A stretch of 64,000 bases of DNA, taken from assembly GCA_018816865.1 (NCBI GenBank), contig JAHIUW010000036.1:62001-126000 (forward strand). The letters are read 5' to 3'. The stretch's first letter is position 1. Each line of letters begins with the position of its first letter. This DNA is from Pseudomonadota bacterium. GTDB lineage: Bacteria > Desulfobacterota > Desulfovibrionia > Desulfovibrionales > Desulfovibrionaceae. The notes beneath the pieces were generated by a model. It made no database searches. It had not been told where the DNA came from and was given only the letters and a program-made list of their open reading frames with translations. Below, in pieces: positions 1 to 64,000 of this stretch. The translations under genes and the position numbers were made by a program.

Positions 1-177
1 AAGTGGGTGGATGGACAGCAGGTGGTGTTCGTGTCCGACGACTCCGGGGTGCGCAAGGTGAGCCCGGAACTGGGCCTGTCCGGAGTCACGCACTCCGAGG
101 TGCTCTCGGGCCTGTCCGCGGGCGATGCCGTGGCCACCCAATTGGTGCTGCCCGGCCAGAAAAAGAAGGAGGACTAG
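1..177 (+). CDS. Periplasmic adaptor of a MacAB-type efflux system (3' end only)
   Basis: The window opens inside this gene. 58 codons remain in frame 1, ending in TAG at 175-177. The tail reads like the C-terminal beta-barrel/membrane-proximal part of HlyD/MacA-type adaptors (V-V-F-V near the start, repeated short beta strands, then a charged KKKED end). The identification rests mostly on context: a LolD/MacB-type ATPase starts 3 bases later and a MacB/FtsX-type permease follows, the usual adaptor-ATPase-permease order. The adaptor would bridge the inner-membrane transporter to an outer-membrane channel; no TolC gene is in view. The substrate cannot be inferred. Confidence 0.6.
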   Translation, partial: KWVDGQQVVFVSDDSGVRKVSPELGLSGVTHSEVLSGLSAGDAVATQLVLPGQKKKED

Positions 178-180
178 CCC

Positions 181-864
181 ATGGGCGACGCCCCCCTCAT
201 CCGTCTGGAAGGCGTGTCCAAGCGCTACGTTCAGGGCGAATTGACCACCGAGGTCCTGAAGGGGCTCGACCTGACCATCAACCGGGGTGATTTCGTTGCC
301 CTGCAAGGCCCCTCGGGCTCGGGCAAGTCCACTTTGTTGCATATTCTTGGCCTGCTGGACCGGCCCACCACGGGCCGCTACCTGCTGTCGGGCCAGGATG
401 TGTCCTCCATGGACGACGACGCCCAGTCCGGAGTGCGTAACACCCAGTTCGGCTTCGTGTTCCAGAGTTTCTACCTGATCCCCTACGCCTCGGCCCTGGA
501 AAACGTGCTGCTGCCCGGACTGTACGGAACCAAATCACGTCGCGAGCTCACCCTGCGCGCCCAGGAGATCCTGGACCAGGTGGGACTGACGGACCGGGCG
601 GGGTATCGCCCCTCCCAACTCTCCGGCGGGCAGCAGCAGCGAGTGGCCCTGGCCCGTGCGTTGCTGAACCGGCCCGCCGTGATTTTCGCCGATGAACCCA
701 CGGGCCAACTCGACTCCACCACCAGCGGCGAAATCATGTCTCTGCTGGCCCAGATCAATGCGGGGGGCACCACCGTGATCATGGTCACCCACGACGAGGA
801 GACGGCCTCCTACGCAGCCTCCTCCATACAGATGCTGGACGGGGCCATTGCGCAAAGCGACTGA
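181..864 (+). CDS. ABC transporter ATP-binding protein, MacB/LolD family
   Basis: A 227-residue ATPase of the LolD/MacB/FtsE family, normal length for a stand-alone nucleotide-binding subunit. Walker A is GPSGSGKST (about residues 43-51), the signature is LSGGQQQR (about 147-154), and Walker B is VIFADEP, followed by a TGQLD D-loop and the H-loop in VTHDEE. It would hydrolyse ATP on the cytoplasmic face to drive the permease encoded next, with which it overlaps by 17 bases. Only 3 bases separate it from the adaptor gene, so the three form one transcript. The substrate is unknown; macrolide, peptide or lipoprotein export are all known for the family. Confidence 0.93.
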
Positions 865-2095
865 GACCCTCGTCACCCTGGGCCGTGTCTTTGGTTTCGC
901 CCTGGAAGCGGTCTGGGCCTACAAGCTGCGTAGCGTATTCGTCACAGCGGGCATCGCCATGGGCATTGCCGCGCTCACGGTGATCGTGACCAGCGTGGAC
1001 GGTGCCCAGCGCAAGGCCCTGGAGATTGTGGACATGTTCGGGCCCGATGCGGTCTTCGTCCTGGGCGGGGACATCAAGAGCCGCGCCGTGGGCAGGCGCA
1101 CCATGACCCTGTCCTGGGAGGACGCCCGCAGGCTCAAGCAATCCCTGCCCGGGGCGTACCTGGTGGTGCCCATGCGCGCCAAGACCGGCGTCATGGCTCG
1201 CCACGCCGGCAAGAGTAAAGAGATCCCCGTGGTGGTTGGCGCCACCGAATCCTACGCCGAGGTCTGGAACTGGCCCCTGTCCGAAGGTCGGGACATCAAC
1301 CTCCAGGATGTGTCCCTGGGGGCCAAGGTGGGACTGATCGGCGACCAGGTCGCCGAGGAACTCTTCGGGGACGAGTCGCCCATCGGCAAGGTGGTCTTCC
1401 TGGGCGATCTGCCCGTGCAGATCATCGGGCGGCTGTCCTACCGGGGATTCACGGGCGGCGGGTCGAGCATCGACGAACGCATGATCATCCCCCTGACCAC
1501 CCTCACCCAGCGCTTCAACATGAATCGCAAATACTTCCGCGCCCTGCGCATCAAATTCCACGACCCGGAGCGCATGAGCGTGCATGTGGAGAACACCCGC
1601 TCGCTGCTGCGGCACCTGCACGGGCTGAAGGATGGCGAAGACGACGACTTCAGCATCCTGACCGCCGACGAGATCCTGAAATTCATCGGCATGCTCAAGG
1701 GCGGACTGGTGGTCTTTCTGGGGGTCACGGCCACAGTGGCCATGCTGGTCGGCGGTTTCGTGCTGGCCAACCTGTTCTACATCAGCGTCAGCGAACGAAC
1801 CTCGGAAATCGGGCTGCGCAAGGCTCTGGGGGCCAAGGCCTGGACCATTACGGCGCAGTTCCTGTTCGAGGCCGCCATCCTGACCATCGCCGGGGCGCTC
1901 ATCGGCATGGGCCTGGGCCTGGGCCTGGGACAAATGCTGACCCGCTTGGGAATTCTGGAAATCCAGTTCTCGCTCAAGGCCTTTGTCCTGGCACTCAGCT
2001 CGTCCGTGACCGTGGGCATGGTCTTCGGCATCCGCCCCGCACGCAGTGCCGCCCGGCTGGATGCGGTCACCGCCCTGCGCGGCGACAGTTCTTGA
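848..2095 (+). CDS. ABC transporter permease, MacB/FtsX type
   Basis: A 415-residue permease with the MacB layout: one N-terminal membrane helix (about residues 25-50, running into VTSV), a large periplasmic domain (about 50-280), then three helices near the C-terminus (about 285-310, 330-360, 375-400). The motif SERTSEIGLRKALGA, typical of FtsX/MacB permeases, lies at the first C-terminal helix junction. The start chosen is TTG at 848, inside the end of the ATPase gene; the next in-frame Met would remove the first helix. It ends in a RGDS tail. With the two genes upstream it should form an envelope efflux or export machine. Confidence 0.9.
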   Translation: MRKATETLVTLGRVFGFALEAVWAYKLRSVFVTAGIAMGIAALTVIVTSVDGAQRKALEIVDMFGPDAVFVLGGDIKSRAVGRRTMTLSWEDARRLKQSLPGAYLVVPMRAKTGVMARHAGKSKEIPVVVGATESYAEVWNWPLSEGRDINLQDVSLGAKVGLIGDQVAEELFGDESPIGKVVFLGDLPVQIIGRLSYRGFTGGGSSIDERMIIPLTTLTQRFNMNRKYFRALRIKFHDPERMSVHVENTRSLLRHLHGLKDGEDDDFSILTADEILKFIGMLKGGLVVFLGVTATVAMLVGGFVLANLFYISVSERTSEIGLRKALGAKAWTITAQFLFEAAILTIAGALIGMGLGLGLGQMLTRLGILEIQFSLKAFVLALSSSVTVGMVFGIRPARSAARLDAVTALRGDSS

Positions 2096-2165
2096 CTTGA
2101 CGCCCGCCCGGAGCGCCCGATAGAAAACACCCGGCCCCAGGCCCTCAACTCACAAGGATCAGCCC

Positions 2166-2675
2166 ATGAAATTCACTCCCGTGAGCAATTATCGAAAAGA
2201 GTCCGGAGGCACCCGCTTTCTGCGGTCCATGCTCCTGATCTGCGTTTTCATCGGCGTGGCCTGGCTGTATACCAAGCACTTCGACCATGCCATCGAGGAC
2301 ATCCAGACCCGATCCTCGGTGTTGGACAAGTCCGGCTCCCTGTCCAGCAAACAAAAATCCCAGTTCAGGGATTTCGCCAAGCTGTTCCGTGATGAACTGG
2401 GCATCGATCTGGTGCTGCGCGTGGCCAGCGGCACACCGGAGCCCCCCCAGCTCAAGTCCAAAAGCCTGTATATCGGCATCGACAGCACCGGCGGGAAAAT
2501 CATCGTCGTCTTCCCGCCCTGGATCGAGAAATCCCTCGGTCCGGGATTCAATGACGAACTCCAGGAGCATATGCGACCCTACTTCGAATCCAACAGCTGG
2601 CCCACGGGGCTGATGAAGGCCCTGCAACTCATTTGGGAACGCGTGACCGGCCTGGCCACAGGAGGCCAGGGCTGA
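2166..2675 (+). CDS. Membrane-anchored TPM-domain-like protein
   Basis: 169 residues. A basic N-terminus is followed by one membrane helix (about residues 20-36, ending in WLYTKHF). The rest is soluble and resembles TPM-type domains: a region with [13 protein letters not shown], then an [10 protein letters not shown] strand, a long strand with IIVVFPPW, and an amphipathic C-terminus. Proteins of this fold occur in photosystem and envelope quality-control settings and some have been described as phosphatases, but I cannot see a catalytic set here and assign no activity. Its stop codon overlaps the rnhA start by one base (TGATG), so the two are probably co-translated. The start is the ATG at 2166 behind a purine-rich stretch (AAGGA). 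Confidence 0.6.
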
Positions 2676-3148
2676 TGGCAGACAACGACATCGACAAGGT
2701 CACCATCTACACCGACGGTTCCTGCCTGGGCAATCCCGGCCCCGGCGGCTGGGGTGCGGTTCTCAGATTCGGCGAGCACCGCAAGGAGCTGTCCGGCGGC
2801 TTTTGCGCAACCACCAACAACCGTATGGAACTGATGGCGGTCATCGAAGCGCTGTCCATTCTGACACGGCGTAGCCAGGTGGAACTGTTTTCCGACTCCA
2901 AGTACTTTCTGGACGCCATCCGCGAAGGCTGGCTGAAGAACTGGAAGAGGAACGGCTGGAAAACTGCGGCCAAGAAGCCGGTGAAGAACCAGGATCTGTG
3001 GCTGCGGCTGGACCCGCTGCTGGCCGAGCACGACATCCGCTACAATTGGGTCAAGGGCCACAGCGGAGTCCCGGAGAACGAGCGCTGTGACATCCTGGCC
3101 CGCAACGAGGCCGGCAAGTCCGGCCAGCCCAAGGACCCCGGGGCCTGA
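2675..3148 (+). CDS. rnhA: Ribonuclease HI
   Basis: A 157-residue RNase HI, full length for the family, which cleaves the RNA strand of RNA-DNA hybrids in replication and R-loop removal. The acidic catalytic set is visible: Asp14 in [16 protein letters not shown], Glu in NNRMELMAV, Asp in [11 protein letters not shown] and the late Asp in [12 protein letters not shown], plus the VKGHSG histidine loop. The start is the ATG at 2675, coupled to the TPM-like gene; an upstream in-frame start at 2633 would add 14 residues with no family counterpart. The C-terminus is a short Gly/Pro-rich extension. Confidence 0.96.
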
Positions 3149-3187
3149 CCGGCCCTTTCCCTCCAGCCGAAAACGTGAATCAACGGG

Positions 3188-3227
3188 TCAGTCTTGGCAA
3201 GATTGCAAATCAGTCTTGGTGAGATTG
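3188..3227. repeat. Pair of 18-bp imperfect direct repeats upstream of the diguanylate cyclase gene
   Basis: TCAGTCTTGGCAAGATTG (3188-3205) recurs as TCAGTCTTGGTGAGATTG (3210-3227). Sixteen of 18 bases match and the start-to-start distance is 22 bp, about two helical turns, so both copies would face the same side of the DNA. They lie about 190 bp before the cyclase start. A regulator-binding site is possible; no known consensus is recognised. Confidence 0.5.
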
Positions 3228-3378
3228 GTGGCCTTGTGTTAAGCTGAGAGTAGTTGGCGAACATAGATCCCCCGTTGAAAACTTGCTGTTCCTTGCCGAA
3301 GAAAAGGCAGTGAGTGAGAGGCTTTGGGCTTAACCACTCTTCAAGAGAAGCAGACCGGTCGGCAAACCATAGTCTCCA

Positions 3379-3420
3379 ATAGAGCCAGCCATTCAGAAAG
3401 AAGCACAGAGGAGGCTCTAT
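3379..3420 (+). promoter_or_regulatory. Inverted repeat that can pair the start region of the diguanylate cyclase mRNA
   Basis: ATAGAGCC (3379-3386) is the exact reverse complement of GGCTCTAT (3413-3420). The right arm covers the last two bases of the Shine-Dalgarno GAGGAGG (3408-3414) and the first two bases of the ATG (3419-3421). If folded in RNA, the start codon and part of the ribosome site would be paired, with a 26-nt loop carrying the remaining Shine-Dalgarno bases. That the helix controls translation is inference. Confidence 0.5.
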
Positions 3421-4690
3421 GCCCAGGGTACTCATCGTCGAAGATAGCCGCACCTTTTCCTCCTTGCTCTCGCGACGCATCACCGAAGAACTGGGACACC
3501 AGGTGGTGGTGGTCGATTCCAAAGCCATGGCCGAAGACCTCTTGTCAGAGGACACCGAATTCTTCGTGGCGTTATTGGATCTAAACCTGCCCGATGCGCC
3601 CAACGGGGAGGTGGTGGCCCTCGTGCTGAAGCATGACATCCCGTCCATCGTCTTCACCGGGGAAATGAGCGACAACCTGCGAGACCAGTTCTGGGCCATG
3701 AGCATCGTGGACTACGTGCTCAAGCAGAATATGGAGAATGTGCACTACATCCTCTCCTTGGTGGGACGTCTGGAACGCAACCCCGACATCAAGGTACTCG
3801 TGGTTGACGACTCCAAGACCGCACGCCTAGTGCTCGGCGAACTCTTGCACACCCACCGCTACCAGGTGTTGGAGGCCGCAAATGGCCTTGACGCCCTGGC
3901 CATACTCCAGAAAAATCCAGATGTGCGCCTCGTCATCACAGACTTCAATATGCCCGGGATGAATGGGGCCGAACTTGTGCAGACCATCCGCCAAAGCCAC
4001 GCCAAGGACCAGTTGGCCATCATCGGCCTCTCGGGGGCGGGGGGGGGCGGACTCTCGGCCAAATTCATCAAGAGCGGGGCGAACGACTTCCTGAACAAGC
4101 CCTTCCTGAACGAAGAATTCTACACTCGCGTGAACCAGAACATCGAGCTTCTGGAGTACATCGCCCAGATCAAGGAACTGGCTGAAAAGGACTATCTGAC
4201 GAGGCTCTATAACCGCCGCTACTTCTTCTCTACCGGTCCGAAGCTCATCGCTGCACAAACGCGACGGGAGCAGGGCGTCGTTGTGGCCATGCTCGACATC
4301 GACCTCTTCAAGAAAGTCAACGACACCTTCGGCCACGACGCTGGTGACGCTGTACTGCGCCAGATGGCCGCACTCATGTCCGCTCGCTTCCGGGCCTCGG
4401 ACATTGTCTCGCGCTTCGGCGGGGAGGAGTTTTGCATCCTGGCCACAGACATAAACACTGCGGATGCAGGCAAGGTCTTCGAGGACTTGCGCCAGGCCTT
4501 TGAGGCCAACCCGGCGACCTACAACGGCCAGAGTATCCCGTACACGGTGAGCATCGGCCTCTGTGCCAGCCCCTTGGGGGGGCTGGAGGAGATGGTCAAG
4601 GCTGCGGACGAAGCGCTCTACATGTCCAAGCATGAGGGCCGCAACCGCGTCACCATGTCCGCGATGTCGCCCCCCGGGGCGACTGAGTAA
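3419..4690 (+). CDS. Diguanylate cyclase with two receiver domains (REC-REC-GGDEF)
   Basis: 423 residues. REC1 (about 1-120) has its acceptor at Asp54 but a weak signalling face. REC2 (about 123-243) has the acid pair Asp130/131, acceptor Asp175 and Lys227. The GGDEF domain (about 258-415) carries GGEEF at 334-338 and an intact inhibitory I-site, RASD at 325-328, exactly five residues before it. It should therefore make c-di-GMP from two GTP under phosphorylation control and be product-inhibited. The layout resembles PleD, although PleD's first REC is the active one. It sits alone between rnhA and flgE1. The start ATG has a strong GAGGAGG but can be sequestered by the hairpin at 3379-3420. 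Confidence 0.93.
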   Translation: MPRVLIVEDSRTFSSLLSRRITEELGHQVVVVDSKAMAEDLLSEDTEFFVALLDLNLPDAPNGEVVALVLKHDIPSIVFTGEMSDNLRDQFWAMSIVDYVLKQNMENVHYILSLVGRLERNPDIKVLVVDDSKTARLVLGELLHTHRYQVLEAANGLDALAILQKNPDVRLVITDFNMPGMNGAELVQTIRQSHAKDQLAIIGLSGAGGGGLSAKFIKSGANDFLNKPFLNEEFYTRVNQNIELLEYIAQIKELAEKDYLTRLYNRRYFFSTGPKLIAAQTRREQGVVVAMLDIDLFKKVNDTFGHDAGDAVLRQMAALMSARFRASDIVSRFGGEEFCILATDINTADAGKVFEDLRQAFEANPATYNGQSIPYTVSIGLCASPLGGLEEMVKAADEALYMSKHEGRNRVTMSAMSPPGATE

Positions 4691-4824
4691 ATTGCCCGGA
4701 CCCACACCAACCGGGGGGCAATCCTCAAGAATCGAGAGGTCCAAAAAATCCGGCAGAGCACCCCAGGGCCCAGGACCCGGCAGCCAGCAGAGTTCCCAGC
4801 TGACACGCCGCATGGTAGGCACCA

Positions 4825-4860
4825 GGCCCCGCGCAGCAACACGATGCGCGGGGCCTTTAT
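4825..4860 (+). terminator. Rho-independent terminator after the diguanylate cyclase gene
   Basis: An 11-bp perfect GC-rich stem (GGCCCCGCGCA at 4825-4835, TGCGCGGGGCC at 4845-4855) with a 9-nt loop is followed by TTTAT. It lies about 135 bases past the cyclase stop and isolates flgE1 from it. The rest of the 342-base gap 4691-5032 holds the flgE promoter and leader; no gene is seen in it. Confidence 0.8.
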
Positions 4861-4952
4861 TATCGGAAAAAAAACCACATCCCTCGCGCAGATTCCGCGC
4901 GCATCCCCCCGCCAAGTCCTTCCACCCCAAGACGCACCCTCCCGTCCAGCCC

Positions 4953-4968
4953 TGGCACAGTCCTTGCG
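4953..4968 (+). promoter_or_regulatory. Sigma-54 promoter of flgE (first copy)
   Basis: TGGCAC-N5-TTGCG: the -24 GG (4954-4955) and -12 GC (4966-4967) are separated by the required 10 bases. The expected start of transcription is near 4979, leaving a leader of about 54 nt before the ATG at 5033. Hook genes are classic sigma-54 (RpoN) class genes in polar flagella. Transcription needs an NtrC-family activator; the flagellar one is not identified in this window. Confidence 0.85.
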
Positions 4969-5032
4969 AACCATCCATGAGACGGGAATATTTTTCCGTC
5001 GGTTGTGTGTGTATCGGCTGAAGGAGATCGGT

Positions 5033-6559
5033 ATGAGCTTTCAATCACTGTACGTCGGGACCACGGGAATGGTGTCCCACGGCACGCGGATGCAGAACAT
5101 CGGCAACAACATCGCCAATGTGAGCACCGTGGGCTACAAGAGCACCAACACCCATTTTCAGACGCTGATCAGTGACTCCCTGGCTTCGGGAAACTCGGGG
5201 GCGACCTCGGGCCCGTCCCAGGTCGGACTGGGCGTCGGACTGGGCGCCATCCTCACTGATTTCAGGACGGGTGCCATGATCGGTGGCAGCGACATCACGG
5301 ACCTGGGGATTTCCGGGAAGGGCTTCTTCCGGGTGGTCGGCCCGGACAACAACCTGACCAACTACACCCGGGCCGGGAACTTCCGCTTCGACAATTCGGG
5401 ATTCCTGGTCGACCCAAGCGGCTCGCGCCTGCAGGGCCAGGAGATCACGGACGGAGTCAACGGCGCCACCACGGACATCCAGCTGCGCGGCGACGCCAAC
5501 GGGCAATTCAGCGTGGCCCCGTCGGCCACAACGGAGGTGTCCTTCATCTCCAACATCGGCCTGGAACACAGCAAGGCCTCCAGCACGGCCAACCCCATGT
5601 TCTCCATGTTCGAGAACTGGAACGGCGCGGCCACCCCGCCGCTGGGCTCGGGACTCTACGGGTTCCAGAGCGCCATCAAGGTCTACGATGAAAGTGGCAC
5701 CCAACAGACCCTGAACGTCTATTTCGACAAGGCCGACGTGAGCAATGCAGGAAGCAGGGACTATTTCGAGTTCATGGTGACCATGAATCCGGCCAACGAC
5801 GCTCGCGCAGGCATCACCGGGACCTCCGGGGCAGGCGTGTTGATGACCGGCGTCATGACCTTCGACTCCACAGGCCAGATGGTGGACCTGGCGGCCTTCA
5901 GCTATGGCGGGGCCGGAGATACCAAGGTCCTCTCCAACTGGACACCCACGTCCTTCACGGCCAACGGCTACCCACAGCTTTCGGCATCCTTTGCCGACAG
6001 CGGGGACAGCAGCACCATCGGCATCAATTTCGGCCTCTCGGCCAGCGCCTACAGCGCAGGCGGAGCCTCCAATGCCGGGGCCGTGGGCACCGTAGCGGGC
6101 AACCTGCCGTCCATGGCCTCCGCCACCAGAAACGCCCTGACGACCACGGCCTTCCTGGGCACCTCGGCCGTGTCCTTCCAATCCCAGGACGGATACGCCG
6201 AAGGCTTCCTGGTGAACCTCGACGTGGACAAGGACGGCATCTTGCTGGGCAAATACTCCAACGGCATCCAGCAGGAACTCTACCAGATCACCCTGTACAA
6301 CTTCCCGGGGGAATTCGGCCTGCGACGCGAGGGGGGCAACCACTTCTCGGAGACCATGGGCTCGGGGGCCGCAGTGGAGGGTTTTGCCGGTCAGGACAAT
6401 TTCGGAGGCATCAACTCCAACTCCCTGGAACAGTCCAACGTCGACATCGCCGAGCAATTTGTAAAAATGATCATCACCGAGCGCGGCTTCCAGGCCAACT
6501 CCAAGATCATCACCACCGCCGACGAGATCATCAAGAACGCCATCCAGATGAAGAGATAA
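5033..6559 (+). CDS. flgE: Flagellar hook protein FlgE, copy 1
   Basis: 508 residues. The N-terminal rod/hook motif (SLYVGTTGMVSHGTRMQ, then NNIANVSTVGYKS) and the C-terminal coiled segment with NSLEQSNVDIAEQFVKMI and ERGFQANSKII mark a FlgE-type axial protein; the length and large Gly/Ser/Thr-rich centre fit hook rather than rod proteins. It polymerises outside the cell to form the universal joint. The start is the ATG at 5033 behind AAGGAG; upstream in-frame codons give only an unlikely extension. It is monocistronic, with its own sigma-54 promoter and terminator. A second, clearly related flgE lies at 12565-14181 in the hook operon, so this is a paralogue whose stage or role is open. Confidence 0.94.
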   Translation: MSFQSLYVGTTGMVSHGTRMQNIGNNIANVSTVGYKSTNTHFQTLISDSLASGNSGATSGPSQVGLGVGLGAILTDFRTGAMIGGSDITDLGISGKGFFRVVGPDNNLTNYTRAGNFRFDNSGFLVDPSGSRLQGQEITDGVNGATTDIQLRGDANGQFSVAPSATTEVSFISNIGLEHSKASSTANPMFSMFENWNGAATPPLGSGLYGFQSAIKVYDESGTQQTLNVYFDKADVSNAGSRDYFEFMVTMNPANDARAGITGTSGAGVLMTGVMTFDSTGQMVDLAAFSYGGAGDTKVLSNWTPTSFTANGYPQLSASFADSGDSSTIGINFGLSASAYSAGGASNAGAVGTVAGNLPSMASATRNALTTTAFLGTSAVSFQSQDGYAEGFLVNLDVDKDGILLGKYSNGIQQELYQITLYNFPGEFGLRREGGNHFSETMGSGAAVEGFAGQDNFGGINSNSLEQSNVDIAEQFVKMIITERGFQANSKIITTADEIIKNAIQMKR

Positions 6560-6587
6560 GGCCTTCAGGCCAGCGACACGCACAACA

Positions 6588-6616
6588 AAGGCGCACCCCG
6601 AGGGGTGCGCCTTTTT
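6588..6616. terminator. Strong terminator between flgE copy 1 and the convergent minus-strand gene
   Basis: GGCGCACCCC (6590-6599), a 2-nt spacer, GGGGTGCGCC (6602-6611) and TTTTT (6612-6616). The AAA before the stem allows modest function on the minus strand too, where the acetate-CoA ligase operon ends at 6642. Confidence 0.88.
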
Positions 6617-6641
6617 CTTTCAGGAGGACCTTGGTCCCGGA

Positions 6642-7703
6642 CTAGATGCCCAGGCTCTTCTTGATAAATTCATAGTCGATATTGGCACTGACCAGCTGCG
6701 CACCCTGACGGATCTTGATCACGTCGCGCAGCTTGTGGCGCGAAAGGATGGCGTCCATCTTCTTGGCCACGGAATAGGTGTCCTCGCGCACGATGATGAT
6801 GGGCACCTCAAGCACCTCGGAACGGGTCAGGATGATGTCGTTGGGATAGAGGTTGCCGGTAAGCACCAGGCACGGGCAGTTGCCCTCCAGGGCCACCAGC
6901 TGCACGTCGGATCGGTCGCCGCCCACGATCACCGCGGAGTTCTTGTTCTTGCGGAAGTGGGTCATGAAGTTCTCCACCTGCATGGTGCCGATGAGGAAGT
7001 TCTCCACCACCTTTTCCGCCTTGTTGTGGGCGGAGATGACCTTGCCGCCCAGGCGCTCGGCCAGGTCCGAAACCTTGATGGCCCCCATCAGCGGGTCCTT
7101 GGGGATCACGCCCAACACGCGCACGCCCATGCGTTCCAGGCAGGGCCGGAGCATGGTCTCCACCTCGTCCATGAAGGACGGCGGGATATCGTTCAGAATG
7201 ACGCCGACCAGGTCTTCACCCAGGGCTTCCTTCATGACCATCAGATAGTCGTATTTCAGCTCTTCCTGGAAACGGTCGATGACCACGACCTTCAGGCCCA
7301 GAGATTTGGCCACTGTCACGCCGTCCACGCTGCAATACTTGCCGGAGTACATGCTGCCGGAGCCAGCCACCAGGGTCACGTCGTGCCCCGCGCTGATCTT
7401 GTCGTAGGCACCCTGGATATCACCCATCAGGTTGCCGCACTGCCCGGAGAAGGCCTTGACCTTGAAATCCTGGGTGACCAGCACAGGGGTCACGTCCTGC
7501 GCGCTGCTCTTCAGGCCCAGAATGCCCTGCACGAAGAAGGCGTCCTCGTCCCAGGGGACCCCCTCGATCTCGGCGGGCATGGCCCCGACGGGCTTCATGT
7601 AGCCCACGGAAAGACCGTCTTTCTGCAGTTTCAGCCCCAGGCCCATGACAACCATGTTCTTACCGGAAAAGCCCGAAGTCGAACCGATGTATATGCCAGC
7701 CAT
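6642..7703 (-). CDS. BioD-like/DRTGG-domain protein (resembles the N-terminal part of phosphotransacetylase)
   Basis: 353 residues, related to the regulatory N-terminal part of long phosphate acetyltransferases but lacking the transacetylase domain. The N-terminal P-loop NTPase region (about 1-200) starts IYIGSTSGFSGKN; the C-terminal half (about 210-330) is DRTGG-like, with IVGGDRSDVQ and VLTGN. The residue after GK is Asn instead of Ser/Thr, so nucleotide hydrolysis may be weak or absent. The start is the ATG at 7703 behind AGGAGG; a longer reading from 7754 has no support. It follows the ADP-forming acetate-CoA ligase gene by about 100 bases in the same direction, which suggests a regulatory or accessory role in acetyl-CoA/acetate interconversion. 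That role is inference. Confidence 0.8.
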   Translation of the reverse strand: MAGIYIGSTSGFSGKNMVVMGLGLKLQKDGLSVGYMKPVGAMPAEIEGVPWDEDAFFVQGILGLKSSAQDVTPVLVTQDFKVKAFSGQCGNLMGDIQGAYDKISAGHDVTLVAGSGSMYSGKYCSVDGVTVAKSLGLKVVVIDRFQEELKYDYLMVMKEALGEDLVGVILNDIPPSFMDEVETMLRPCLERMGVRVLGVIPKDPLMGAIKVSDLAERLGGKVISAHNKAEKVVENFLIGTMQVENFMTHFRKNKNSAVIVGGDRSDVQLVALEGNCPCLVLTGNLYPNDIILTRSEVLEVPIIIVREDTYSVAKKMDAILSRHKLRDVIKIRQGAQLVSANIDYEFIKKSLGI

Positions 7704-7804
7704 TTCGTCCTCCTGAATATCCGTACTAAAAAGTGTGTACACCTTTTTATTCACAAAGAAAATGCCGCGCTCACCGTCGAATCCACGGTGAGCGGATCAA
7801 ACCG

Positions 7805-9913
7805 CTATCCGCCCGAACACAACGTAACGCGCACATCGGCCACCACCGCCCCCTCATGATTGACCAGCACGGGGTTGAATTCGGCCTCGTAGATCTCCGG
7901 AAAATCCTGGGCCAGTTGGGACATGGTCAGCAGGATGTCCTCGATGGTCTTGAAATCAACGGGCGGCTCGCCGCGCACCCCCCGCAGCAGCGGGTAGGAC
8001 TTGATCTCGCGGATCATCTCCGCCGCGTCATCCATGGAGAGCGGTGCCAGCCTGAAGGCAATGTCCTTCAGGACCTCCACGTAGATGCCGCCCAGGCCAA
8101 ACATGATCAGTGCCCCGAACTGCGCGTCCCGCTTGAAGCCGATGATGACTTCCTTGGAGCCCTTGGGCGCCATGGACTGCACAAGACAGCCGGTGATGGC
8201 GGCATCCTTGCGCAACCTGGCAGCTCGCGAGGTAATGTCCAGAAAGGCGCTGCGCACGGCGGCCTCATCCTCCAGGCCCACACGCACGCCACCCACGTCC
8301 GACTTGTGCGAGATATCCTGGGAGGCGATCTTCAGGACCACGGGGTAGCCGATGCGCTTGGCGGCCTTGACGGCCGCATCGGAGGTCCGCGCCAGCTCGG
8401 TTTGCGGCACGGGCAGCTCGTAGGCCTTGAGCAGGTCCTGGGCCTGAAATTCCACGATCTCCACACAGCCCTTGTCACGGGCGGCATCCAGGACCTTGGC
8501 CGCCCGGGTCTTGTCGCGACGGTAACAGACGCCCACGGGTGCAGGACGATGACGCCAGAGATGGTACTTGTACATGGCCTCGATGCTGCGGATGGCAGGT
8601 TCCGGAAAGGCGTAGCACGGAATCCCGGCCTGCTGCAGCAGCTTGCGCCCCGGGGCCACGCGCTGCTGCCCCATGAAACAGGCGAACACTGGCTTGCCGC
8701 AGCCCTTGGTGACGTCGATGATGGCCTGGGCCGTGGCCTCGATCTCGGCCGAGGCCGTGGGCGTGAGCATCACCAGGATGGAGTTGACCAGCTCGTCCCT
8801 GACCACGGCCTCCAGGGCCACGCGGTAACGCGCCGCATCGGCGTCACCGATGATGTCCACGGGGTTGTAGAGCGAGGCAAAGGGCGGCAAGGCCTGCCGC
8901 AGGGTGTCCACGGTCTTGCCCGTGAGCGTACCCATGAGCAGGGCCGATTCCTCAGTCACGTCCGCGGCCATGATGCCCGGCCCGCCGGAGTTGGTGACAA
9001 TGACCAGATTCGGTCCTGTGGGCAAGGGCTGGGTGGAAAAGGCCTGGGCCAGATTGAAGAGCATGGCCACGTCGCGGACACGGATGATGCCCGCCTGGTT
9101 GAAAGCCGCGCTATAGGCCTGCTCCGACCCGGCCATGGCACCGGTATGGCTGGAGGCCGCCTTGGCTCCGGCAGCGGTGGTGCCCGACTTGATCATGATC
9201 ACCGGCTTGTCCATCGTGACCTCGCGGGCCACGCGGGCAAAGCGTTGCCCGTCCTCCACGCTTTCGACATAGCCCAGGATGACCTGGGTCTCGGGGTCGT
9301 CGCGCAGGTAGTCCAGCATATCCGACTCGTCTAGCACGGCCTTGTTGCCCAGGCTCACGAACTTGGAAAAACCGATGTTCTCGCCCAGTGCCCAGTCCAG
9401 AATGGCCGTGCACAGTGCGCCGGATTGAGAGAAAAAGGCGATATTGCCCTTGGGCGGGGTGCCCGCGGCAAAGGTGGCGTTCAGGCCGGGACCCGTGTTA
9501 TTAAGTCCAAGGCAGTTGGGGCCCAGCAAGGCCATGCCGTAACGGGCGGCCACCTCCTTGAGTTGCTGTTCGAGTTGATAGCCCTCGTGCCCGACTTCCT
9601 TGAAGCCTGCCGTGATGACGATCACCGCCCGGGTCGAAAGCTTGCCCAACTCCTCCAGGGCCTGGATCACGAATTTCGGCGGGATGCAGACCACCGCCAG
9701 ATCCAGCGCAGGGGGCAACTCGGCAATGGAGGCCACGCAGGGCAGCCCGAGGATCTCGCCCGCTTTGGGGTTGACCGGCAGAATGCGCCCCTGGTAACCG
9801 GCCTCCAGCAGATTGGAGACAACGCTGTATCCGACCTTGCCGGGTGTACCCGAGGCGCCGACGACGGCAACCGCCTGTGGATTGAACAATGCATTGAGAC
9901 TGGCTTCCGACAT
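7805..9913 (-). CDS. ADP-forming acetate-CoA ligase, fused alpha-beta chain
   Basis: 702 residues. The N-terminal half has the CoA-binding fold ([17 protein letters not shown]) and succinyl-CoA-synthetase-like domains with the phospho-His loop SSHTGAMAG; the C-terminal half is an ATP-grasp domain ([27 protein letters not shown]). The enzyme turns acetyl-CoA, ADP and phosphate into acetate, ATP and CoA, a substrate-level phosphorylation step typical of anaerobes. ATG at 9913 is preferred (GGAG 10 bases upstream); a TTG two codons earlier is possible. The start lies only 26 bp from the divergent rnc start. The BioD/DRTGG gene downstream is probably co-transcribed. Confidence 0.93.
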
Positions 9914-9939
9914 ACCCAATATTCTCCAGGAGGAACGAG

Positions 9940-10638
9940 ATGAAGCAGAATTTAGAGGCCTTGCAAGAAGTTATTTCGCATCGGTTTTCTCAAGTCAAGC
10001 TCCTTCGCACGGCCTTGACCCACAGTTCCTTCGCCAACGAGAGTCCCGATGCCAACTCGGACAACGAACGCCTGGAGTATCTCGGAGATGCGGTGCTGGA
10101 GCTCTGCATGTCCGAGATACTCTACCGCAAGTTTCCCGAAGCCCCGGAAGGCTCGTTGACCCGCATGCGCGCGCGGCTGGTCAGCGAACCCGCCCTGGCG
10201 GACGTGGCCCGCGACCTGGGACTGAGCGAACTGCTTTTTCTGGGGAAGGGCGAGGAAAGCCAAGGGGGGCGGGAAAGAAATTCCCTGCTGTCCGATGCGC
10301 TGGAGGCCATCTTCGGGGCGGTGTTCATGGACGGAGGATACGCCGCAGCCCAGATCGTAGTGGCCAAGGTCTTCGCGTCCCGGCTGCCCGAGATGCACGA
10401 CATCCGCCGTCGCAAGGACTCCAAGAGCAGCCTGCAGGAGCTGACCCAGGAACGCTTCAAGGAGCGCCCCGTGTACTTCCTGAAGAGCAGCGAAGGCCCG
10501 GAACACGCCAAGAATTTCGAGGTGGAAGTACTGCTTCCCGAAGGCACCCGGATCGTCGCCCAGGGCCAGAACATGAAGCAGGCCGAGCAGAATGCCGCGG
10601 CCAAGGCTTTGACTTTTCTGGGTGAAAAAACCAACTGA
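9940..10638 (+). CDS. rnc: Ribonuclease III
   Basis: 232 residues, normal length. The N-terminal nuclease domain has the signature [14 protein letters not shown], with catalytic Glu and Asp, and the second acidic site in [18 protein letters not shown]. The C-terminal double-stranded-RNA-binding domain spans about residues 158-228 (SLQELTQ, then [12 protein letters not shown]). It processes rRNA precursors and structured mRNAs. A strong AGGAGG precedes the ATG at 9940. It diverges from the acetate-CoA ligase gene across only 26 bp, so its promoter must overlap that gene. The 3' end faces flagellin; a hairpin at 10706-10731 lies between them but lacks a T-run. Confidence 0.96.
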
Positions 10639-10787
10639 GATCCCCAGCCTGCGCCGGACCACTCAGACTCACTGCCGTGAAGGATGCAGCTGGCAGCGTA
10701 TTCAACGGGGGAGCCCTTGCGGACTCCCCCGGGATACGTCTTTGGCCGCGTCATGAGCGCGTTAATCGGCCCTAGGCCGCGCGGTCA

Positions 10788-11705
10788 TTAACCACCGCCG
10801 ATGAGCTGCATCGCCAGTCTGGGCAGAGAGTTGGCCTGGGCCAGCATTGCCGTGGCGGACTGCGTCAGGATCTGGTTGCGGACGAACTCGGTCATTTCCA
10901 GGGCCACGTCCACATCGGAGATACGGGATTCAGCAGCCGAAAGGTTCTCGGCCTGAATCTGCAGGTTGGTGATCGTGTTCTCCAGACGGTTCTGGATCGC
11001 ACCAAGGTTGGCGCGGATCTTGTCCTTGGAGATGATGGCCTGGTCCAGGGCAGCCAGGGCCGCCTGCGCCAGGGACTGGGTGGAGATGCTCTGGCCGCCG
11101 ACAAAGTTGCCGCCCAGTGCATCCGAACCGAGTCCAAGACCGAAGTGGGACGCCGTGGCCCCGCCGATGGAGATGAAATAGTAATCCTCGGAAGAGTCGT
11201 TGCCCGTTCCGAAATGAATCTTCATGGGGCCGGTGGGCTGCATGCCGGTACCGTTATGGTCCGTGGGGATGGTGCCCGAGAGGGTACCGTCCAGCAGATG
11301 CACCTGGTTGAAGTCCGTGGCCAGTGCGATTCGGGTAATTTCCGAGGCCATAGCCTGGTATTCCGAGTCGATGATCAGACGCTGGTCCGAGTTGTAGGTA
11401 CCGGTGGCCGCCTGTTCTGCAAGCTCCTTCATGCGAATGAGCTTTTCATCAATGACCTGCAACGCGCCATCAGCCGTCTGCACCATGGAAATGGCGTCGT
11501 TGGCGTTGCGTACGCCCTGGTGAAGGGTTTGGATGTCGGAGCGCATCAGCTCGCGAATCGCCAATCCAGCGGCGTCGTCGGCGGCAGTGCCAACTCGCAG
11601 ACCGGAAGACAGCCGCCTGGTGGACGTCGAAAGCCTTCCATAGCTCTCGTTCAGATTCCGAGCGGCATTCATTGCCATCAAGTTGTGGTTAATGACCAAA
11701 GACAT
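10788..11705 (-). CDS. fliC: Flagellin
   Basis: 305 residues, a compact flagellin. The D0/D1 N-terminal part (SLVINHNLMAMNAARNL, LSSGLRVGTAADDAAGLAI) and C-terminal part (ENLSAAESRISDVDVALEM, LAQANSLPRLAMQLI) are well conserved; the surface-exposed middle is short. It is secreted by the flagellar type III system and builds the filament. It is monocistronic on the minus strand, with a sigma-54 promoter 39 bases upstream and an SD-in-loop leader hairpin that resembles a CsrA target. Ser/Thr residues in the middle could be glycosylated by the enzymes at 17157-20285. The symbol follows general usage; fla or flaB would also be used. Confidence 0.96.
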   Translation of the reverse strand: MSLVINHNLMAMNAARNLNESYGRLSTSTRRLSSGLRVGTAADDAAGLAIRELMRSDIQTLHQGVRNANDAISMVQTADGALQVIDEKLIRMKELAEQAATGTYNSDQRLIIDSEYQAMASEITRIALATDFNQVHLLDGTLSGTIPTDHNGTGMQPTGPMKIHFGTGNDSSEDYYFISIGGATASHFGLGLGSDALGGNFVGGQSISTQSLAQAALAALDQAIISKDKIRANLGAIQNRLENTITNLQIQAENLSAAESRISDVDVALEMTEFVRNQILTQSATAMLAQANSLPRLAMQLIGGG

Positions 11706-11708
11706 ATC

Positions 11709-11728
11709 TCAAAACCTCCTTGTTTTGA
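11709..11728 (-). promoter_or_regulatory. Leader hairpin with the flagellin Shine-Dalgarno in its loop (possible CsrA site)
   Basis: On the coding strand TCAAAAC and GTTTTGA form a perfect 7-bp inverted repeat whose 6-nt loop is AAGGAG, the Shine-Dalgarno itself, 3-4 bases before the ATG. A-N-GGA displayed in a hairpin loop is the known recognition shape of CsrA, and flagellin mRNAs of Bacillus (hag) and Campylobacter (flaA) are known CsrA targets antagonised by FliW. The structure is seen; CsrA control here is inferred. Neither csrA nor fliW is in the window. Confidence 0.6.
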
Positions 11729-11743
11729 CTTACCTTTCCCTAA

Positions 11744-11758
11744 GCAATCACAGTGCCA
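11744..11758 (-). promoter_or_regulatory. Sigma-54 promoter of the flagellin gene
   Basis: On the minus strand TGGCAC-TGTGA-TTGC, a perfect match to the -24/-12 consensus with GG and GC 10 bases apart. The expected transcription start is near 11732, giving a short leader (about 27 nt) that consists almost wholly of the SD hairpin. Confidence 0.9.
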
Positions 11759-11963
11759 AACACATAAACTTCAATTATTACAGGGCATTAATGTCTAGAC
11801 ATTGTCTAAATGATGCATCTTTTTCAAAGAGATGGACTATTTTTCCCCGATCTCATCCTTCACAATTCTTGATCATCTTCACCCAACGGGCTGAAACAAT
11901 TCCATTCTCCTGTTCCCCACAGCCCTGTTCCAGACCATTACGGACACGATTTGATCAGCACCC

Positions 11964-11990
11964 TAAAGAAAGGGCCAAAAGGTCCGATAA
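11964..11990 (+). promoter_or_regulatory. Sigma-28 (FliA) promoter of flaG
   Basis: TAAAGAAA-N11-TCCGATAA, close to the enterobacterial sigma-28 consensus TAAAGTTT-N11-GCCGATAA. It lies about 55 bases before the FlaG start. The 340-base divergent region 11706-12045 therefore holds a sigma-54 element for flagellin and a sigma-28 element for flaG; no gene is seen in it and it is visibly AT-rich. Confidence 0.8.
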
Positions 11991-12045
11991 CGAGACTGAG
12001 AGTAGTGATACTAGATGCTCCAATGCGGCATCAGGGAGAAGGACG

Positions 12046-12423
12046 ATGGAATACGCAACCATTCAGCTCGTGGCACAAGATGGCTATGGAAAGAATTTCC
12101 GCATCCAGAAGGATGCGGGCGCACAGTTGCGGCCCGTTGCGGAATCCAACACCGAGCCTCGCACGGCGGAGGCCCAGTCGGCCGCAGCCAGGCCTGTCGA
12201 CACGCTGCTGAAAATGACGGCACCCGTGGAGCGGTTCATGCAATCCGTGGGCGTGACCATCAAGTTTCACATCAACGAGGAAACCGAACAGATCCAGGCC
12301 GAGGTCAAGAGCGCGGACGGAGAAAAGACCATCCGCAAAATTCCCTCCGACGAGATCATGAAGCTTGCCGCATCCATCAAGGAGCTCACCGATTCCGAGC
12401 ACCTGGTGAGCAAGACCCTCTGA
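12046..12423 (+). CDS. flaG: FlaG family protein
   Basis: 125 residues. The C-terminal two thirds (about 45-125) match FlaG: FMQSVGVTIKFHINEETEQIQAEV-type strands, then a conserved IRKIPSDEIMKL helix. FlaG proteins influence flagellar filament length in polar flagellates; the biochemical role is not settled. The start is the ATG at 12046 behind GGGAGAAGG; a longer in-frame reading upstream runs through the promoter and is rejected. It is divergent from flagellin, with a sigma-28 promoter and a terminator directly after it. Confidence 0.9.
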   Translation: MEYATIQLVAQDGYGKNFRIQKDAGAQLRPVAESNTEPRTAEAQSAAARPVDTLLKMTAPVERFMQSVGVTIKFHINEETEQIQAEVKSADGEKTIRKIPSDEIMKLAASIKELTDSEHLVSKTL

Positions 12424-12452
12424 CGCCCCTCTCCTCTCCGCGAGCACGAACA

Positions 12453-12485
12453 AAAACGCCCCCGGCATCCTGCCTGGGGCGTTTT
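12453..12485. terminator. Bidirectional terminator between flaG and flgE copy 2
   Basis: AAAACGCCCC (12453-12462) pairs with GGGGCGTTTT (12476-12485) across a 13-nt loop. The T-run on the plus strand ends flaG; the A-run at the left arm gives a T-run on the minus strand for the hook operon. Confidence 0.85.
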
Positions 12486-12494
12486 GTTGTCTCT

Positions 12495-12518
12495 GTGCCC
12501 GGCCAAGAGGCCGGGCAC
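12495..12518. other. Second hairpin next to the flaG/flgE terminator
   Basis: GTGCCCGGCC (12495-12504), loop AAGA, GGCCGGGCAC (12509-12518): a perfect 10-bp stem without a T-run. On the minus strand it lies between the flgE stop and the terminator and would be the first stable structure in the 3' UTR, perhaps protecting the hook mRNA. Confidence 0.6.
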
Positions 12519-12564
12519 CGGGTTATGGTGAAGGAGATCGGTTATGTGTGCTTCGTTAATTGCC

Positions 12565-14181
12565 CTAGCGCTTCAGCTGGATCACGGTCATGAGCATGTT
12601 GTCCGTGGTGGAGATGACCTTGGAGTTGGCCTGGAAACCACGCTCGCAGGTGATCATCTTCACGAACTCCGTGGCGATGTCCACGTTGGACTGCTCCAGG
12701 GAGTTGGAGGCGATGCTGCCAAGACCGTTGGCATTGGCGGGGCCGGGCGTGGCCTCGCCGGACTCCCGGGTCTGGGAGAAGAGATTCGAGCCCTCTCTGC
12801 GCATGCCCCACTTGTTGACGAAGTCGTAGAGCGTGATCTGGTAGAGTTCGATGACCACGCCGTTGGAATATCGGCCCGTGAGGATGCCATCGCGGTCCAC
12901 CGAGACGTTCTGCAGGAAGCCGAAGGTATAGCCATCCTGAGACTGGAACTGGGTGGAGCTGGAGCCCGAGAAACTCGTGGTCGCGTTGGCGTTGACCTCG
13001 AGACCCGCGAATTCCGGCAGGTTGGCGATGGTCGTACCGATCAACGAGGCGTTAGCCACTGAACCGGTGGCCCAACCCGCGTTGGGCGAGGAGTTGGTCA
13101 ATCCGAAGTTGATGCCGATGTTGCGGGTATTGGATTCGTTGGTGGCGCTGGCCCCGGGCTGCCCTGAAAAGTTGGGGGTAAACACGGGCTGACCCTCGAC
13201 ATTGAACTGCGCCGCGGTCCACTGATCCAGGTTGCTCAGGTTGCCCGAAGCGCTGGAGAGCAGGGTAAAGGCGCTCTGGCTGCGGATCTGGCCGGAAGAG
13301 TCGAAGGTCATGGTGCCAATCATCATCATCCCGGCGACACCGGAGTTGGCCAGGGTCTGGCCGTCGATGATGCGCCCGTCCTCGGAGGGATCCACAGTGA
13401 CCATATATTCCCAGTAGCTCAGGCCGCCGGAGTTGGAGACATGGTCGTAGTACGTGGTCACATTGTGCGAGGATCCGCCTTCGTCGTAGACCTTGACGGT
13501 GCTCTGGTAGGCGTACTGGCTCTCACCGATGGGGGTGTCGCTCTGTCCATTCCAGGTCTCGAACATGGCGAAGAAGGGGTTGGTCGCGCTGGTGGTGTTG
13601 TTGTTGCCGTCCCGGGCGTCCAGGTTGGTGATCATCGTGATGTTGGTCGTGGCCCGGGGCTGCGCGGTGAAGCCTTCCAACTGGACATCCGTAGGCAAAC
13701 CAGAACCCTTGATGGCCGAGGCCACGCTGGAGCTGGAGGCGCCCGAACCGCCGGCCAGGGCCGTGGCCGTCGAGTTGTCGATGGCCCAACCCTGGAGCAC
13801 GTACCCGTGCGGATCCACCAAGTAGCCGTCCTTGTTGAAACGGAAGTTGCCGGCGCGAGTGTAGTAGGCCCCCTCCTCGCCCAGCGGCGAGACCTTGAAG
13901 AACCCGCGACCGCCGATGGCCAGGTCAGTCGGTTCATTGGTGGTCTCGAAGGCCCCTTGACTGAAATCGGCATACACGGCACCGATGCCCACGCCACGGC
14001 CGACCTGAGCGGTTCCCGCAGCGGTGTTGATGTCCTGGCTGATAAAGTCCTCGAAATACATGCGGGCACCCTTGAAGCCCACCGTATTCACGTTGGCTAT
14101 ATTGTTGCCGATGACGCTCATCTTCTCGCCGTGGGCGCCCAGACCGGATACACCGGTCCACATTGATGCTGAAAGACCCAT
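12565..14181 (-). CDS. flgE: Flagellar hook protein FlgE, copy 2 (in the hook operon)
   Basis: 538 residues. The N-terminus (SMWTGVSGLGAHGEKMSVI, NNIANVNTVGFKG) and C-terminus (NSLEQSNVDIATEFVKMI, ERGFQANSKVISTTD) match copy 1 at 5033-6559 almost motif for motif; the middle differs and is longer. It sits last in fliK-flgD-flgE, the standard hook module, so I take it as the main hook subunit. ATG at 14181 has GGAGG 7 bases upstream. A 117-base gap without an ORF separates it from flgD; no clear promoter is seen there. Confidence 0.95.
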   Translation of the reverse strand: MGLSASMWTGVSGLGAHGEKMSVIGNNIANVNTVGFKGARMYFEDFISQDINTAAGTAQVGRGVGIGAVYADFSQGAFETTNEPTDLAIGGRGFFKVSPLGEEGAYYTRAGNFRFNKDGYLVDPHGYVLQGWAIDNSTATALAGGSGASSSSVASAIKGSGLPTDVQLEGFTAQPRATTNITMITNLDARDGNNNTTSATNPFFAMFETWNGQSDTPIGESQYAYQSTVKVYDEGGSSHNVTTYYDHVSNSGGLSYWEYMVTVDPSEDGRIIDGQTLANSGVAGMMMIGTMTFDSSGQIRSQSAFTLLSSASGNLSNLDQWTAAQFNVEGQPVFTPNFSGQPGASATNESNTRNIGINFGLTNSSPNAGWATGSVANASLIGTTIANLPEFAGLEVNANATTSFSGSSSTQFQSQDGYTFGFLQNVSVDRDGILTGRYSNGVVIELYQITLYDFVNKWGMRREGSNLFSQTRESGEATPGPANANGLGSIASNSLEQSNVDIATEFVKMITCERGFQANSKVISTTDNMLMTVIQLKR

Positions 14182-14298
14182 AACCGAACCTCCTTAGTCC
14201 TCATATTCCTTTGCCGCGGAAGACCCTGCCAAGACCCGTCCTCTTCCTGAGTAGCGACGTTGGAGACGAAAATTCCCTTTTCCGTGGCGCCCCCCTTC

Positions 14299-15018
14299 CT
14301 ATTCGGAAGAGGTATCGCCCGTATCGTCGGCCACCACGTTGGGAGCCACGACTTCCTTGACGTAGTTGAAGGCCACGACTCGCCCGTCGTCCAGGCGGAG
14401 ATAATGCATACCGCCATCGTACATGACACCCGCGACCCTGCCGCTGACCTCGGTCTGCGTGAGAATCGGAGATCCCTCGGCGTCCTCGGCAGCCAGCGCC
14501 ACATAGTAGGTGCCTTCGGTGAGCTTTTCGCCCTTCCAGTCCTTGCCGTCCCACACGTATTCGTGCTCGCCGGAGGCCTGGGCCCCCATCTCCACGGTGC
14601 GGACGATATTGCCATCCTTGTCGAAAATATTCGCGAACACGTTGGTCGCGTTGTCACCCAAGAGATAGTAGAGGCTGCTCACAGAGCCGTCGTCGTGGAT
14701 GCTCAGGTTGTCGCCCACCGCGCGGACATCCTTGCCGATGTAGGACGCGGCGTTGACCATCTGCTGCTGGGCAGTGGTCTTGGACAGCCCCCCGATACCC
14801 TCGTTGATCTGGGTCAACTGCTCAAGCTGCGAGAACTGCGCGAGTTCCCCGGTGAACTGATCGCCGTCCATGGGCTCCAGAGGATCCTGATGCTGCAACT
14901 GCGCGACGAGAAGGGTCAGGAAGTCTGTCTTGTCCATTTCGGACTTCCCCGTGTACTTCTCCATATTGAAGTCTTGTTCGGCTCTGCCCGTGATATGGCT
15001 GGAATCATAAACTTGCAT
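14299..15018 (-). CDS. flgD: Flagellar hook capping protein FlgD
   Basis: 239 residues. The N-terminal FlgD motif is clear (MDKTDFLTLLVAQLQHQDP, then PMDGDQFTGELAQFSQLEQL). The remainder is the FLG_D/Ig-like region with DKDGNIVRTVEMG and a C-terminal beta domain (GRVAGVMYDGGMHYLRLDDGRV). FlgD caps the growing hook and is needed for FlgE assembly. It starts 19 bases after the fliK stop, so they are co-transcribed. The C-terminus is acidic (DDTGDTSSE). Confidence 0.95.
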   Translation of the reverse strand: MQVYDSSHITGRAEQDFNMEKYTGKSEMDKTDFLTLLVAQLQHQDPLEPMDGDQFTGELAQFSQLEQLTQINEGIGGLSKTTAQQQMVNAASYIGKDVRAVGDNLSIHDDGSVSSLYYLLGDNATNVFANIFDKDGNIVRTVEMGAQASGEHEYVWDGKDWKGEKLTEGTYYVALAAEDAEGSPILTQTEVSGRVAGVMYDGGMHYLRLDDGRVVAFNYVKEVVAPNVVADDTGDTSSE

Positions 15019-15037
15019 GGTTCACCTCAGTCCTGTC

Positions 15038-17017
15038 TTAGGCGACAACGTAAAGCCCATCTTGGGCAATTCTTGCCGTTCGAGGATCATTGAGCAATTC
15101 CTGGGCCACGCCTTCGCCATCCTGACGCAACAGGCGCAAAATCCCACGCCGTTCGATCAAATTCTTTTGTTCCTGGGCCATGTTGTGCTGGTCGGTTCCT
15201 TGCCAGCCCTGCCCAAGACTCTGGTCCTGCAACTGGGTCTGGACCTCCATCTTGCCGACCTTGATGCCCTGATTTTCCAGATGCGTCTTCAACTGGGCAA
15301 GTTGTTCCGAAAGCACGCGACCAGTATCCTGGTGCTCGGCGCGGAACACGACGCTGACCTCTCCGTCCTTGGACTGGAAAACAACGTTCAGCTTGCCCAG
15401 ATCCCCGGGATTGAGCTCCAGGGTCAGCTGCTTGCGCCCTTCGCTCATGTTCTTCAGCAGCCCCGACTCCACCTGCTGCATCATGCGCCCGGAGGTATTC
15501 TGTCCCCACTTCTGGATCAGGGCATCCGTCGCGTCGAGCTTGCCGGAAGGAGAAGTCACGTCCTGGGCCAGAACAGCTGCAGCCTGGGGTTGCAGCCCTT
15601 CCACCTTGACCTTGCCCCACATCTCGCCCCAAGCCTTGCGAGCCTCGCCGTCCTTGGCACTGCCACCGTGCTCGCCGGGGTCCTTGGTCTCGGATTCGGG
15701 CTTCTCGCCGACGAGTTGCCCGTTCCTGGCGGCAAGCCCGTCACGGAGGCCCTTGGCGTCGGACTTGCCCTCGGCCTTGCCGTCCTTACCGGACTCGTGT
15801 CCATCGCCCGCCAGGTCGGCCTTGGCATCGCCCTTGCCAACCACCAGAGCGGCGGCCCGGGCCTGCGCGTTGTTCGGGTCGGCCTTGAGCAGACGCTCGG
15901 CATGACCCTCCTGACCCGTCTCGGCTTTCTCGGTGGTCTTGGACCCCTCAGCCTGCTGCTCGGCGCGTTCGCGACGACTCTCTTCAGCCAAAATCTTCTT
16001 GTTGCGGACGCTGTTGTCCGGATGGTCGCCGGCCAGTTGCTCGTTGCCCGCCTTCTCCGCGGCCACGGTCAGCACATCGTTGACCAGGGTCATCAACTGC
16101 TTGCCCGAACCCTGAGCAGCCTCACGGTCAGCGGCGACCTCGGACTTCAAGGTCACCATCACGGTCTTCAGCTGTCCTGCGGACAGCGTAGCCGATTCCG
16201 CGCCGCCCAGAAGAGACATCAGCCGGGTCGCGCCGGTCTCGGACAGACCGGCCACCTGGGCCAAGATGCCCAACTCGGAGGCATCGAAATCGATGGTTGC
16301 ATCGGCGGGAAGCGTGGCCAGCTTGTCGCTCACGGCCTGCCAGACGCTGCTGGTCTTGCCGCTGCGCAGATCAGACAACATGGATTCGGCCTGCTCGGTG
16401 GTGAAGCCGATCTTCTGGAACAGGACCTGCAATTCGCGCGACTCGAGGTTGTTAATGGCAATCAGGTCCTGGCCCTTGCCCAGGGATCCGAGCTTGTCCG
16501 ACAGCGAAGTCACGAACCTGCCCCAGGTCAGACCTTCAGTACTGGAAATCTTTTCCGCCAGGGCCTCGATATCCACCTCGGACAGTCCGGCCTGCTTCAA
16601 GCCGTCCTTCATGGCGGCGAAGTCCTCGCGGGTCATTTTGAGAGTGCTCATGTCCTTCAGGCTCATGGGCTTGGCCCCCTTGCCCGAGAGGATCGCGCGC
16701 AGATCAGCCACGGGGTCGCCACTGGAAGTCGCTGACCCTTCCGCCTTGCCCTGCACGCCCGAGAAACGGCGGCCACCAACGTCGGAGGTAAAGCCCTTGA
16801 TCCCGGAACAAGCCTTGTCCCACATGGTGGGAACCTCGTTCCTGCCGGTCGTTTCCTGGAAGAACTCGGGACGCAACTGATTCTTCTGACCCTCCAGCAA
16901 CGACGCAAACGAACCTCCGACCTGCTGGCCGGTGGATCGGATCGTTTCTGTTGCGGTGGTTCCAGTGCGGGTTGAGTTCAATCCGCCGGATTCAACCATG
17001 AAGGGAAAATACTGCAT
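15038..17017 (-). CDS. fliK: Flagellar hook-length control protein FliK
   Basis: About 659 residues from the ATG at 17017 (GAGGTG upstream); a TTG-initiated longer form from 17059 would run through the putative promoter. The C-terminal FliK domain (about residues 510-620) contains LTLELNPGDLGKLNVVFQ and VVFRAEH, followed by a Gln-rich tail. The centre is Lys/Glu/Asp-rich and low in complexity, as in other FliK molecular rulers. FliK measures the hook and switches export from hook to filament substrates. It is the first flagellar gene of fliK-flgD-flgE. Confidence 0.88.
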   Translation of the reverse strand: MQYFPFMVESGGLNSTRTGTTATETIRSTGQQVGGSFASLLEGQKNQLRPEFFQETTGRNEVPTMWDKACSGIKGFTSDVGGRRFSGVQGKAEGSATSSGDPVADLRAILSGKGAKPMSLKDMSTLKMTREDFAAMKDGLKQAGLSEVDIEALAEKISSTEGLTWGRFVTSLSDKLGSLGKGQDLIAINNLESRELQVLFQKIGFTTEQAESMLSDLRSGKTSSVWQAVSDKLATLPADATIDFDASELGILAQVAGLSETGATRLMSLLGGAESATLSAGQLKTVMVTLKSEVAADREAAQGSGKQLMTLVNDVLTVAAEKAGNEQLAGDHPDNSVRNKKILAEESRRERAEQQAEGSKTTEKAETGQEGHAERLLKADPNNAQARAAALVVGKGDAKADLAGDGHESGKDGKAEGKSDAKGLRDGLAARNGQLVGEKPESETKDPGEHGGSAKDGEARKAWGEMWGKVKVEGLQPQAAAVLAQDVTSPSGKLDATDALIQKWGQNTSGRMMQQVESGLLKNMSEGRKQLTLELNPGDLGKLNVVFQSKDGEVSVVFRAEHQDTGRVLSEQLAQLKTHLENQGIKVGKMEVQTQLQDQSLGQGWQGTDQHNMAQEQKNLIERRGILRLLRQDGEGVAQELLNDPRTARIAQDGLYVVA

Positions 17018-17042
17018 TCGTTGGCACCTCGAACCCCAATAC

Positions 17043-17058
17043 TTCAAGGGCCGTGCCA
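17043..17058 (-). promoter_or_regulatory. Degenerate sigma-54-like element before fliK
   Basis: Minus strand TGGCAC-GGCCC-TTGAA. The -24 half is perfect and the spacing is right, but the -12 dinucleotide is GA instead of the near-invariant GC. It lies about 26 bases before the fliK ATG and would start the hook operon separately from the motor genes. It may be a weak promoter or chance. Confidence 0.35.
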
Positions 17059-17156
17059 AATAATACAGCTAATAATTCTAGGATGTTAGATTAATGAGGA
17101 AGGATACAGACAGGTCCTTTCTTGCCGCTCGGGCAAAAAACTCCGCAGAAGGCGGG

Positions 17157-18581
17157 CTACATCAGATCGAGGAGTTCCTCCACCAGCCCGAGACACCCCG
17201 CCCAGGCCTGGGGAGCCTGATCGCCGTTCTCCAGATAGAGTTGGCAATAGCTGCGCGCCGGTTGCAGGGCTGCTTCCGAGGACTGCCAGAAATCCTCGTG
17301 CAGAGCGCGGCCTCCACGGGGGCTCAACCCCTTGCGCAAATCCCGCGAGAAATGCCCCAGCCCCTTGCGCATGGAGTCGCGCAGGCGCGGGTACTGCTCC
17401 CGCAGAACGGCAAAGGCCGAAGCGGCCTCGTCCATGGGCCAGAGGCCGAAGTGTGCGCCCCAGTACTGCTGCCAGAACCGGCCCAGCAAATCCCGAGCCG
17501 AGGACGGCGCGTCCGGGGAGACAACATCCAGGGAATACAGGCCCTGGCTTGAGCGGCCCGTAGCCATCAGCTCCAGGTCCGGGAGTCTGCGTTGCGCAAA
17601 GCGCCCCTGCTCACCCTGATTGATACGGTCGATGATGAACGCCACTTGGCGGGGTAGGAACCGCTCGTGGCAATGGGTCCTGTCCCTGTGGCAATTCCAG
17701 CAGCCCACGCAACTCATCCGGGCCCTGAGCACGAAGTGCCCGTTCTGGTAGGGGCCCGTCTCCCAGCAGTTGACGTTGCCCATGGACAGGTTGACCGCCC
17801 GCAGTCCGGTCCAGGCCGCAAGGTGCATGGGACCTGTGTCCGGGGTGACCAGCATGCCCAGGGTCTGCCCGAAATAGGCCAGCTCCGCCAGGGTCTGCTT
17901 GCCGGCGTAATTGATGACCTTGGCCGGGATCCCTCGGGCGACCTGGCGGGCAAAGTCCACTTCACCGGGGCCGCCAAGCAGCACGGGCCGCAGATCGCGC
18001 TTCAAGAGTTCGCGGCCCAATTTCTGCCAAAAATCCAGGGAAGGCCGCTTGGCCTCCTGGCTGGCTCCGAGAAACAGGCCGATCTTGCGGCTGGCGACCT
18101 TGGTGATGGTCCGGGGCTCATTCCAGCGAGTGGCTGCGATCTCATTCAGAGGCACGGCATCCAGGGCGTTCATATCCGCCCAGTGGAAGCGGTTGTGGCG
18201 ATTGCTCCTGACCAGCGAGGCCCGATACAGATGCCAGTTGCCCCGGATATAGCGCACTCCGTCGGCACCGGCCACAGGACCGAAGACCTCCTCGGCCTCC
18301 ACCTGCCCTGCCAGGGAGGCCGCGCGAGGATCGTGAGAAAGATTGATCACCAACTGGTACTTGTGGGAACGCAGATGCGTCAGGCTGCGCTCCGCCCAGG
18401 GGAAGAAGGTCACAACCCCTGGATTGACCTGTATCAGCTGCTTGTAGAAAAGCTCCTCGGCCATCATCCAGATGGGATGCCCCGGATACCGGCGCGACAG
18501 CCAGAGCACCAGGGGATAGGACAGGATCAGGTCCCCCATGCGCTGCATCTGCAGGATCAGGATGGGTCGGTTCGAACTCAA
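17157..18581 (-). CDS. Glycosyltransferase family 9 (heptosyltransferase-like)
   Basis: 474 residues. The N-terminus (ILILQMQRMGDLILSYPLVLWL) and the GT-B donor site (LLGGPGEVDFA, then VTPDTGPMHLAAWTGL) are those of ADP-heptose:LPS heptosyltransferase-type enzymes. The cysteine cluster CVGCWNCHRDRTHCHERF corresponds to the Cys-rich loop common in the family. About 130 residues of extra C-terminal sequence lie beyond the usual end. It sits between motAB/CgeB-like glycosyltransferase and fliK in the motility run, so glycosylation of flagellin or another surface structure is more likely than core-LPS synthesis. That is inference from position. Confidence 0.82.
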   Translation of the reverse strand: MSSNRPILILQMQRMGDLILSYPLVLWLSRRYPGHPIWMMAEELFYKQLIQVNPGVVTFFPWAERSLTHLRSHKYQLVINLSHDPRAASLAGQVEAEEVFGPVAGADGVRYIRGNWHLYRASLVRSNRHNRFHWADMNALDAVPLNEIAATRWNEPRTITKVASRKIGLFLGASQEAKRPSLDFWQKLGRELLKRDLRPVLLGGPGEVDFARQVARGIPAKVINYAGKQTLAELAYFGQTLGMLVTPDTGPMHLAAWTGLRAVNLSMGNVNCWETGPYQNGHFVLRARMSCVGCWNCHRDRTHCHERFLPRQVAFIIDRINQGEQGRFAQRRLPDLELMATGRSSQGLYSLDVVSPDAPSSARDLLGRFWQQYWGAHFGLWPMDEAASAFAVLREQYPRLRDSMRKGLGHFSRDLRKGLSPRGGRALHEDFWQSSEAALQPARSYCQLYLENGDQAPQAWAGCLGLVEELLDLM

Positions 18582-18590
18582 ATCTGCTCC

Positions 18591-20285
18591 CTACCCGTAG
18601 ATTTTCTGCATGGTCCTGAACAGGGACTCCAGGCGATGCTCATAGGTATGCTCGGCCAGGATGCGCTTGCGGGCGGCCAGGACGATCCGCTCCCGCTCGG
18701 CGGGATGATCCAGATAATGACGAATCATTTCAGGAACATCTTCCGGGCGTTCATAGTAAGCGACCTCCCTGCCCGGCTCAAGCAGGTGTTCCATCTGCAC
18801 GCGATGGTCCGTGAGCACGAAGGCTCCTGCTGCGGGCACATCGAACACTCGCTGATTCACCGCGCCCTTCATCTGCTGGCTGGTGCAGTTGAAGTTGACC
18901 TCGGACAGGGGATAGAAAAACGGCAGTTCCTCATAGTAGTTGAGTTCCTTGTGCCAACGCCAATCCCGTGTCTCGCCGGCGAAGGTCGTCTTCCAGCCCT
19001 TGTCCCCGGCGATGAGCGGTTCAAAACCGAGAATTCCCTGCACGCATTCATTGCGGTACTGACGCGTGGCCTCCCAGGTGATCATGGTCTCGTAGCACAG
19101 ACGACGCTCATTATCATTTAGTGCATCGAAGGCCTCGGCCAGGTCCGGGTGCTCGCGGCGCAGATAGACGCTGACCGAACGGTCCGATCCTGCCCGGAAT
19201 CCAGCGGCCACCTGCTTGAAGGTCATGAGCAGTTCGCGTGAAAAACGCCCGGCCTTCATGCGCGCGGCCACCTTGTAGATCATGGAATTGCCCACAAAGG
19301 AGACCCGCGAGCGCCAGGGATGGCTCTCGGGCAATCGGGACTGGGGCCGAAAACGGGTGCTGTCCGTGGCCAGGGGCAGATAGCTGACGTGCGGAAAACC
19401 CAAGGCCTTGAGCGAGTCGATGTTGTCTGCGTCCCAGGTGAACAGCGCTGTCCAAGGGCTGACGAGTCTGTTGTAGAGGTAGAGGATCAGGTGCGGGTTA
19501 TCCACGAACCACGAGGCCAGGGGCAGGCGCAGACGCTCCATGAGCTCCACCAGAACCCCTTCGCGGTCCACACCCAGGTGGTTGATGGTAAAGATAAAGT
19601 CGGGCTTGAACTCCACCACCGCGGCCAGCAGTTGCTCCACAAACTCGGCGCAGCCCGTTTCCTTGGAGTTGACGTTCAAAAAGAAATGCGGCGTTCCCAG
19701 ACGCTCACTGGCGCGCACCAGTTCACCCACCAGGAAATAGTCGCTGGTCAGATAGAGCACCCTGGGGGGCCAGCTCTTGAACTTGGGGTAATCAGCCTTT
19801 TCCCAAAAATTGAACGTGTGGCTGGCGGCCAGCTGCTCGCCCAGCCAGCCATAGTAATCCCGATCAATGCGCCGGTAGGCGCTCACGGGCAACGGAGCAA
19901 ACGGTCTGCCACCTTGTTCCATCTGCCAGAGAGTCAACTGGCGCAAGGCGGTTGCGGCATCAGCGGCGTCCACCCACAGCACTTGTGGATGCGCCCCATA
20001 AAGCTCGCGGCAACGGGTCAGCCCCAGGATGGGCGTCTCCCTGTCCACCACGGCCAGCGGCCCGTCCCAATGTTCCAACAACCGCGCCAATCCGCGCCCC
20101 AGGCCCGTGCCCAAGAGCACGGGGAGAGCCCCGGCGGCGGGGTCAAAGCCCTCCACCGCGCGCAGTTCCATCACCTCTCCGGCACTCCCGCAGAGCGGCC
20201 AGCTGCGCTCGGGGAAATGCACGAGCACGTCTTCAAGGGCCTCGGCGCCGCCCACGGCCTCGGCAGTATAGAGAAAGACGGGCAT
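18591..20285 (-). CDS. CgeB-like glycosyltransferase (GT-B)
   Basis: About 564 residues. The N-terminal half is a variable Rossmann-type region; the C-terminal half (about 330-560) resembles CgeB/GT1-type glycosyltransferases: [20 protein letters not shown], then [33 protein letters not shown], and a final segment with [19 protein letters not shown] at 20285 is preferred (GGGGAG upstream); GTG at 20324, overlapping the motB stop, is possible and also has a GGAG. It ends 9 bases before the GT9 gene. The pair in a flagellar operon suggests sequential addition of sugars to flagellin; the sugar and target are unknown. Confidence 0.75.
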
Positions 20286-20323
20286 GGGGCGCTCCCCTTC
20301 ATCGCCAGCGCGCTTACCGCTCA

Positions 20324-21049
20324 CTACCAGGTCTCCATTTCAGGCCGATGGAGCAGAAACTCCACCCGTCGGTTGCGGACCCTGTCCACTTCCTTATCGT
20401 TGGGCACCAGGGGTCTGGTCCCCGCATAACCCACGGCCTTCAGACGGCGGGGATCGATTCCACCCTGCTCGACCAGATAGCGCAAGGCGGCGGCGGCCCT
20501 GGCCGCGGACAATTCCCAGTTGGAAGGGTAGATGCCGGTTCCGGTATCCACGTCGGCCGTATGGCCGCGGATGACACAGTTGAAATTATACTCGCTCAGG
20601 ATTTTCAACACGTTTGCCAAGACCTTCGGGGCCTCGGCGGAGAGCTTGGCCTCGCCTTCCTTGAACAGGTAGGCGGCCTCGACACGCACCAGGACGCCCT
20701 CCCGCTCTGCGGAGACACCGGTGGAGCGCTTGAGCTCGGTGTCCTCCTCGATCAGGGCCCGCAGCTGCATGGTCAGGTCCAGGACGACCTTCTGCTCCTG
20801 GTTCAGGTTGACGCCCTTTTTCTCGAGCCGCGTGGGGGAATAGGCCGCGTGCGTCGCCTCGGGGCGCTCGGTCTGCACACCGAAGGCGTCCTTGACGGAG
20901 CCCATCAGGGTTCGAAATTTGGCGACATCCTGGTTGGCGAAGGACAAAAGCAGCACGAAAAAGCACATCAACAGGGTCACCAGGTCAGCAAATGTGGCCA
21001 GCCATGGGGGCAGCCCTTCATCGGGCGGTGGAACAAATTTCTTGGCCAC
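20324..21049 (-). CDS. motB: Flagellar motor stator protein MotB
   Basis: 241 residues. A short cytoplasmic N-terminus leads into one membrane helix (about 15-37) with the proton-binding Asp22 in [14 protein letters not shown] plug/linker follows, then the OmpA-like peptidoglycan-binding domain (about 105-235) with [11 protein letters not shown] and RVRNRRVEF. The subunit anchors the stator and, with MotA, conducts ions for rotation. It follows motA by 3 bases. Whether the ion is H+ or Na+ is not decidable by eye. Confidence 0.95.
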
Positions 21050-21052
21050 GGC

Positions 21053-21808
21053 CTACCCCTCCCCACGCAGGGCGGGGGACAAATAGGCAAAGAGTTTTTC
21101 CTTGACGATGGACGGGTGCTCGCCATGCAGGATGGAGATGATGCCCTCGGTGGCGATCTCCATGTACAGCGCCTCCTCGGCGCTACGCTCCTCCAGCTTC
21201 TTGGCCATGGGCAGGAACAGGATATTGGCCAGGACCGCGCCATAGAAGGTGGTCAACAGGGCCACAGCCATGGCCGGGCCGATGGAGCCCGGGTCGGACA
21301 GGTTCTGGAGCATCTTCACCAGACCGATGAGAGTTCCGATCATACCCATGGCCGGGGCCATGGTGCCCATGCTTTTGAACACGCCCTGCCCCTGGGCATG
21401 TCTGCGCTGCATGAAAGCGATCTCCGTCTCCAGCACGGAACGGACCAGCCCCTCCTCCGTACCGTCGGCCACCAGCTGAATCCCTTTCTTGATGAACGGG
21501 TCGTCCACCGGGACTTTTTCCAGGGCCACCAAGGATTCCTTGCGGGCTTTTTCGGCCATCGTCACGACCTGGGCGATCAACGCGGCGTAGTCGCTGGGCT
21601 TGGCAAAAAAGGTCTTCATGCCCACCTTGACGGAACCGATGACCACGCCCATGGGAAACATGATGAAGGTCACAGCCCCGGTGCCACCGATCACGACCAG
21701 GACCGAAGGCAAATCCACAAAACCGCCAATGGCCCCACCACCAAACATGATGGAACCGACGATCAACCCCAAACCAGCCAATATTCCAACAAGAGTCCCG
21801 ATATCCAT
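21053..21808 (-). CDS. motA: Flagellar motor stator protein MotA
   Basis: 251 residues with four membrane helices (about 1-22, 33-52, 147-168, 180-202) and a cytoplasmic loop between helices 2 and 3. The MotA signature is present in GTMAPAMGMIGTLIGLVKML. The pair motA-motB is tightly packed. Its neighbours upstream (FapA-like, STAS, PP2C/kinase) are not classical motility genes, which suggests that the signalling module affects the motor or surface behaviour. Confidence 0.95.
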   Translation of the reverse strand: MDIGTLVGILAGLGLIVGSIMFGGGAIGGFVDLPSVLVVIGGTGAVTFIMFPMGVVIGSVKVGMKTFFAKPSDYAALIAQVVTMAEKARKESLVALEKVPVDDPFIKKGIQLVADGTEEGLVRSVLETEIAFMQRRHAQGQGVFKSMGTMAPAMGMIGTLIGLVKMLQNLSDPGSIGPAMAVALLTTFYGAVLANILFLPMAKKLEERSAEEALYMEIATEGIISILHGEHPSIVKEKLFAYLSPALRGEG

Positions 21809-21815
21809 ATGTGCG

Positions 21816-22928
21816 CTATCTCTTCATTGCAGGAGAAGTGATGACTATTTCATAGTCTTTGTAGGTAAAGCAGACGTCTTCCAAATACTCGTTCACGGTC
21901 AGGCAAGCCTCGCCGATGCAGACCTCCACCCCGGGCAGGACCTTGCCGGGCACGACTACCCGGCAGGCGTCCACATCCTCCAGGCTGCTGATCCTGGACC
22001 AGATCTTGCGGTGTTGCCGCAGCAGCGTTTCGAGGCGTTCGCGTTCAGCGACGATGCCGGCCATGAGCTCGTCGCCCAAATCCTTGTGCTTGGCCAGCAG
22101 AGCCTCCCTTTCCTTGAGGCGATCCTTGCTGACCTTGATCCGGGCTTCCACCAACTGCGACTTGTTCAACAGCATCGCATCGTAGCCGAGGATGAGCGTC
22201 GTCTCCGTGCCCAAGGCACCGCCCAACTGCTCACCCACAAAAATCAGCCGCGAACTCACGGCCATGCCTCCGGCCAAGCGGCCTTTGACGGCCAACTGCT
22301 CGCCGGAAAAAACCTCGCAATGCATGCACGCGACATCGATCAGCGTCCGGCCTCCGGCCAGAAGCATGGCGTTTTCGGCATACGAGGCGCGGAGGTTGCC
22401 CGAGGCCTTGACCACGCCCTTGCCGCCGCCCTTGATCCCCGCCTCGGCCACGATGGACTCGTCGGCCCGGATCAGGGCGGCTTCCACCGTGTCCTTGATC
22501 ATGATGTTCAGGCCCTGGACCTGGAAGCCCGAACGCACACCCCCGTGGATGATCACGTTGCCCGAAAACTTGATGTTTCCCGTGTGGAAGTCCACGTCCC
22601 GAGGGACGTTGAGCGTCCGTTTCACGTTGATCAGGCCTTCCTGGTAAAAAACGTACCCCGGCACGGCAGCCAGCAACCTGCTGCTGTCCTCGGGGTCCAC
22701 CAGGGTGTTCTTGCCTGCGGGGAAGACCCTGTCCTCATAGGCCAGTTGATTCCCGTTCCCGCCGGCCTGTTCGACCGAGTCCACCCACTGGGCAAGAACC
22801 TGCCCCTTGGCCACGTTCTGGACGTAACCCAGATTGTAATGATCCACCCTGCCGTCGGCCGACTCGCGGGGCTTCAGACGCTGATGATTGAAATCAGGAT
22901 CAAAGAAGTGTTTTAAATAGTAGGCCAT
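21816..22928 (-). CDS. FapA/DUF342 family protein
   Basis: 370 residues. The central part is a parallel beta-helix-like run with many short Gly/Val/Ile repeats (INVKRTLNVPRDVDFHTGNIKFSGNVII, read in segments) typical of FapA, then a coiled stretch (about 255-310) rich in Lys/Glu/Leu, then a short beta end. FapA proteins occur in Vibrio, where one links glucose signalling to the polar landmark HubP and flagellation. There is no membrane segment. It is 7 bases from motA and 16 from the STAS gene, so it belongs to the same transcript. Its function here is unknown. Confidence 0.75.
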   Translation of the reverse strand: MAYYLKHFFDPDFNHQRLKPRESADGRVDHYNLGYVQNVAKGQVLAQWVDSVEQAGGNGNQLAYEDRVFPAGKNTLVDPEDSSRLLAAVPGYVFYQEGLINVKRTLNVPRDVDFHTGNIKFSGNVIIHGGVRSGFQVQGLNIMIKDTVEAALIRADESIVAEAGIKGGGKGVVKASGNLRASYAENAMLLAGGRTLIDVACMHCEVFSGEQLAVKGRLAGGMAVSSRLIFVGEQLGGALGTETTLILGYDAMLLNKSQLVEARIKVSKDRLKEREALLAKHKDLGDELMAGIVAERERLETLLRQHRKIWSRISSLEDVDACRVVVPGKVLPGVEVCIGEACLTVNEYLEDVCFTYKDYEIVITSPAMKR

Positions 22929-22944
22929 GCGTGTGCGCGCGCCC

Positions 22945-23280
22945 CTAGAGCATCAGGGGAGCGAGTTCCTCTTCAGTCCCAATGATCTTGAAATACTTCT
23001 TCAGCTGCACAAGCTCCAATGTCCTGACGACTTGCGCGCCGGGTCGATACAGATAGAACGACTTGGCCTCGTTTTCAACCCGAGAGGCAAGGGACACGAG
23101 AAATCCGATACCCGAACTGTCGATGAACGACACCCCGGACAGATCGAGAATCAGGCATTCGGCATCAGCCAGGATCGCGTCGAAGGCAACTTTCAGCTCC
23201 CCCGTGACATCAAGGGTCATCTCCCCCCGATACTCGGCGAGAACCGCATTTCTCGTACGTTCTATTCGCAGATTATCCAT
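22945..23280 (-). CDS. STAS-domain anti-sigma factor antagonist
   Basis: 111 residues, a single STAS domain. The phosphorylation site is in FIDSSGIGFL (Ser55 or Ser56), as in SpoIIAA/RsbV. The neighbouring gene, with which it overlaps by 19 bases, encodes a receiver-phosphatase-kinase that should dephosphorylate and phosphorylate this Ser. In Pseudomonas the HsbR/HsbA pair of the same design switches partners between an anti-sigma factor and a diguanylate cyclase. The ATG at 23280 has AGAAGGG upstream. The downstream partner here is not visible. Confidence 0.9.
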   Translation of the reverse strand: MDNLRIERTRNAVLAEYRGEMTLDVTGELKVAFDAILADAECLILDLSGVSFIDSSGIGFLVSLASRVENEAKSFYLYRPGAQVVRTLELVQLKKYFKIIGTEEELAPLML

Positions 23281-24854
23281 GCGCCCTTCTCTATATTTTT
23301 TATGAAACTGACAACGTTTTTCCCGTCACGACGAATCACATCCAGAGCATCGACCAACTGGGAGAGGATGTACACCCCACGACCCGACTCCTCCCGAGGG
23401 CCTGGAGGACAGAGATCCCTGCCCGTGGGGTCGAACCCGGGACCGCCGTCCGCGACCTCCACAGACACGCTGCGACCGACGTCCACCCTGACCCTGACCT
23501 CCACATCTCCCGGCTGGCCCTCCGGGTAGGCGTGTTCCACGACATTGACCACGGCTTCGGTCATCGCCAGGTCCAGGTCGTAGAGCACATCCTTGTCGGC
23601 GATCAATCCCGCCAGATCCCCCACGGCGCCGCGCACCATCGCACGCGCGGCCACGGCCTCGGCCAGACAGTGATAGCTGGACTCGAGCGGCGAAGCAAAC
23701 GCGATCCACAATGCCGTCACATCGTCGCGAAAGGCGGGGGCACCGCCGTTCTCGGCACACATGGAGTCCATCAGGCTGTCAGGAAGTTCCCCGTGCTCGG
23801 CAACGACCCGCGCGGCCAGTTCCCTGAACGAATCATAGTCGAACAGACCGCCGCCGCTGCGTTGCCAGTCGTAAAAACCATCGGTGTACATGAACAACCC
23901 ACCACGGGGGGGAAGCTTGAGCCTGCGTTCCTGATACGGTGCCTCGAAGAACCCGAGCACCGTGCCCGTGGGCAAGAGATCGTCCACACCACTGTCCGAG
24001 GAGAGCATTCCCGGGCAATGCCCCGCATTGATGTAGCGCAATTCGCCGTGCCCGAAATCCAGATCCACCGCCAGCACCGTGGCGAAATCATCCTCCTCGC
24101 CGATAATACCGCACAGATGGGTATTGATGAGCTGGAAGGCGTCCGCCAAGCCCATATAATGGGACTGGGAGACCCGGAACAGCGTGCGCACGATGCCCAT
24201 CAGGAACGCAGCCCGAGCACCGTGGCCGGACACGTCGGCCACCACCACCCGCAGCACCCCCTCCCCCACCGGGAAGAAATCAAAATAATCTCCGCTGGCC
24301 CTGCCGGACGGGTGATACAGGCTCTTCAACCGCACATCGGACATGCCCGGCCAGGACACGGGGACCAACTCCACTCCGGGCAGCAGCCGACCCTGCAATT
24401 CAGCCACCATGACCAACTCGTCGTCAATGGTCTCAAAGGCTTGGCGCAGGCGCCGGTTGAGGCGTACCTGGCGAGCGCCCACGCCTACCCGCGCCAGCAG
24501 TTCGGCCCGGTCAAAGGGCTTGTACAGAAAATCATTGGCCCCGGCCCCAAAGGCCTGAAGCTTGTTCTGCGGGGAGCGATCCGAGGTCAGCATGGTGATC
24601 AGGACATCGCTATCCTCCTCCACCTCGCGCAGGTACTTGATGACCGCCAGGCCGTCCATCCTGGGCATGTTCATGTCCAGCAGAATGATGTTCGGCCTGA
24701 ACTCGTTGTAGCGCACGATGGCCTGTTCCCCGTCCTCGGCCGTGTCCACCTCATAGGCGAAGTCCTCAAGCATCTCCCTGAGCGCCTCGCGCAGGGCTTC
24801 CTGGTCATCCACCACCAGGACCCGGATCGAGTCTGTCTCGTAGCGCTTGCTCAC
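23262..24854 (-). CDS. Response regulator with PP2C phosphatase and HATPase (anti-sigma kinase) domains
   Basis: 530 residues in three parts: REC (about 8-125; acceptor Asp60, Lys112), a SpoIIE/RsbU-type PP2C phosphatase (about 165-380; GRASGDYFDFF, VVADVSGHGARAAFLM, GGLFMYTDGFYDW, FRDDVTALWI), and a C-terminal RsbW-type HATPase (about 395-525; LAMTEAVVNVVEHAY, VEVADGGPGFDPTG, GRGVYILSQL). Phosphatase and kinase for the STAS protein are thus in one chain under receiver control, as in Pseudomonas HsbR. The start is GTG at 24854. It lies 14 bases after dtd and just before the STAS, FapA and mot genes. Confidence 0.92.
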   Translation of the reverse strand: MSKRYETDSIRVLVVDDQEALREALREMLEDFAYEVDTAEDGEQAIVRYNEFRPNIILLDMNMPRMDGLAVIKYLREVEEDSDVLITMLTSDRSPQNKLQAFGAGANDFLYKPFDRAELLARVGVGARQVRLNRRLRQAFETIDDELVMVAELQGRLLPGVELVPVSWPGMSDVRLKSLYHPSGRASGDYFDFFPVGEGVLRVVVADVSGHGARAAFLMGIVRTLFRVSQSHYMGLADAFQLINTHLCGIIGEEDDFATVLAVDLDFGHGELRYINAGHCPGMLSSDSGVDDLLPTGTVLGFFEAPYQERRLKLPPRGGLFMYTDGFYDWQRSGGGLFDYDSFRELAARVVAEHGELPDSLMDSMCAENGGAPAFRDDVTALWIAFASPLESSYHCLAEAVAARAMVRGAVGDLAGLIADKDVLYDLDLAMTEAVVNVVEHAYPEGQPGDVEVRVRVDVGRSVSVEVADGGPGFDPTGRDLCPPGPREESGRGVYILSQLVDALDVIRRDGKNVVSFIKNIEKGAWIICE

Positions 24855-24868
24855 GTCCGCCGAACTCC

Positions 24869-25333
24869 TTACAACGCCTCGCTGTCCAAGAGGATGGTCA
24901 CCGGCCCCCAGTTGCTCAAGGAGACATCCATCATCTCTCCAAAGGCTCCGCTGCTCACGCGGCCGGGAAGCAATGCCTCAAAATCCTTCAGCAAGCGTTC
25001 ATACAAGTCTAACGCATCTTCGCCACCAGCAGCAAGGTGGAAGGACGGCCGGCGGCCTTTTCTGCAGTCCGCATACAAGGTGAACTGCGAAACAACCAAC
25101 AACTCGCCACCATAATCCCTGAGCGACAGGTTCAGCTTGCCCTCCCCGTCGGGGAAGATGCGCAGGTCCAAGACCTTGGCGAGCATCCTGTCCCACAACG
25201 GCGATCCGGGCAGCTCCACCCCGTCCTGGGACGAGAATCCCGCCAGCACCAACAATCCGGTGCCGATCCGCCCCACTGTGGTCCCGGCCACATCCACCTG
25301 GGCGGCAGTGACTCGTTGCAGGTGCAGACGCAC
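24869..25333 (-). CDS. dtd: D-aminoacyl-tRNA deacylase
   Basis: 154 residues, full length. Both DTD signatures are present: SQFTLYADCRKGRRPSF and, near the end, NWGPVTILLDS carrying the Gly-cisPro motif. Here Trp stands where Asp is most common (NDGP); that position is not catalytic. The enzyme hydrolyses D-amino acids and glycine mischarged on tRNA. It starts with GTG at 25333, one base after the queD stop, so it is translationally coupled. Confidence 0.93.
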   Translation of the reverse strand: MRLHLQRVTAAQVDVAGTTVGRIGTGLLVLAGFSSQDGVELPGSPLWDRMLAKVLDLRIFPDGEGKLNLSLRDYGGELLVVSQFTLYADCRKGRRPSFHLAAGGEDALDLYERLLKDFEALLPGRVSSGAFGEMMDVSLSNWGPVTILLDSEAL

Positions 25334-25334
25334 G

Positions 25335-25724
25335 CTAGTTCTCGAAATAGGTCGCGGACTGGCCCGGTTTTTCCGACACCGTCACCGAGGCCACGGCAAC
25401 GCCCGCTCCCGCGACTTTGGCGGCCAATCCCCGGTAGATATGCCTGGCCAGATTCTCCGAGGAGGGATTGCACGTGGTGAACGGCTCAACCTCGTTCAGG
25501 TGCCGGTGGTCCAACTCGGCAAGCACGGATTTCAAGTGCCCTCGCAGCTCCTTGAAGTCCATGAGCAACTCCGTGTCCGGGGTCAGCGTATCACCCTGTA
25601 CCGCCACCAGGACCCCGAAATTGTGGCCGTGCATGCGTTCGCACTTGCCCTCGTAATGCCGCAACTGGTGCGAGGCGGCAAAATCCTCGGTGATCTCAAG
25701 TCTCCACTTCCCTTTCTTGCTCAT
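25335..25724 (-). CDS. queD: 6-carboxytetrahydropterin synthase (QueD/PTPS family)
   Basis: 129 residues from the ATG at 25724. The zinc ligands are visible: His in FAASHQLRHYEG and the pair in CERMHGHNF; the catalytic Cys sits in the segment GKCERMHGH and the Asp-His pair in LDHRHLNE. The C-terminal SEKPGQSATYFEN carries the conserved Glu. QueD makes 6-carboxy-tetrahydropterin for queuosine. No other queuosine gene is in the window, so a tetrahydropterin role is also possible. A much longer reading from 25988 runs through the repeat element at 25799-25949 and is rejected. The Shine-Dalgarno (GGGGTAG) is weak. Confidence 0.88.
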   Translation of the reverse strand: MSKKGKWRLEITEDFAASHQLRHYEGKCERMHGHNFGVLVAVQGDTLTPDTELLMDFKELRGHLKSVLAELDHRHLNEVEPFTTCNPSSENLARHIYRGLAAKVAGAGVAVASVTVSEKPGQSATYFEN

Positions 25725-25798
25725 ATCGCTACCCCATATGGAAAAATAATTTCTTTGATCAACGAATCCGCCCTGATGATTTGCATACCAAGCTCCTG

Positions 25799-25949
25799 GG
25801 CGATTCAAAACGTGCCGGATGCCAAGCGCGGCGGGGTGCGTCGGACCGAATCGCATCACCCTCTGCCCTCTGCCGCATCCCCGCTCCTGCCTCGGAGGCG
25901 ATTCAAAATGTGCCGGATGCCAGGCGCGGTGGGATGCGCCGGACCGAAT
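25799..25949. repeat. Two 53-bp imperfect direct repeats between dnaE and queD
   Basis: The 53-mer at 25799-25851 recurs at 25897-25949 with five differences, all of them transitions. Each copy begins GGCGATTCAAAA; a near-inverted version (TTTTCAATCGCC, one mismatch) lies at 26008-26019, just past the dnaE stop. Start-to-start spacing is 98 bp, not a multiple of three, so this is not a coding repeat. It could be a REP- or MITE-like dispersed element. The 297-base gap 25725-26021 holds nothing else recognisable. Confidence 0.75.
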
Positions 25950-26021
25950 ACTATCAAAACATAGATGAGGGTCGGCGCAGCCTGCCACAACGAAGCAGAC
26001 GGTGTTTTTTCAATCGCCCCG

Positions 26022-29000
26022 TCACAACGTTTCGATCTTCTTCCAGAATTCACGGCAGGCACTGACCTTGTACTGCGGTCCCAGGGCCAGCTTGCAGCTG
26101 AATCCGTCCACCACGAGCCAGAGATGGACCTCGGTCTTGCCGGGGAATCCCGCCAGGACATCCTTGAGCCGATCCATGCCGCCGTTGTCCAAGGCCCTGG
26201 CCGACAGATGCAGATTCACCGGCAGGGTGTTGGCGGACAGGGCCTCTGTCAGGATCTTCACCTCCTCCAGGATCAGCTTGGCGCGCTTGGGCATGCCTTC
26301 TTCCTGCGGCAAGCCCCCATCCCGGTCGCTGACCCGGGCCACCAGGAGCAGCGGCTCGTCCCGGTCAATGATCTCCTTGACCTCGGGCCAGGCCCGGGGA
26401 AAGACGGTCAGCTCACCGCTGCCCACCAGATCCTCGACCTCCAGAAAGGCCATCTTGTCGCCCTTCTTGGTGATGATCTCCTTGCGCCCGGTGACGATGA
26501 CCGCGGTGCGGACCTCGGCCTCGTTGGGATAGTCGGCGGCCTCCTGAAGATTGACCAGATTCATGCGCCGCATCTCGTGCCGGTAGGTGAGCAGAGGATG
26601 GCTGGACAGGAAGAAGCCCAGGACCTCCTTTTCCAGGTGCAACTTTTCATCGTCGCTCCACTCTTCGCTCACGGCCCCCTCGAGCTGCAGCCCGAGTCCC
26701 GGCAGGGACGGCCGCTCCATGCCCGTCATGCCCAACAGCGACATCTGACCGCTGTCGCGATCCTTGGCGCGCTTCTGGGCCTGGCCCACGACCTTGTCCA
26801 GACCATCCACCAGCAAGGCGCGCGGCACCCCCAGGCAGTCCATGGCCCCGGCCTTGATCAGGTTCTCAAGGACGCGCTTGGTGACCTTGCGCAGGCTGAC
26901 CCGCTCGCACAGGTCCAGCAGACTCTTGAAGGGGCCCTCCTCCTGACGCGCGGCCACAATCTCGCGTATGGCCTCGTCGCCCACGGTCTTCACGGCCGCC
27001 AGCCCGAAGATGACCTTGCTTTCCTCGGGCACGGTAAAGTGTCGCATGGAGCGGTTTATGTCCGGAATCAGGACCTCGATGTCCATGTCACGACAGGAGT
27101 TGATGTATTTCAACAGCTTGTCCGTGTTCGAGACTTCCGAAGTAATCATCGCGGCCATGAATTCCGTGGGATAATGGGTCTTCAGATAGGCCGTATGATA
27201 GGAGATCAGGGCATAGGCGGCGGAGTGCGACTTGTTGAAGCCGTAGGCCGCGAACATCTCCATCAGGTCGAAGATCTCCTTGGCCTTTTCCTTGCTCACG
27301 TCGTTTTCGGACGCACCTTTGTAGAACACCGCGCGCTGCTCGGCCATGGCCTCGGCATTCTTCTTGCCCATGGCGCGCCGCAAGAGATCCGCGCCGCCCA
27401 GGGTGTAGCGGGCCACGACCTGGGCGATCTTCATGACCTGTTCCTGATAGACGATGACGCCGTAAGTGTCCCTGAGCACGGGCTCCAGCGAGGGCAACGG
27501 ATAGATGACCGGGACCTCGCCGTGCTTGCGCTTGATGAACTCGTCCACCATGCCCGAGCCCAGCGGTCCGGGGCGGTACAGGGCAAGCATGGCGATGACG
27601 TCGTCGAAACAGGAGGGCCGCAGCATGCGCAGGTACTTGCGCATGCCATCGGATTCCACCTGGAAGATGCCGTCGGTGTCACCCCGGGAATAGAGCTCGT
27701 AGGTGGCCTTGTCGTCCAAGGCCAGGGTGTCCAGGTCCGGGACGTCCTTGCCCTGCTCGGCGATGATATCCAGGGTGTCCTGGATCACGGTCATGGTTCG
27801 CAGGCCCAGAAAGTCGAACTTGACCAGCCCGATCTTCTCCACCAGCTTCATGTCGAACTGGGTGACGATTTCACCCTTTTTCCCGCGGTACAAGGGCAGA
27901 TATTCGTTCATCGGCCCATCGGAGATGACCACGCCCGCAGCGTGGGTCGAGGCATGACGATGCATGCCCTCCAGACGACGAGAGACATCGATGAGCTTGG
28001 CCACCCGGGAGTCGTCGCGCATCATCTGGCCCAGCTCGGGCTCCATCTCCAGGGCCTTGGAGATGGTCATCCCCAACTCGTCGGGGATCAGCTTGGCGAT
28101 CTTATCGGTCTCGGCAAAGGTCATCCCCAGGGCCCGGCCCACGTCGCGCACCACGGCCTTGGCCTTCATGGTGCCGAAGGTGGTGATCTGGGCCACGGAG
28201 TCTTCGCCGTACTTCTCGGCTGTGTAGCGGATGACCTCGGTCCGCCGGCGCTCGCAGAAGTCCACATCGATGTCCGGCATGGACACGCGCTCGGGATTCA
28301 GAAAGCGCTCGAACAACAGGTTGTACGGCAGGGGGTCCAGGTTGGTGATCTTCAGGGCATAGGCCACCAGCGACCCGGCGGCGGAACCGCGCCCCGGCCC
28401 GACGGGGATCCCGTTGTTCTTGGCCCAGTTGATGAAGTCCTGCACGATGAGGAAATACCCGGGGAAGCCCATCTCCAGGATGACCTTCAGTTCCAGCTCC
28501 AACCGCTCCCAGTAGACCTGCTCGTCCACCTCGTAGGGCATGTTCTCCAGGCGTTCCGTCAGGCCTTGACGGGCCAGATCGCACATCTCGTCGCCCAGGG
28601 TCTTGCCCTCGTCCACCTCGTAGACCGGGAAAAAATACTCCCCCATGGGGATTTCGACATTGCACGCTTCCGCGATGCGCACGGTGTTGGCGATAGCCTC
28701 GGGGCAATCGGCGAACTCGCGGATCATCTCCTCGGGCGAGCGATAATACAGCTGCCGGGTGTCCAGACGCATGCGCTTCACGTCATCCACGCAGGCGTTG
28801 GTCTGCACGCAGAGCAGAATGTCGTGGGCCTCGGCGTCGTCGGCGGTCAGGTAATGACAGTCGTTGGTGGCCACCAGGGGCAGATCCGTGGCCCGGGCCA
28901 GCTCCTGCAACTGCTGATTGGCACGGATCTGGTCGGCGATACCGTTGGCCTGCAGCTCGATGTAGAACCGTCCCGGAAAGATGGACTCGTACTCCCGGGC

Positions 29001-29474
29001 GGTGGCGATGCCCGCGCCCATGCCCTTGTCCAGCAGGTCACGCACCACCTGCCCCTGCAGGCAGCCCGACAGGGCGATCAGCCCCTCGCTGTACTTACGC
29101 AACACGTCTAGGGACACCCTGGGCTTGTAGTAGAAGCCGTTCAGGTAGCCTTCGGTGACGATCTTGGTCAGGTTCTTGTAACCGAGCAGATTCTGGGCCA
29201 GCAGCACCAGGTGATAGCGCCGCCTGGCGTTCTCGCCTTCCTTGACGTTGTGATCGCCCAGGGAAACGTAAATCTCCGAGCCGATGATGGGCTTGATCCC
29301 GTGCTGCTTGGCTGTCAGATAGAACTTGGCGGCCCCATACATGCTGCCGTGGTCGGTGATGCAGGCGGCAGGCATCCCAAAGCCCTTGGCCGTGGAGCAG
29401 AGGTCGTCAAGACGGATGGCGCCGTCCAGCAGGCTGTATTCCGTATGACAGTGCAAATGAACAAAATCAGGCAT
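26022..29474 (-). CDS. dnaE: DNA polymerase III alpha subunit
   Basis: 1150 residues, typical DnaE length. The N-terminal PHP domain (about 5-270) starts FVHLHCHTEYSLLDGAI; the polymerase acidic motif is PDIDVDFCERRR (about 395-405); the finger segment FNKSHSAAYALISYHTAYLK and the helix-hairpin-helix/OB region (about 830-1060, with VTGRKEIITKKGDKMAF) are in order. It is the replicative polymerase catalytic chain. ATG at 29474 has AGGAGG about 13 bases upstream. Its 3' end is followed by the repeat element and queD. Confidence 0.97.
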   Translation of the reverse strand: MPDFVHLHCHTEYSLLDGAIRLDDLCSTAKGFGMPAACITDHGSMYGAAKFYLTAKQHGIKPIIGSEIYVSLGDHNVKEGENARRRYHLVLLAQNLLGYKNLTKIVTEGYLNGFYYKPRVSLDVLRKYSEGLIALSGCLQGQVVRDLLDKGMGAGIATAREYESIFPGRFYIELQANGIADQIRANQQLQELARATDLPLVATNDCHYLTADDAEAHDILLCVQTNACVDDVKRMRLDTRQLYYRSPEEMIREFADCPEAIANTVRIAEACNVEIPMGEYFFPVYEVDEGKTLGDEMCDLARQGLTERLENMPYEVDEQVYWERLELELKVILEMGFPGYFLIVQDFINWAKNNGIPVGPGRGSAAGSLVAYALKITNLDPLPYNLLFERFLNPERVSMPDIDVDFCERRRTEVIRYTAEKYGEDSVAQITTFGTMKAKAVVRDVGRALGMTFAETDKIAKLIPDELGMTISKALEMEPELGQMMRDDSRVAKLIDVSRRLEGMHRHASTHAAGVVISDGPMNEYLPLYRGKKGEIVTQFDMKLVEKIGLVKFDFLGLRTMTVIQDTLDIIAEQGKDVPDLDTLALDDKATYELYSRGDTDGIFQVESDGMRKYLRMLRPSCFDDVIAMLALYRPGPLGSGMVDEFIKRKHGEVPVIYPLPSLEPVLRDTYGVIVYQEQVMKIAQVVARYTLGGADLLRRAMGKKNAEAMAEQRAVFYKGASENDVSKEKAKEIFDLMEMFAAYGFNKSHSAAYALISYHTAYLKTHYPTEFMAAMITSEVSNTDKLLKYINSCRDMDIEVLIPDINRSMRHFTVPEESKVIFGLAAVKTVGDEAIREIVAARQEEGPFKSLLDLCERVSLRKVTKRVLENLIKAGAMDCLGVPRALLVDGLDKVVGQAQKRAKDRDSGQMSLLGMTGMERPSLPGLGLQLEGAVSEEWSDDEKLHLEKEVLGFFLSSHPLLTYRHEMRRMNLVNLQEAADYPNEAEVRTAVIVTGRKEIITKKGDKMAFLEVEDLVGSGELTVFPRAWPEVKEIIDRDEPLLLVARVSDRDGGLPQEEGMPKRAKLILEEVKILTEALSANTLPVNLHLSARALDNGGMDRLKDVLAGFPGKTEVHLWLVVDGFSCKLALGPQYKVSACREFWKKIETL

Positions 29475-29851
29475 GTGGCTCGGGGATCCTCCTGGGGTTG
29501 GCGGGCCGGGCTCGGCCTCCCACAGGGAGTAGCAGAAAAAGCCCAGGGGGCCAATATCGCCCTCGGCCTCTAGCTCGGCGTTCTGGACTAAAGAATCATC
29601 ATTTCAGATAGATAAACAAACAAAAGATCCTTCACCCTAAGACCGCTCCTCGATCCCGTTGCCCCAGGCCTGACCCAGATACGGGACAGGGGCACACCCA
29701 GGCGGAGCGGACAATATACACCTCGGTCGGACAGCGGCGGTGCGTCGCGCAGATCTTCCCGCTCCAGGTCCCCAAAACTCAGGCCGCCCCATAAAAAGAC
29801 CCCGCTCCGTTACACAACGAAGCGGGGCCAAAAAACAGGATTCATCCTGCA
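29475..29851. other. 377-base gap between the CMP-sugar gene and dnaE
   Basis: It holds the terminator of the minus-strand CMP-sugar cluster (29793-29827) and, nearer dnaE, an AT-rich stretch (about 29590-29640). On the minus strand that stretch offers TTGTTT-N17-GATGAT as a weak sigma-70 candidate for dnaE. No gene is seen. Confidence 0.5.
29793..29827 (-). terminator. Terminator of the cupin-SDR-cytidylyltransferase operon
   Basis: Plus-strand CCCCGCTCCGTT (29800-29811), loop ACAC, AACGAAGCGGGG (29816-29827): 12 pairs with one wobble or mismatch. On the minus strand it is followed by T5 (29797-29793). It lies 25 bases past the cytidylyltransferase stop. Confidence 0.85.
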
Positions 29852-30616
29852 TCAATCATCGTAGGGTGTGCCTGATTCAGTAAAACCGTGATCCTTCAAC
29901 CAATTGATGGACATGTCCAGCTGCCAGCGTTCATCGATGTCGCAGCCGTCGCCGTTGACCACGGGCAGGATATTCTGGCCCATCCAGCGCTGGGGCAAGA
30001 GCCCCTCGGCCATGTTGGCCAGACATTTTCCCCGGCACACGGAATGGCTCATGTCCGCAAAATAGGCAGTCCCCTGACTCCTGCGATCACAGGAGAGGGT
30101 CTTGGGATCGCCCAGGGCCTCGAAGGGCACAAAGGGATTCAGATAACCACTATCACCCAGCTTTCTGGCACGGAGCGGGCTGTACATGTCGAACACCGAA
30201 ACCGTCACTGCGGAATCCGCCTCGGGGTTAGCCTCGAGTTTCTCCACGCCCTCGTCGATGAGGGCAGCGTTGATGGTCACGGCATTACACATCAGCACCA
30301 CCACATAGTCCGGTTCGCGACCCAATCTGGAGGATGCCTCGAAATAGGCATGCTCCAGGGCGTCCTCGAACAGCGCCTCATCGGTGCACAGCTCGGCAGG
30401 ACGCTCGATGACGTCCAGCCCCATGCCCTGGGCCGCCTCAATGATCGCCTCGTGGTCCGTGGACACGAAGATGCGGTCCACGAATCTGGAATTTTGGGCC
30501 GCCATGATGGGATAGGAATACGCGGGACGGCCAAGGATAGTCATGGAGTTCTTGCCCGGAAACCCGGATGAACCCTTGCGCCCCAGAAGCAAGGCGATGG
30601 TCGTCTTGTCGCTCAT
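29852..30616 (-). CDS. Acylneuraminate-type cytidylyltransferase
   Basis: 254 residues of the NeuA/PseF/KdsB fold. The N-terminal nucleotide loop is LLLGRKGSSGFPGKNSMTI; FVSTDHEAIIEAAQ and a Mg-binding region follow, and DPKTLSCDRRSQG replaces the usual acceptor-binding part. It should activate a 2-keto acid sugar with CTP to give a CMP-sugar. The start overlaps the SDR stop (ATGA). Together with the SDR and cupin genes it looks like a short pathway for a nonulosonate or related keto-sugar, possibly for flagellin or O-chain decoration. The exact sugar cannot be read from sequence. Confidence 0.8.
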   Translation of the reverse strand: MSDKTTIALLLGRKGSSGFPGKNSMTILGRPAYSYPIMAAQNSRFVDRIFVSTDHEAIIEAAQGMGLDVIERPAELCTDEALFEDALEHAYFEASSRLGREPDYVVVLMCNAVTINAALIDEGVEKLEANPEADSAVTVSVFDMYSPLRARKLGDSGYLNPFVPFEALGDPKTLSCDRRSQGTAYFADMSHSVCRGKCLANMAEGLLPQRWMGQNILPVVNGDGCDIDERWQLDMSINWLKDHGFTESGTPYDD

Positions 30617-31344
30617 AACATGCCTCCGTTGACGTCAAGGCAGGCCCCAGTGATGTAGGCCGCCGCATCGCTACACAAAAACAGAATCGGACCGACCTGG
30701 TCGGCCACAGTGGCTACCCGCCCCATGGGAATCTTGGCCTCCAGAACAGCGATTTCTGCTGGGGTCATGGACTCGCGCAGCATGTCCGTCATGGTCTGGC
30801 TCGGACAATGGGCATTTATGTTCACCCCGTGGGCTGCTGCCTCGAAGGCCAGCTGCCGGGTAAGACCGATGAGCCCGGCCTTGCTGGCGACATAATGGAC
30901 CCCGCTGACAACGCTGCGGTGCCGCCCGGCAATGGAAGAGATGTTCACGATCTTGCCGGTCTTTCTGGGCACCATGCGCGCCAGGGCCTCCCGGCAAAGC
31001 AAAAATGCCGCCCCTAGGTTGACGTCCAGCACGCTATCCCATTCGTCCTTGCCGATCTCCTGATTGACCTTGCAAAAATTGATGGCAGCGGAGTTGACCA
31101 AGATGTCCAACGGAGCCATGGCATCGATGGCAGCAAAAGCCGCTTTGACCTGGGCCTCGTCCGTCAGGTCTGCAGCCAAGTGCTGGGCTGCGTCCAGGCC
31201 TTGCCCCGGCTTTCGCGACAGGTAAAAAACACGGGCTCCGGCACTGAGCAGTTCTTCCACCACCGCCTTGCCGATGCCCCGGCTTCCGCCGACCACCAGT
31301 GCCGTCTGCCCGGAAAAGTCAAATCTGATATTCTTGAATCCCAT
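30613..31344 (-). CDS. Short-chain dehydrogenase/reductase
   Basis: 243 residues, classical SDR. The cofactor loop is [12 protein letters not shown] (about 16-27), the NSAA motif follows, Ser is in NISSIAGRH and the catalytic pair is in YVASK; the substrate loop and C-terminal ITGACLDVNGG resemble FabG. Its place between a cupin and a CMP-sugar synthase indicates a sugar oxidoreductase rather than a fatty-acid reductase; the true fabG is at 61039. It ends on the start codon of the cytidylyltransferase gene. Confidence 0.88.
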   Translation of the reverse strand: MGFKNIRFDFSGQTALVVGGSRGIGKAVVEELLSAGARVFYLSRKPGQGLDAAQHLAADLTDEAQVKAAFAAIDAMAPLDILVNSAAINFCKVNQEIGKDEWDSVLDVNLGAAFLLCREALARMVPRKTGKIVNISSIAGRHRSVVSGVHYVASKAGLIGLTRQLAFEAAAHGVNINAHCPSQTMTDMLRESMTPAEIAVLEAKIPMGRVATVADQVGPILFLCSDAAAYITGACLDVNGGML

Positions 31345-31347
31345 GCC

Positions 31348-31776
31348 CTACTCCGCGTAAACGTGATTGACATCAGGCCGGGTGATGGCAAAGCGGATGG
31401 CGGGTTTGTCGCCCACACATCTGATCTTGTGCTTCACGCCCTGGGGCACGGTGACAATGTCCCCAGTACTCACACGGCGGTTGCCCTCGCCATCGATAAA
31501 CCATTCCCACTCGCCTTCCATGATGACCCAACACTCGTGCGCGTCAGGATGAAAATGCAAACGATTGCCCTCACCAGGCAGTTGCTGAATCAGCACTCCG
31601 CCGAACACATCATTATAAACCAGACGCACTGCCCAGGACCCTTCGCCCATCTCTTTCTTGATGGCGGCAAGATTGGTGACAGGCACGTTTTCAAAGGTCT
31701 TCAGGACAGTCTTCTCGACTCCGTCGTCTTTGAGGACACGGGCAACATCGTCATCGTGGCGTTCTTCATTGGACAT
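31348..31776 (-). CDS. Cupin-domain protein
   Basis: 142 residues. The cupin metal-binding motif 1 is seen in NRLHFHPDAHECWVIMEGE and motif 2 in VPQGVKHKIRC, giving three His and one Glu as ligands. The ATG at 31776 has GGAG 7 bases upstream; a TTG one codon earlier is less likely. It is the first gene of the cupin-SDR-cytidylyltransferase operon, three bases from the SDR. Cupins in such clusters can be epimerases, isomerases or dioxygenases; none can be chosen here. Confidence 0.82.
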   Translation of the reverse strand: MSNEERHDDDVARVLKDDGVEKTVLKTFENVPVTNLAAIKKEMGEGSWAVRLVYNDVFGGVLIQQLPGEGNRLHFHPDAHECWVIMEGEWEWFIDGEGNRRVSTGDIVTVPQGVKHKIRCVGDKPAIRFAITRPDVNHVYAE

Positions 31777-31925
31777 CAATATTCTCCTTTTCAGCCTCGT
31801 CTGCCAATAATTCCGTTGAACATAATGAAGGGATTCGTAATAGGGATGAGACTCTATTCTTCCCGCGCGGATGGTGTCAACCGGGCCTTGCCCCCCTGGA
31901 ACAGGCAGGCTATGGCGACCAGGTC

Positions 31926-32526
31926 ATGGCAGAGCGTTATCCCATCCCCTCCACCGCCCAACGACAGGAGGACTCCATCAAACGCAGCCGCTTCAACGTC
32001 AGCGCGGCTCATGCCCCGGACGCTGAAACAGCCAAGGCCTTCATCAATGATATCCGTGCCGAATTTCCCGACACCACCCTCAATTGCTGGGCCTTTGCCA
32101 CCGGGCGATACCCGCACCGTGGGCATGAGCGATGACGGCGAACCCCATGGCACAGCCGGACGGCCCATGTTGCACGCCCTGATTCATTCGGGAGTGAGTG
32201 AAATAGTGGTGGTTACGCGCTATTATGGTGGAATTAAGCTGGGCACCGGCGAGCTGACCCGCACCTATTCGGGCATGGTGACGAAAGTCATGGAAGAGTT
32301 GCCGCGCTCCGAAAGGGTGGAGACCGTGTGCCTAAGGGTGGAATTCGCTTATCAGGCTGTAACCCTGGCCAAACGACTCTTCCCGGACTTTGAAGCCAAG
32401 GTAGTGGATGAGAGTTACGGAGAGAGCGTGATCTATGTGCTGGAGCTGCCAGACGAGCAGGCTGTCCCGCTTTCGGCGGCACTCATCGAATTGACCGACG
32501 GGCGGGCCGTCATCACCCCTGAATAG
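31926..32526 (+). pseudogene. yigZ: YigZ/IMPACT family protein, frameshifted
   Basis: Two frames together give one YigZ. The first (31926 to about 32105) reads IKRSRFNVSAAHAPDAETAK, then NCWAFATG and runs to a stop at 32133. The second (from about 32107) continues with RTVGMSDDGEPHGTAGRPML, IVVVTRYYGGIKLGTGEL and a normal C-terminus. A +1 shift at about base 32106 joins them. The conserved SDDGEP...GTAG and YYGG..LG motifs are intact, so the loss is recent, a sequencing error, or a real recoding site. YigZ proteins are related to the IMPACT translation regulator. The promoter lies in the 149-base divergent gap with the cupin gene. Confidence 0.75.
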
Positions 32527-32570
32527 AACGCATGTTCCTATTCCCAACAGGGCTAGCTGGCATCAGCTGA

Positions 32571-32972
32571 CTAACCTGCACGACTAAAAATACGGCAGGC
32601 GAGATAGGATATTGTCATGATGGCACCTGTAATCAGGCTCAAGCCGATGACAAAGGGGATCTCCTGACACCACGAATATCCATAGGGCATGCCATAGTAG
32701 CTCTGATTGACGATGCGCTCCATAACTACAGTAAAAGCCTCGACCCAAATGAGCTGAGCCCAAAAGACCCTCCAGAACAGCCACTTCAGGCTTCGTTCCC
32801 CACGCTGGCTTATTGTCATCAGAAAAAGACCGAACAAAATCGGCCCAAAAAACAGAATCCTCCACCGCAATAGACCATCCACGCTATCACTGTGACGCCA
32901 GACATCCAATGGAACCTCGATGAACCACAACCAGAAATCATAGTGTTCCCAATCACATGGCAGATACATCAT
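32571..32972 (-). CDS. Small integral membrane protein, unknown
   Basis: About 133 residues from the ATG pair at 32972/32969, which overlaps the stop of the gene before it. Three to four hydrophobic segments are visible: ILFFGPILFGLFLMTIS, WLFWRVFWAQLIWVEAF and IPFVIGLSLITGAIMTISYL. It is rich in Trp and Phe. No family is recognised. A longer reading to 33080 has no support. The patch 32560-33380 is visibly poorer in GC than its surroundings, so the gene is probably acquired. Confidence 0.5.
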   Translation of the reverse strand: MMYLPCDWEHYDFWLWFIEVPLDVWRHSDSVDGLLRWRILFFGPILFGLFLMTISQRGERSLKWLFWRVFWAQLIWVEAFTVVMERIVNQSYYGMPYGYSWCQEIPFVIGLSLITGAIMTISYLACRIFSRAG

Positions 32973-33223
32973 TACTCTTTTCTTTCTCCTCCCTTGGCGG
33001 TTTGGTGCTGTTCCGGTGGAATCGCTCCGATATGGCGCCTGAACTCGACCTTGCCTTTTTGACCAAGCCTGAACCCCCAATCGTTTACAACGATCTCGTT
33101 GGCACTGGCTGAAATCGACGTTCCCGCCCCAGACACAAACTCGGCCTGCCCGCTGGAATTCGTACCCCTCTTTGTGATAGCAGCAACGTCCTCAGCCCTA
33201 GGCCATTCATCGTCTCCCAACAC
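32972..33223 (-). CDS. Hypothetical protein, possibly the tail of a larger lost gene
   Basis: 83 residues from GTG at 33223. The same frame stays open to 33307 without a good start and reads RLCYIGPQASDWADRG before it, which looks protein-like, so the gene may be N-terminally truncated. The body contains VSGAGTSISASANEIVVNDW and a basic end (KGGERKE). No domain is recognised. It is coupled to the membrane protein downstream (stop and start overlap), so the two may be a functional pair. Same AT-richer patch; likely horizontal origin. Confidence 0.35.
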   Translation of the reverse strand: MLGDDEWPRAEDVAAITKRGTNSSGQAEFVSGAGTSISASANEIVVNDWGFRLGQKGKVEFRRHIGAIPPEQHQTAKGGERKE

Positions 33224-33387
33224 CCTCCAGCCATTGATCGTCCTGCCTCTATCTGCCCAATCCGATGCCTGCGGGCCAATATAGCATAGTCTGTACAGTT
33301 CATAGCGCTAAATATTCCTCAATTCCAGTGCTCTTTATTCAACATTCAACGAGCCTATTCCTTTCGACCGCGCTTGAGCAGAGATGA

Positions 33388-35301
33388 CTAATTACCCAGC
33401 CTCACCCGCTGGCTGTAGTAGGCGGTGCCCCCGCCCAGATCGGTCTCGGTGGGCACGACCAGAGGATTCAGCCCCCGCCCAAAGCGCATCCAGCCGCCAC
33501 GGCGCAGCACCACGGCCTCCGGGTGCACGGTCTCGTCCAGGACCAGGCGCACCTCGGCCCGCCCACGCGGGGAGACGATGAACACCGGCCTGTCCAGGTC
33601 CAGGCCCGCCAGCGCCGGGCTTCGCTGCGCAATGAACGCCTCGGGCAGTCCCGGCCCCTCGTCGGGCGGGAACTGGGAATGGATGGTCTTTTTGCTGATC
33701 AACGTCAACAGGTGCAGGGGATACTCGCCCGCGATCTTCGGCTCCGGGCTCAGGACCTCCACGAACCGGAACCGTCCGTCCGGGTGCGCGAACCTGAGCC
33801 CCTCGAAGGCCACGGGAGGCCTGTGCGCCTTGGCAAAGCACCTGGCGCGCAGTTCGCCCAAGGTGATCTTCAGGCTCGGGGTCGCCACGCCGCGGGCCAG
33901 GGTCTCCTCCCGATCCGGCAGCACAACGGGCTCGGCGAGCCGCCTGCCCAACTCCTCCAAAATATCCCAGTCGTTGCGGGCCTCGCCCGGAGGGTCCTGG
34001 ACCTTGGCGGAATGGGCCACCCAGTCGTGCATGCAGGAACCCAGCACGTCCTCGCGCTCGGTCATCAGAGCGCAGGGCAGGATCAGGTCCGCACGCAGCG
34101 CCGTGTCCGTAAAAAAGGCCTCCACCGCCACCACGAAACCGCACTGGCCAAAGGCCTCGATGATCACGTCCCCGGCCGGGAACTGGTTGATGCAGTTGCT
34201 GCCGTCCACCCAGATCATCTCCACAGGCGGGTCGGCGCGCAGGATCGCCCGGCCGAGGTCGTGCACGGGCAGGGTACGCCGCGGCCTGCCCGCAGCACCC
34301 TCGTCCGCCCATGGGGCGAAGTTGCGACCCGAGGAGATATTGTAATGCGCCCCACCGCCGGACAGGCCCACATTGCCCGAAAGCAGGGCCACGGCGTCGA
34401 TCCAGCGCACGTTCTCGCCGCCATGCACGTAGCGTTGCAGGCCCCAGCCGATAATCGTGGCCGTGGGGCCGTCCGCTGCATACCAGTCCAGGACGGTCTC
34501 GTAGTCCGTGCGCGAGATGCCGCAGGCAGCCAGCAGCTCGTCCGTGTTCCGACCTGCCAACAGCCGTTGCAGCTCAGCGGTGTTGGCGGCAGCGTCCAGG
34601 ACGCCCTGGGGCACGCCCCGGGACAGCAGCCCCCGGCACAGGGCCGCGGCCAGGAAACGGTCCGTTCCCGGCCGGATCATGATGATCTGGTCTGAAAAAT
34701 CCTCGTTGCCGCTGGAGGCCGGGGAAATGGTCAGCACCCGGGTCCCGGCCTTGCTCGCGGCCTTGACGATGGCCGCCTGATGCACCGAGAAGCGCGAGAA
34801 GTCCCGGCCCCAGTTCACGATCCGCGCCGCGTGCAAAAGGTCTTCCGGCTGGTTGCTGTCCAGGACCCCGAAATCGGCGATGGAGGCCTCGATGCCGGCC
34901 TCGTCGCAGGGCGAGCCACTCAGGGTGGAACTGCCCATCCGTCCGAAGAACCAGTTGGAGACGCCCGCCAGCACCCCCCGGTAGCCGTGCCCCCGCAGAT
35001 GCAGGATGCGTTCGGGCCTGTCGCGCAGCTTGTTGATGCGCCGGGCGATGAGTTCCAAGGCCTCGTCCCAGGTCACGGGCCAATAATTGGCACCCTCTCG
35101 CACCAGGGGCTGGGTGATGCGTTCCGGGTGGGAGAGCATCCGGGGATACTTGGCGGTCTTGGCGCAGATAAAGCCCTTGGTGAAGGGATGCTCGGGGTTG
35201 CCCTTGAACGAACAGCTTCCGTCCTCGTTTTTGGTCACGAGGATGGAGCAACAATCCGGGCAGTCACGGGTGCAGGCGGAGACATACGAGGTGGTGCTCA
35301 T
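33388..35301 (-). CDS. Molybdopterin oxidoreductase (DMSO reductase superfamily), stand-alone
   Basis: 637 residues. The N-terminal [4Fe-4S] motif is C10-x3-C14-x2/3-C17/18 with the last ligand at Cys46 (KGFICAK); the bis-MGD domains follow, with GSPCDEAG at the usual metal-ligand loop, GWGLQRYVHGGENVRWID and the C-terminal MopB domain (PEAVVLRRGGWMRFG). The Mo/W ligand cannot be fixed by eye; the Cys or Ser in GSPC is a candidate. There is no Tat signal, so it is cytoplasmic. No electron-transfer or membrane subunit is adjacent, unlike formate dehydrogenase or thiosulfate/polysulfide reductase operons; the substrate is unknown. Confidence 0.85.
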   Translation of the reverse strand: MSTTSYVSACTRDCPDCCSILVTKNEDGSCSFKGNPEHPFTKGFICAKTAKYPRMLSHPERITQPLVREGANYWPVTWDEALELIARRINKLRDRPERILHLRGHGYRGVLAGVSNWFFGRMGSSTLSGSPCDEAGIEASIADFGVLDSNQPEDLLHAARIVNWGRDFSRFSVHQAAIVKAASKAGTRVLTISPASSGNEDFSDQIIMIRPGTDRFLAAALCRGLLSRGVPQGVLDAAANTAELQRLLAGRNTDELLAACGISRTDYETVLDWYAADGPTATIIGWGLQRYVHGGENVRWIDAVALLSGNVGLSGGGAHYNISSGRNFAPWADEGAAGRPRRTLPVHDLGRAILRADPPVEMIWVDGSNCINQFPAGDVIIEAFGQCGFVVAVEAFFTDTALRADLILPCALMTEREDVLGSCMHDWVAHSAKVQDPPGEARNDWDILEELGRRLAEPVVLPDREETLARGVATPSLKITLGELRARCFAKAHRPPVAFEGLRFAHPDGRFRFVEVLSPEPKIAGEYPLHLLTLISKKTIHSQFPPDEGPGLPEAFIAQRSPALAGLDLDRPVFIVSPRGRAEVRLVLDETVHPEAVVLRRGGWMRFGRGLNPLVVPTETDLGGGTAYYSQRVRLGN

Positions 35302-35511
35302 GCCCCTTCTGGTAGCCCAACCTGCCCCGGGGCGTAAAGTGCCAATCGCTCACGGACTCAGTCCGGGACTCGTCACCCCCTTCGTCCCTCCTTCGCTCTG
35401 CCCCCGGATCAACCTTTCGGCTCATGACGCTGCATCATAAAGGCTCCGCCCCCGCAGCCCTCGACCACGGGTGCAGTCCTGAGGATTCAGGCGGCAGCGG
35501 CACGACCACGC

Positions 35512-35553
35512 AAAAAGAAAGCCCCCGTCTCCGAATCTCGGAGGCGGGGGCTT
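35512..35553 (-). terminator. Terminator after gap
   Basis: AAGCCCCCGTCTCCGA and TCGGAGGCGGGGGCTT form a 16-bp stem (35519-35553) with one mismatch or wobble, followed on the minus strand by TCTTTTT. It closes the fba-gap operon. Beyond it, 35302-35511 separates the operon from the molybdoenzyme; nothing is recognised there. Confidence 0.88.
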
Positions 35554-35573
35554 CAGCAGTTCAAATCACGGAC

Positions 35574-36575
<1,002 letters not shown>

Positions 36576-36596
36576 CTATCTTTCCTTTGCGTTGCG

Positions 36597-37520
36597 TTAG
36601 ATCTTGTTGGAGCAGCCAAGGACATTCTTGATCTTATGCTGCACCATGTCCTTCACGGCCTGGCGCGCGGCACCCAGGTACTTGCGCGGGTCAAATTCCG
36701 AAGGGGTTTCCTTGAAGACCTTACGGATGACGGCGGTCATGGCCAGACGAATATCCGTATCGATATTGATCTTGCAGACGCCGAAGGTCGCGGCCTTGCG
36801 CAACAGGTCCTCGGGCACGCCCTTGGCCCCGGGGATGTCGCCGCCAAAGGCGTTGGCCATTTCCACGAGCTCCTGTGGCACCGAGGACGAACCGTGCAGC
36901 ACCAGGGGGTAGCCCGGCATGATCTGGGTGATCTTTTCCAGGCGCTCGAAGTCCAGGCGGGGTTTGCCGCTGAACTTGTAAGCCCCATGGCTGGTGCCGA
37001 TGGCAATGGCCAAGGAATCGCAACCCGAACGCTCCACGAACTCCACGGCCTGATCGGGGTCGGTGTAGACGTTTTCCTCGCTGACCACATGCTCCTCGAT
37101 ACCGGCCAGGCGGCCCAACTCGGCCTCGACCCAGACGCCCCTGTCATGGGCGTAGGCCACCACCTGCTTGGTGATCTTGATATTCTCGTCAAAGGACAGG
37201 TGCGAGCCGTCGTACATCACGGAGGTGAACCCACCGTCGATGCAGGCCTTGCAGATTTCGAAGTCCGCACCGTGGTCCAGATGCACGACCACCGGCAGAT
37301 CAGCCTCCAGCAACGCGGCCTCGATGAGTTTCATGAGATAGGTCTGGCTGGCGTATTTGCGGGCGCCGGCGGAGATCTGCAGGATCAGAGGGGCCTTTTC
37401 CGCTTCGGCGGCCATCATGATGCCCTGGATGATCTCCATATTGTTGACGTTGAAAGCGCCGACGGCATAGCCGCCCTTGTAAGCCTTCTCGAACATCTCT
37501 TTGGGTCCGGTCATGGGCAT
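36597..37520 (-). CDS. fba: Fructose-bisphosphate aldolase, class II
   Basis: 307 residues. Class II metal ligands are visible: VVVHLDHGADFEICKACIDGG (first His), the acidic segment VWVEAELGRLAGIE, AIGTSHGAYKF and LVLHGSSSVP with the later His residues; NIDTDIRLAMT is the phosphate-binding part. It cleaves fructose-1,6-bisphosphate to triose phosphates using zinc. The ATG at 37520 is behind GGAGGA. A sigma-70-type promoter lies about 130 bases upstream, leaving a long leader, and gap follows downstream. Confidence 0.95.
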   Translation of the reverse strand: MPMTGPKEMFEKAYKGGYAVGAFNVNNMEIIQGIMMAAEAEKAPLILQISAGARKYASQTYLMKLIEAALLEADLPVVVHLDHGADFEICKACIDGGFTSVMYDGSHLSFDENIKITKQVVAYAHDRGVWVEAELGRLAGIEEHVVSEENVYTDPDQAVEFVERSGCDSLAIAIGTSHGAYKFSGKPRLDFERLEKITQIMPGYPLVLHGSSSVPQELVEMANAFGGDIPGAKGVPEDLLRKAATFGVCKINIDTDIRLAMTAVIRKVFKETPSEFDPRKYLGAARQAVKDMVQHKIKNVLGCSNKI

Positions 37521-37651
37521 GGGGTCCTCCTCGAAAGGCTATGGTTCAGGGAAAGGTGCACGCGGCCCCTGTCCGGATAAATGCACGGTGAAGCCGCCGA
37601 GGCCGCCCCCCCGGGGTGCGGCACTCAAAGTGACATGCTGAAAGGACTTAT

Positions 37652-37680
37652 TTTATAGACTGAGCCCGGCAGGCTGTCAA
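37652..37680 (-). promoter_or_regulatory. Sigma-70-type promoter of fba-gap
   Basis: Minus strand TTGACA-N17-TATAAA: the -35 is at 37675-37680 and the -10 at 37652-37657. Five or six of six bases match each consensus hexamer. The TGA inside the -35 is the stop codon of surE, so the promoter begins exactly at the end of that gene. Confidence 0.85.
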
Positions 37681-38432
37681 CGAAGGGCCAGTGCACGAAG
37701 CCGAACCAGCATCTCGCTGTCCGTGAAATTGAAGCGCAGGGGCGTCAGGGTGATATGCCCGTCCCACAACAGCGCCCGGTCCGTATCCGGGGAGACCTTC
37801 TCCCGGGGGATTTCGCCCTCCAGCCAGTAGTAGTCCCGTCCGCGCGGGTCCTTGCGGGCCACATACCAGTCGCGGTAGGCAGCCGTGGTCTGGCGGCACA
37901 CGGTCAGCGGCTTGGCTTCGCCCAGGGGCAGGTTGGGAAAATTCAGATTCAGCACGCTCTGCGCGGGCAGTTGTCCCCAAGCCATGCGTCCCACGAACTC
38001 GGCGGTCCAGGCCGCCTGCTCCGAGGCGTCGGTGAAATTCCAGTCGTCCAGGGACACCGCCAGGGCGGGCAGGCCCATCAGCGCCCCCTCGGTGGCGGCG
38101 GAGACCGTGCCGGAATAGATGATGTCCACACCCACGTTGCAACCCGAGTTGATGCCCGAGACCACCAGATCCGGGGCCTGCTCCAAGAGCTGGGCCAGCG
38201 CCAGCTTCACGCAGTCCACGGGGGTGCCGTTGACACCGATGCCGCAAAAGCCGTTTTCACGAAACTGCTTCACCTTGAGGGGCATGGCCATGGTCACGGC
38301 GTGGCCCACGGCGGATTGCTCGGACACCGGGGCCACCACCTGCACGGTGTGCCCGGCGTCGCGCAGGGCCTTGTCCAGGGCGCGCAGGCCAGGGGCCTGG
38401 ATGCCGTCGTCATTGGTCAGCAAAATATTCAT
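37677..38432 (-). CDS. surE: 5'-nucleotidase SurE
   Basis: 251 residues. The N-terminal signature MNILLTNDDGIQAPGL with Asp8-Asp9 binds the metal; APVSEQSAVGHAVT and VVSGINSGCNVGVD complete the site. SurE is a metal-dependent nucleotidase/phosphatase with preference for nucleoside monophosphates. The ATG at 38432 begins the conserved N-terminus; a reading from 38474 adds 14 unrelated residues. It is divergent from the exoribonuclease gene across 194 bp. Confidence 0.95.
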   Translation of the reverse strand: MNILLTNDDGIQAPGLRALDKALRDAGHTVQVVAPVSEQSAVGHAVTMAMPLKVKQFRENGFCGIGVNGTPVDCVKLALAQLLEQAPDLVVSGINSGCNVGVDIIYSGTVSAATEGALMGLPALAVSLDDWNFTDASEQAAWTAEFVGRMAWGQLPAQSVLNLNFPNLPLGEAKPLTVCRQTTAAYRDWYVARKDPRGRDYYWLEGEIPREKVSPDTDRALLWDGHITLTPLRFNFTDSEMLVRLRALALR

Positions 38433-38626
38433 TCTGTCCTGATATCCTTCGTATTTCTGATTGGTGCCGCGCACAACAGGCCTGGCGGACTGTTCTCCCC
38501 CAACCTAGCCCAGCAGGGCCGGGTTCGCAATCCCGAGCCCGCACCTTCTGCAATTGCACCCACGGGGCATGTCTGGTATCCAAATGCAACCATTGTCCTC
38601 AACGTAACCACTGACCCCACTGGAAC

Positions 38627-39670
38627 ATGACGCAGAAAACGACCTTCATCCGGGATCTGATCCCCGGACAGCCTGTGGACGACATCTTTCTTTTGGCTTC
38701 GGCTCAGCAGGGCCAGGCCAAAAACGGTCCGTTCTGGTCTCTGACGCTCACGGACCGCTCCGGCGAAATACCCACCAAGATCTTCAGCCCCCAGGCCCAG
38801 GCCATCACCAGCCTGGCCGCCGGGCAGTTCGTGCGAGTGCGCGGACTTGTGGGCACCTACCGCGACCAGCCCCAGGTGGTCGCCGACTCGGCCCAGGTCG
38901 TGGACCCGTCCGAGAACGGCCTGCAACTGGCTGACTTCGTCCCCGCCAGCGAGCGCGACCCCGAAGACATGCTCGCGGACCTGGAAAAGCTCTGCAAGGA
39001 CAACATCCGCCACAAGCCCTTGCGCGTGCTGGTGCGCAATGTGCTCACCGACCAGGCCATCAAGGAGCGCATCATGCCCGCGCCCGGGGCCGTGAGCATC
39101 CACCACGCCTACGCTGGGGGGCTGGTGGAACACACCCTGGCCGTGTGTCGCCTGTGCATGTCCTTCTGTGAACTCTACCCCGAACTGGACCGCCAGGTGC
39201 TCCTGGCCGCCGCCGTGTTCCACGACCTGGGCAAAGCCTGGGAATACGCCCAGGGTCCGGTGCGCCAACACACCGACGAAGGCCGCCTCCTGGGCCATAT
39301 CCAACTGGGACTCACCGTCATCGAGCCGTTCATCGCCAAGGCCCTGGAAAAGGGGTTGGAACCCGAGGTGGCGATGCACCTGAAACACATCATCGTCAGC
39401 CACCACGGCGAGCTGGAATTCGGCTCGCCCAAGCGCCCCAAGACCCCCGAGGCCTTTGCCCTGCATTTTGCGGACAACCTGGATGCCAAGCTGAAGACGG
39501 TGGCAGAGGCCATCGAGCCCACCGTACCCGAGGAAGAGACCGGCTGGAGCCCATTTGTGCGCTCGCTTGGCCGGTACGTGTACAAGCCCCTGCGGACCCC
39601 CGACCCCGTCGAAAGCAACGGCGACGACAAAAAGGATGAGCAACAGTGTTTATTACCTTTGAAGGCATAG
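38627..39670 (+). CDS. 3'-5' exoribonuclease, YhaM family (OB-fold plus HD domain)
   Basis: 347 residues. The N-terminal nucleic-acid-binding OB fold (about 10-105; [29 protein letters not shown]) is followed by an HD hydrolase domain (about 150-310; [44 protein letters not shown]) with all expected His/Asp metal ligands. YhaM of Bacillus is a 3'-5' exonuclease on RNA and DNA. It overlaps the tmk start by 25 bases, so the two are co-expressed. Confidence 0.9.
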
Positions 39671-40326
39671 AGGGCTCAGGGAAATCCACGGTCATGGCCC
39701 GGGTACAGGAACACCTGGAGGCCCAGGGCTTTGATGTGTTGCGCACCCTGGAGCCCGGCGGCAGCCGCCTGGGCCGTCAGCTGCGCAAGATTCTGCTGGG
39801 CATGGAGAGCCGCGACCTGACCGGCGAGAGCGAGCTGTTCCTGTATCTGGCGGACCGCGCCCAGCACGTGGCCTCCATCATCCGCCCCGCCCTGGAGGCC
39901 GGAAAAATTGTGCTCTCGGACCGCTACGCGGACTCCACCGTGGTCTACCAGGGCTACGGACGCGGCCTGGACCCCAAGCTGCTGCACACCTTGAATGACG
40001 TGGCCACGGCGGGCCTGTGGCCCGACCTGACGCTGCTCTTCGACCTGACTCCCGAGGTGGGCCTGAAACGCGCCCTGACCCGCAACCTGCGCGAGGGGCT
40101 GGCCGATTCCGAAGGCCGCTTCGAGGCCGAGAGTCTGGAATTCCACGAACGCATCCGCGAGGGCTACCTGACCTGGGGCTCGCTGTACCGCAAGCGCTTC
40201 CGCATCGTGAACGCCGAGCAGGGACTGGCCGAGGTGGTACGCGACGCCATCGAGACCATCGACCAAAACCTGGTCAAACGCGCCGACTCCGGCGAAGGCC
40301 CCAAACCCAAGACCCTGCGGGACTAG
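39646..40326 (+). CDS. tmk: Thymidylate kinase
   Basis: 226 residues. P-loop GIEGSGKST (about 7-15), [13 protein letters not shown] and the [18 protein letters not shown] lid/substrate region identify dTMP kinase. The last 20 residues (Lys/Pro-rich) are an extension. It starts with GTG at 39646 inside the end of the exoribonuclease gene. The PGG motif takes the place of the usual P-G-G-T; otherwise it is standard. It supplies dTDP for DNA synthesis. Confidence 0.95.
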
Positions 40327-40329
40327 CCC

Positions 40330-41085
40330 ATGCCTGCGGCGATCACCGGCGTGATCCTGACCTTCAACGGCGAGAAATGGCTGGAACAGACCCTGGCCAG
40401 CCTGGACTTTTGCGACACGCTGCTGGTGGTGGACTCCGGCAGCACGGACAGAACGCTGGCCATTGCCGAGGCCGCCGGGGCGCAGGTCCTGCACCGCGAC
40501 TGGGAGGGCACCATCCCCCAGTTCAGATTCGCCTTCGAGCACGTCAAGACCCCCTGGATCATCACCCTGGACCAGGACGAATTCCTGTCCCCGGAGCTGA
40601 AAAAAAGCGTCACGAGCGCCCTGGACGCACCGGGAGACACGGGCGGCTTCTGGTGCCCGCGCCGCTCCTGGTATCTGGACCGCTTCATCCGCCACAGCGG
40701 TTGGTATCCGGATCTGTTGCTGCGGGTCTTTCGCCTGGACCAGGTGCAGATCCGGGGCATGCTGCCCCACGAGGAATTCCACCCCACGGGCACCACCGCG
40801 CGCCTGACCGGCGACATCGTGCACTACCCCTATGCCGATCTGGCCGAGCACCTGGACAAAATCAATGCCTACACCTCGCTGGCCGCCCGCGAGATGGCCG
40901 CCAAGGGCAGACGCGCCAACGTGACCAAGGCCCTGGCCCACGCCGTGGGCAAATTCACCAAGCAGTACCTGCTCAAACAAGGCTTCCGCGATGGTCGCGC
41001 CGGGCTGGTGCTGGCCGTGCATTCCTTCCTCTACGCCTTCCAGAAATACATGAAGCTGGTGGAGCTGAACCGCCGGGATTCCTGA
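40330..41085 (+). CDS. Family 2 glycosyltransferase, WaaE/KdtX-like
   Basis: 251 residues. GT-A fold: ITGVILTFNGEKWLEQTLASL, then VVDSGSTDRTLAIA, and the metal motif in ITLDQDEFLSPE. The central RHSGWYPDLLLRVFR and the EHLDKINAYTSLAARE segment are typical of LPS-core beta-1,4-glucosyltransferases (WaaE). It would add a sugar to LPS core or a related glycan on the cytoplasmic face. It follows tmk by 3 bases, so it is in the same transcript. Confidence 0.85.
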   Translation: MPAAITGVILTFNGEKWLEQTLASLDFCDTLLVVDSGSTDRTLAIAEAAGAQVLHRDWEGTIPQFRFAFEHVKTPWIITLDQDEFLSPELKKSVTSALDAPGDTGGFWCPRRSWYLDRFIRHSGWYPDLLLRVFRLDQVQIRGMLPHEEFHPTGTTARLTGDIVHYPYADLAEHLDKINAYTSLAAREMAAKGRRANVTKALAHAVGKFTKQYLLKQGFRDGRAGLVLAVHSFLYAFQKYMKLVELNRRDS

Positions 41086-41481
41086 GCGGCCCGCCCCATA
41101 CGACGCGAGACCAACCCGCCACAGCACCGAGCCGCCCCCCTGCGCACCACAAAGCCCAGCTGCACGGAATTCCCTCCCCTTTGACCTGCCCTGCGGTTAC
41201 TTTTTGCATACCGCGTTCTCATTTCTCTACTTTTCTGCTAGGATGTGACTCCCACATAGGGCAACCATCATGATCCATACAGCACACGCATACCAACCCG
41301 AAAGACTGCGCCAGACCTCCCTGGTCTTCTTCGGTCCGGGCGGTGGGCCAAACAACTTGTTCATCTCCGGTGGCCACCCGCTGCGCGCGACCACCGTTTT
41401 CCCACCCCGCAACGCACCCATCCCCCGACCAAAAAAAATTGCCCGCCTGCAAGACCAGCTCCCCGGCAAGAGTTTCCTGCC
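41086..41481 (+). other. 396-base gap before the amino-acid ABC operon
   Basis: No convincing gene. A promoter may lie near 41220-41245 (TTCTCA-N17-TAGGAT, weak -35). A 71-codon ORF at 41270-41485 ends in an ATGA overlap with the permease start and has AGGGC upstream; it resembles no family and is left uncalled. The leader is otherwise GC-rich with no clear riboswitch. Confidence 0.35.
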
Positions 41482-42318
41482 ATGACCGCCCTCAGCCAAA
41501 TTCCGGGCCGCCCCCCGGACCGCAGCCTGTCCCTGGCTCGCAGCCTGCGCGCCCACTACAAGGACTTCGCGCTCTACGCCCTGCTGCTGGGGGCCGTGGC
41601 CTGGTTCATCGCCTCGGGCGAACAGGGCCTGGGCTACCACTGGAAGTGGTACCGTATGCCCCGCTACCTGTTCACTTCCGAGGGCGGCGTGTTCGGTGCC
41701 GGGCCGCTGTTGCAGGGACTCTTCGTCACCTTCAAGATCACCGGTCTGTCCATGGTCCTGGCCATGGGTTTCGGCCTGGGCGCGGCCATGCTGCGCCAAT
41801 CCGAATCCTTCAGTGCGCGGCTCATGGCCCGGGGCTATGTGGAGTTCATCCGCAACACCCCGCTGCTGACACAGATCTTCTTCATCTACTACGTCATCGC
41901 CCCGGTGCTGGGCATGGACGGCTTCGCCTCCGCCGTACTGGCCCTGTCCTTGTTCGAGGGGGCCTATGCCTCGGAAATCTTCCGCGCGGGCATCGTCTCC
42001 GTGCACGAGGGCCAGTGGGAAGCCGCCTACAGCCTGGGCCTGTCGCGCTTCGACACCTACCGCACCGTCATCGTGCCCCAGGCCGTGAGGCGTGTGCTGC
42101 CGCCGCTGACCGGGGTGGCCGTGTCGCTGATCAAGGACTCATCCCTGGCCAGCACCATCGCCATCTACGAACTGACCCAACATGGCAACGTCATCTCCTC
42201 GGACACCTTCATGGTCTTCGAGGTCTGGTTCACCGTTGCCGCCATCTACCTGTGCATCACCCTGCCGCTGTCGCTCACCGTGGCCGCCATGGAAAAACGC
42301 CTAAAGGTACAAGAGTAA
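41482..42318 (+). CDS. Polar amino acid ABC transporter permease (first)
   Basis: 278 residues of the HisM/GlnP type. After a 25-residue cytoplasmic N-terminus there is one helix ([16 protein letters not shown]) and then the permease core of four to five helices. The EAA loop motif is [26 protein letters not shown], and [16 protein letters not shown] is the hallmark of polar amino-acid permeases. It forms a heterodimer with the permease at 44088. The order permease-ATPase-SBP-permease is a known arrangement. The substrate is probably glutamate, glutamine, aspartate or a similar polar amino acid. Confidence 0.93.
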
Positions 42319-42320
42319 CC

Positions 42321-43094
42321 ATGAAGATGAACAACCTGACCAGCGAGGCCAAGTGCCTCGGCCAAGAAATCATCTCGGCCCAAGGGCTGACCAAAACCTT
42401 CCCCAGCGGAGTACGCGCCCTGGACGGCGTCTCCCTGTCCGTACGCCAGTGCGAGGTGGTGGTAGTCATCGGTCCGTCCGGGTCGGGCAAGTCCACCCTG
42501 CTCAGGTGCCTGAACGGCCTGGAGGAGGTGGACGAGGGGCAGGTGTCCATCGGGGGCACGCGGCTGGACGACTCCCCGGCCAATCGCCTGCTGATCCGCA
42601 CGGAGACGGGCATGGTCTTCCAGTCCTTCAACCTCTTCCCGCACATGACGGTCCTGGAGAACATCAACCTCGCCCAAAAGCTGGTGCGCAAGAAGTCCAC
42701 GGCCCAGGCCACGGAAACGACCCTGGAACTGTTGGAACGCGTGGGCCTCGGCGACAAGCGCGACAGCCACCCGGCCCAACTTTCCGGGGGCCAGCAGCAA
42801 CGCGTGGCCATTGCCCGCGCCCTGGCCATGAACCCCAGGATCATGCTTTTTGACGAGGCCACCAGTGCCCTGGACCCGGAGATGATCGGCGAGGTGCTGG
42901 AGGTCATGAAGGACCTGGCCCACGCAGGCATGACCATGGTCGTCGTGACCCACGAGATGGGCTTCGCGCGCGAGGCCGGGGACCGCGTGCTCTTCATGGA
43001 GGATGGCCGCGTGGTGGAAGAAGCCCCGGTGGCCGAGTTTTTTGACAACCCGCAACAGGAACGGACCCGGCTGTTCCTGAGCCAGATTTTGTAG
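42321..43094 (+). CDS. Polar amino acid ABC transporter ATP-binding protein
   Basis: 257 residues of the GlnQ/HisP type. Walker [11 protein letters not shown]-loop [16 protein letters not shown], signature LSGGQQQR, Walker [15 protein letters not shown] and switch [10 protein letters not shown] are intact. ATG at 42321 is two bases after the permease stop. The N-terminal 20 residues precede the usual start of the domain and are slightly long. It powers the transporter. Confidence 0.95.
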
Positions 43095-43103
43095 AGAAGG
43101 AAC

Positions 43104-43120
43104 GCCCCCCCCAAGGGGGC
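43104..43120 (+). other. Short hairpin between the ATPase and solute-binding protein genes
   Basis: GCCCCC (43104-43109), loop CCCAA, GGGGGC (43115-43120). There is no T-run. It lies 9 bases past the ATPase stop and 23 before the binding-protein ATG; it could protect the downstream message. Confidence 0.4.
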
Positions 43121-43143
43121 AAGACCCCATAAGGAGAAGACAC

Positions 43144-43971
43144 ATGGCCAAAGTATCAAGACTGACCCTGGCCCTGGCGCTGGCCCTGCTTGTCTGCACG
43201 GCCACGGCCCAGGCAGCCAGCACCGGAATGCAACTGACCAATGAAAGCACGCTCACCAAGGTCATGGAGCGCGGGGTGCTGCGCGTCGGATTCGACACCT
43301 TCGTGCCCTGGGCCATGAAGGACAAGACCGGCCAGTTCATCGGCTTCGAGATCGACGTGGCCCGGCGCTTCGCCGAGGACCTGGGCGTGGAGATCGAGCT
43401 GGTGCCCACCGCCTGGAAGGGCATCATCCCCTCGCTGCTGGCGGGCAAGTTCGACATCCTGATCGGCGGCATGTCCATCCGCGCCGACCGCGCGCAGCAG
43501 GTCTATTTCAGCCTGCCCTACTACTATTCGGGCCAGTCCCTGGTGGCCAACAAGAAGCTGGCCGAGGGCTTCAAGAGCCTCGAGGACTTCAACAAGCCCG
43601 AGGTGACCATTGCCGTGCGCACCGGCACCACGGCCCAGAAAGCCGCCGAGCGCTTCCTGCCCAAGGCCCAGCTGAAGCTCTTCGACAAGGAGCCCCAGGC
43701 CGTGCAGGATCTGCTCATGGGCCGCGCCCACGCCTTCATCAGCATGGCGCCCCTGCCCGCCCAGGAGGCCGTGAAGAACCCGGACAAGCTGTTCATGCCG
43801 CTGACGGACAACCTGACCAACGAGCCCAACGGCATCGCCATCCGCAAGGGCGACCCGGACTTCCTGAACTACATCAACAGCTGGATTCTGGCCGTGCAGG
43901 GCGAGAACTGGATTCAGGACCGCTACCACTACTGGTTCGAGACCATGGATTGGAAGGGTCAGGTGGAATAG
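43144..43971 (+). CDS. Amino acid ABC transporter substrate-binding protein
   Basis: 275 residues. A Sec signal peptide (KVSRLTLALALALLVCTATAQA, cleavage about residue 24) precedes a family-3 solute-binding domain: VMERGVLRVGFDTFVPWAM, FEIDVARRFAEDLG, and the ligand site in RADRAQQVYFSLPYYY and VRTGTTAQKAAERF. It binds the substrate in the periplasm and delivers it to the permeases at 41482 and 44088. ATG at 43144 follows AAGGAGA. A strong hairpin after it suggests it is made in excess. Confidence 0.94.
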   Translation: MAKVSRLTLALALALLVCTATAQAASTGMQLTNESTLTKVMERGVLRVGFDTFVPWAMKDKTGQFIGFEIDVARRFAEDLGVEIELVPTAWKGIIPSLLAGKFDILIGGMSIRADRAQQVYFSLPYYYSGQSLVANKKLAEGFKSLEDFNKPEVTIAVRTGTTAQKAAERFLPKAQLKLFDKEPQAVQDLLMGRAHAFISMAPLPAQEAVKNPDKLFMPLTDNLTNEPNGIAIRKGDPDFLNYINSWILAVQGENWIQDRYHYWFETMDWKGQVE

Positions 43972-44039
43972 CCTCGCGGCCTCAAGGAACGGGAACGGCT
44001 GCTCGCGAGAACAGGCGACTCGACCCACAATGACACTCA

Positions 44040-44065
44040 GGCGCGCCCGCACGGGCGGGCGCGCC
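44040..44065 (+). other. Strong intercistronic hairpin after the substrate-binding protein gene
   Basis: GGCGCGCCCGC (44040-44050), loop ACGG, GCGGGCGCGCC (44055-44065): 11 perfect GC pairs and no T-run. It lies 69 bases after the binding-protein stop and 22 before the second permease ATG. Such stem-loops after a binding-protein gene (malE-malF type) stabilise the upstream message or reduce read-through, and would fit the usual excess of binding protein. Confidence 0.7.
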
Positions 44066-44087
44066 ACACATTTCAAGCTTGGTTTGC

Positions 44088-44969
44088 ATGAAACGGAAAA
44101 CAATTCGTTTTACAACGCTGGACGCCATCATCATCGGCTTTGGCCTGACGGCCATCGCCCTGTTCCTGTGGCGGGTCGAGGCCACGCTGGACTATACTTG
44201 GCGCTGGAATGTGCTGGGGCAATACCTGCTGCGTTTCGACAGCGATGCCGGAAGCTGGGTGCCAGGACTGGTGACCGAGGGGCTATTGACCACCATCCGC
44301 CTCTCGGCCTGGACCATGCTCTTTGCCACGCTCATCGGGATGGTCATGGGCCTGGCCCGCACCGCCCGCGGGTTGCTGCCCCGGATGCTGGGCCGGACCT
44401 ATGTGGAGCTGGTGCGCAACACCCCGCCCCTGGTGCTGATCTTCATCTTCTATTTCTTCCTGGCGGACCATCTGATGACCGCCCTGGGCGTGGACGAGGT
44501 GATCCGCGCCAGCCCGCTCTGGTTCCGGGAACTGCTGCCCTATGTGGCGACCCCGATCCCGCGCATCTCCAATTTCCTGGCGGCGCTGTTGACCATGGCC
44601 GTCTACGAGGGGGCCTTCATCACCGAGCATGTGCGCGGGGGCATCCAATCCATCGAACGCGGCCAGCACGAGGCGGCCTACGCCCTGGGACTGACGCGCT
44701 GGCAGCAGATGCGCCACGTAATCCTGCCCCAAGCCCTGGCGCGCATTGTGCCACCCCTGGCCGGGCAGTTCATCTCCACCATCAAGGACACAGCCATCGT
44801 CTCGGTCATCTCGGTGCAGGAGCTGACCTTCCAGGGCATGGAGCTGATGGCCGCCACCTACATGACCTTCGAGATCATGATCACGGTGACGGTGCTCTAT
44901 CTGCTACTGACCCTGACCTGTTCGGCCCTGGCCAGGAAGCTGGAGTTGAGGCTCAGAAACAAGTCCTGA
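44088..44969 (+). CDS. Polar amino acid ABC transporter permease (second)
   Basis: 293 residues. An N-terminal helix (about 12-30) is followed by the permease core, with YVELVRNTPPLVLIFIFYFF and the EAA loop RGQHEAAYALGLTRWQQMRHVILPQA. ATG at 44088 is preferred over a TTG three codons upstream. Its C-terminal region is the parent of the decayed copy at 47268-47548. It is the last gene of the operon. Confidence 0.93.
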   Translation: MKRKTIRFTTLDAIIIGFGLTAIALFLWRVEATLDYTWRWNVLGQYLLRFDSDAGSWVPGLVTEGLLTTIRLSAWTMLFATLIGMVMGLARTARGLLPRMLGRTYVELVRNTPPLVLIFIFYFFLADHLMTALGVDEVIRASPLWFRELLPYVATPIPRISNFLAALLTMAVYEGAFITEHVRGGIQSIERGQHEAAYALGLTRWQQMRHVILPQALARIVPPLAGQFISTIKDTAIVSVISVQELTFQGMELMAATYMTFEIMITVTVLYLLLTLTCSALARKLELRLRNKS

Positions 44970-45085
44970 CCACACCCGGATCATCGGAACCCTCACCGCC
45001 GCAGCTTCGCTCGGGCTGAGGCTGGCCGCTCGTCTCGTCGAGAATCATGGCGTTGGCAGCGTGGCTTGAACGTCGAATCAAACGC

Positions 45086-45427
45086 CTACTCGGCGCAGTC
45101 AACGCACAGAACCTTCTCTGGAAGTGCCAAAAGACGCCTCAGGGCAATGGGCTCGCCGCCGTTGAGGCAAAGACCGAATTCTGGATCGTCGATTCGCGCC
45201 AAGGCATGCTCGAGTTGTCCCAGACGCAGTCGGGCCTTGCTCATGGAGTTCATGGCGATGCCCTGATTGGTCAGGGAAGCCATGCGGGAGAGCCTGCCCA
45301 TGGGCTGGTCGAGCTGCACTGTCTCTGCCCCATTCTTGAGAGGTTCCAGCGCGTTACCGACGCTGCTGATTTCGGCCTCAAGGGCCGTTCTGATCCGTTG
45401 CGAAGTTTTGCTGTCCCTAAGCCCCCC
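45086..45427 (-). pseudogene. DksA/TraR-family zinc-finger protein, decayed
   Basis: The frame from 45427 to the stop at 45086 reads as a short DksA/TraR protein: RIRTALEAEISSVGNALEPL, VQLDQPMGRLSRMASL, then EHALARIDDPEFGLC and LCVDCAE at the end. No ATG, GTG or TTG precedes the conserved N-terminus (the first is GTG at 45319, inside the domain), and a run of seven G lies between the prfC stop and the frame. The finger has lost its second Cys (CLNGGEPI instead of C-x2-CGEPI), leaving three of four ligands. It directly follows prfC. Probably a pseudogene, or a variant using an unusual start. Confidence 0.65.
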
Positions 45428-47014
45428 CTACCTGTGCTCCTTGACCGTCCGCAGATCAAGGTTCGGGAAAGATTCCTGAACATGCTCCAATCCCCACAGG
45501 CTCTTGACCAGATACACCTTGTCGCCGTCGATATCCTTCGCGATATCGGCGGCATACCGCTCAAGGAAGCGCGGCGCATCACTGCCGCCGGCGATCCAGC
45601 GCACCGAGCAAATGCCCAGGCCCTCGTACGCGGCGTCCACCTTGTACTCGCCCTTGAGGCGCAGCATCGTCACCTCGAACTGCAGCGGTCCCACCGCTCC
45701 AAGGATATAATCGGCAGACAAAAGCGGTCTAAAGACCTGGATGGCCCCCTCTTCCGATAACTGCTTCAATCCTTTTTCCAGTTGCTTGGAACGGAGCGGG
45801 TCAAGCAGCCTGACCCGCCGAAAATGCTCCGGCGCGAAGCTCGGAATGCCGGTGAACTTGAGCGGGGCATGGTCGGTGGAGAAGCTGTCCCCGATCTTGA
45901 TCGTCCCGTGGTTCTGGATGCCGATGATGTCTCCGGGCCAGGCCTGCTCGACACCTTCCCTGTCCTGGGCCATGAAAATGGTCGCATTATTGATCTGGAT
46001 GTCCTTGCCGAGCCGGTGATGCCGAACCTTCATCCCCCGGACAAACCTTCCCGAGCAGATGCGCAGAAAGGCGATTCTATCCCGATGCGCCGGATCCATG
46101 TTCGCCTGAACCTTGAACACCATCCCGGTGAATCCCTCCTCAAGGGGGGAGACCATTCTGGATTCAGCCGCCCTGGGCCTCGGAGAAGGAGCGAGGAGCA
46201 CGAACGTGTCGAGGAGTTCCTGGACTCCGAAGTTGCTCAAGGCGCTTCCAAAGAAGACGGGGGTCTGGGAGCCCTGAAGGTATCGATCGATATCGAAGGG
46301 ATAACCGGCCCCGGCCAAAAGTTCCACGTCACGGCGCAACGAATCGGCGTCTGCCGACCCGACAAGTTCGTCCAGCAGGGGGTCGTCAAGCCCACTCACG
46401 AGGACCGTCTCCTTGGGCAGGGCCGATTTCGCCCCCGCAGGGACAAAAAACCGCAACTCATGCTTCCTGAGATCATAAACTCCCTTGAAATCCTTGCCCA
46501 TCCCAATGGGCCAGGTCAGGGGGGCGGCCTCGATTCCCAGGGTCTGCTCGATATCATCGAGGAGTTCGAGGGGCGATCGTCCGTCGCGGTCCATCTTGTT
46601 GATGAAGGTCATGATCGGGGTGGAACGCATCCGACAGACCTCCATCAGCTTTTTTGTCTGCGTCTCGACCCCTTTGACGGAATCAATGACCATGACCACC
46701 GAATCCACGGCAGTCAGGACACGATAGGTATCTTCGGAAAAGTCCTGGTGGCCGGGGGTGTCCAGAAGGTTGATCTCGTAACCTTCGTATTCGAACTTCA
46801 TGACCGAAGAGGTAACGGAAATGCCCCGTTCACGCTCCACGGCCATCCAGTCGGAGGTGGCATGCTGGGCTTTTTTGGATTTGACTGCGCCGGCGAGGCG
46901 GATCGCACCGCCGAAAAGCAGCAATTTTTCTGTCAACGTGGTCTTACCGGCGTCAGGATGGCTGATGATGCCAAAGGTTCTGCGCCTTGCAACTTCTCGA
47001 TGCAATTGCTTCAT
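45428..47014 (-). CDS. prfC: Peptide chain release factor 3
   Basis: 528 residues, full length. GTPase motifs: [19 protein letters not shown] (P-loop), [13 protein letters not shown] (switch I), [16 protein letters not shown] (switch II), [17 protein letters not shown] (NKxD) and the later SAL. Domains II/III follow, with [16 protein letters not shown] near the C-terminus. RF3 recycles RF1/RF2 after termination. ATG at 47014 has a poor Shine-Dalgarno. It is flanked by a decayed dksA-like gene and a decayed permease copy. Confidence 0.96.
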
Positions 47015-47267
47015 GTCAAACCTTGATAACTGTTGTGAATTAAAAGAATAAATCCTGAAAAATCGAGCTGTTTTTTTTGGAGGAGGCGATCAAGAATTGC
47101 GGAGCTGTTGTCTTTCTGCCGGAGGCGATCCGTGAAAAATGGCGGTCTTCGCTCACAAAAAAATATGTCTAGGATGTTCTTCCAACGAGCGCAAGCCAAA
47201 CTGCCGACGGCCAAGCTTTACAGCGTAGTGTGCCACTCCTGCCTCAACCCCCTCCACAAACACATGG

Positions 47268-47548
47268 TCCCGCGCATCTCCAATTTTCTGGCAGCGCTGT
47301 TGACCATGGCGGTCTACGAAGGGGCCTTCATCACCGAGCATGTGCGCGGGAGCATCCAACCCATTGAGGCGGCCATCGTCTCGGTCATCTAAGTGCAGGA
47401 GCTGACTTTCCAGGATATGGAACTGATGGCCACCACCTACATGACGTTTGAGATTATGATTACGGTGACGGTGCTCTAGATGCTGCCGACCCTGACCGGC
47501 TCGGCCCTGGCGAGACGGCTGGAGCTCAGGCTGCGAGGCAATCTCTAA
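47268..47548 (+). pseudogene. Decayed partial copy of the amino acid permease gene
   Basis: Bases 47268-47548 match 44557-44969 (the C-terminal part of the permease) at most positions: ISNFLAALLTMAVYEG and AFITEHVRG are identical, and AIVSVI, then ELTFQDMELMATTYMTFE and ITVTVL follow. About 130 bases are missing in the middle (the EAA loop), a TAA stop replaces a Ser codon near 47391 and a TAG stop replaces Tyr near 47478. A 94-codon ORF ending at 47392 fuses unrelated upstream sequence to the remnant. It is therefore a duplicated, then decayed, fragment. Confidence 0.85.
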
Positions 47549-48246
47549 GCCACCCCAAAACGCACCATTGCTTCGTTGCAGCGGGCAATCCAATCCCTCG
47601 TGTACCATAAAAATATACACGTCGGGCCTGAATTGCCCTTACGCCTCGCACTGTCACATTTTGGAACGTCCTACAAAAAACATTTGATAGCCTTGGCAAT
47701 GGCCTTGGAGAATAGCTATCTCCCCGCGCAAAGCTCCTGCTCCCATCCCTTCCATCGGGGCATCAGGCCGCGATAAGGGCGGACCTTGGCCGACCGGATA
47801 AGCGGTCAGGCCCGGCAACAAGCACGACCTTACGGGATGATTGAACACCGCCGAAACGACTCGCTCGGCGGTTGGGACAACTCATATCCTCGACTAGAGG
47901 GGGGAGGGGAGGAGTCCAGAGGAGGTTTCGGGGGGAGGAGCGCCAGCGATCCCCACCAACCTCCTTTGGTCTCGCTGAAGGCGGACACCTACAATAATCG
48001 GGCACCAAAGTAGGCGCATCCGCGCCATTACTTTTCCATCATCAGCCAGCGCGACCGCTCCTCTTTCCAACCGCTCCTCTTCCCCCGCAAAAACCGAGGC
48101 CACTGGCCTTCTCACCCCTCGCCCCTCTTCTCTCCGGCCAGCTGTTGACCTTCATCGCTTGAATACATACAAATATAAGTCTGAGAGCACCGCTGACGGC
48201 CCCCAGCCGCCACCCTTTACAGGGCCAACCACATCAGGAGAACCCC
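47549..48246. other. About 700 bases with no recognisable gene
   Basis: Several short ORFs (for example 47654-47848, 47763-48008 and 47894-48115 on the minus strand) are not supported by any family resemblance. The stretch 47890-47945 is purine-rich (GGGGAGGGGAGGAG-like). A candidate promoter for the glutaredoxin operon lies at 48145-48173. The region may be further remnant of the rearrangement that left the permease copy. Confidence 0.4.
48145..48173 (+). promoter_or_regulatory. Candidate promoter of the glutaredoxin-FTR operon
   Basis: TTGACC (48145-48150), 17 bases, TACAAA (48168-48173). The -35 has five of six matches and the -10 four. The region is AT-rich compared with its surroundings. 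The expected start is near 48180, giving a 65-base leader to the ATG at 48247. Confidence 0.5.
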
Positions 48247-48501
48247 ATGGCTGAAAAGCATGTCAAAGTCTACGCGCTGACCACCTGCATCCATTGCAAG
48301 CACACCAAGGAATACCTGGACGAGATGGGCATCAAATACGACTGCGTGCATGTCGACCAGCTGACCGGGGACGAGCGCAAGGAAGCCGTGGAGCAGGTCA
48401 AGAAATTCAATCCCTCCGCCTCCTTCCCCACCGTGGTCATCGACGACAACTGCGTCATCGTGGGCTACAAGAAGGACGAGCTGAAAAAACACCTCGGCTA
48501 G
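48247..48501 (+). CDS. Glutaredoxin family protein
   Basis: 84 residues. Thioredoxin fold with the redox motif TTCIHCKH (Cys14-x2-Cys17), the cis-Pro in SFPTVVIDDN and a C-terminal basic helix. The VDQLTGDERKEAVEQVKKFNP segment resembles glutaredoxins of sulfate reducers. It would exchange disulfides in the cytoplasm, and its coupling to the FTR-like gene 51 bases downstream indicates that electrons come from ferredoxin through that protein (inference). Confidence 0.88.
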   Translation: MAEKHVKVYALTTCIHCKHTKEYLDEMGIKYDCVHVDQLTGDERKEAVEQVKKFNPSASFPTVVIDDNCVIVGYKKDELKKHLG

Positions 48502-48552
48502 CCACCCAGCCCCATAAGGCACGGCAACGGCTGCAACAAAGGGGAACCGCAC

Positions 48553-48906
48553 ATGGACGCCAAGCAACTGTACATCGCGCTGAAAAAAATCCAGGAACCC
48601 AGGGGCTGCTATTTCAACAGCGACCTGGAGAACATGACCCTGCCGCTGCTGGACAGCCTGCTGACCAACAAGGAGCGATACGGGCACATGGCCTGTCCCT
48701 GCCGCCTGGCCACGGGAGAGTTCGAACAGGACAGGGACATCGTCTGCCCCTGCGAGTACCGCGAACTCGACATGCAGGAATATGGCTCGTGCTTCTGCGG
48801 GCTGTACGTCACCAAGGAGTGGAACGAGGGCGATATCGAGCGCCAGTTCGTGCCCGAACGCAGGCCCCCGGATAAAGTCCTGGCCGCCCTGGGTCTGGGT
48901 GACTAG
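48553..48906 (+). CDS. Ferredoxin-thioredoxin reductase catalytic-subunit-like protein
   Basis: 117 residues. Three cysteine pairs are seen: CPC (MACPCRLA), CPC (VCPCEYRE) and CFC (SCFCGLY). Canonical FTR catalytic chains have CPC-x16-CPC-x8-CHC, where the [4Fe-4S] cluster sits next to the active disulfide. Here the spacings are 14 and 12 and the last motif has Phe in place of His. It may be a ferredoxin-dependent disulfide reductase of the type described in anaerobes. No variable (FtrA) subunit is nearby. The partner is probably the glutaredoxin-like protein at 48247. Confidence 0.82.
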   Translation: MDAKQLYIALKKIQEPRGCYFNSDLENMTLPLLDSLLTNKERYGHMACPCRLATGEFEQDRDIVCPCEYRELDMQEYGSCFCGLYVTKEWNEGDIERQFVPERRPPDKVLAALGLGD

Positions 48907-48930
48907 CCCCGCGGCATCAATACAACAGTA

Positions 48931-48963
48931 AGCGCCCTCCCGGTCTGACCGGGAGGGCGCTTT
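48931..48963 (+). terminator. Terminator after the FTR-like gene
   Basis: AGCGCCCTCCCGGT, a 4-nt loop (CTGA), then CCGGGAGGGCGCTTT: a stem of 12 or more perfect pairs followed by TTTGCTT. It also lies between this operon and the convergent zraR-like gene, so it may serve both. Confidence 0.82.
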
Positions 48964-48999
48964 GCTTATCGATCGCACCTAACGCTTGTTGAGCAAGGG

Positions 49000-50439
49000 T
49001 CAGCCCCGCAGGGTCAAACCATATTTCTTGAGCTTGTATTGCAGGGTCCGGCGGCTGATGTTCAGGGCGTCGGCGGTCTTCTGGCGGTGGCCGCTGTACA
49101 TAGCCAGGGTCTCCAGGATGGCCTGCTTCTCGGCCTCGTCAAGGGAGGGTGGGGCTTTGGTGACGGACGGGTCCGCAAAGGCGGTCCACCCGTTGGCCGG
49201 GGCGCTTGCCGCGCCAAGGACACCGGGGGTAGCCGGAGCTGATGCCGGACGCGGGTCCAACACCTGCGGAGGCAGGTCCTGAGGGGCCAGGGAGTCGGTG
49301 CGCGAGAGCACCAGCGCCCGTTCCAGGGCGTTCTCCAATTCGCGCACGTTGCCCGGCCAGGAGTAGCGGGACAAGGCCTCCACAAAGGCCGGGGACAAGC
49401 CACGGATGGCCTTGTGATTCTTCTCGCAGAGGCGGCCCAGCAGCCGGGTTGTCAACAACGGCAGGTCATCCATGCGCTCACGCAGCGGCGGGAGGTCTAT
49501 TTCCAGCACGTTCAACCGGAAATAAAGGTCCTCGCGAAAGCGCCCGGCCGCGACCTCGCTTTGCAGGTCGCGGTTGGTGGCGGCCACGATACGCACGTCC
49601 ACGGGAACCGGTCCCACCCCGCCCAGGGGTTCCACGATGCGTTCCTGCAGCACGCGCAGCAACTTGGCCTGAAGGTTCATGGGCAGCTCGCCCAACTCGT
49701 CCAGAAAAATCGTCCCGCCCGAGGCCAGCTGGAAGCGCCCGGGCTTGTCCTTGACCGCACCGGTGAAGGCACCCTTGACGTAGCCGAAGAGTTCGCTCTC
49801 CAGCAGGTCGGCGGGCAGGGCCGCACAGTTGACCTTGATCAGCGGCCCCTTGGAGCGCGGACTCACGGCGTGCAGGGCCGCGGCCACCAGTTCCTTGCCG
49901 GTGCCGGATTCGCCGCTGATGAGCACCGTGGCCTCACTGGGCCCGGCCTGCTCGATGAGATCCTTGACGCGCAGCATCGCCGGAGACTGGCCCACGATGT
50001 TCCGCGTCTCCACGGTCATCCCGGCCTCGCGGCGCAGATCGGCGTTTTCCGAGACCAGGCGCGAATACTCGTAGGCCTTGCTCAGCACGGCCACCAGTTC
50101 CTCGTTGTCGGCAGGCTTGGTCAGATAGTCGAAGGCTCCGAGTTTCATGGCATCCACGGCATGGCCCACGGTGCCAAAGGCCGTGAGCATGACCACGGGC
50201 ACCCCGGGCACCTTGACGCGCAACGCCCCCAGGGCTTCCAGGCCATCCATGCCCGGCATGCGCATGTCCAGCAGGATCACGCTGGGCGCGGCCTGGGGCA
50301 GCATCTCCAGGGCCTGCTCGGCGCTGCCCGCCTCCAGGACATCCCAACCCTCGTCGCGCAACACCGCACCCACCAGCAGGCGCAGCGCGGGTTCGTCATC
50401 CACAACCAGCACCCGGCGTTTGGCCTTGGTACCCGTCAT
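49000..50439 (-). CDS. zraR: Sigma-54-dependent response regulator, ZraR-like
   Basis: 479 residues. REC (about 8-122; acceptor in [13 protein letters not shown]), AAA+ activator domain (about 147-385) with Walker A GESGTGKE, the sigma-54-contacting GAFTGA (in [12 protein letters not shown]), Walker B and arginine-finger region ([14 protein letters not shown]), a linker, and the Fis-type HTH at the end ([21 protein letters not shown]). It should activate sigma-54 promoters when phosphorylated by the kinase at 50436-52217. The TGA/ATG overlap (ATGA) couples them. The most likely target is the operon's own promoter at 52913. The zra name follows from the zraP-like gene. Confidence 0.88.
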
Positions 50440-52217
50440 GATTCACCCCCCTCGTTTGATTCGTTCAGATCGTCGGCAGCGGGGAACAGCAGGCGCACCT
50501 CGGTGCCCCTGTCCTCGCCTGCGGTCCTTGTCATGAGTTCCACATGGCCGCCGTGATCGCGCATGATGCGATGCACGATGGCCAGGCCCAGCCCGGTGCC
50601 CTGCTTCTTGGACGTGAAGAACGGCTCCAGGGCATGCTCGCGCTCCTCGGGACCCATGCCCGAGCCGTTGTCCGCAACGGCCACGGCCACCATGTTCTCG
50701 TCCACAAAGGAGGAGAGGGCGATGTGCCGGGGCCCTTCCACTCCGCTCACAGCGGACAGGCTGTTCAGCACCAGGTTGATCAGCGCCTGCTTGAGCATGT
50801 CGGGATCGGCCAGCACCAGCCCGGTGCGGGTCTCCACGGTCAGATCCGCCCCCGCATGCTCCAGGTCGAAACGCAGCAGCCCCCGGAGATCCTCGCCCAG
50901 GGCGGCAAAATCAACCAGGACCTTCTCCGGTTCCCTGGGGCGCGACAGAAACAACAGGTCCGTGATGACCTTGTCCAGGCGATCGGCCTCGCGGACCATG
51001 GTGTTGGCGTATTGCTCCTCGGGATCGCGGCCCTTGAGCTTCTTCTGAAAGAATTGGGCGAACCCGCGCAAGGCCGAAAGGGGATTGCGGATCTCATGGG
51101 CCAATCCGGCAGCCATGCGCCCGATGGCGGCCAGGCGCTTGGCCTCCCCCAGATCATCTTCCAGGGCCTTCAGTTCCGTACGGTCCCGCACCAGCAGCAG
51201 ACGTTCGCCGCCCCCGCCATCCTCGGCGGGAATCGGGGCGGACATCACCTCCAGGCTGCGGCCACCGGCCTGACACTGCACCCAGCCTGCACCCAGGGAA
51301 CAGACGTCGTCATCGCTCCAGCCGTCGGTACAGGCCAGGGGCAGATCGCGCCAGCGCGAACCCACCAGCGCGCTCTCACCACCCAGCAGGCGCTTGGCCG
51401 CGGGGTTGGCGGCCAGCACCAGCCCATCGCAGTCCAGGGTCAGCAGGCCATCGGGCATGGTGTCCAGCAGACGGGAGTGAAAACTCTCCAGACGGTGCAA
51501 GGCCTGGCTCTGGTCGCGACGGCGCAGATAGGCCACGGCCAAGGCCCAGATAAAGGCGGCCACCACCAGCACATAGCCGGTCTGCAGCAAGGCCGTTCGC
51601 TTGAATTTTGTAAAATTGGCCAGATGTCGGCCGGGATCCAGACCGACCATCAGGATCGGGAAACTGCCCGGTTTCGGTGGGCACTTGAGATTGGGGTCCA
51701 GGTTGCAGAGATTGGCCAGGCCCTGGCGGACGCGGATACCGGAGACGAAGACATCCATCTTGCCACCGGTATACATGGCCGCCCAGTCTCCATTCGTCTG
51801 CATGGCGCGCCAACCCGACGCCGGGAGCATGGGAATCGAGGTCTCGTCGTCCTGGACCCCGATGATCATCGTGGAATCCTCTGCGTAGAAGGCGATGAAG
51901 ACAACGTCTTTCTGCGCCACCAGCTCGGTGAACATCTCGGTCAGTCGCGGTTTCAGATCAACCGGGGCGGATGGCACCCTCCGGCCATGCCCACCCATGA
52001 ACCCGCCAGGCATCTGCCCCTTGAGCTCGCGCATAAGGGAGGCCTCGATGCCCCTCAAAATGGACTGCGAGGCCAGGAACATGTGCTCTTCGACGGTTTC
52101 ACGCTGCCGACGCAGATTCTGGAAGGTCAAAAAGGACAGGCCGAGGCCAAGGACCATCAACGCCAAAGCGGCGGTCAGCAAAAAGCTTCTGTCCTTGACT
52201 CGCAGACCAATGTCCAT
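50436..52217 (-). CDS. zraS: Sensor histidine kinase, ZraS-like
   Basis: 593 residues. Two membrane helices (about 12-32 and 210-230) bracket a periplasmic sensor domain of about 180 residues rich in Gly/Met/Cys (PGGFMGGHGRR, NLCNLDPNLKCPPKPG), apt for metal sensing. A PAS-like domain (about 245-350) and the kinase core follow: phospho-acceptor His in GLAHEIRNPLSALRGF, N-box LINLVLNSLSAV, G1 VADNGSGMGPEE, F-box LEPFFTSKKQGTGLGLAIV. The start is ATG at 52217. It should phosphorylate the ZraR-like regulator. Confidence 0.88.
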   Translation of the reverse strand: MDIGLRVKDRSFLLTAALALMVLGLGLSFLTFQNLRRQRETVEEHMFLASQSILRGIEASLMRELKGQMPGGFMGGHGRRVPSAPVDLKPRLTEMFTELVAQKDVVFIAFYAEDSTMIIGVQDDETSIPMLPASGWRAMQTNGDWAAMYTGGKMDVFVSGIRVRQGLANLCNLDPNLKCPPKPGSFPILMVGLDPGRHLANFTKFKRTALLQTGYVLVVAAFIWALAVAYLRRRDQSQALHRLESFHSRLLDTMPDGLLTLDCDGLVLAANPAAKRLLGGESALVGSRWRDLPLACTDGWSDDDVCSLGAGWVQCQAGGRSLEVMSAPIPAEDGGGGERLLLVRDRTELKALEDDLGEAKRLAAIGRMAAGLAHEIRNPLSALRGFAQFFQKKLKGRDPEEQYANTMVREADRLDKVITDLLFLSRPREPEKVLVDFAALGEDLRGLLRFDLEHAGADLTVETRTGLVLADPDMLKQALINLVLNSLSAVSGVEGPRHIALSSFVDENMVAVAVADNGSGMGPEEREHALEPFFTSKKQGTGLGLAIVHRIMRDHGGHVELMTRTAGEDRGTEVRLLFPAADDLNESNEGGES

Positions 52218-52257
52218 GGGGGTGCTCCCTGTTGTTGCGGCGGCCGAATATGAATGG

Positions 52258-52292
52258 CCCGGGGGCCCGTCTGCGGCAGACGGGCCCCCGGG
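52258..52292 (-). other. Large palindromic hairpin between zraP-like and zraS-like genes
   Basis: CCCGGGGGCCCGTCTGC (52258-52274) pairs with its mirror at 52276-52292, so the loop must take part of the centre and about 10-13 GC pairs remain. There is no T-run on the minus strand. It lies 43 bases past the zraP-like stop and 41 before the kinase start. The place suggests attenuation or mRNA stabilisation that yields more periplasmic protein than kinase. Confidence 0.7.
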
Positions 52293-52334
52293 TATACCTA
52301 GTGAGACGAGGGGCTGGATGAAGTCTTGTCCGAG

Positions 52335-52862
52335 CTAGCCATTGGTTCCCGGGCAGTTGGGGGTGCCGCCGCAGGGGCCGCTGCCATCGCGCGGTCCGTT
52401 GCCCTGGCCCTGACCGGGGCAATTGCCCGGAGTGGCACCCTTGCCCTGGCCGGACCTGCCGCAGAAGCCGCGCCCACGACCGAAGTCCTGGATGCCCGCT
52501 TCACGAACCTTTTCGCGGAACGTGACGCTTTCCTGGAACATCTTGCCCTTTAAGTCCACCAACTGCTTGGTCACGGCCTCAATCTTGCCCTTGTCCATTT
52601 TCGTGGCGGCCAACAGGGCCTCGAGTTCCAAGTGCTTGGCGTAGGTTTCCTGGCGCAAGGTCTCGGTCCTGGCGAAGAAATCGTTCTGCAGGGTATCCAG
52701 CTGCTGCTGTTGTTCGGGGGTCAGGGTCTGAGCGGCACCAATGGCACCGCAGCCGCCGCGGCCCATTCCGGGGCCCATTCCAGGGCCGTAGGCAAAGGCC
52801 ATGGCGGAGAGGGACAAAACCGCCACGGTCGTGACTACGATGGTCAATGCTTTACGGTTCAT
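52335..52862 (-). CDS. zraP: ZraP/Spy-type periplasmic metal-sensing or chaperone protein
   Basis: 175 residues. A Sec signal peptide (IVVTTVAVLSLSAMAFA, cleavage about residue 24) is followed by a Gly/Met-rich start (YGPGMGPGMGRGGCGA), then helices with LTPEQQQQLDTLQNDFFARTE that match the LTxxQ motif region of the CpxP/Spy/ZraP group, and a Gly/Cys/Pro-rich tail. ZraP binds zinc and is a chaperone in E. coli. ATG at 52862 is preceded by AGGAG; an earlier start (52889) gives no signal peptide. It is first in a zraP-zraS-zraR operon. Confidence 0.88.
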   Translation of the reverse strand: MNRKALTIVVTTVAVLSLSAMAFAYGPGMGPGMGRGGCGAIGAAQTLTPEQQQQLDTLQNDFFARTETLRQETYAKHLELEALLAATKMDKGKIEAVTKQLVDLKGKMFQESVTFREKVREAGIQDFGRGRGFCGRSGQGKGATPGNCPGQGQGNGPRDGSGPCGGTPNCPGTNG

Positions 52863-52912
52863 GATGTACTCCTTGTCGTTGCGTTGCATTCAACGTGATT
52901 GAGCATCACAAA

Positions 52913-52927
52913 GCATACCCCGTGCCA
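52913..52927 (-). promoter_or_regulatory. Sigma-54 promoter of the zraP-zraS-zraR operon
   Basis: Minus strand TGGCAC-GGGGT-ATGC: GG and GC are exactly 10 bases apart and only the first base of the -12 box departs from the consensus. The expected start is near 52901, giving about 40 nt of leader. In E. coli zraP and zraSR are sigma-54 dependent and divergent; here they share one promoter. Confidence 0.85.
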
Positions 52928-52984
52928 AACAAAAACAACCAATAAAACAAGACTACTAGATGCATATAAAGATTTCAGCCGGGG

Positions 52985-53029
52985 ATAGTGTGCAAGCATC
53001 GACACACTATTCCTTGCACATGTGTGCAA
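52985..53029. promoter_or_regulatory. Pair of inverted repeats upstream of the zra sigma-54 promoter
   Basis: Repeat A: ATAGTGTG (52985-52992) and CACACTAT (53003-53010), 8-bp arms, 10-bp spacer. Repeat B: TTGCACA (53014-53020), TG, TGTGCAA (53023-53029), a perfect palindrome. The octamer GTGTGCAA occurs in both (52988-52995 and 53022-53029). They lie about 60-100 bp upstream of the -24 box, the position of NtrC-type enhancers, and may bind the ZraR-like regulator. They also sit on the promoter side of the divergent MFS gene. Confidence 0.6.
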
Positions 53030-53035
53030 TATAAT
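53030..53035 (+). promoter_or_regulatory. Consensus -10 box of the MFS gene, next to repeat B
   Basis: TATAAT, six of six. No good -35 lies at 16-18 bases; the position is taken by the palindrome TTGCACA-TG-TGTGCAA. This suggests an activator- or repressor-controlled promoter for the gene at 53143. Confidence 0.5.
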
Positions 53036-53142
53036 GCACGCAAAAGCAACCCTGCACATGCCGGGTCCGGAACGGTGCCGACGTTGCCTCGCGCCGCTTT
53101 CGAAGGTACAAGCTTGCCTCAGCGCAAACCACAACCGCCCGG

Positions 53143-54351
53143 ATGACACAGATGCCCAGCACATCCACCCCCGAGGGTTCAGCCGTCCTCCCGCTGCGCG
53201 GGGCCCTGCCCTACCTGCTGATCTTTGCCGGGCTGTTTTTCGTGAACTTCGCCTCGCGGGTCATCCTGGGGCCGTTCCTGCCCCTGGTCGAAACAGAATT
53301 CGGCATCAGCCACGCCCAGGCTGGCGGACTGTTTTTGCCCATCTCCCTGGGCATGAGCCTCTCCATGGCCCTGTCCAGCGTCGTCGCCCGATGGCTCAGC
53401 CACCGGGGGGCCATCCTGCTGTCGACCTTCGCCATCGGCCTGTCCATGATCGCGGTTTCACGCGCCCCGAGCATGCCGCTGCTGCGCCTGGACCTGCTGC
53501 TGATGGGCATGGCGGGCGGACTCTATTTCCCCTCCGCCATCTCCGCCATCACCAGCTTTTTGGAGCCCCGCCACTGGGGCAAGGGCATCGCCGTGCACGA
53601 ACTGGCCCCCAACGCGGCCTTCATCGTCGTGCCTGCCCTGGGGGCCGTGTTGACCGGGATTCTGTCCTGGAGGACGGTCTTCGCCGGGTTCGGCGTACTG
53701 GCCTTGTGCATGGGGGTGCTGTTCATCGTCAAAGGCCGCGGAGGCGAGCACCGGGGAGAGACACCCAGTCCCTCCGTGGTGCTTCAGGATGTGCTGCTGC
53801 GTCCCGCTTTCTGGGGACTGGCCCTGCTTTTTTCCCTGGCCATCGCCGCCAGTTTCGGCCCCTACAGCATGCTGGCCCTGTACCTGACCGACGAAGCGGG
53901 CATGGACGTGGAGCAGGCCAACATGGTGCTGATGGCCTCGCGCCTGGCCGGACCGGTGGTGGCCCTGACTTCGGGGGTCATCGTGGACCGCATCGGCGCC
54001 CGCGCCACAGCGGCCCTGTCCCTGGGGCTGACGGGCATGCTCACGGTCTGTCTGGGGCTGTTCTCGGGCTGGGCCCTCATCGCCTCGGCCATCGGCCAGC
54101 CGATCCTCGCCGTGTGCTTCTTTCCGGCAGGACTGACCGCCGCCTCGCTGGCCTTTCCCTTGCGGGTGCGCAACATCGCACTCTCGCTCATCGTGCCCGT
54201 GGCCGTGCTTCTGGGGGGAGGGTTGACTCCGCCTGCCCTGGGCTGGTTCGGAGACAGGGGGGATTTCGCCGGAGGCTTCATCTTGCTCGGCGCACTGATC
54301 ATCGCCGGGCTGCTGCCCCTGAAATTCATGCGCTTTTCCAAGGGCGACTGA
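53143..54351 (+). CDS. Major facilitator superfamily transporter
   Basis: 402 residues with about 12 membrane helices; ARWLSHRGAILL in the loop between helices 2 and 3 is the MFS-A position, and a repeat of it occurs at GVIVDRIGARAT after helix 8. It is closest in feel to the NimT/CynX or NarK-type small-molecule carriers. The substrate is unknown. Starts at 53143 or 53152 are both possible; neither has a strong Shine-Dalgarno. It shares its control region with the zra operon, so it may export or import something linked to metal or envelope stress. Confidence 0.85.
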   Translation: MTQMPSTSTPEGSAVLPLRGALPYLLIFAGLFFVNFASRVILGPFLPLVETEFGISHAQAGGLFLPISLGMSLSMALSSVVARWLSHRGAILLSTFAIGLSMIAVSRAPSMPLLRLDLLLMGMAGGLYFPSAISAITSFLEPRHWGKGIAVHELAPNAAFIVVPALGAVLTGILSWRTVFAGFGVLALCMGVLFIVKGRGGEHRGETPSPSVVLQDVLLRPAFWGLALLFSLAIAASFGPYSMLALYLTDEAGMDVEQANMVLMASRLAGPVVALTSGVIVDRIGARATAALSLGLTGMLTVCLGLFSGWALIASAIGQPILAVCFFPAGLTAASLAFPLRVRNIALSLIVPVAVLLGGGLTPPALGWFGDRGDFAGGFILLGALIIAGLLPLKFMRFSKGD

Positions 54352-54425
54352 TCAAGACACTTTGGGTTCGGGACCACGCTGCCGGACATCTTCACCAGCA
54401 ATGCAAACGGTCGGAGCAGACCTGC

Positions 54426-55616
54426 TCAGGACCCGCCATCCGTGCCTTCTCCGTCCGCGCCAGGTCTGGATCCGGGACACACCGACCCACCGGGCTGGAG
54501 CGCATCGTTGAAGACCTCGCCGTAGATTCGCAGCATGACCATGGTGAACGAAAGGATCAACGGGCCATAGAGCAGCCCCGCAGGACCGAAGGCCTGCAGG
54601 CCGCCGATCACCGACAGGAAGATATACAGCAGCGGCATGCCCGAGGCCTCTTTCATGAAATAGGGGCGCAGGAACGTGTCGATGCTGGTCACGCCCAGCC
54701 CACACCACACCAGCAGGAACACCGCCGACTGCCACTGACCAACGATGAACAGGTAGACCGTGGCCGGGACCCAGACGATGCCCGTGCCAAGCACCGGGAC
54801 CAGGGAGGTGAAGCCCATCATCGTCCCCCAGAACAGAGACGGAATGCCCACAAACGACAGCCCCACACCGCCCGCAACCCCCTGCAGCAGGGCTACCAGC
54901 AGCCCACCCACCAGCACCGAGCGCGACACGTTGCGCAGGTTGTTGATGATGGTGTCCTCCTGGTCCTCGTGCAGCGGGGAGAGATACTTCACATACTCGA
55001 TCATGCGCCGCCCCTCCTTGAGCAGAAAGAACAGCACGAACAGCATGATCACGAACTGCAAGAGCACGGTGAAGGCGTTCCCCAGGATGCTCGTGCCCAT
55101 GCCGATCATGGTCTGGCCCACATTGCGCGAGAACTGGATCAGCCCCGACTGGAAGTCGATACCGGCGAAATCGATGAAGGGCAGTTTCTGCTGCAGCCAA
55201 CTCAGCACCATCTCCACCCGGGCCTTGGTGAGCAATTCCTCGAACCCCGGACTGCGCAGCCAGGTCGTGATCTCGGAGATGCTGGTCGCCGCCTGGGTCA
55301 CCAGCCCGGTCAGAAAGAAAAACGTGGGCAGAAACAGACAGAAAAACACGATCAGCAGCACCACCACCGCAGCGAAGGTATCCCGGCCTCCCATTGTGCG
55401 GGAGATTCGTGTAAACAACGGATAGAAGATCGCCGCCAGGACGCTGGCAAGCACGATGGGCGTCAGAAACGGGCTGAAGACCCGGTACGCAAGATACAGG
55501 GCAAACAGGATCAGCACCGCCAGGGTCCATTTATACATGCTGCCCCCGACAAGGCGGGGGGAGTTGCCGTTCTCGCTCAAGACCGTTTCTCCGTGTTCGA
55601 GGATGGTGATGTCCAC
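54426..55616 (-). CDS. AI-2E family transporter-like membrane protein
   Basis: 396 residues, with about eight helices in the pattern of the AI-2E/PerM/YdiK family: an N-terminal pair, a long central soluble stretch (about 130-190; SEITTWLRSPGFEELL), and a C-terminal half with LLVALLQGVAGGVGLSFVG, TSLVPVLGTGIVWVPATVYL and the signature IDTFLRPYFM. GTG at 55616 gives 26 extra residues; ATG at 55538 is the other likely start. Function may be quorum-signal export or Na+/H+ exchange. Pro/Gly-rich C-terminus. Confidence 0.85.
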   Translation of the reverse strand: MDITILEHGETVLSENGNSPRLVGGSMYKWTLAVLILFALYLAYRVFSPFLTPIVLASVLAAIFYPLFTRISRTMGGRDTFAAVVVLLIVFFCLFLPTFFFLTGLVTQAATSISEITTWLRSPGFEELLTKARVEMVLSWLQQKLPFIDFAGIDFQSGLIQFSRNVGQTMIGMGTSILGNAFTVLLQFVIMLFVLFFLLKEGRRMIEYVKYLSPLHEDQEDTIINNLRNVSRSVLVGGLLVALLQGVAGGVGLSFVGIPSLFWGTMMGFTSLVPVLGTGIVWVPATVYLFIVGQWQSAVFLLVWCGLGVTSIDTFLRPYFMKEASGMPLLYIFLSVIGGLQAFGPAGLLYGPLILSFTMVMLRIYGEVFNDALQPGGSVCPGSRPGADGEGTDGGS

Positions 55617-55687
55617 TCTGTATCAGGCTCGGGCATGTCGCGCCAGAGGCAAACCGAAGCGTTGCCTCATCCATTTGGCGCACGGGT

Positions 55688-55715
55688 TTGACAACCCGGG
55701 GACAGACCGTATACC
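55688..55715 (+). promoter_or_regulatory. Promoter of the NifU-like gene
   Basis: TTGACA (55688-55693), 16 bases, TATACC (55710-55715). The expected start is near 55722; AGAGGAGG precedes the ATG at 55747. Confidence 0.65.
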
Positions 55716-55746
55716 ACCCTGACAGCTTTTAGAGGAGGGCAAGATC

Positions 55747-55968
55747 ATGCGCGAGAGAGTGGAACAGGCCCTGGCCAAGGTCCGACCGGCCCTGCAGGCC
55801 GACGGCGGCGACGTTGAACTGGTGGAGATCACCGACGACGGTGTGGTCCGGGTGCGCCTCCAGGGGGCCTGCAAAGGCTGCCCCATGGCGCAAAAGACCC
55901 TGAAACACGGTGTCGAGCGCATCGTCATGAGGGAAGTCCCCGAAGTCCAACGCGTCGAGGCCGTATAG
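55747..55968 (+). CDS. NifU-like C-terminal-domain Fe-S scaffold
   Basis: 73 residues, only the NifU C-terminal fold. The cluster-binding Cys pair is in GACKGCPMAQKTLKHG (C-x2-C), after the motif ALQADGGDVELVEI. It would assemble or carry [4Fe-4S] clusters to apoproteins; sulfate reducers need many. It is monocistronic with its own promoter, upstream of gltX. Confidence 0.92.
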   Translation: MRERVEQALAKVRPALQADGGDVELVEITDDGVVRVRLQGACKGCPMAQKTLKHGVERIVMREVPEVQRVEAV

Positions 55969-56061
55969 CTCCCCATTATCCTTAAAAAGAGAATCCCGTG
56001 GCCGCCCGGCCACGGGGAACCGGCCTGTTGCGCCGGAATATTCCGTCAGGAGACCCAACCC

Positions 56062-57462
56062 ATGCCCAAAGTGGTGACCCGCTTCCCCCCCAGCCCCACG
56101 GGCTATCTGCATATCGGCGGCGCCCGCACCGCGCTGTTCAACTGGCTGTTCGCCCGCGCCAATGGCGGCGAGTTCGTGCTGCGCATCGAGGACACGGACC
56201 AGGCCCGCTCCACCCCTGAGATGACCCAGGCCATCGTGGACGGCATGACCTGGCTCGGCCTGGACTGGGACCACGGTCCCTACCTGCAGTCCGACCGCAC
56301 CGAGCTTTACAACCAGCACATCGAAAAACTTTTGGCCTCGGGCCACGCCTACTACTGCGACTGTACCCCCGAGCAGGTGGATGCCATGCGCGAAAAGGCC
56401 CGCGTCGACGGCACAAAGCCCAAATACGACGGAACCTGCCGCAGCAGGAACCTCGGTCCCGGCGAGGGCCACGTGGTGCGCTTCAAGGCCCCGGAGGGTC
56501 TGTGCGCCTGGAACGACCTGGTCAAGGGCCCGATGCACATGGACTATCAGGAGATGGTGGACGACTTTGTCCTGCGCCGCTCGGGTGGTAGCCCCATGTA
56601 CAATCTGGCCGTGGTGGTGGACGACGCCGACATGGGCGTGACCCACATCATCCGCGGTGAAGACCATCTCTCCAACAACCCCAAGCAGATGGCGCTGTAC
56701 AACGCCCTGGGCTACCCCATGCCCGAGTTCGGGCACGTGCCCATGATCTTCGGCTCGGACCGCAAGAAACTCTCCAAGCGCCATGGGGCCATGAGCGTCA
56801 TGGACTACGAGAAGCTGGGCTTTCTGCCCGAGGCCATGGTCAACTACCTGGTGCGCCTGGGCTGGGGCCACGGCGACCAGGAGGTCTTCAGCCGCGAAGA
56901 ACTGGTCAAGCTGTTCACCGCCAAGGGCCTGAATTCCTCGCCCTCGATGTTCGACCTGACCAAGCTGACCAGCGTCAACGCCCACTACATCAAGGAGTCC
57001 CCCGTGGACGCCCTGGTGCCGTTGTTGGCCCGCTACCTGAAGGACCTGGGGTTGTCCGCCGACGACACCCTGCTGGCCAAGATCGTGCCCCTGTATCAGC
57101 CCCGCGCCACCACCATGGTGGAAATGGCCGAGCAGTGCGCGTTCTTCCTGATGGACGACGAACAGCTCGAATACGATCCCCAGGCCGTTCAAAAGAACTT
57201 GAAGCCCGCGGCACGCGAGATCCTGGCGGATGTGCGCACCCTGCTGACCGGGCTGGACGAATTCAGCGAGGCAGCCCTGGAAGGAGCCCTGCATGCCTTT
57301 GTCGAACAGCGCGAACTCAAATTCGGCATGATTGCCCAACCCGTGCGCGTGGCCATCACCGGCCGCAGCTTCAGCCCTGGCCTGTACGAGACCCTGGCCG
57401 TGCTGGGCAAGGACAAGGCCCTGAGACGCATGGAGCGCGCCCTGTCCCTGCCCCAGGACTAG
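56062..57462 (+). CDS. gltX: Glutamyl-tRNA synthetase
   Basis: 466 residues, class I synthetase. The HIGH-type motif is in PSPTGYLHIGGARTALFNW and the KMSKS-type motif is KKLSKRHGAM. The insertion with CTPEQVDAMREKARVDG and the zinc-like Cys set (YYCDCTPE, TCRSRN) fits GltX; the C-terminal anticodon-binding part is normal. It charges tRNA-Glu (and perhaps tRNA-Gln, if an amidotransferase is present). The ATG at 56062 is behind CAGGAG. Confidence 0.96.
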   Translation: MPKVVTRFPPSPTGYLHIGGARTALFNWLFARANGGEFVLRIEDTDQARSTPEMTQAIVDGMTWLGLDWDHGPYLQSDRTELYNQHIEKLLASGHAYYCDCTPEQVDAMREKARVDGTKPKYDGTCRSRNLGPGEGHVVRFKAPEGLCAWNDLVKGPMHMDYQEMVDDFVLRRSGGSPMYNLAVVVDDADMGVTHIIRGEDHLSNNPKQMALYNALGYPMPEFGHVPMIFGSDRKKLSKRHGAMSVMDYEKLGFLPEAMVNYLVRLGWGHGDQEVFSREELVKLFTAKGLNSSPSMFDLTKLTSVNAHYIKESPVDALVPLLARYLKDLGLSADDTLLAKIVPLYQPRATTMVEMAEQCAFFLMDDEQLEYDPQAVQKNLKPAAREILADVRTLLTGLDEFSEAALEGALHAFVEQRELKFGMIAQPVRVAITGRSFSPGLYETLAVLGKDKALRRMERALSLPQD

Positions 57463-57543
57463 CGCCAGACACGTTCAAGACGAGCACCGGACGAGCCCGC
57501 AAGACGGCACAAGACCGGCGCGCCCTGCCCCGCAAGCAATGCC

Positions 57544-57576
57544 AAAGCCCCGATCAGTTCCTGGTCGGGGCTTTTT
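57544..57576 (+). terminator. Terminator after gltX
   Basis: AAAGCCCCGA (57544-57553), 11-nt loop, TCGGGGCTTT (57565-57574) with T's to 57576. Confidence 0.87.
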
Positions 57577-57625
57577 GCGACGAGACTGGCCGCCTGCGGC
57601 GGATGGGCCTGTCAAAGGAAACAAG

Positions 57626-57653
57626 AAAAGCCCCACAGGGATCCCTGTGGGGC
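57626..57653 (-). terminator. Terminator of rpmB
   Basis: A 24-bp palindrome GCCCCACAGGGA/TCCCTGTGGGGC (57630-57653), followed on the minus strand by TTTTCTTGTTT. It lies 26 bases past the rpmB stop. Confidence 0.85.
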
Positions 57654-57678
57654 CATTTTCCATTGTCTTCCGCGGCGC

Positions 57679-57888
57679 TTAGGCCGCCGGGGTAACAGCG
57701 GGCTTCTTGATGCTGCCGGAACGGATGCAGCGGGTGCAAACCTTCAGGCTTTTGACCTCGCCGGAATCCAACTGCACACGAACCTTCTGCAGGTTGGGCA
57801 TGAAGCGACGCTTGGTCTTGTTGTTCGCGTGGGAAACGTTATTGCCAACCTGGGGGCGCTTGCCGCAGATCTCACAAACCTGGCTCAT
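57679..57888 (-). CDS. rpmB: 50S ribosomal protein L28
   Basis: 69 residues. The zinc-binding form: CEICGK near the start and CTRCIRSG near the end. [19 protein letters not shown] is the family signature. It is monocistronic and divergent from yceD. The ATG at 57888 is behind AGGAGG. Confidence 0.96.
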
Positions 57889-58005
57889 GGTGATCCTCCT
57901 GTATTTCTCCGGCGGTGCACGCGCACAGCGCAGCCCGCTGAGTGATTCCTAAAATTTGGTCGGGCGGCGGGGACGGCCCGCTTGCACCCAAATCGAATTC
58001 GGTTG

Positions 58006-58032
58006 CTTATACCAGCCAGATCGAAAACGCAA
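58006..58032 (-). promoter_or_regulatory. Candidate promoter of rpmB
   Basis: Minus strand TTGCGT (58032-58027), 15 bases, TATAAG (58011-58006), with TGG before the -10. The spacer is short. It is back to back with the yceD promoter, whose -35 is only 10 bp away. Confidence 0.45.
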
Positions 58033-58042
58033 GCGTTTGGCC

Positions 58043-58070
58043 TTGACAATTCGAAATTTTCACCTATAGG
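58043..58070 (+). promoter_or_regulatory. Promoter of the yceD-rpmF-plsX-fabH operon
   Basis: TTGACA (58043-58048), 16 bases, TATAGG (58065-58070). The expected start is near 58077, so the leader to the ATG at 58094 is very short. Confidence 0.65.
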
Positions 58071-58093
58071 TATGTCCTCCTGCGAGGCAAACT

Positions 58094-58624
58094 ATGGAAA
58101 CATTCTGGATAGACATTACAGACATCCCGGCACAGGGCCGGGAATTTTCGTTTTCGGACCCCGAAATCTGGGCAGTCCCGGCGAAACACTACGCGATGGA
58201 AGCCGTGCCCGGTAAGGGCATGGAGGCCACGTTACTTGTTATTCCCCAGGGCGACAAGTGCCTGGTCACCGGCCGCATCGCCGGCACGGTGAGCATTCCT
58301 TGCGACCGCTGCACCGAGCCGGCCAGCTTCTCCTTCGAACAGCAGTTCGAGACCTTCGAGGAACTGGTCCCCGATACGCAGGACGACCGCGAACCACTGC
58401 TTCGTGAACACGAGGGCAAGTTAGAGCTTGACGCGGGGACGATCCTCTGGGAACAGTTCGTCCTCGCTTTGCCGGTCAAGCCACTGTGCTCGGAAGACTG
58501 CAAGGGCCTTTGCCCCCACTGCGGTGTGGCCCTGAACATGCACAGCTGTGATTGCGGCTCCAAAGAGGGCGATCCCAGACTGGCGATCCTCCGGGGCCTG
58601 AAGTTCCCGGACAAAGACAACTAG
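58094..58624 (+). CDS. yceD: YceD/DUF177 family protein
   Basis: 176 residues. The N-terminal beta domain contains the Cys motif [12 protein letters not shown], typical of YceD; the C-terminus has a Cys/His cluster ([18 protein letters not shown], then CDCGS) and ends in [10 protein letters not shown]. It always precedes rpmF in many bacteria and is linked to 23S rRNA or ribosome assembly. The two Cys clusters suggest metal binding. Confidence 0.93.
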
Positions 58625-58685
58625 AGACGAACGCCGCCAACAGGTCGGCGACCGCATACAAGACATCAAGAACGAGGTAATACCA

Positions 58686-58868
58686 ATGGCAGTACCCAAG
58701 AAGAAGACGTCCAAGTCCAGGAGAGGCATGCGCCGGTCCCACGACCACGTAGCAGTGCCCACCGTGATTTTCTGCGAATGTGGCGAACCCACGCGCCCCC
58801 ACCGCGTCTGCACCAGCTGCGGCGCCTACAAGGGTAAGCAAGTGCTGTTCCAGGAAAATGCCGAGTAG
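58686..58868 (+). CDS. rpmF: 50S ribosomal protein L32
   Basis: 60 residues. N-terminal [19 protein letters not shown] is the L32 signature; the zinc ribbon is C-x-C-x10-C-x2-C (FCECGE, CTSCG). It overlaps plsX by 11 bases. L32 and phospholipid synthesis genes are co-transcribed in most bacteria, tying membrane synthesis to growth. Confidence 0.97.
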
Positions 58869-59877
58869 CAAGCCGCGCATAGCCGTTGACGCCATGGGCG
58901 GCGACAGCGGCCCCAGCGTGGTTGTCCAGGGCGCACTCGACGCCGCGAAGGAGATGGGCTTGGCCCTGATCCTGGTGGGTGACGAAACCATACTTCGGGG
59001 CGAGTTGTCGCGTTCGGACACGTCCGGGCTGGACATCGACGTCGTGCACACCACCGAGGTGGCGGGCATGACGGACAAGCCTTCCGACGTCCTGCGTCGC
59101 AAGAAGGATTCCTCCATCCAGGTGGCCTGCCGCCTAGTGAAGGAAGGCCGCGCCGACGGCGTGGTCAGCGCGGGCAATTCCGGGGCTTCCGTGGCCTGCG
59201 GGATGTTTGTCATCGGTCGCGCCAAGGGTGTCCTGCGGCCAGCTTTCGCCGGCATCCTGCCCACGGTCAAGAGACCCATGGTTCTCTTGGATGTGGGCGC
59301 CAATGTCGATTCCAGACCAGAACACCTCTTCCAATTCGCTTTATTGGGAGAGGTGCTGGCGCGCGATGTGCTGGGCTATGCGCAACCCCGCGTGGGTATC
59401 CTGTCCATCGGCGAGGAGGAGGGCAAGGGCAACAGCCTGGTCAAGGAGACCTTTGACCGGCTCAAGGCCTCGTCCCTGCGTTTTGTGGGCAATATGGAAG
59501 GCCGCGACGTATTCACGGGCGACGTGGACGTCGTGGTCTGCGACGGTTTTGTGGGCAACGTGGCCCTGAAGCTCTCCGAGGGCTTGGCCTCCAGCATGGC
59601 CAAGGTCTTGAAGCGCGAACTCATGAGCAGCTGGCTTGGCAAGATCGGAACCTTCCTGGCCAAGGGCAGGCTCAGAAGCTTTGCCCGCTTTGTGGACTAC
59701 GCCGAATACGGCGGAGCACCGCTGTTGGGCCTGGCTGGCATCGTCATCGTCTGCCACGGCGCATCCAATCCAAGGGCCATCTCCAGTGCCGTGAAAATGG
59801 CCGGACGGTTCGTGGAAAGCGGTGCCAACGAGCACATCAAGAAGGCGCTGGAAGAACATCAGGGCATCAACGGCTAG
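58858..59877 (+). CDS. plsX: Phosphate acyltransferase PlsX
   Basis: 339 residues. The N-terminus [20 protein letters not shown] is diagnostic; later [14 protein letters not shown] and [17 protein letters not shown] mark the family. It makes acyl-phosphate from acyl-ACP, the first step to phosphatidic acid. ATG at 58858, inside the end of rpmF, gives the normal N-terminus. Confidence 0.96.
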
Positions 59878-59921
59878 ACCAACGCCCCCTTGTCCCGCGC
59901 CCTTCAAACCGACGGGATACC

Positions 59922-60908
59922 ATGACACAACAAGTATATATCCGTGGTTTCGGGTTCAATGTCCCGGACAAGATCGTGACCAACGCCGAATTGGAAGGTT
60001 CCGTCGATACCAGTGACGAGTGGATCACCTCCCGCACGGGCATCAAGCAACGGCACATCTCCGAGGGCGAGGTCACCTCTGATCTGGGCGCCAAGGCGGC
60101 CCGTCAGGCCCTGGCTGACGCGGGCATCGACGCCGCGGACGTGACCCACATCATCTGCGCCACCTGCAGTCCGGACTCCTACTGCCCCAATACCGCCACC
60201 CAGATCCAGCACAAGCTCGGCATCTCCGGGTGCATGGCCTTTGACCTGAATGCGGCCTGCTCCGGATACCTCTACAGCCTGCAGACCGCCCGCGGCTTCA
60301 TCTCCGCCGATCCCGATTCTGTGGTGTTGATCGTTGCCTCGGAAGTGCTCTCCGTGCGGACCAACTGGCAGGACCGCACCACCTGCGTGCTGTTCGGAGA
60401 TGGCTCGGGCGCTGCCGTGGTCTCCGCCGACAAGGGCGAGAACGGGGTCGAAATCCTGGACGCGCTCATGGAATCCGACGGCCAGTACGGTGATCTCTTG
60501 ACCATCCTGGGCGGCGGCGCCGAGCACCCCTACAAACTCGGCGACACCGTGGACGAGGCTTTCTTCATCCAGATGAACGGACGCGAGGTCTACAAGGTCG
60601 CCGTGCGCAGCATGACCCAGGTCTGCCAGCGCCTGATGGAAAAAAGCGGCCTGACCGTGGACGACATCGACGTACTGATCCCCCACCAGGCCAACCTGCG
60701 CATCATCGAGGCCGTGGGCAAGAAACTCGGCATCCCCGAAGAACGGGTCTTCACCAACGTCCAGAAATACGGCAACACCTCCGCCGCCAGCGTGGGCATC
60801 GCCCTGGCCGAGGGCCGTACCCAAGGCGATCTGGAACCCGGCACCTTGGCGATGGTCACCACCTTTGGTTCCGGATTCACCTGGGGTGCGCTGCTCCTGC
60901 AATTTTAG
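59922..60908 (+). CDS. fabH: 3-oxoacyl-ACP synthase III
   Basis: 328 residues. The active-site triad is seen: Cys in DLNAACSGYLYSL, His in IPHQANLRIIEAV and Asn in YGNTSAASVGIAL. It condenses acetyl-CoA with malonyl-ACP to start fatty-acid synthesis. It follows plsX by 44 bases. The C-terminal GSGFTWGALLLQF is standard. Confidence 0.97.
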   Translation: MTQQVYIRGFGFNVPDKIVTNAELEGSVDTSDEWITSRTGIKQRHISEGEVTSDLGAKAARQALADAGIDAADVTHIICATCSPDSYCPNTATQIQHKLGISGCMAFDLNAACSGYLYSLQTARGFISADPDSVVLIVASEVLSVRTNWQDRTTCVLFGDGSGAAVVSADKGENGVEILDALMESDGQYGDLLTILGGGAEHPYKLGDTVDEAFFIQMNGREVYKVAVRSMTQVCQRLMEKSGLTVDDIDVLIPHQANLRIIEAVGKKLGIPEERVFTNVQKYGNTSAASVGIALAEGRTQGDLEPGTLAMVTTFGSGFTWGALLLQF

Positions 60909-60971
60909 CTGATATCGCAACGATCACTATAAGTTCCTGGATTTGATCACGTTTTCCAATAAAAGACAGGA

Positions 60972-61000
60972 TTGAAGTCAAGGCTGATTTAGGCTACAAA
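60972..61000 (+). promoter_or_regulatory. Candidate internal promoter before fabG
   Basis: TTGAAG (60972-60977), 17 bases, TACAAA (60995-61000), four of six matches each. It lies in the AT-rich 130-base gap after fabH and may allow separate control of fabG-acpP-fabF. Confidence 0.45.
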
Positions 61001-61038
61001 CTCAGCTTCAATTCATTGAAAACGAACCGGGTGAAACA

Positions 61039-61782
61039 ATGGGCGATCTCTCAAAAACTGTTCTGGTTACCGGCGGCTCCCGGGGCATCGGCAAGGCCTG
61101 TGCCCTGCGGATGGCCAAGGAAGGCTATCAGGTCTACCTGACCTATGTCAGCCGACCCGAAGAGGCCGAGAAGGTCGTCGCGGAGATTGAAGCATCAGGT
61201 GGCAGCGCCACGGCCTTCCGACTCGATCAGTCCGACCGCGAGGCCATCGTCAATTTCTTCAACGACGAAATCAAGGGCAAGGTCTTTCTGTCCGCGCTGG
61301 TCAACAACGCGGGCATGACCAAGGACGGCCTGATGATGCGCATGAAGGACGAGGACTGGGACAAGGTCATCGCCGTGAATCTGACCGGGGCTTTCGCCTG
61401 CCTGCGCGAGGCCTCCAAGATCATGGGCAAGCAGCGCACCGGACGCATCGTGAACATGGCCTCGGTGGTCGGCCAGATGGGCAACGCGGGCCAAGCCAAC
61501 TACGTGGCCTCCAAGGCCGGACTCATCGGCCTGACCAAGACCGCGGCCCTGGAACTTGCCCCCCGGAATATCACCGTGAACGCAGTGGCCCCCGGTTTCA
61601 TTGAAACCGACATGACGTCCGAGCTTTCCGAAAAAATAACAGAGACCATGCTCAGCCACATTCCCTTGAAACGCCTCGGTTCCACCGAGGACGTCGCAGG
61701 GGCCGTGGCCTTCCTGATCTCTGACAACGCAGCCTACATCACCGGCCAGGTTCTGTCTGTCACCGGTGGCATGTACATGTAA
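61039..61782 (+). CDS. fabG: 3-oxoacyl-ACP reductase
   Basis: 247 residues, Fab[17 protein letters not shown] binds [20 protein letters not shown] is the conserved loop, and the triad Ser/Tyr/Lys is in [21 protein letters not shown]. The end [14 protein letters not shown] is standard. It reduces 3-oxoacyl-ACP in fatty-acid elongation. It is between fabH and acpP. Confidence 0.97.
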
Positions 61783-61822
61783 TTCTAACTCAACATCGAA
61801 CGTATTGAAATTGGAGGATACC

Positions 61823-62053
61823 ATGTCCATTGAAGCCAAAGTGAAAGACATCATTGTCGACCAGCTCGGCGTTTCCGCTGAAGAAGTGATCAACGACGCC
61901 TCCTTCGTCGAGGACCTCGGCGCCGACTCCCTGGACCTGACCGAACTGATCATGGCCATGGAAGAGGAATTCGGCATTGAAATCGACGACGACGATGCCC
62001 AGAAGCTCCTCAAGGTGCAGGACGCCGTCGACTATATCGAAAAGAACAAATAA
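61823..62053 (+). CDS. acpP: Acyl carrier protein
   Basis: 76 residues, acidic. The phosphopantetheine site is Ser36 in [14 protein letters not shown] at 61823 follows GGAGG. It carries acyl chains between the fab enzymes and PlsX. Two hairpins follow immediately, so acpP probably has a short abundant transcript. Confidence 0.97.
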
Positions 62054-62128
62054 GGGTTACACCCTTTTTGATACCTCTTCCGGAGCGTCTTGTGGCCGGC
62101 CATAGGCCATAAGACGCTTCCCCCTTTT
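62052..62128 (+). terminator. Tandem hairpins between acpP and fabF
   Basis: First: AAGGGT-TAC-ACCCTT followed by TTT (62052-62069), beginning in the acpP stop codon. Second: AGCGTCTTGTGGCC (62084-62097), 7-nt loop, GGCCATAAGACGCT (62105-62118), a 14-bp stem with one G-U, then a T-run after CCCCC (62125-62128). Both look like weak intrinsic terminators that let a fraction of transcription continue into fabF. Confidence 0.7.
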
Positions 62129-62177
62129 CTTCACAGACACACCGGTCGAAATCCCCGTCCGGATTTTGCGAGGCTTT

Positions 62178-63422
62178 ATGTCCAGAAAAAGGGTTGTCAT
62201 CACCGGCTTGTCGGCCATCACCCCCATCGGCAACGACCTGCCCACCAGCTGGAAGAATTTGCTGGCGGGTGAGTCTGGCGTGGGGCCCGTGACCCGATTC
62301 GACGCCGCGGATTTCGCCACTCAGATCGTCGCCGAGGTCAAGGGATGGGTCGCCACCGACCATATTCCCTTCAAGCAGGCCAAACGCATGGAAATCTTCA
62401 CCCAGTACGCCGTGCATTGCGGCAATGTGCTGATGGAAGACTGCGGCCTGATCATCAATGATGCCAACTCGCATCGCGTGGGAACCATCCTCGGCTGCGG
62501 CCTGGGCGGACTCGAGACCATCGAGGCCACCCACGCCAAATACCTGGAAGGCGGCGCGCGACGCGTCTCACCGTTCTTCATCCCCATCGTCATCGCCAAC
62601 ATGGCACCGGGGCAGGTTTCCATCTTCACGGGCGCGCGCGGCACGAACCTGGCCACCACTTCTGCCTGCGCCTCGGGCACCCACGCCATCGGCTACGCCT
62701 TCTCCGAGATCCTGCTGGGCCGGGCCGACGCCATGATCACCGGAGGCGTGGAGTCCACCATCAGCCCCCTGGCGCTGGGCGGATTCTCGTCCATGAAGGC
62801 CATGAGCACCCGTAACGACGACCCCCTGCACGCCTCGCGCCCCTTTGACAGGGACCGCGACGGATTTGTCATGGGCGAAGGCTGCGGTATGCTGATGCTC
62901 GAAGATCTGGAGCACGCCAAGGCGCGCGGCGCCAAGATCTACGCCGAGATCGTGGGCTTCGGAGCCTCAGGCGACGCCTACCACATGACCGCCCCTGCCG
63001 AGGACGGCATCGGCATGAAGCTCTGCATGCAGGGCGCCCTGAACGATGCGCGCCTCGCGCCCCAGGACCTGGACTGCATCAACGCCCACGGCACCAGCAC
63101 GCCCTTGAACGACCTGGCCGAATCCAGGGCCATCAAAGCCGTGTTCGGCAAGCACGCCTACGACATCTCCGTGACCGCCAACAAGTCCATGATCGGGCAC
63201 CTGCTCGGCGCGGCCGGCGGCGTGGAGGCCGTGTTCTCGGCCCTGTCCCTGAACCAGGGCATCATCCCCGGCACCAGAAATCTGGACAACCCCGGTGACG
63301 AGTGCGACCTGGACTACACGGCGGGCGACTCGGTCAAGCGCCAGGTGAACTACGTGCTGTCCAACTCCTTCGGCTTCGGCGGCACCAACGCCAGCGTGCT
63401 GCTCAAGCGTTACGAGGACTAA
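62178..63422 (+). CDS. fabF: 3-oxoacyl-ACP synthase II
   Basis: 414 residues. The catalytic set: Cys in TTSACASGTHAIGYAF, His in NAHGTSTPLND, and His in KSMIGHLLGAAGG. It elongates acyl-ACP. ATG at 62178 has GAGG upstream; a TTG four codons earlier is rejected. The C-terminus NSFGFGGTNASVLLKR is standard. Confidence 0.97.
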   Translation: MSRKRVVITGLSAITPIGNDLPTSWKNLLAGESGVGPVTRFDAADFATQIVAEVKGWVATDHIPFKQAKRMEIFTQYAVHCGNVLMEDCGLIINDANSHRVGTILGCGLGGLETIEATHAKYLEGGARRVSPFFIPIVIANMAPGQVSIFTGARGTNLATTSACASGTHAIGYAFSEILLGRADAMITGGVESTISPLALGGFSSMKAMSTRNDDPLHASRPFDRDRDGFVMGEGCGMLMLEDLEHAKARGAKIYAEIVGFGASGDAYHMTAPAEDGIGMKLCMQGALNDARLAPQDLDCINAHGTSTPLNDLAESRAIKAVFGKHAYDISVTANKSMIGHLLGAAGGVEAVFSALSLNQGIIPGTRNLDNPGDECDLDYTAGDSVKRQVNYVLSNSFGFGGTNASVLLKRYED

Positions 63423-63470
63423 TCCGCCGGGCCTGCACCCGGCTGAGCCAAACCGATAAGGAAGACCGTC

Positions 63471-64000
63471 ATGGAAGAACTACTCCTTCAGGACCGCGAC
63501 GTCGCCAAGGCGATGTGTCAGGAAATCGAGCGCCAGATGACCAACGTCGAGCTCATCGCCTCGGAGAACTTCACCTCCGCCGCGGTGCGTCAGGCCATGG
63601 GCAGTGCGCTGACCCACAAATATGCCGAGGGCTACTCGGGCAAGCGCTACTACGGCGGCTGCGAGTACGTCGATGTGGTCGAAAACCTGGCCTGCGAGCG
63701 CGCCAAGGAACTGTTCGGCTGCAGCTATGCCAACGTCCAGCCCCACTGCGGCTCCAGCGCCAACATGGCCGCCTACTTCGCCGCGTGTGAACCCGGCGAC
63801 ACCGTGCTGGCCATGGACCTCTGCCACGGCGGCCACCTGACCCACGGCAGCCCCGTGAACTTCTCGGGCAAGCTGTACAACATCGTGCCCTACGGCGTGT
63901 CCAGGGACAGCGGCCTCATCGACTACGACGAACTGGAGCGCATCGCCAAGGAATGCAAACCCAGGATGATCATCGCCGGAGCCACCGTGTATCCGCGGAT
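63471..64000 (+). CDS. glyA: Serine hydroxymethyltransferase (5' part, cut by window end)
   Basis: The first 176 codons. N-terminal [19 protein letters not shown] and the [18 protein letters not shown] motif identify SHMT, as do [17 protein letters not shown] and the [16 protein letters not shown] loop. The PLP lysine lies beyond the window. It converts serine and tetrahydrofolate to glycine and methylene-THF. The Ser-binding region reads P-H-C-G-S-S-A-N where P-H-S-G-S is more common. It follows fabF by 48 bases. Confidence 0.96.

Follow-up and report, generated by a model that had tools for sequence, protein, structure and literature searches.

A Shine-Dalgarno hairpin at the start of a Desulfovibrionaceae flagellin gene is a predicted CsrA-binding site

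The leader of a flagellin gene from a bacterium of the family Desulfovibrionaceae displays its Shine-Dalgarno (SD) sequence in the loop of a hairpin directly before the start codon, which raises the question of whether this gene is under translational control by CsrA and its antagonist FliW. Here we report an analysis of the locus, which lies in a window of 64,000 nucleotides (the whole stretch of DNA that was analysed), together with a survey of the genome (42 contigs, 3.64 Mb, 99.97% complete) and of flagellin leaders from relatives. With a probability of roughly 85%, we read the hairpin as the CsrA-binding site on the SD in a predicted FliW-CsrA-flagellin feedback loop. The coordinates of the features are given in Table 1.

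Table 1. Features of the flagellin locus, numbered from the first nucleotide of the window
Feature	Position	Strand	Remark
SD-presenting hairpin, 7-bp stem and AAGGAG hexaloop	11709..11728	-	Predicted CsrA site like hag BS2 and flaA SL2
5' stem arm UCAAAAC	11722..11728	-	Inner AAC falls in the segment that relatives conserve in kind
Loop AAGGAG (A-N-GGA-N)	11716..11721	-	Doubles as the SD core
3' stem arm GUUUUGA	11709..11715	-	First G is part of the SD AAGGAGG
Spacer GAT after the 3' arm, then ATG	ATG 11705-11703	-	
Flagellin gene, 305 aa	10788..11705	-	Flagellin_N and Flagellin_C; seven flagellins were detected genome-wide
Sigma-54 type -24/-12 promoter TGGCAC-N5-TTGC	11744..11758	-	Exact match to the consensus
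Predicted 5' UTR, about 27 nt	11706..11732	-	Transcription start inferred from the promoter

Control of flagellin by FliW and CsrA is known from Bacillus and Campylobacter. In Bacillus subtilis, CsrA blocks the SD of the flagellin gene hag and FliW releases it (PMC7652899); the hag leader carries two CsrA sites, BS1 and BS2, one of them on the SD, and a pair of CsrA sites has been predicted for fliC of Clostridioides difficile (PMC8523840). In Campylobacter jejuni, the leader of flaA, a gene under CsrA-FliW control, is 45 nt long and presents ANGGA in hairpin loops, and its second hairpin covers the ribosome site; other members of Campylobacter show compensatory changes (Dugar et al. 2016; PMC4894983). 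For Geobacter, direct CsrA targets are described as still awaiting validation (PMC13407953). Among the open-licence papers listed for Desulfovibrio and its relatives in combination with CsrA, FliW or flagellin, there was no report of a flagellin-leader CsrA hairpin in this group, and the accessible parts of PMC12316311 and PMC11124144 hold no description of such a leader. What is new here is the present leader as a predicted member of the system.

The minus strand reads TCAAAAC-AAGGAG-GTTTTGA from 11728 to 11709, and the flagellin ATG begins 3 nt downstream; the preliminary description, which had placed the whole SD in a 6-nt loop on a perfect 7-bp stem right before the ATG, was correct in sequence, strand and coordinates. 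The hairpin takes up 20 nt of the predicted leader, and a run of seven pairs had a probability of 0.0018 when the loop was fixed and the remaining leader was shuffled. Both the 20-mer (-4.9 kcal/mol, z -3.1; 6 of 200 shuffles equally good) and a 30-nt piece (-5.8, z -3.3; 1 of 200 shuffles equally good) folded as drawn, with the AAGGAG core entirely unpaired. A 54-nt piece that included 27 nt of coding sequence retained the hairpin at an energy not better than that of shuffles (z -0.1), and in the minimum-energy fold of an 87-nt piece with 60 nt of coding sequence the 3' arm pairs with coding bases and no longer with the 5' arm (z -0.6). These two longer pieces count against the hairpin. The loop places A-N-GGA within a hexaloop, as in a CsrA hairpin. 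Among 270 genes called by a stricter gene rule, the window flagellin (start 11705, minus strand) is the only one with a seven-pair hexaloop hairpin at its SD.

The sigma-54 promoter claimed for the gene was borne out by an exact consensus match, TGGCAC-N5-TTGC, at 11758-11744 of the minus strand. With one mismatch allowed, the pattern had 13 matches in the window against 6.6 expected by chance, and the promoter is convincing because of its position before a flagellin gene, the pattern itself being frequent by chance. Transcription would start near 11732 and yield a leader of about 27 nt, within which no second, upstream ANGGA site was found. A FlaG gene (PF03646; 12046-12423, plus strand) is divergent from the flagellin gene. 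A second exact TGGCAC-N5-TTGC (4953-4967, plus strand) lies a short way upstream of an apparent second flagellar hook gene, judged by eye, inside the open reading frame 4844-6559.

The CsrA reading had been made dependent on the presence of csrA in the genome, and both partner genes are there. A single csrA (PF02599, 5e-22) and a single fliW (PF02623, 9e-37) are neighbours on contig C5, where fliW overlaps the end of csrA; they are preceded by a flagellin-domain gene that we take to be flgL. The predicted CsrA (77 aa) has R44, V51, N55 and a C-terminal extension and matches chain D of the FliW-CsrA complex 5dmb (1.6e-14), and FliW matches chain A of the same complex (1.2e-20). R44 is critical for RNA binding, and V51 and N55 are required for the binding of FliW (PMC7829508). 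The genome holds two features expected of a FliW-CsrA-flagellin system, an extended CsrA with the FliW-contact residues and a FliW. Such a system would lack an RNA antagonist of CsrB type; the best match to the CsrB model RF00018, the only such model tried on the genome, scored 21.3 bits against a gathering score of 71 and was not accepted as an RNA antagonist, being far below the threshold; a search of the window with Rfam at gathering thresholds gave zero matches.

Flagellin leaders were collected from the same genome, from 80 named records (the best 80 of 531, among which the nearest are Desulfovibrionaceae), and from genomes of the order, where they were drawn from part of the matches listed, and of other relatives. 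Starts were set by a sequence rule, by which a few may be wrong. The collection comprised 201 distinct leaders, with L166 left unplaced; seven without a GGA near the start were excluded, and 194 entered the stem counts. At least three pairs enclose the SD hexaloop in 127 of these 194 (at least four in 71, at least five in 41 and at least seven in 11), versus 15 of 242 control SDs under a simple ORF rule, which sometimes takes shadow ORFs and skipped the window's own flagellin. A stricter rule based on codon positions gave 16 of 269 non-flagellin SDs, and none with at least seven pairs, after removal of the one flagellin it had caught (a run of seven). With the loop restricted to AAGGAG, at least three pairs were found in 92 of 140 flagellin leaders and in 1 of 53 controls.

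When the 3' arms were permuted among 77 dereplicated leaders, the mean run fell from the observed 2.38 to 1.38 ± 0.11, and the highest mean in 5000 permutations was 1.78. The share of these leaders with at least three pairs was 0.48 in the hexaloop register, no more than 0.04 after shifts of the 3' arm by +1 to +4, and 0.12 after a shift of -2. On the side of a 5-nt loop the register is not sharply defined: a shift of -1 still gives 0.38, in part since one G is followed by another and G-U pairs were allowed. Six short leaders of genus code g3 (L094, L105, L117, L161, L164 and L193) carry CACC-AGGA-GGTG, a different hairpin at the same site in which the SD is partly paired.

The conservation signal lies in the inner three pairs. 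Among the 77 leaders, T-A and A-T occupy pair 2 in 24 and 21 cases and pair 3 in 23 and 16, respectively, and the inner pairs switch sides jointly between leaders (TTC/GAA, AAC/GTT). Disjoint contrasts on the best tree of 183 flagellin N-termini were scored as compensated, unchanged or wrong way, which gave 17, 6 and 0 of 23 for pair 2, 11, 6 and 1 of 18 for pair 3, and 6, 6 and 1 of 13 for pair 5; pair 4 (4, 13 and 3 of 20) showed no compensation. These best-tree counts are the looser ones, and the supported branches alone offer 1-2 contrasts, too few to decide. Pairing at outer pairs 4-6 within a class was 103 of 249 versus 91.9 ± 6.3 after permutation, little excess. The 20-mer recurs unchanged in G061 (L123), which is a second species of the genus, and in L012, with different bases shortly upstream, and pairs 4-7 have little or no conservation beyond these closest relatives. 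The covariation that had been proposed as a check is thus present at the inner three pairs on the best tree; it is absent among the closest relatives G061 and L012, whose stems are the same, and the outer pairs are not conserved further away.

Leaders were also divided by promoter with a loose sigma-54 rule that makes some wrong assignments (e.g. L100 and L119), and on this division the mean run was 3.41 versus 2.42 ± 0.10 permuted in 76 distinct leaders without a sigma-54 site, 2.03 versus 1.30 ± 0.13 in 39 short sigma-54 leaders, and 2.52 versus 2.53 in 31 long ones, which show no covariation because their arms hardly vary. Only 13 of the 39 short leaders (33 nt or less) have at least three pairs. 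The window gene belongs to this weaker class and has one of its strongest hairpins.

The loop itself bears a CsrA-like signature. Where at least three pairs are present, 86 of 90 distinct elements have A at position 1 of the loop and 70 of 90 have it at position 2; where fewer than three are present, the counts are 43 and 50 of 56, and in the controls they are 91 and 89 of 242 and 94 and 109 of 269. In addition, 81 of the 194 flagellin leaders have an upstream ANGGA hairpin (at least three pairs, 14-60 nt away), versus 4 of 242 controls, and in 45 of the 81 the distance from GGA to GGA is 19-20. When GGA alone was searched for at 17-24 nt upstream, at least three pairs were found in 41 of 76 distinct candidates (controls, 0 of 242 and 1 of 269); position 1 was A in 41 of these 41 hairpins, and the inner stem was GGC/GCC in 27. 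Sigma-54 leaders with two sites are usually 34-45 nt long.

The genes and the hairpin also occur together. Of 61 genomes of the order, 57 have flagellin, 56 have csrA and the same 56 have fliW; four lack all three and one (G008) has flagellin only (Fisher p 1e-5). The SD of this last genome has no hexaloop stem; it does allow a stem of 3 bp around a 7-nt loop, and the genome was therefore not used as evidence. In 118 genomes of the phylum, csrA was found in 58, of which 56 have fliW, a near-constant pairing which suggests that control of flagellin is a main task of CsrA in the sampled phylum. Outside the order, we sampled 43 of the 48 genomes that have both flagellin and fliW, and 10 of the 22 that have flagellin but lack fliW; the 12 excluded fliW-less genomes had weak Flagellin_N matches only. 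The hairpin (at least three pairs) was present in 37 of 55 leaders from the 43 genomes with csrA and fliW and in 1 of 11 leaders from the 10 genomes without them (Fisher p 0.0005). Two families without csrA and fliW, f27 and f35, have strong flagellin SDs and at least three pairs in 0 of 8 leaders; they represent two lineages, and common descent could contribute to this count in place of CsrA loss. The genome with the lone exception (G114) and one other (G166) carry genus codes that also occur among the csrA/fliW-positive genomes, so that the two genes may be missing only from their assemblies.

A hairpin at this site could serve other purposes. Flagellin is produced in large amounts, and a loop that leaves the whole AAGGAG core unpaired might simply keep the ribosome site single-stranded and raise the translation of an abundant protein without CsrA. 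We consider this improbable, since it does not predict that A is kept at loop position 1 while position 2 varies in stemmed elements, nor the second hairpin upstream, and since the same SD on other genes hardly ever has a stem and the strong flagellin SDs of families f27 and f35 have none of at least three pairs. A hairpin near the 5' end could also shield a short, abundant mRNA from decay that depends on that end, as in ompA of Escherichia coli. The stem begins about 4 nt past the inferred transcription start, and such a role could explain why it has seven pairs where three to four are common. As the sole explanation this is slightly less probable still: longer two-site sigma-54 leaders place the SD hairpin further from the predicted 5' end, and a link with csrA and fliW is not predicted. 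Stabilisation is not exclusive of CsrA control and may add to it.

The perfect 7-bp dyad just downstream of the promoter might instead be the operator of a transcription factor and have no role as RNA. This was rejected as very improbable because the arm sequences turn over: the arms change and the pairing stays (ATAATTC/GAATTAT, AATATTC/GAATATT, CTTTC/GAAAG, TCAAAAC/GTTTTGA), with the repeat centred on the SD throughout, and a protein that reads DNA bases would hardly tolerate such turnover. The reading as a site of translational control by CsrA and FliW, which the preliminary description had put forward, is supported by the presence of both genes, by the covariation of the inner stem and by the near-absence of the hairpin from those sampled flagellated genomes where the two genes are lacking.

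Homology and the motif suggest that CsrA would dock on the loop A-A-GGA-G, which a C-G pair closes, and, once docked, would cover the ribosome site and repress translation of flagellin. If the system acts in the direction seen in its homologues, export of flagellin would leave FliW free to bind CsrA beside the RNA pocket and lift repression, and flagellin that backs up would hold FliW, so that CsrA is freed and translation stops.

The locus resembles flaA of C. jejuni in its short leader, in an ANGGA hairpin loop over the ribosome site and in FliW as the partner of CsrA; flaA, however, carries a pair of hairpins and a promoter of sigma-28 type, whereas the window gene combines a sigma-54 type promoter with a leader of about 27 nt that contains a single 7-bp hairpin. 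The two-hairpin form was found on other flagellins of the same genome and of relatives. The hag leader differs in its greater length and second site and belongs to a different phylum, and its promoter class is not that of the window gene; CsrA/FliW studies of BS1 and BS2 in that leader are reportedly due to Yakhnin in 2007 and Mukherjee in 2011. Proven CsrA targets commonly have a second site, which is not strictly required; the 27-nt leader has a single site. The high-affinity hairpin known from SELEX and RsmE (RUACARGGAUGU) has an ANGGAN hexaloop and mostly four or fewer contiguous pairs (PMC7652899). The window hairpin shares the hexaloop, as A-A-GGA-G, and the C-G closing pair, and its ACAAGGAGGU matches 9 of 10 bases of ACARGGAUGU; it differs in having seven pairs and in the G that follows GGA, where the SELEX consensus has U.

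All seven flagellins of the genome have a best partner in the second species, G061. In five, the SD contains GGA and is enclosed by 3 to 7 pairs (judged by eye for one G061 partner, L157), flagellin C9:264294 has a diverged leader without a site, and flagellin C3:10954 has the SD AAAGGGGGTG, without GGA, in both species, so that this gene may have escaped CsrA with its ribosome site kept. The SD regions of its leader (L004, minus strand) and of L153 in G061 are identical (AAAGGGGGTGACC, no GGA). Two-site, single 7-bp hairpin and site-less leaders are each preserved between the two species. It is conceivable, if rather doubtful, that these leader types tune the seven flagellins by graded CsrA control, in which case the single-hairpin leader of 27 nt would be, to our knowledge, the smallest CsrA switch.

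The FliW-CsrA checkpoint is proven in Bacillus and Campylobacter, and the sequence evidence extends it to the flagellins of this order and, from a smaller sample, to the phylum, including genes behind promoters of sigma-54 type. One genome offers short, concrete targets in its one-site, two-site and GGA-less leaders. If control is graded among them, FliW and CsrA would set which flagellins come first or most, beyond the total amount.
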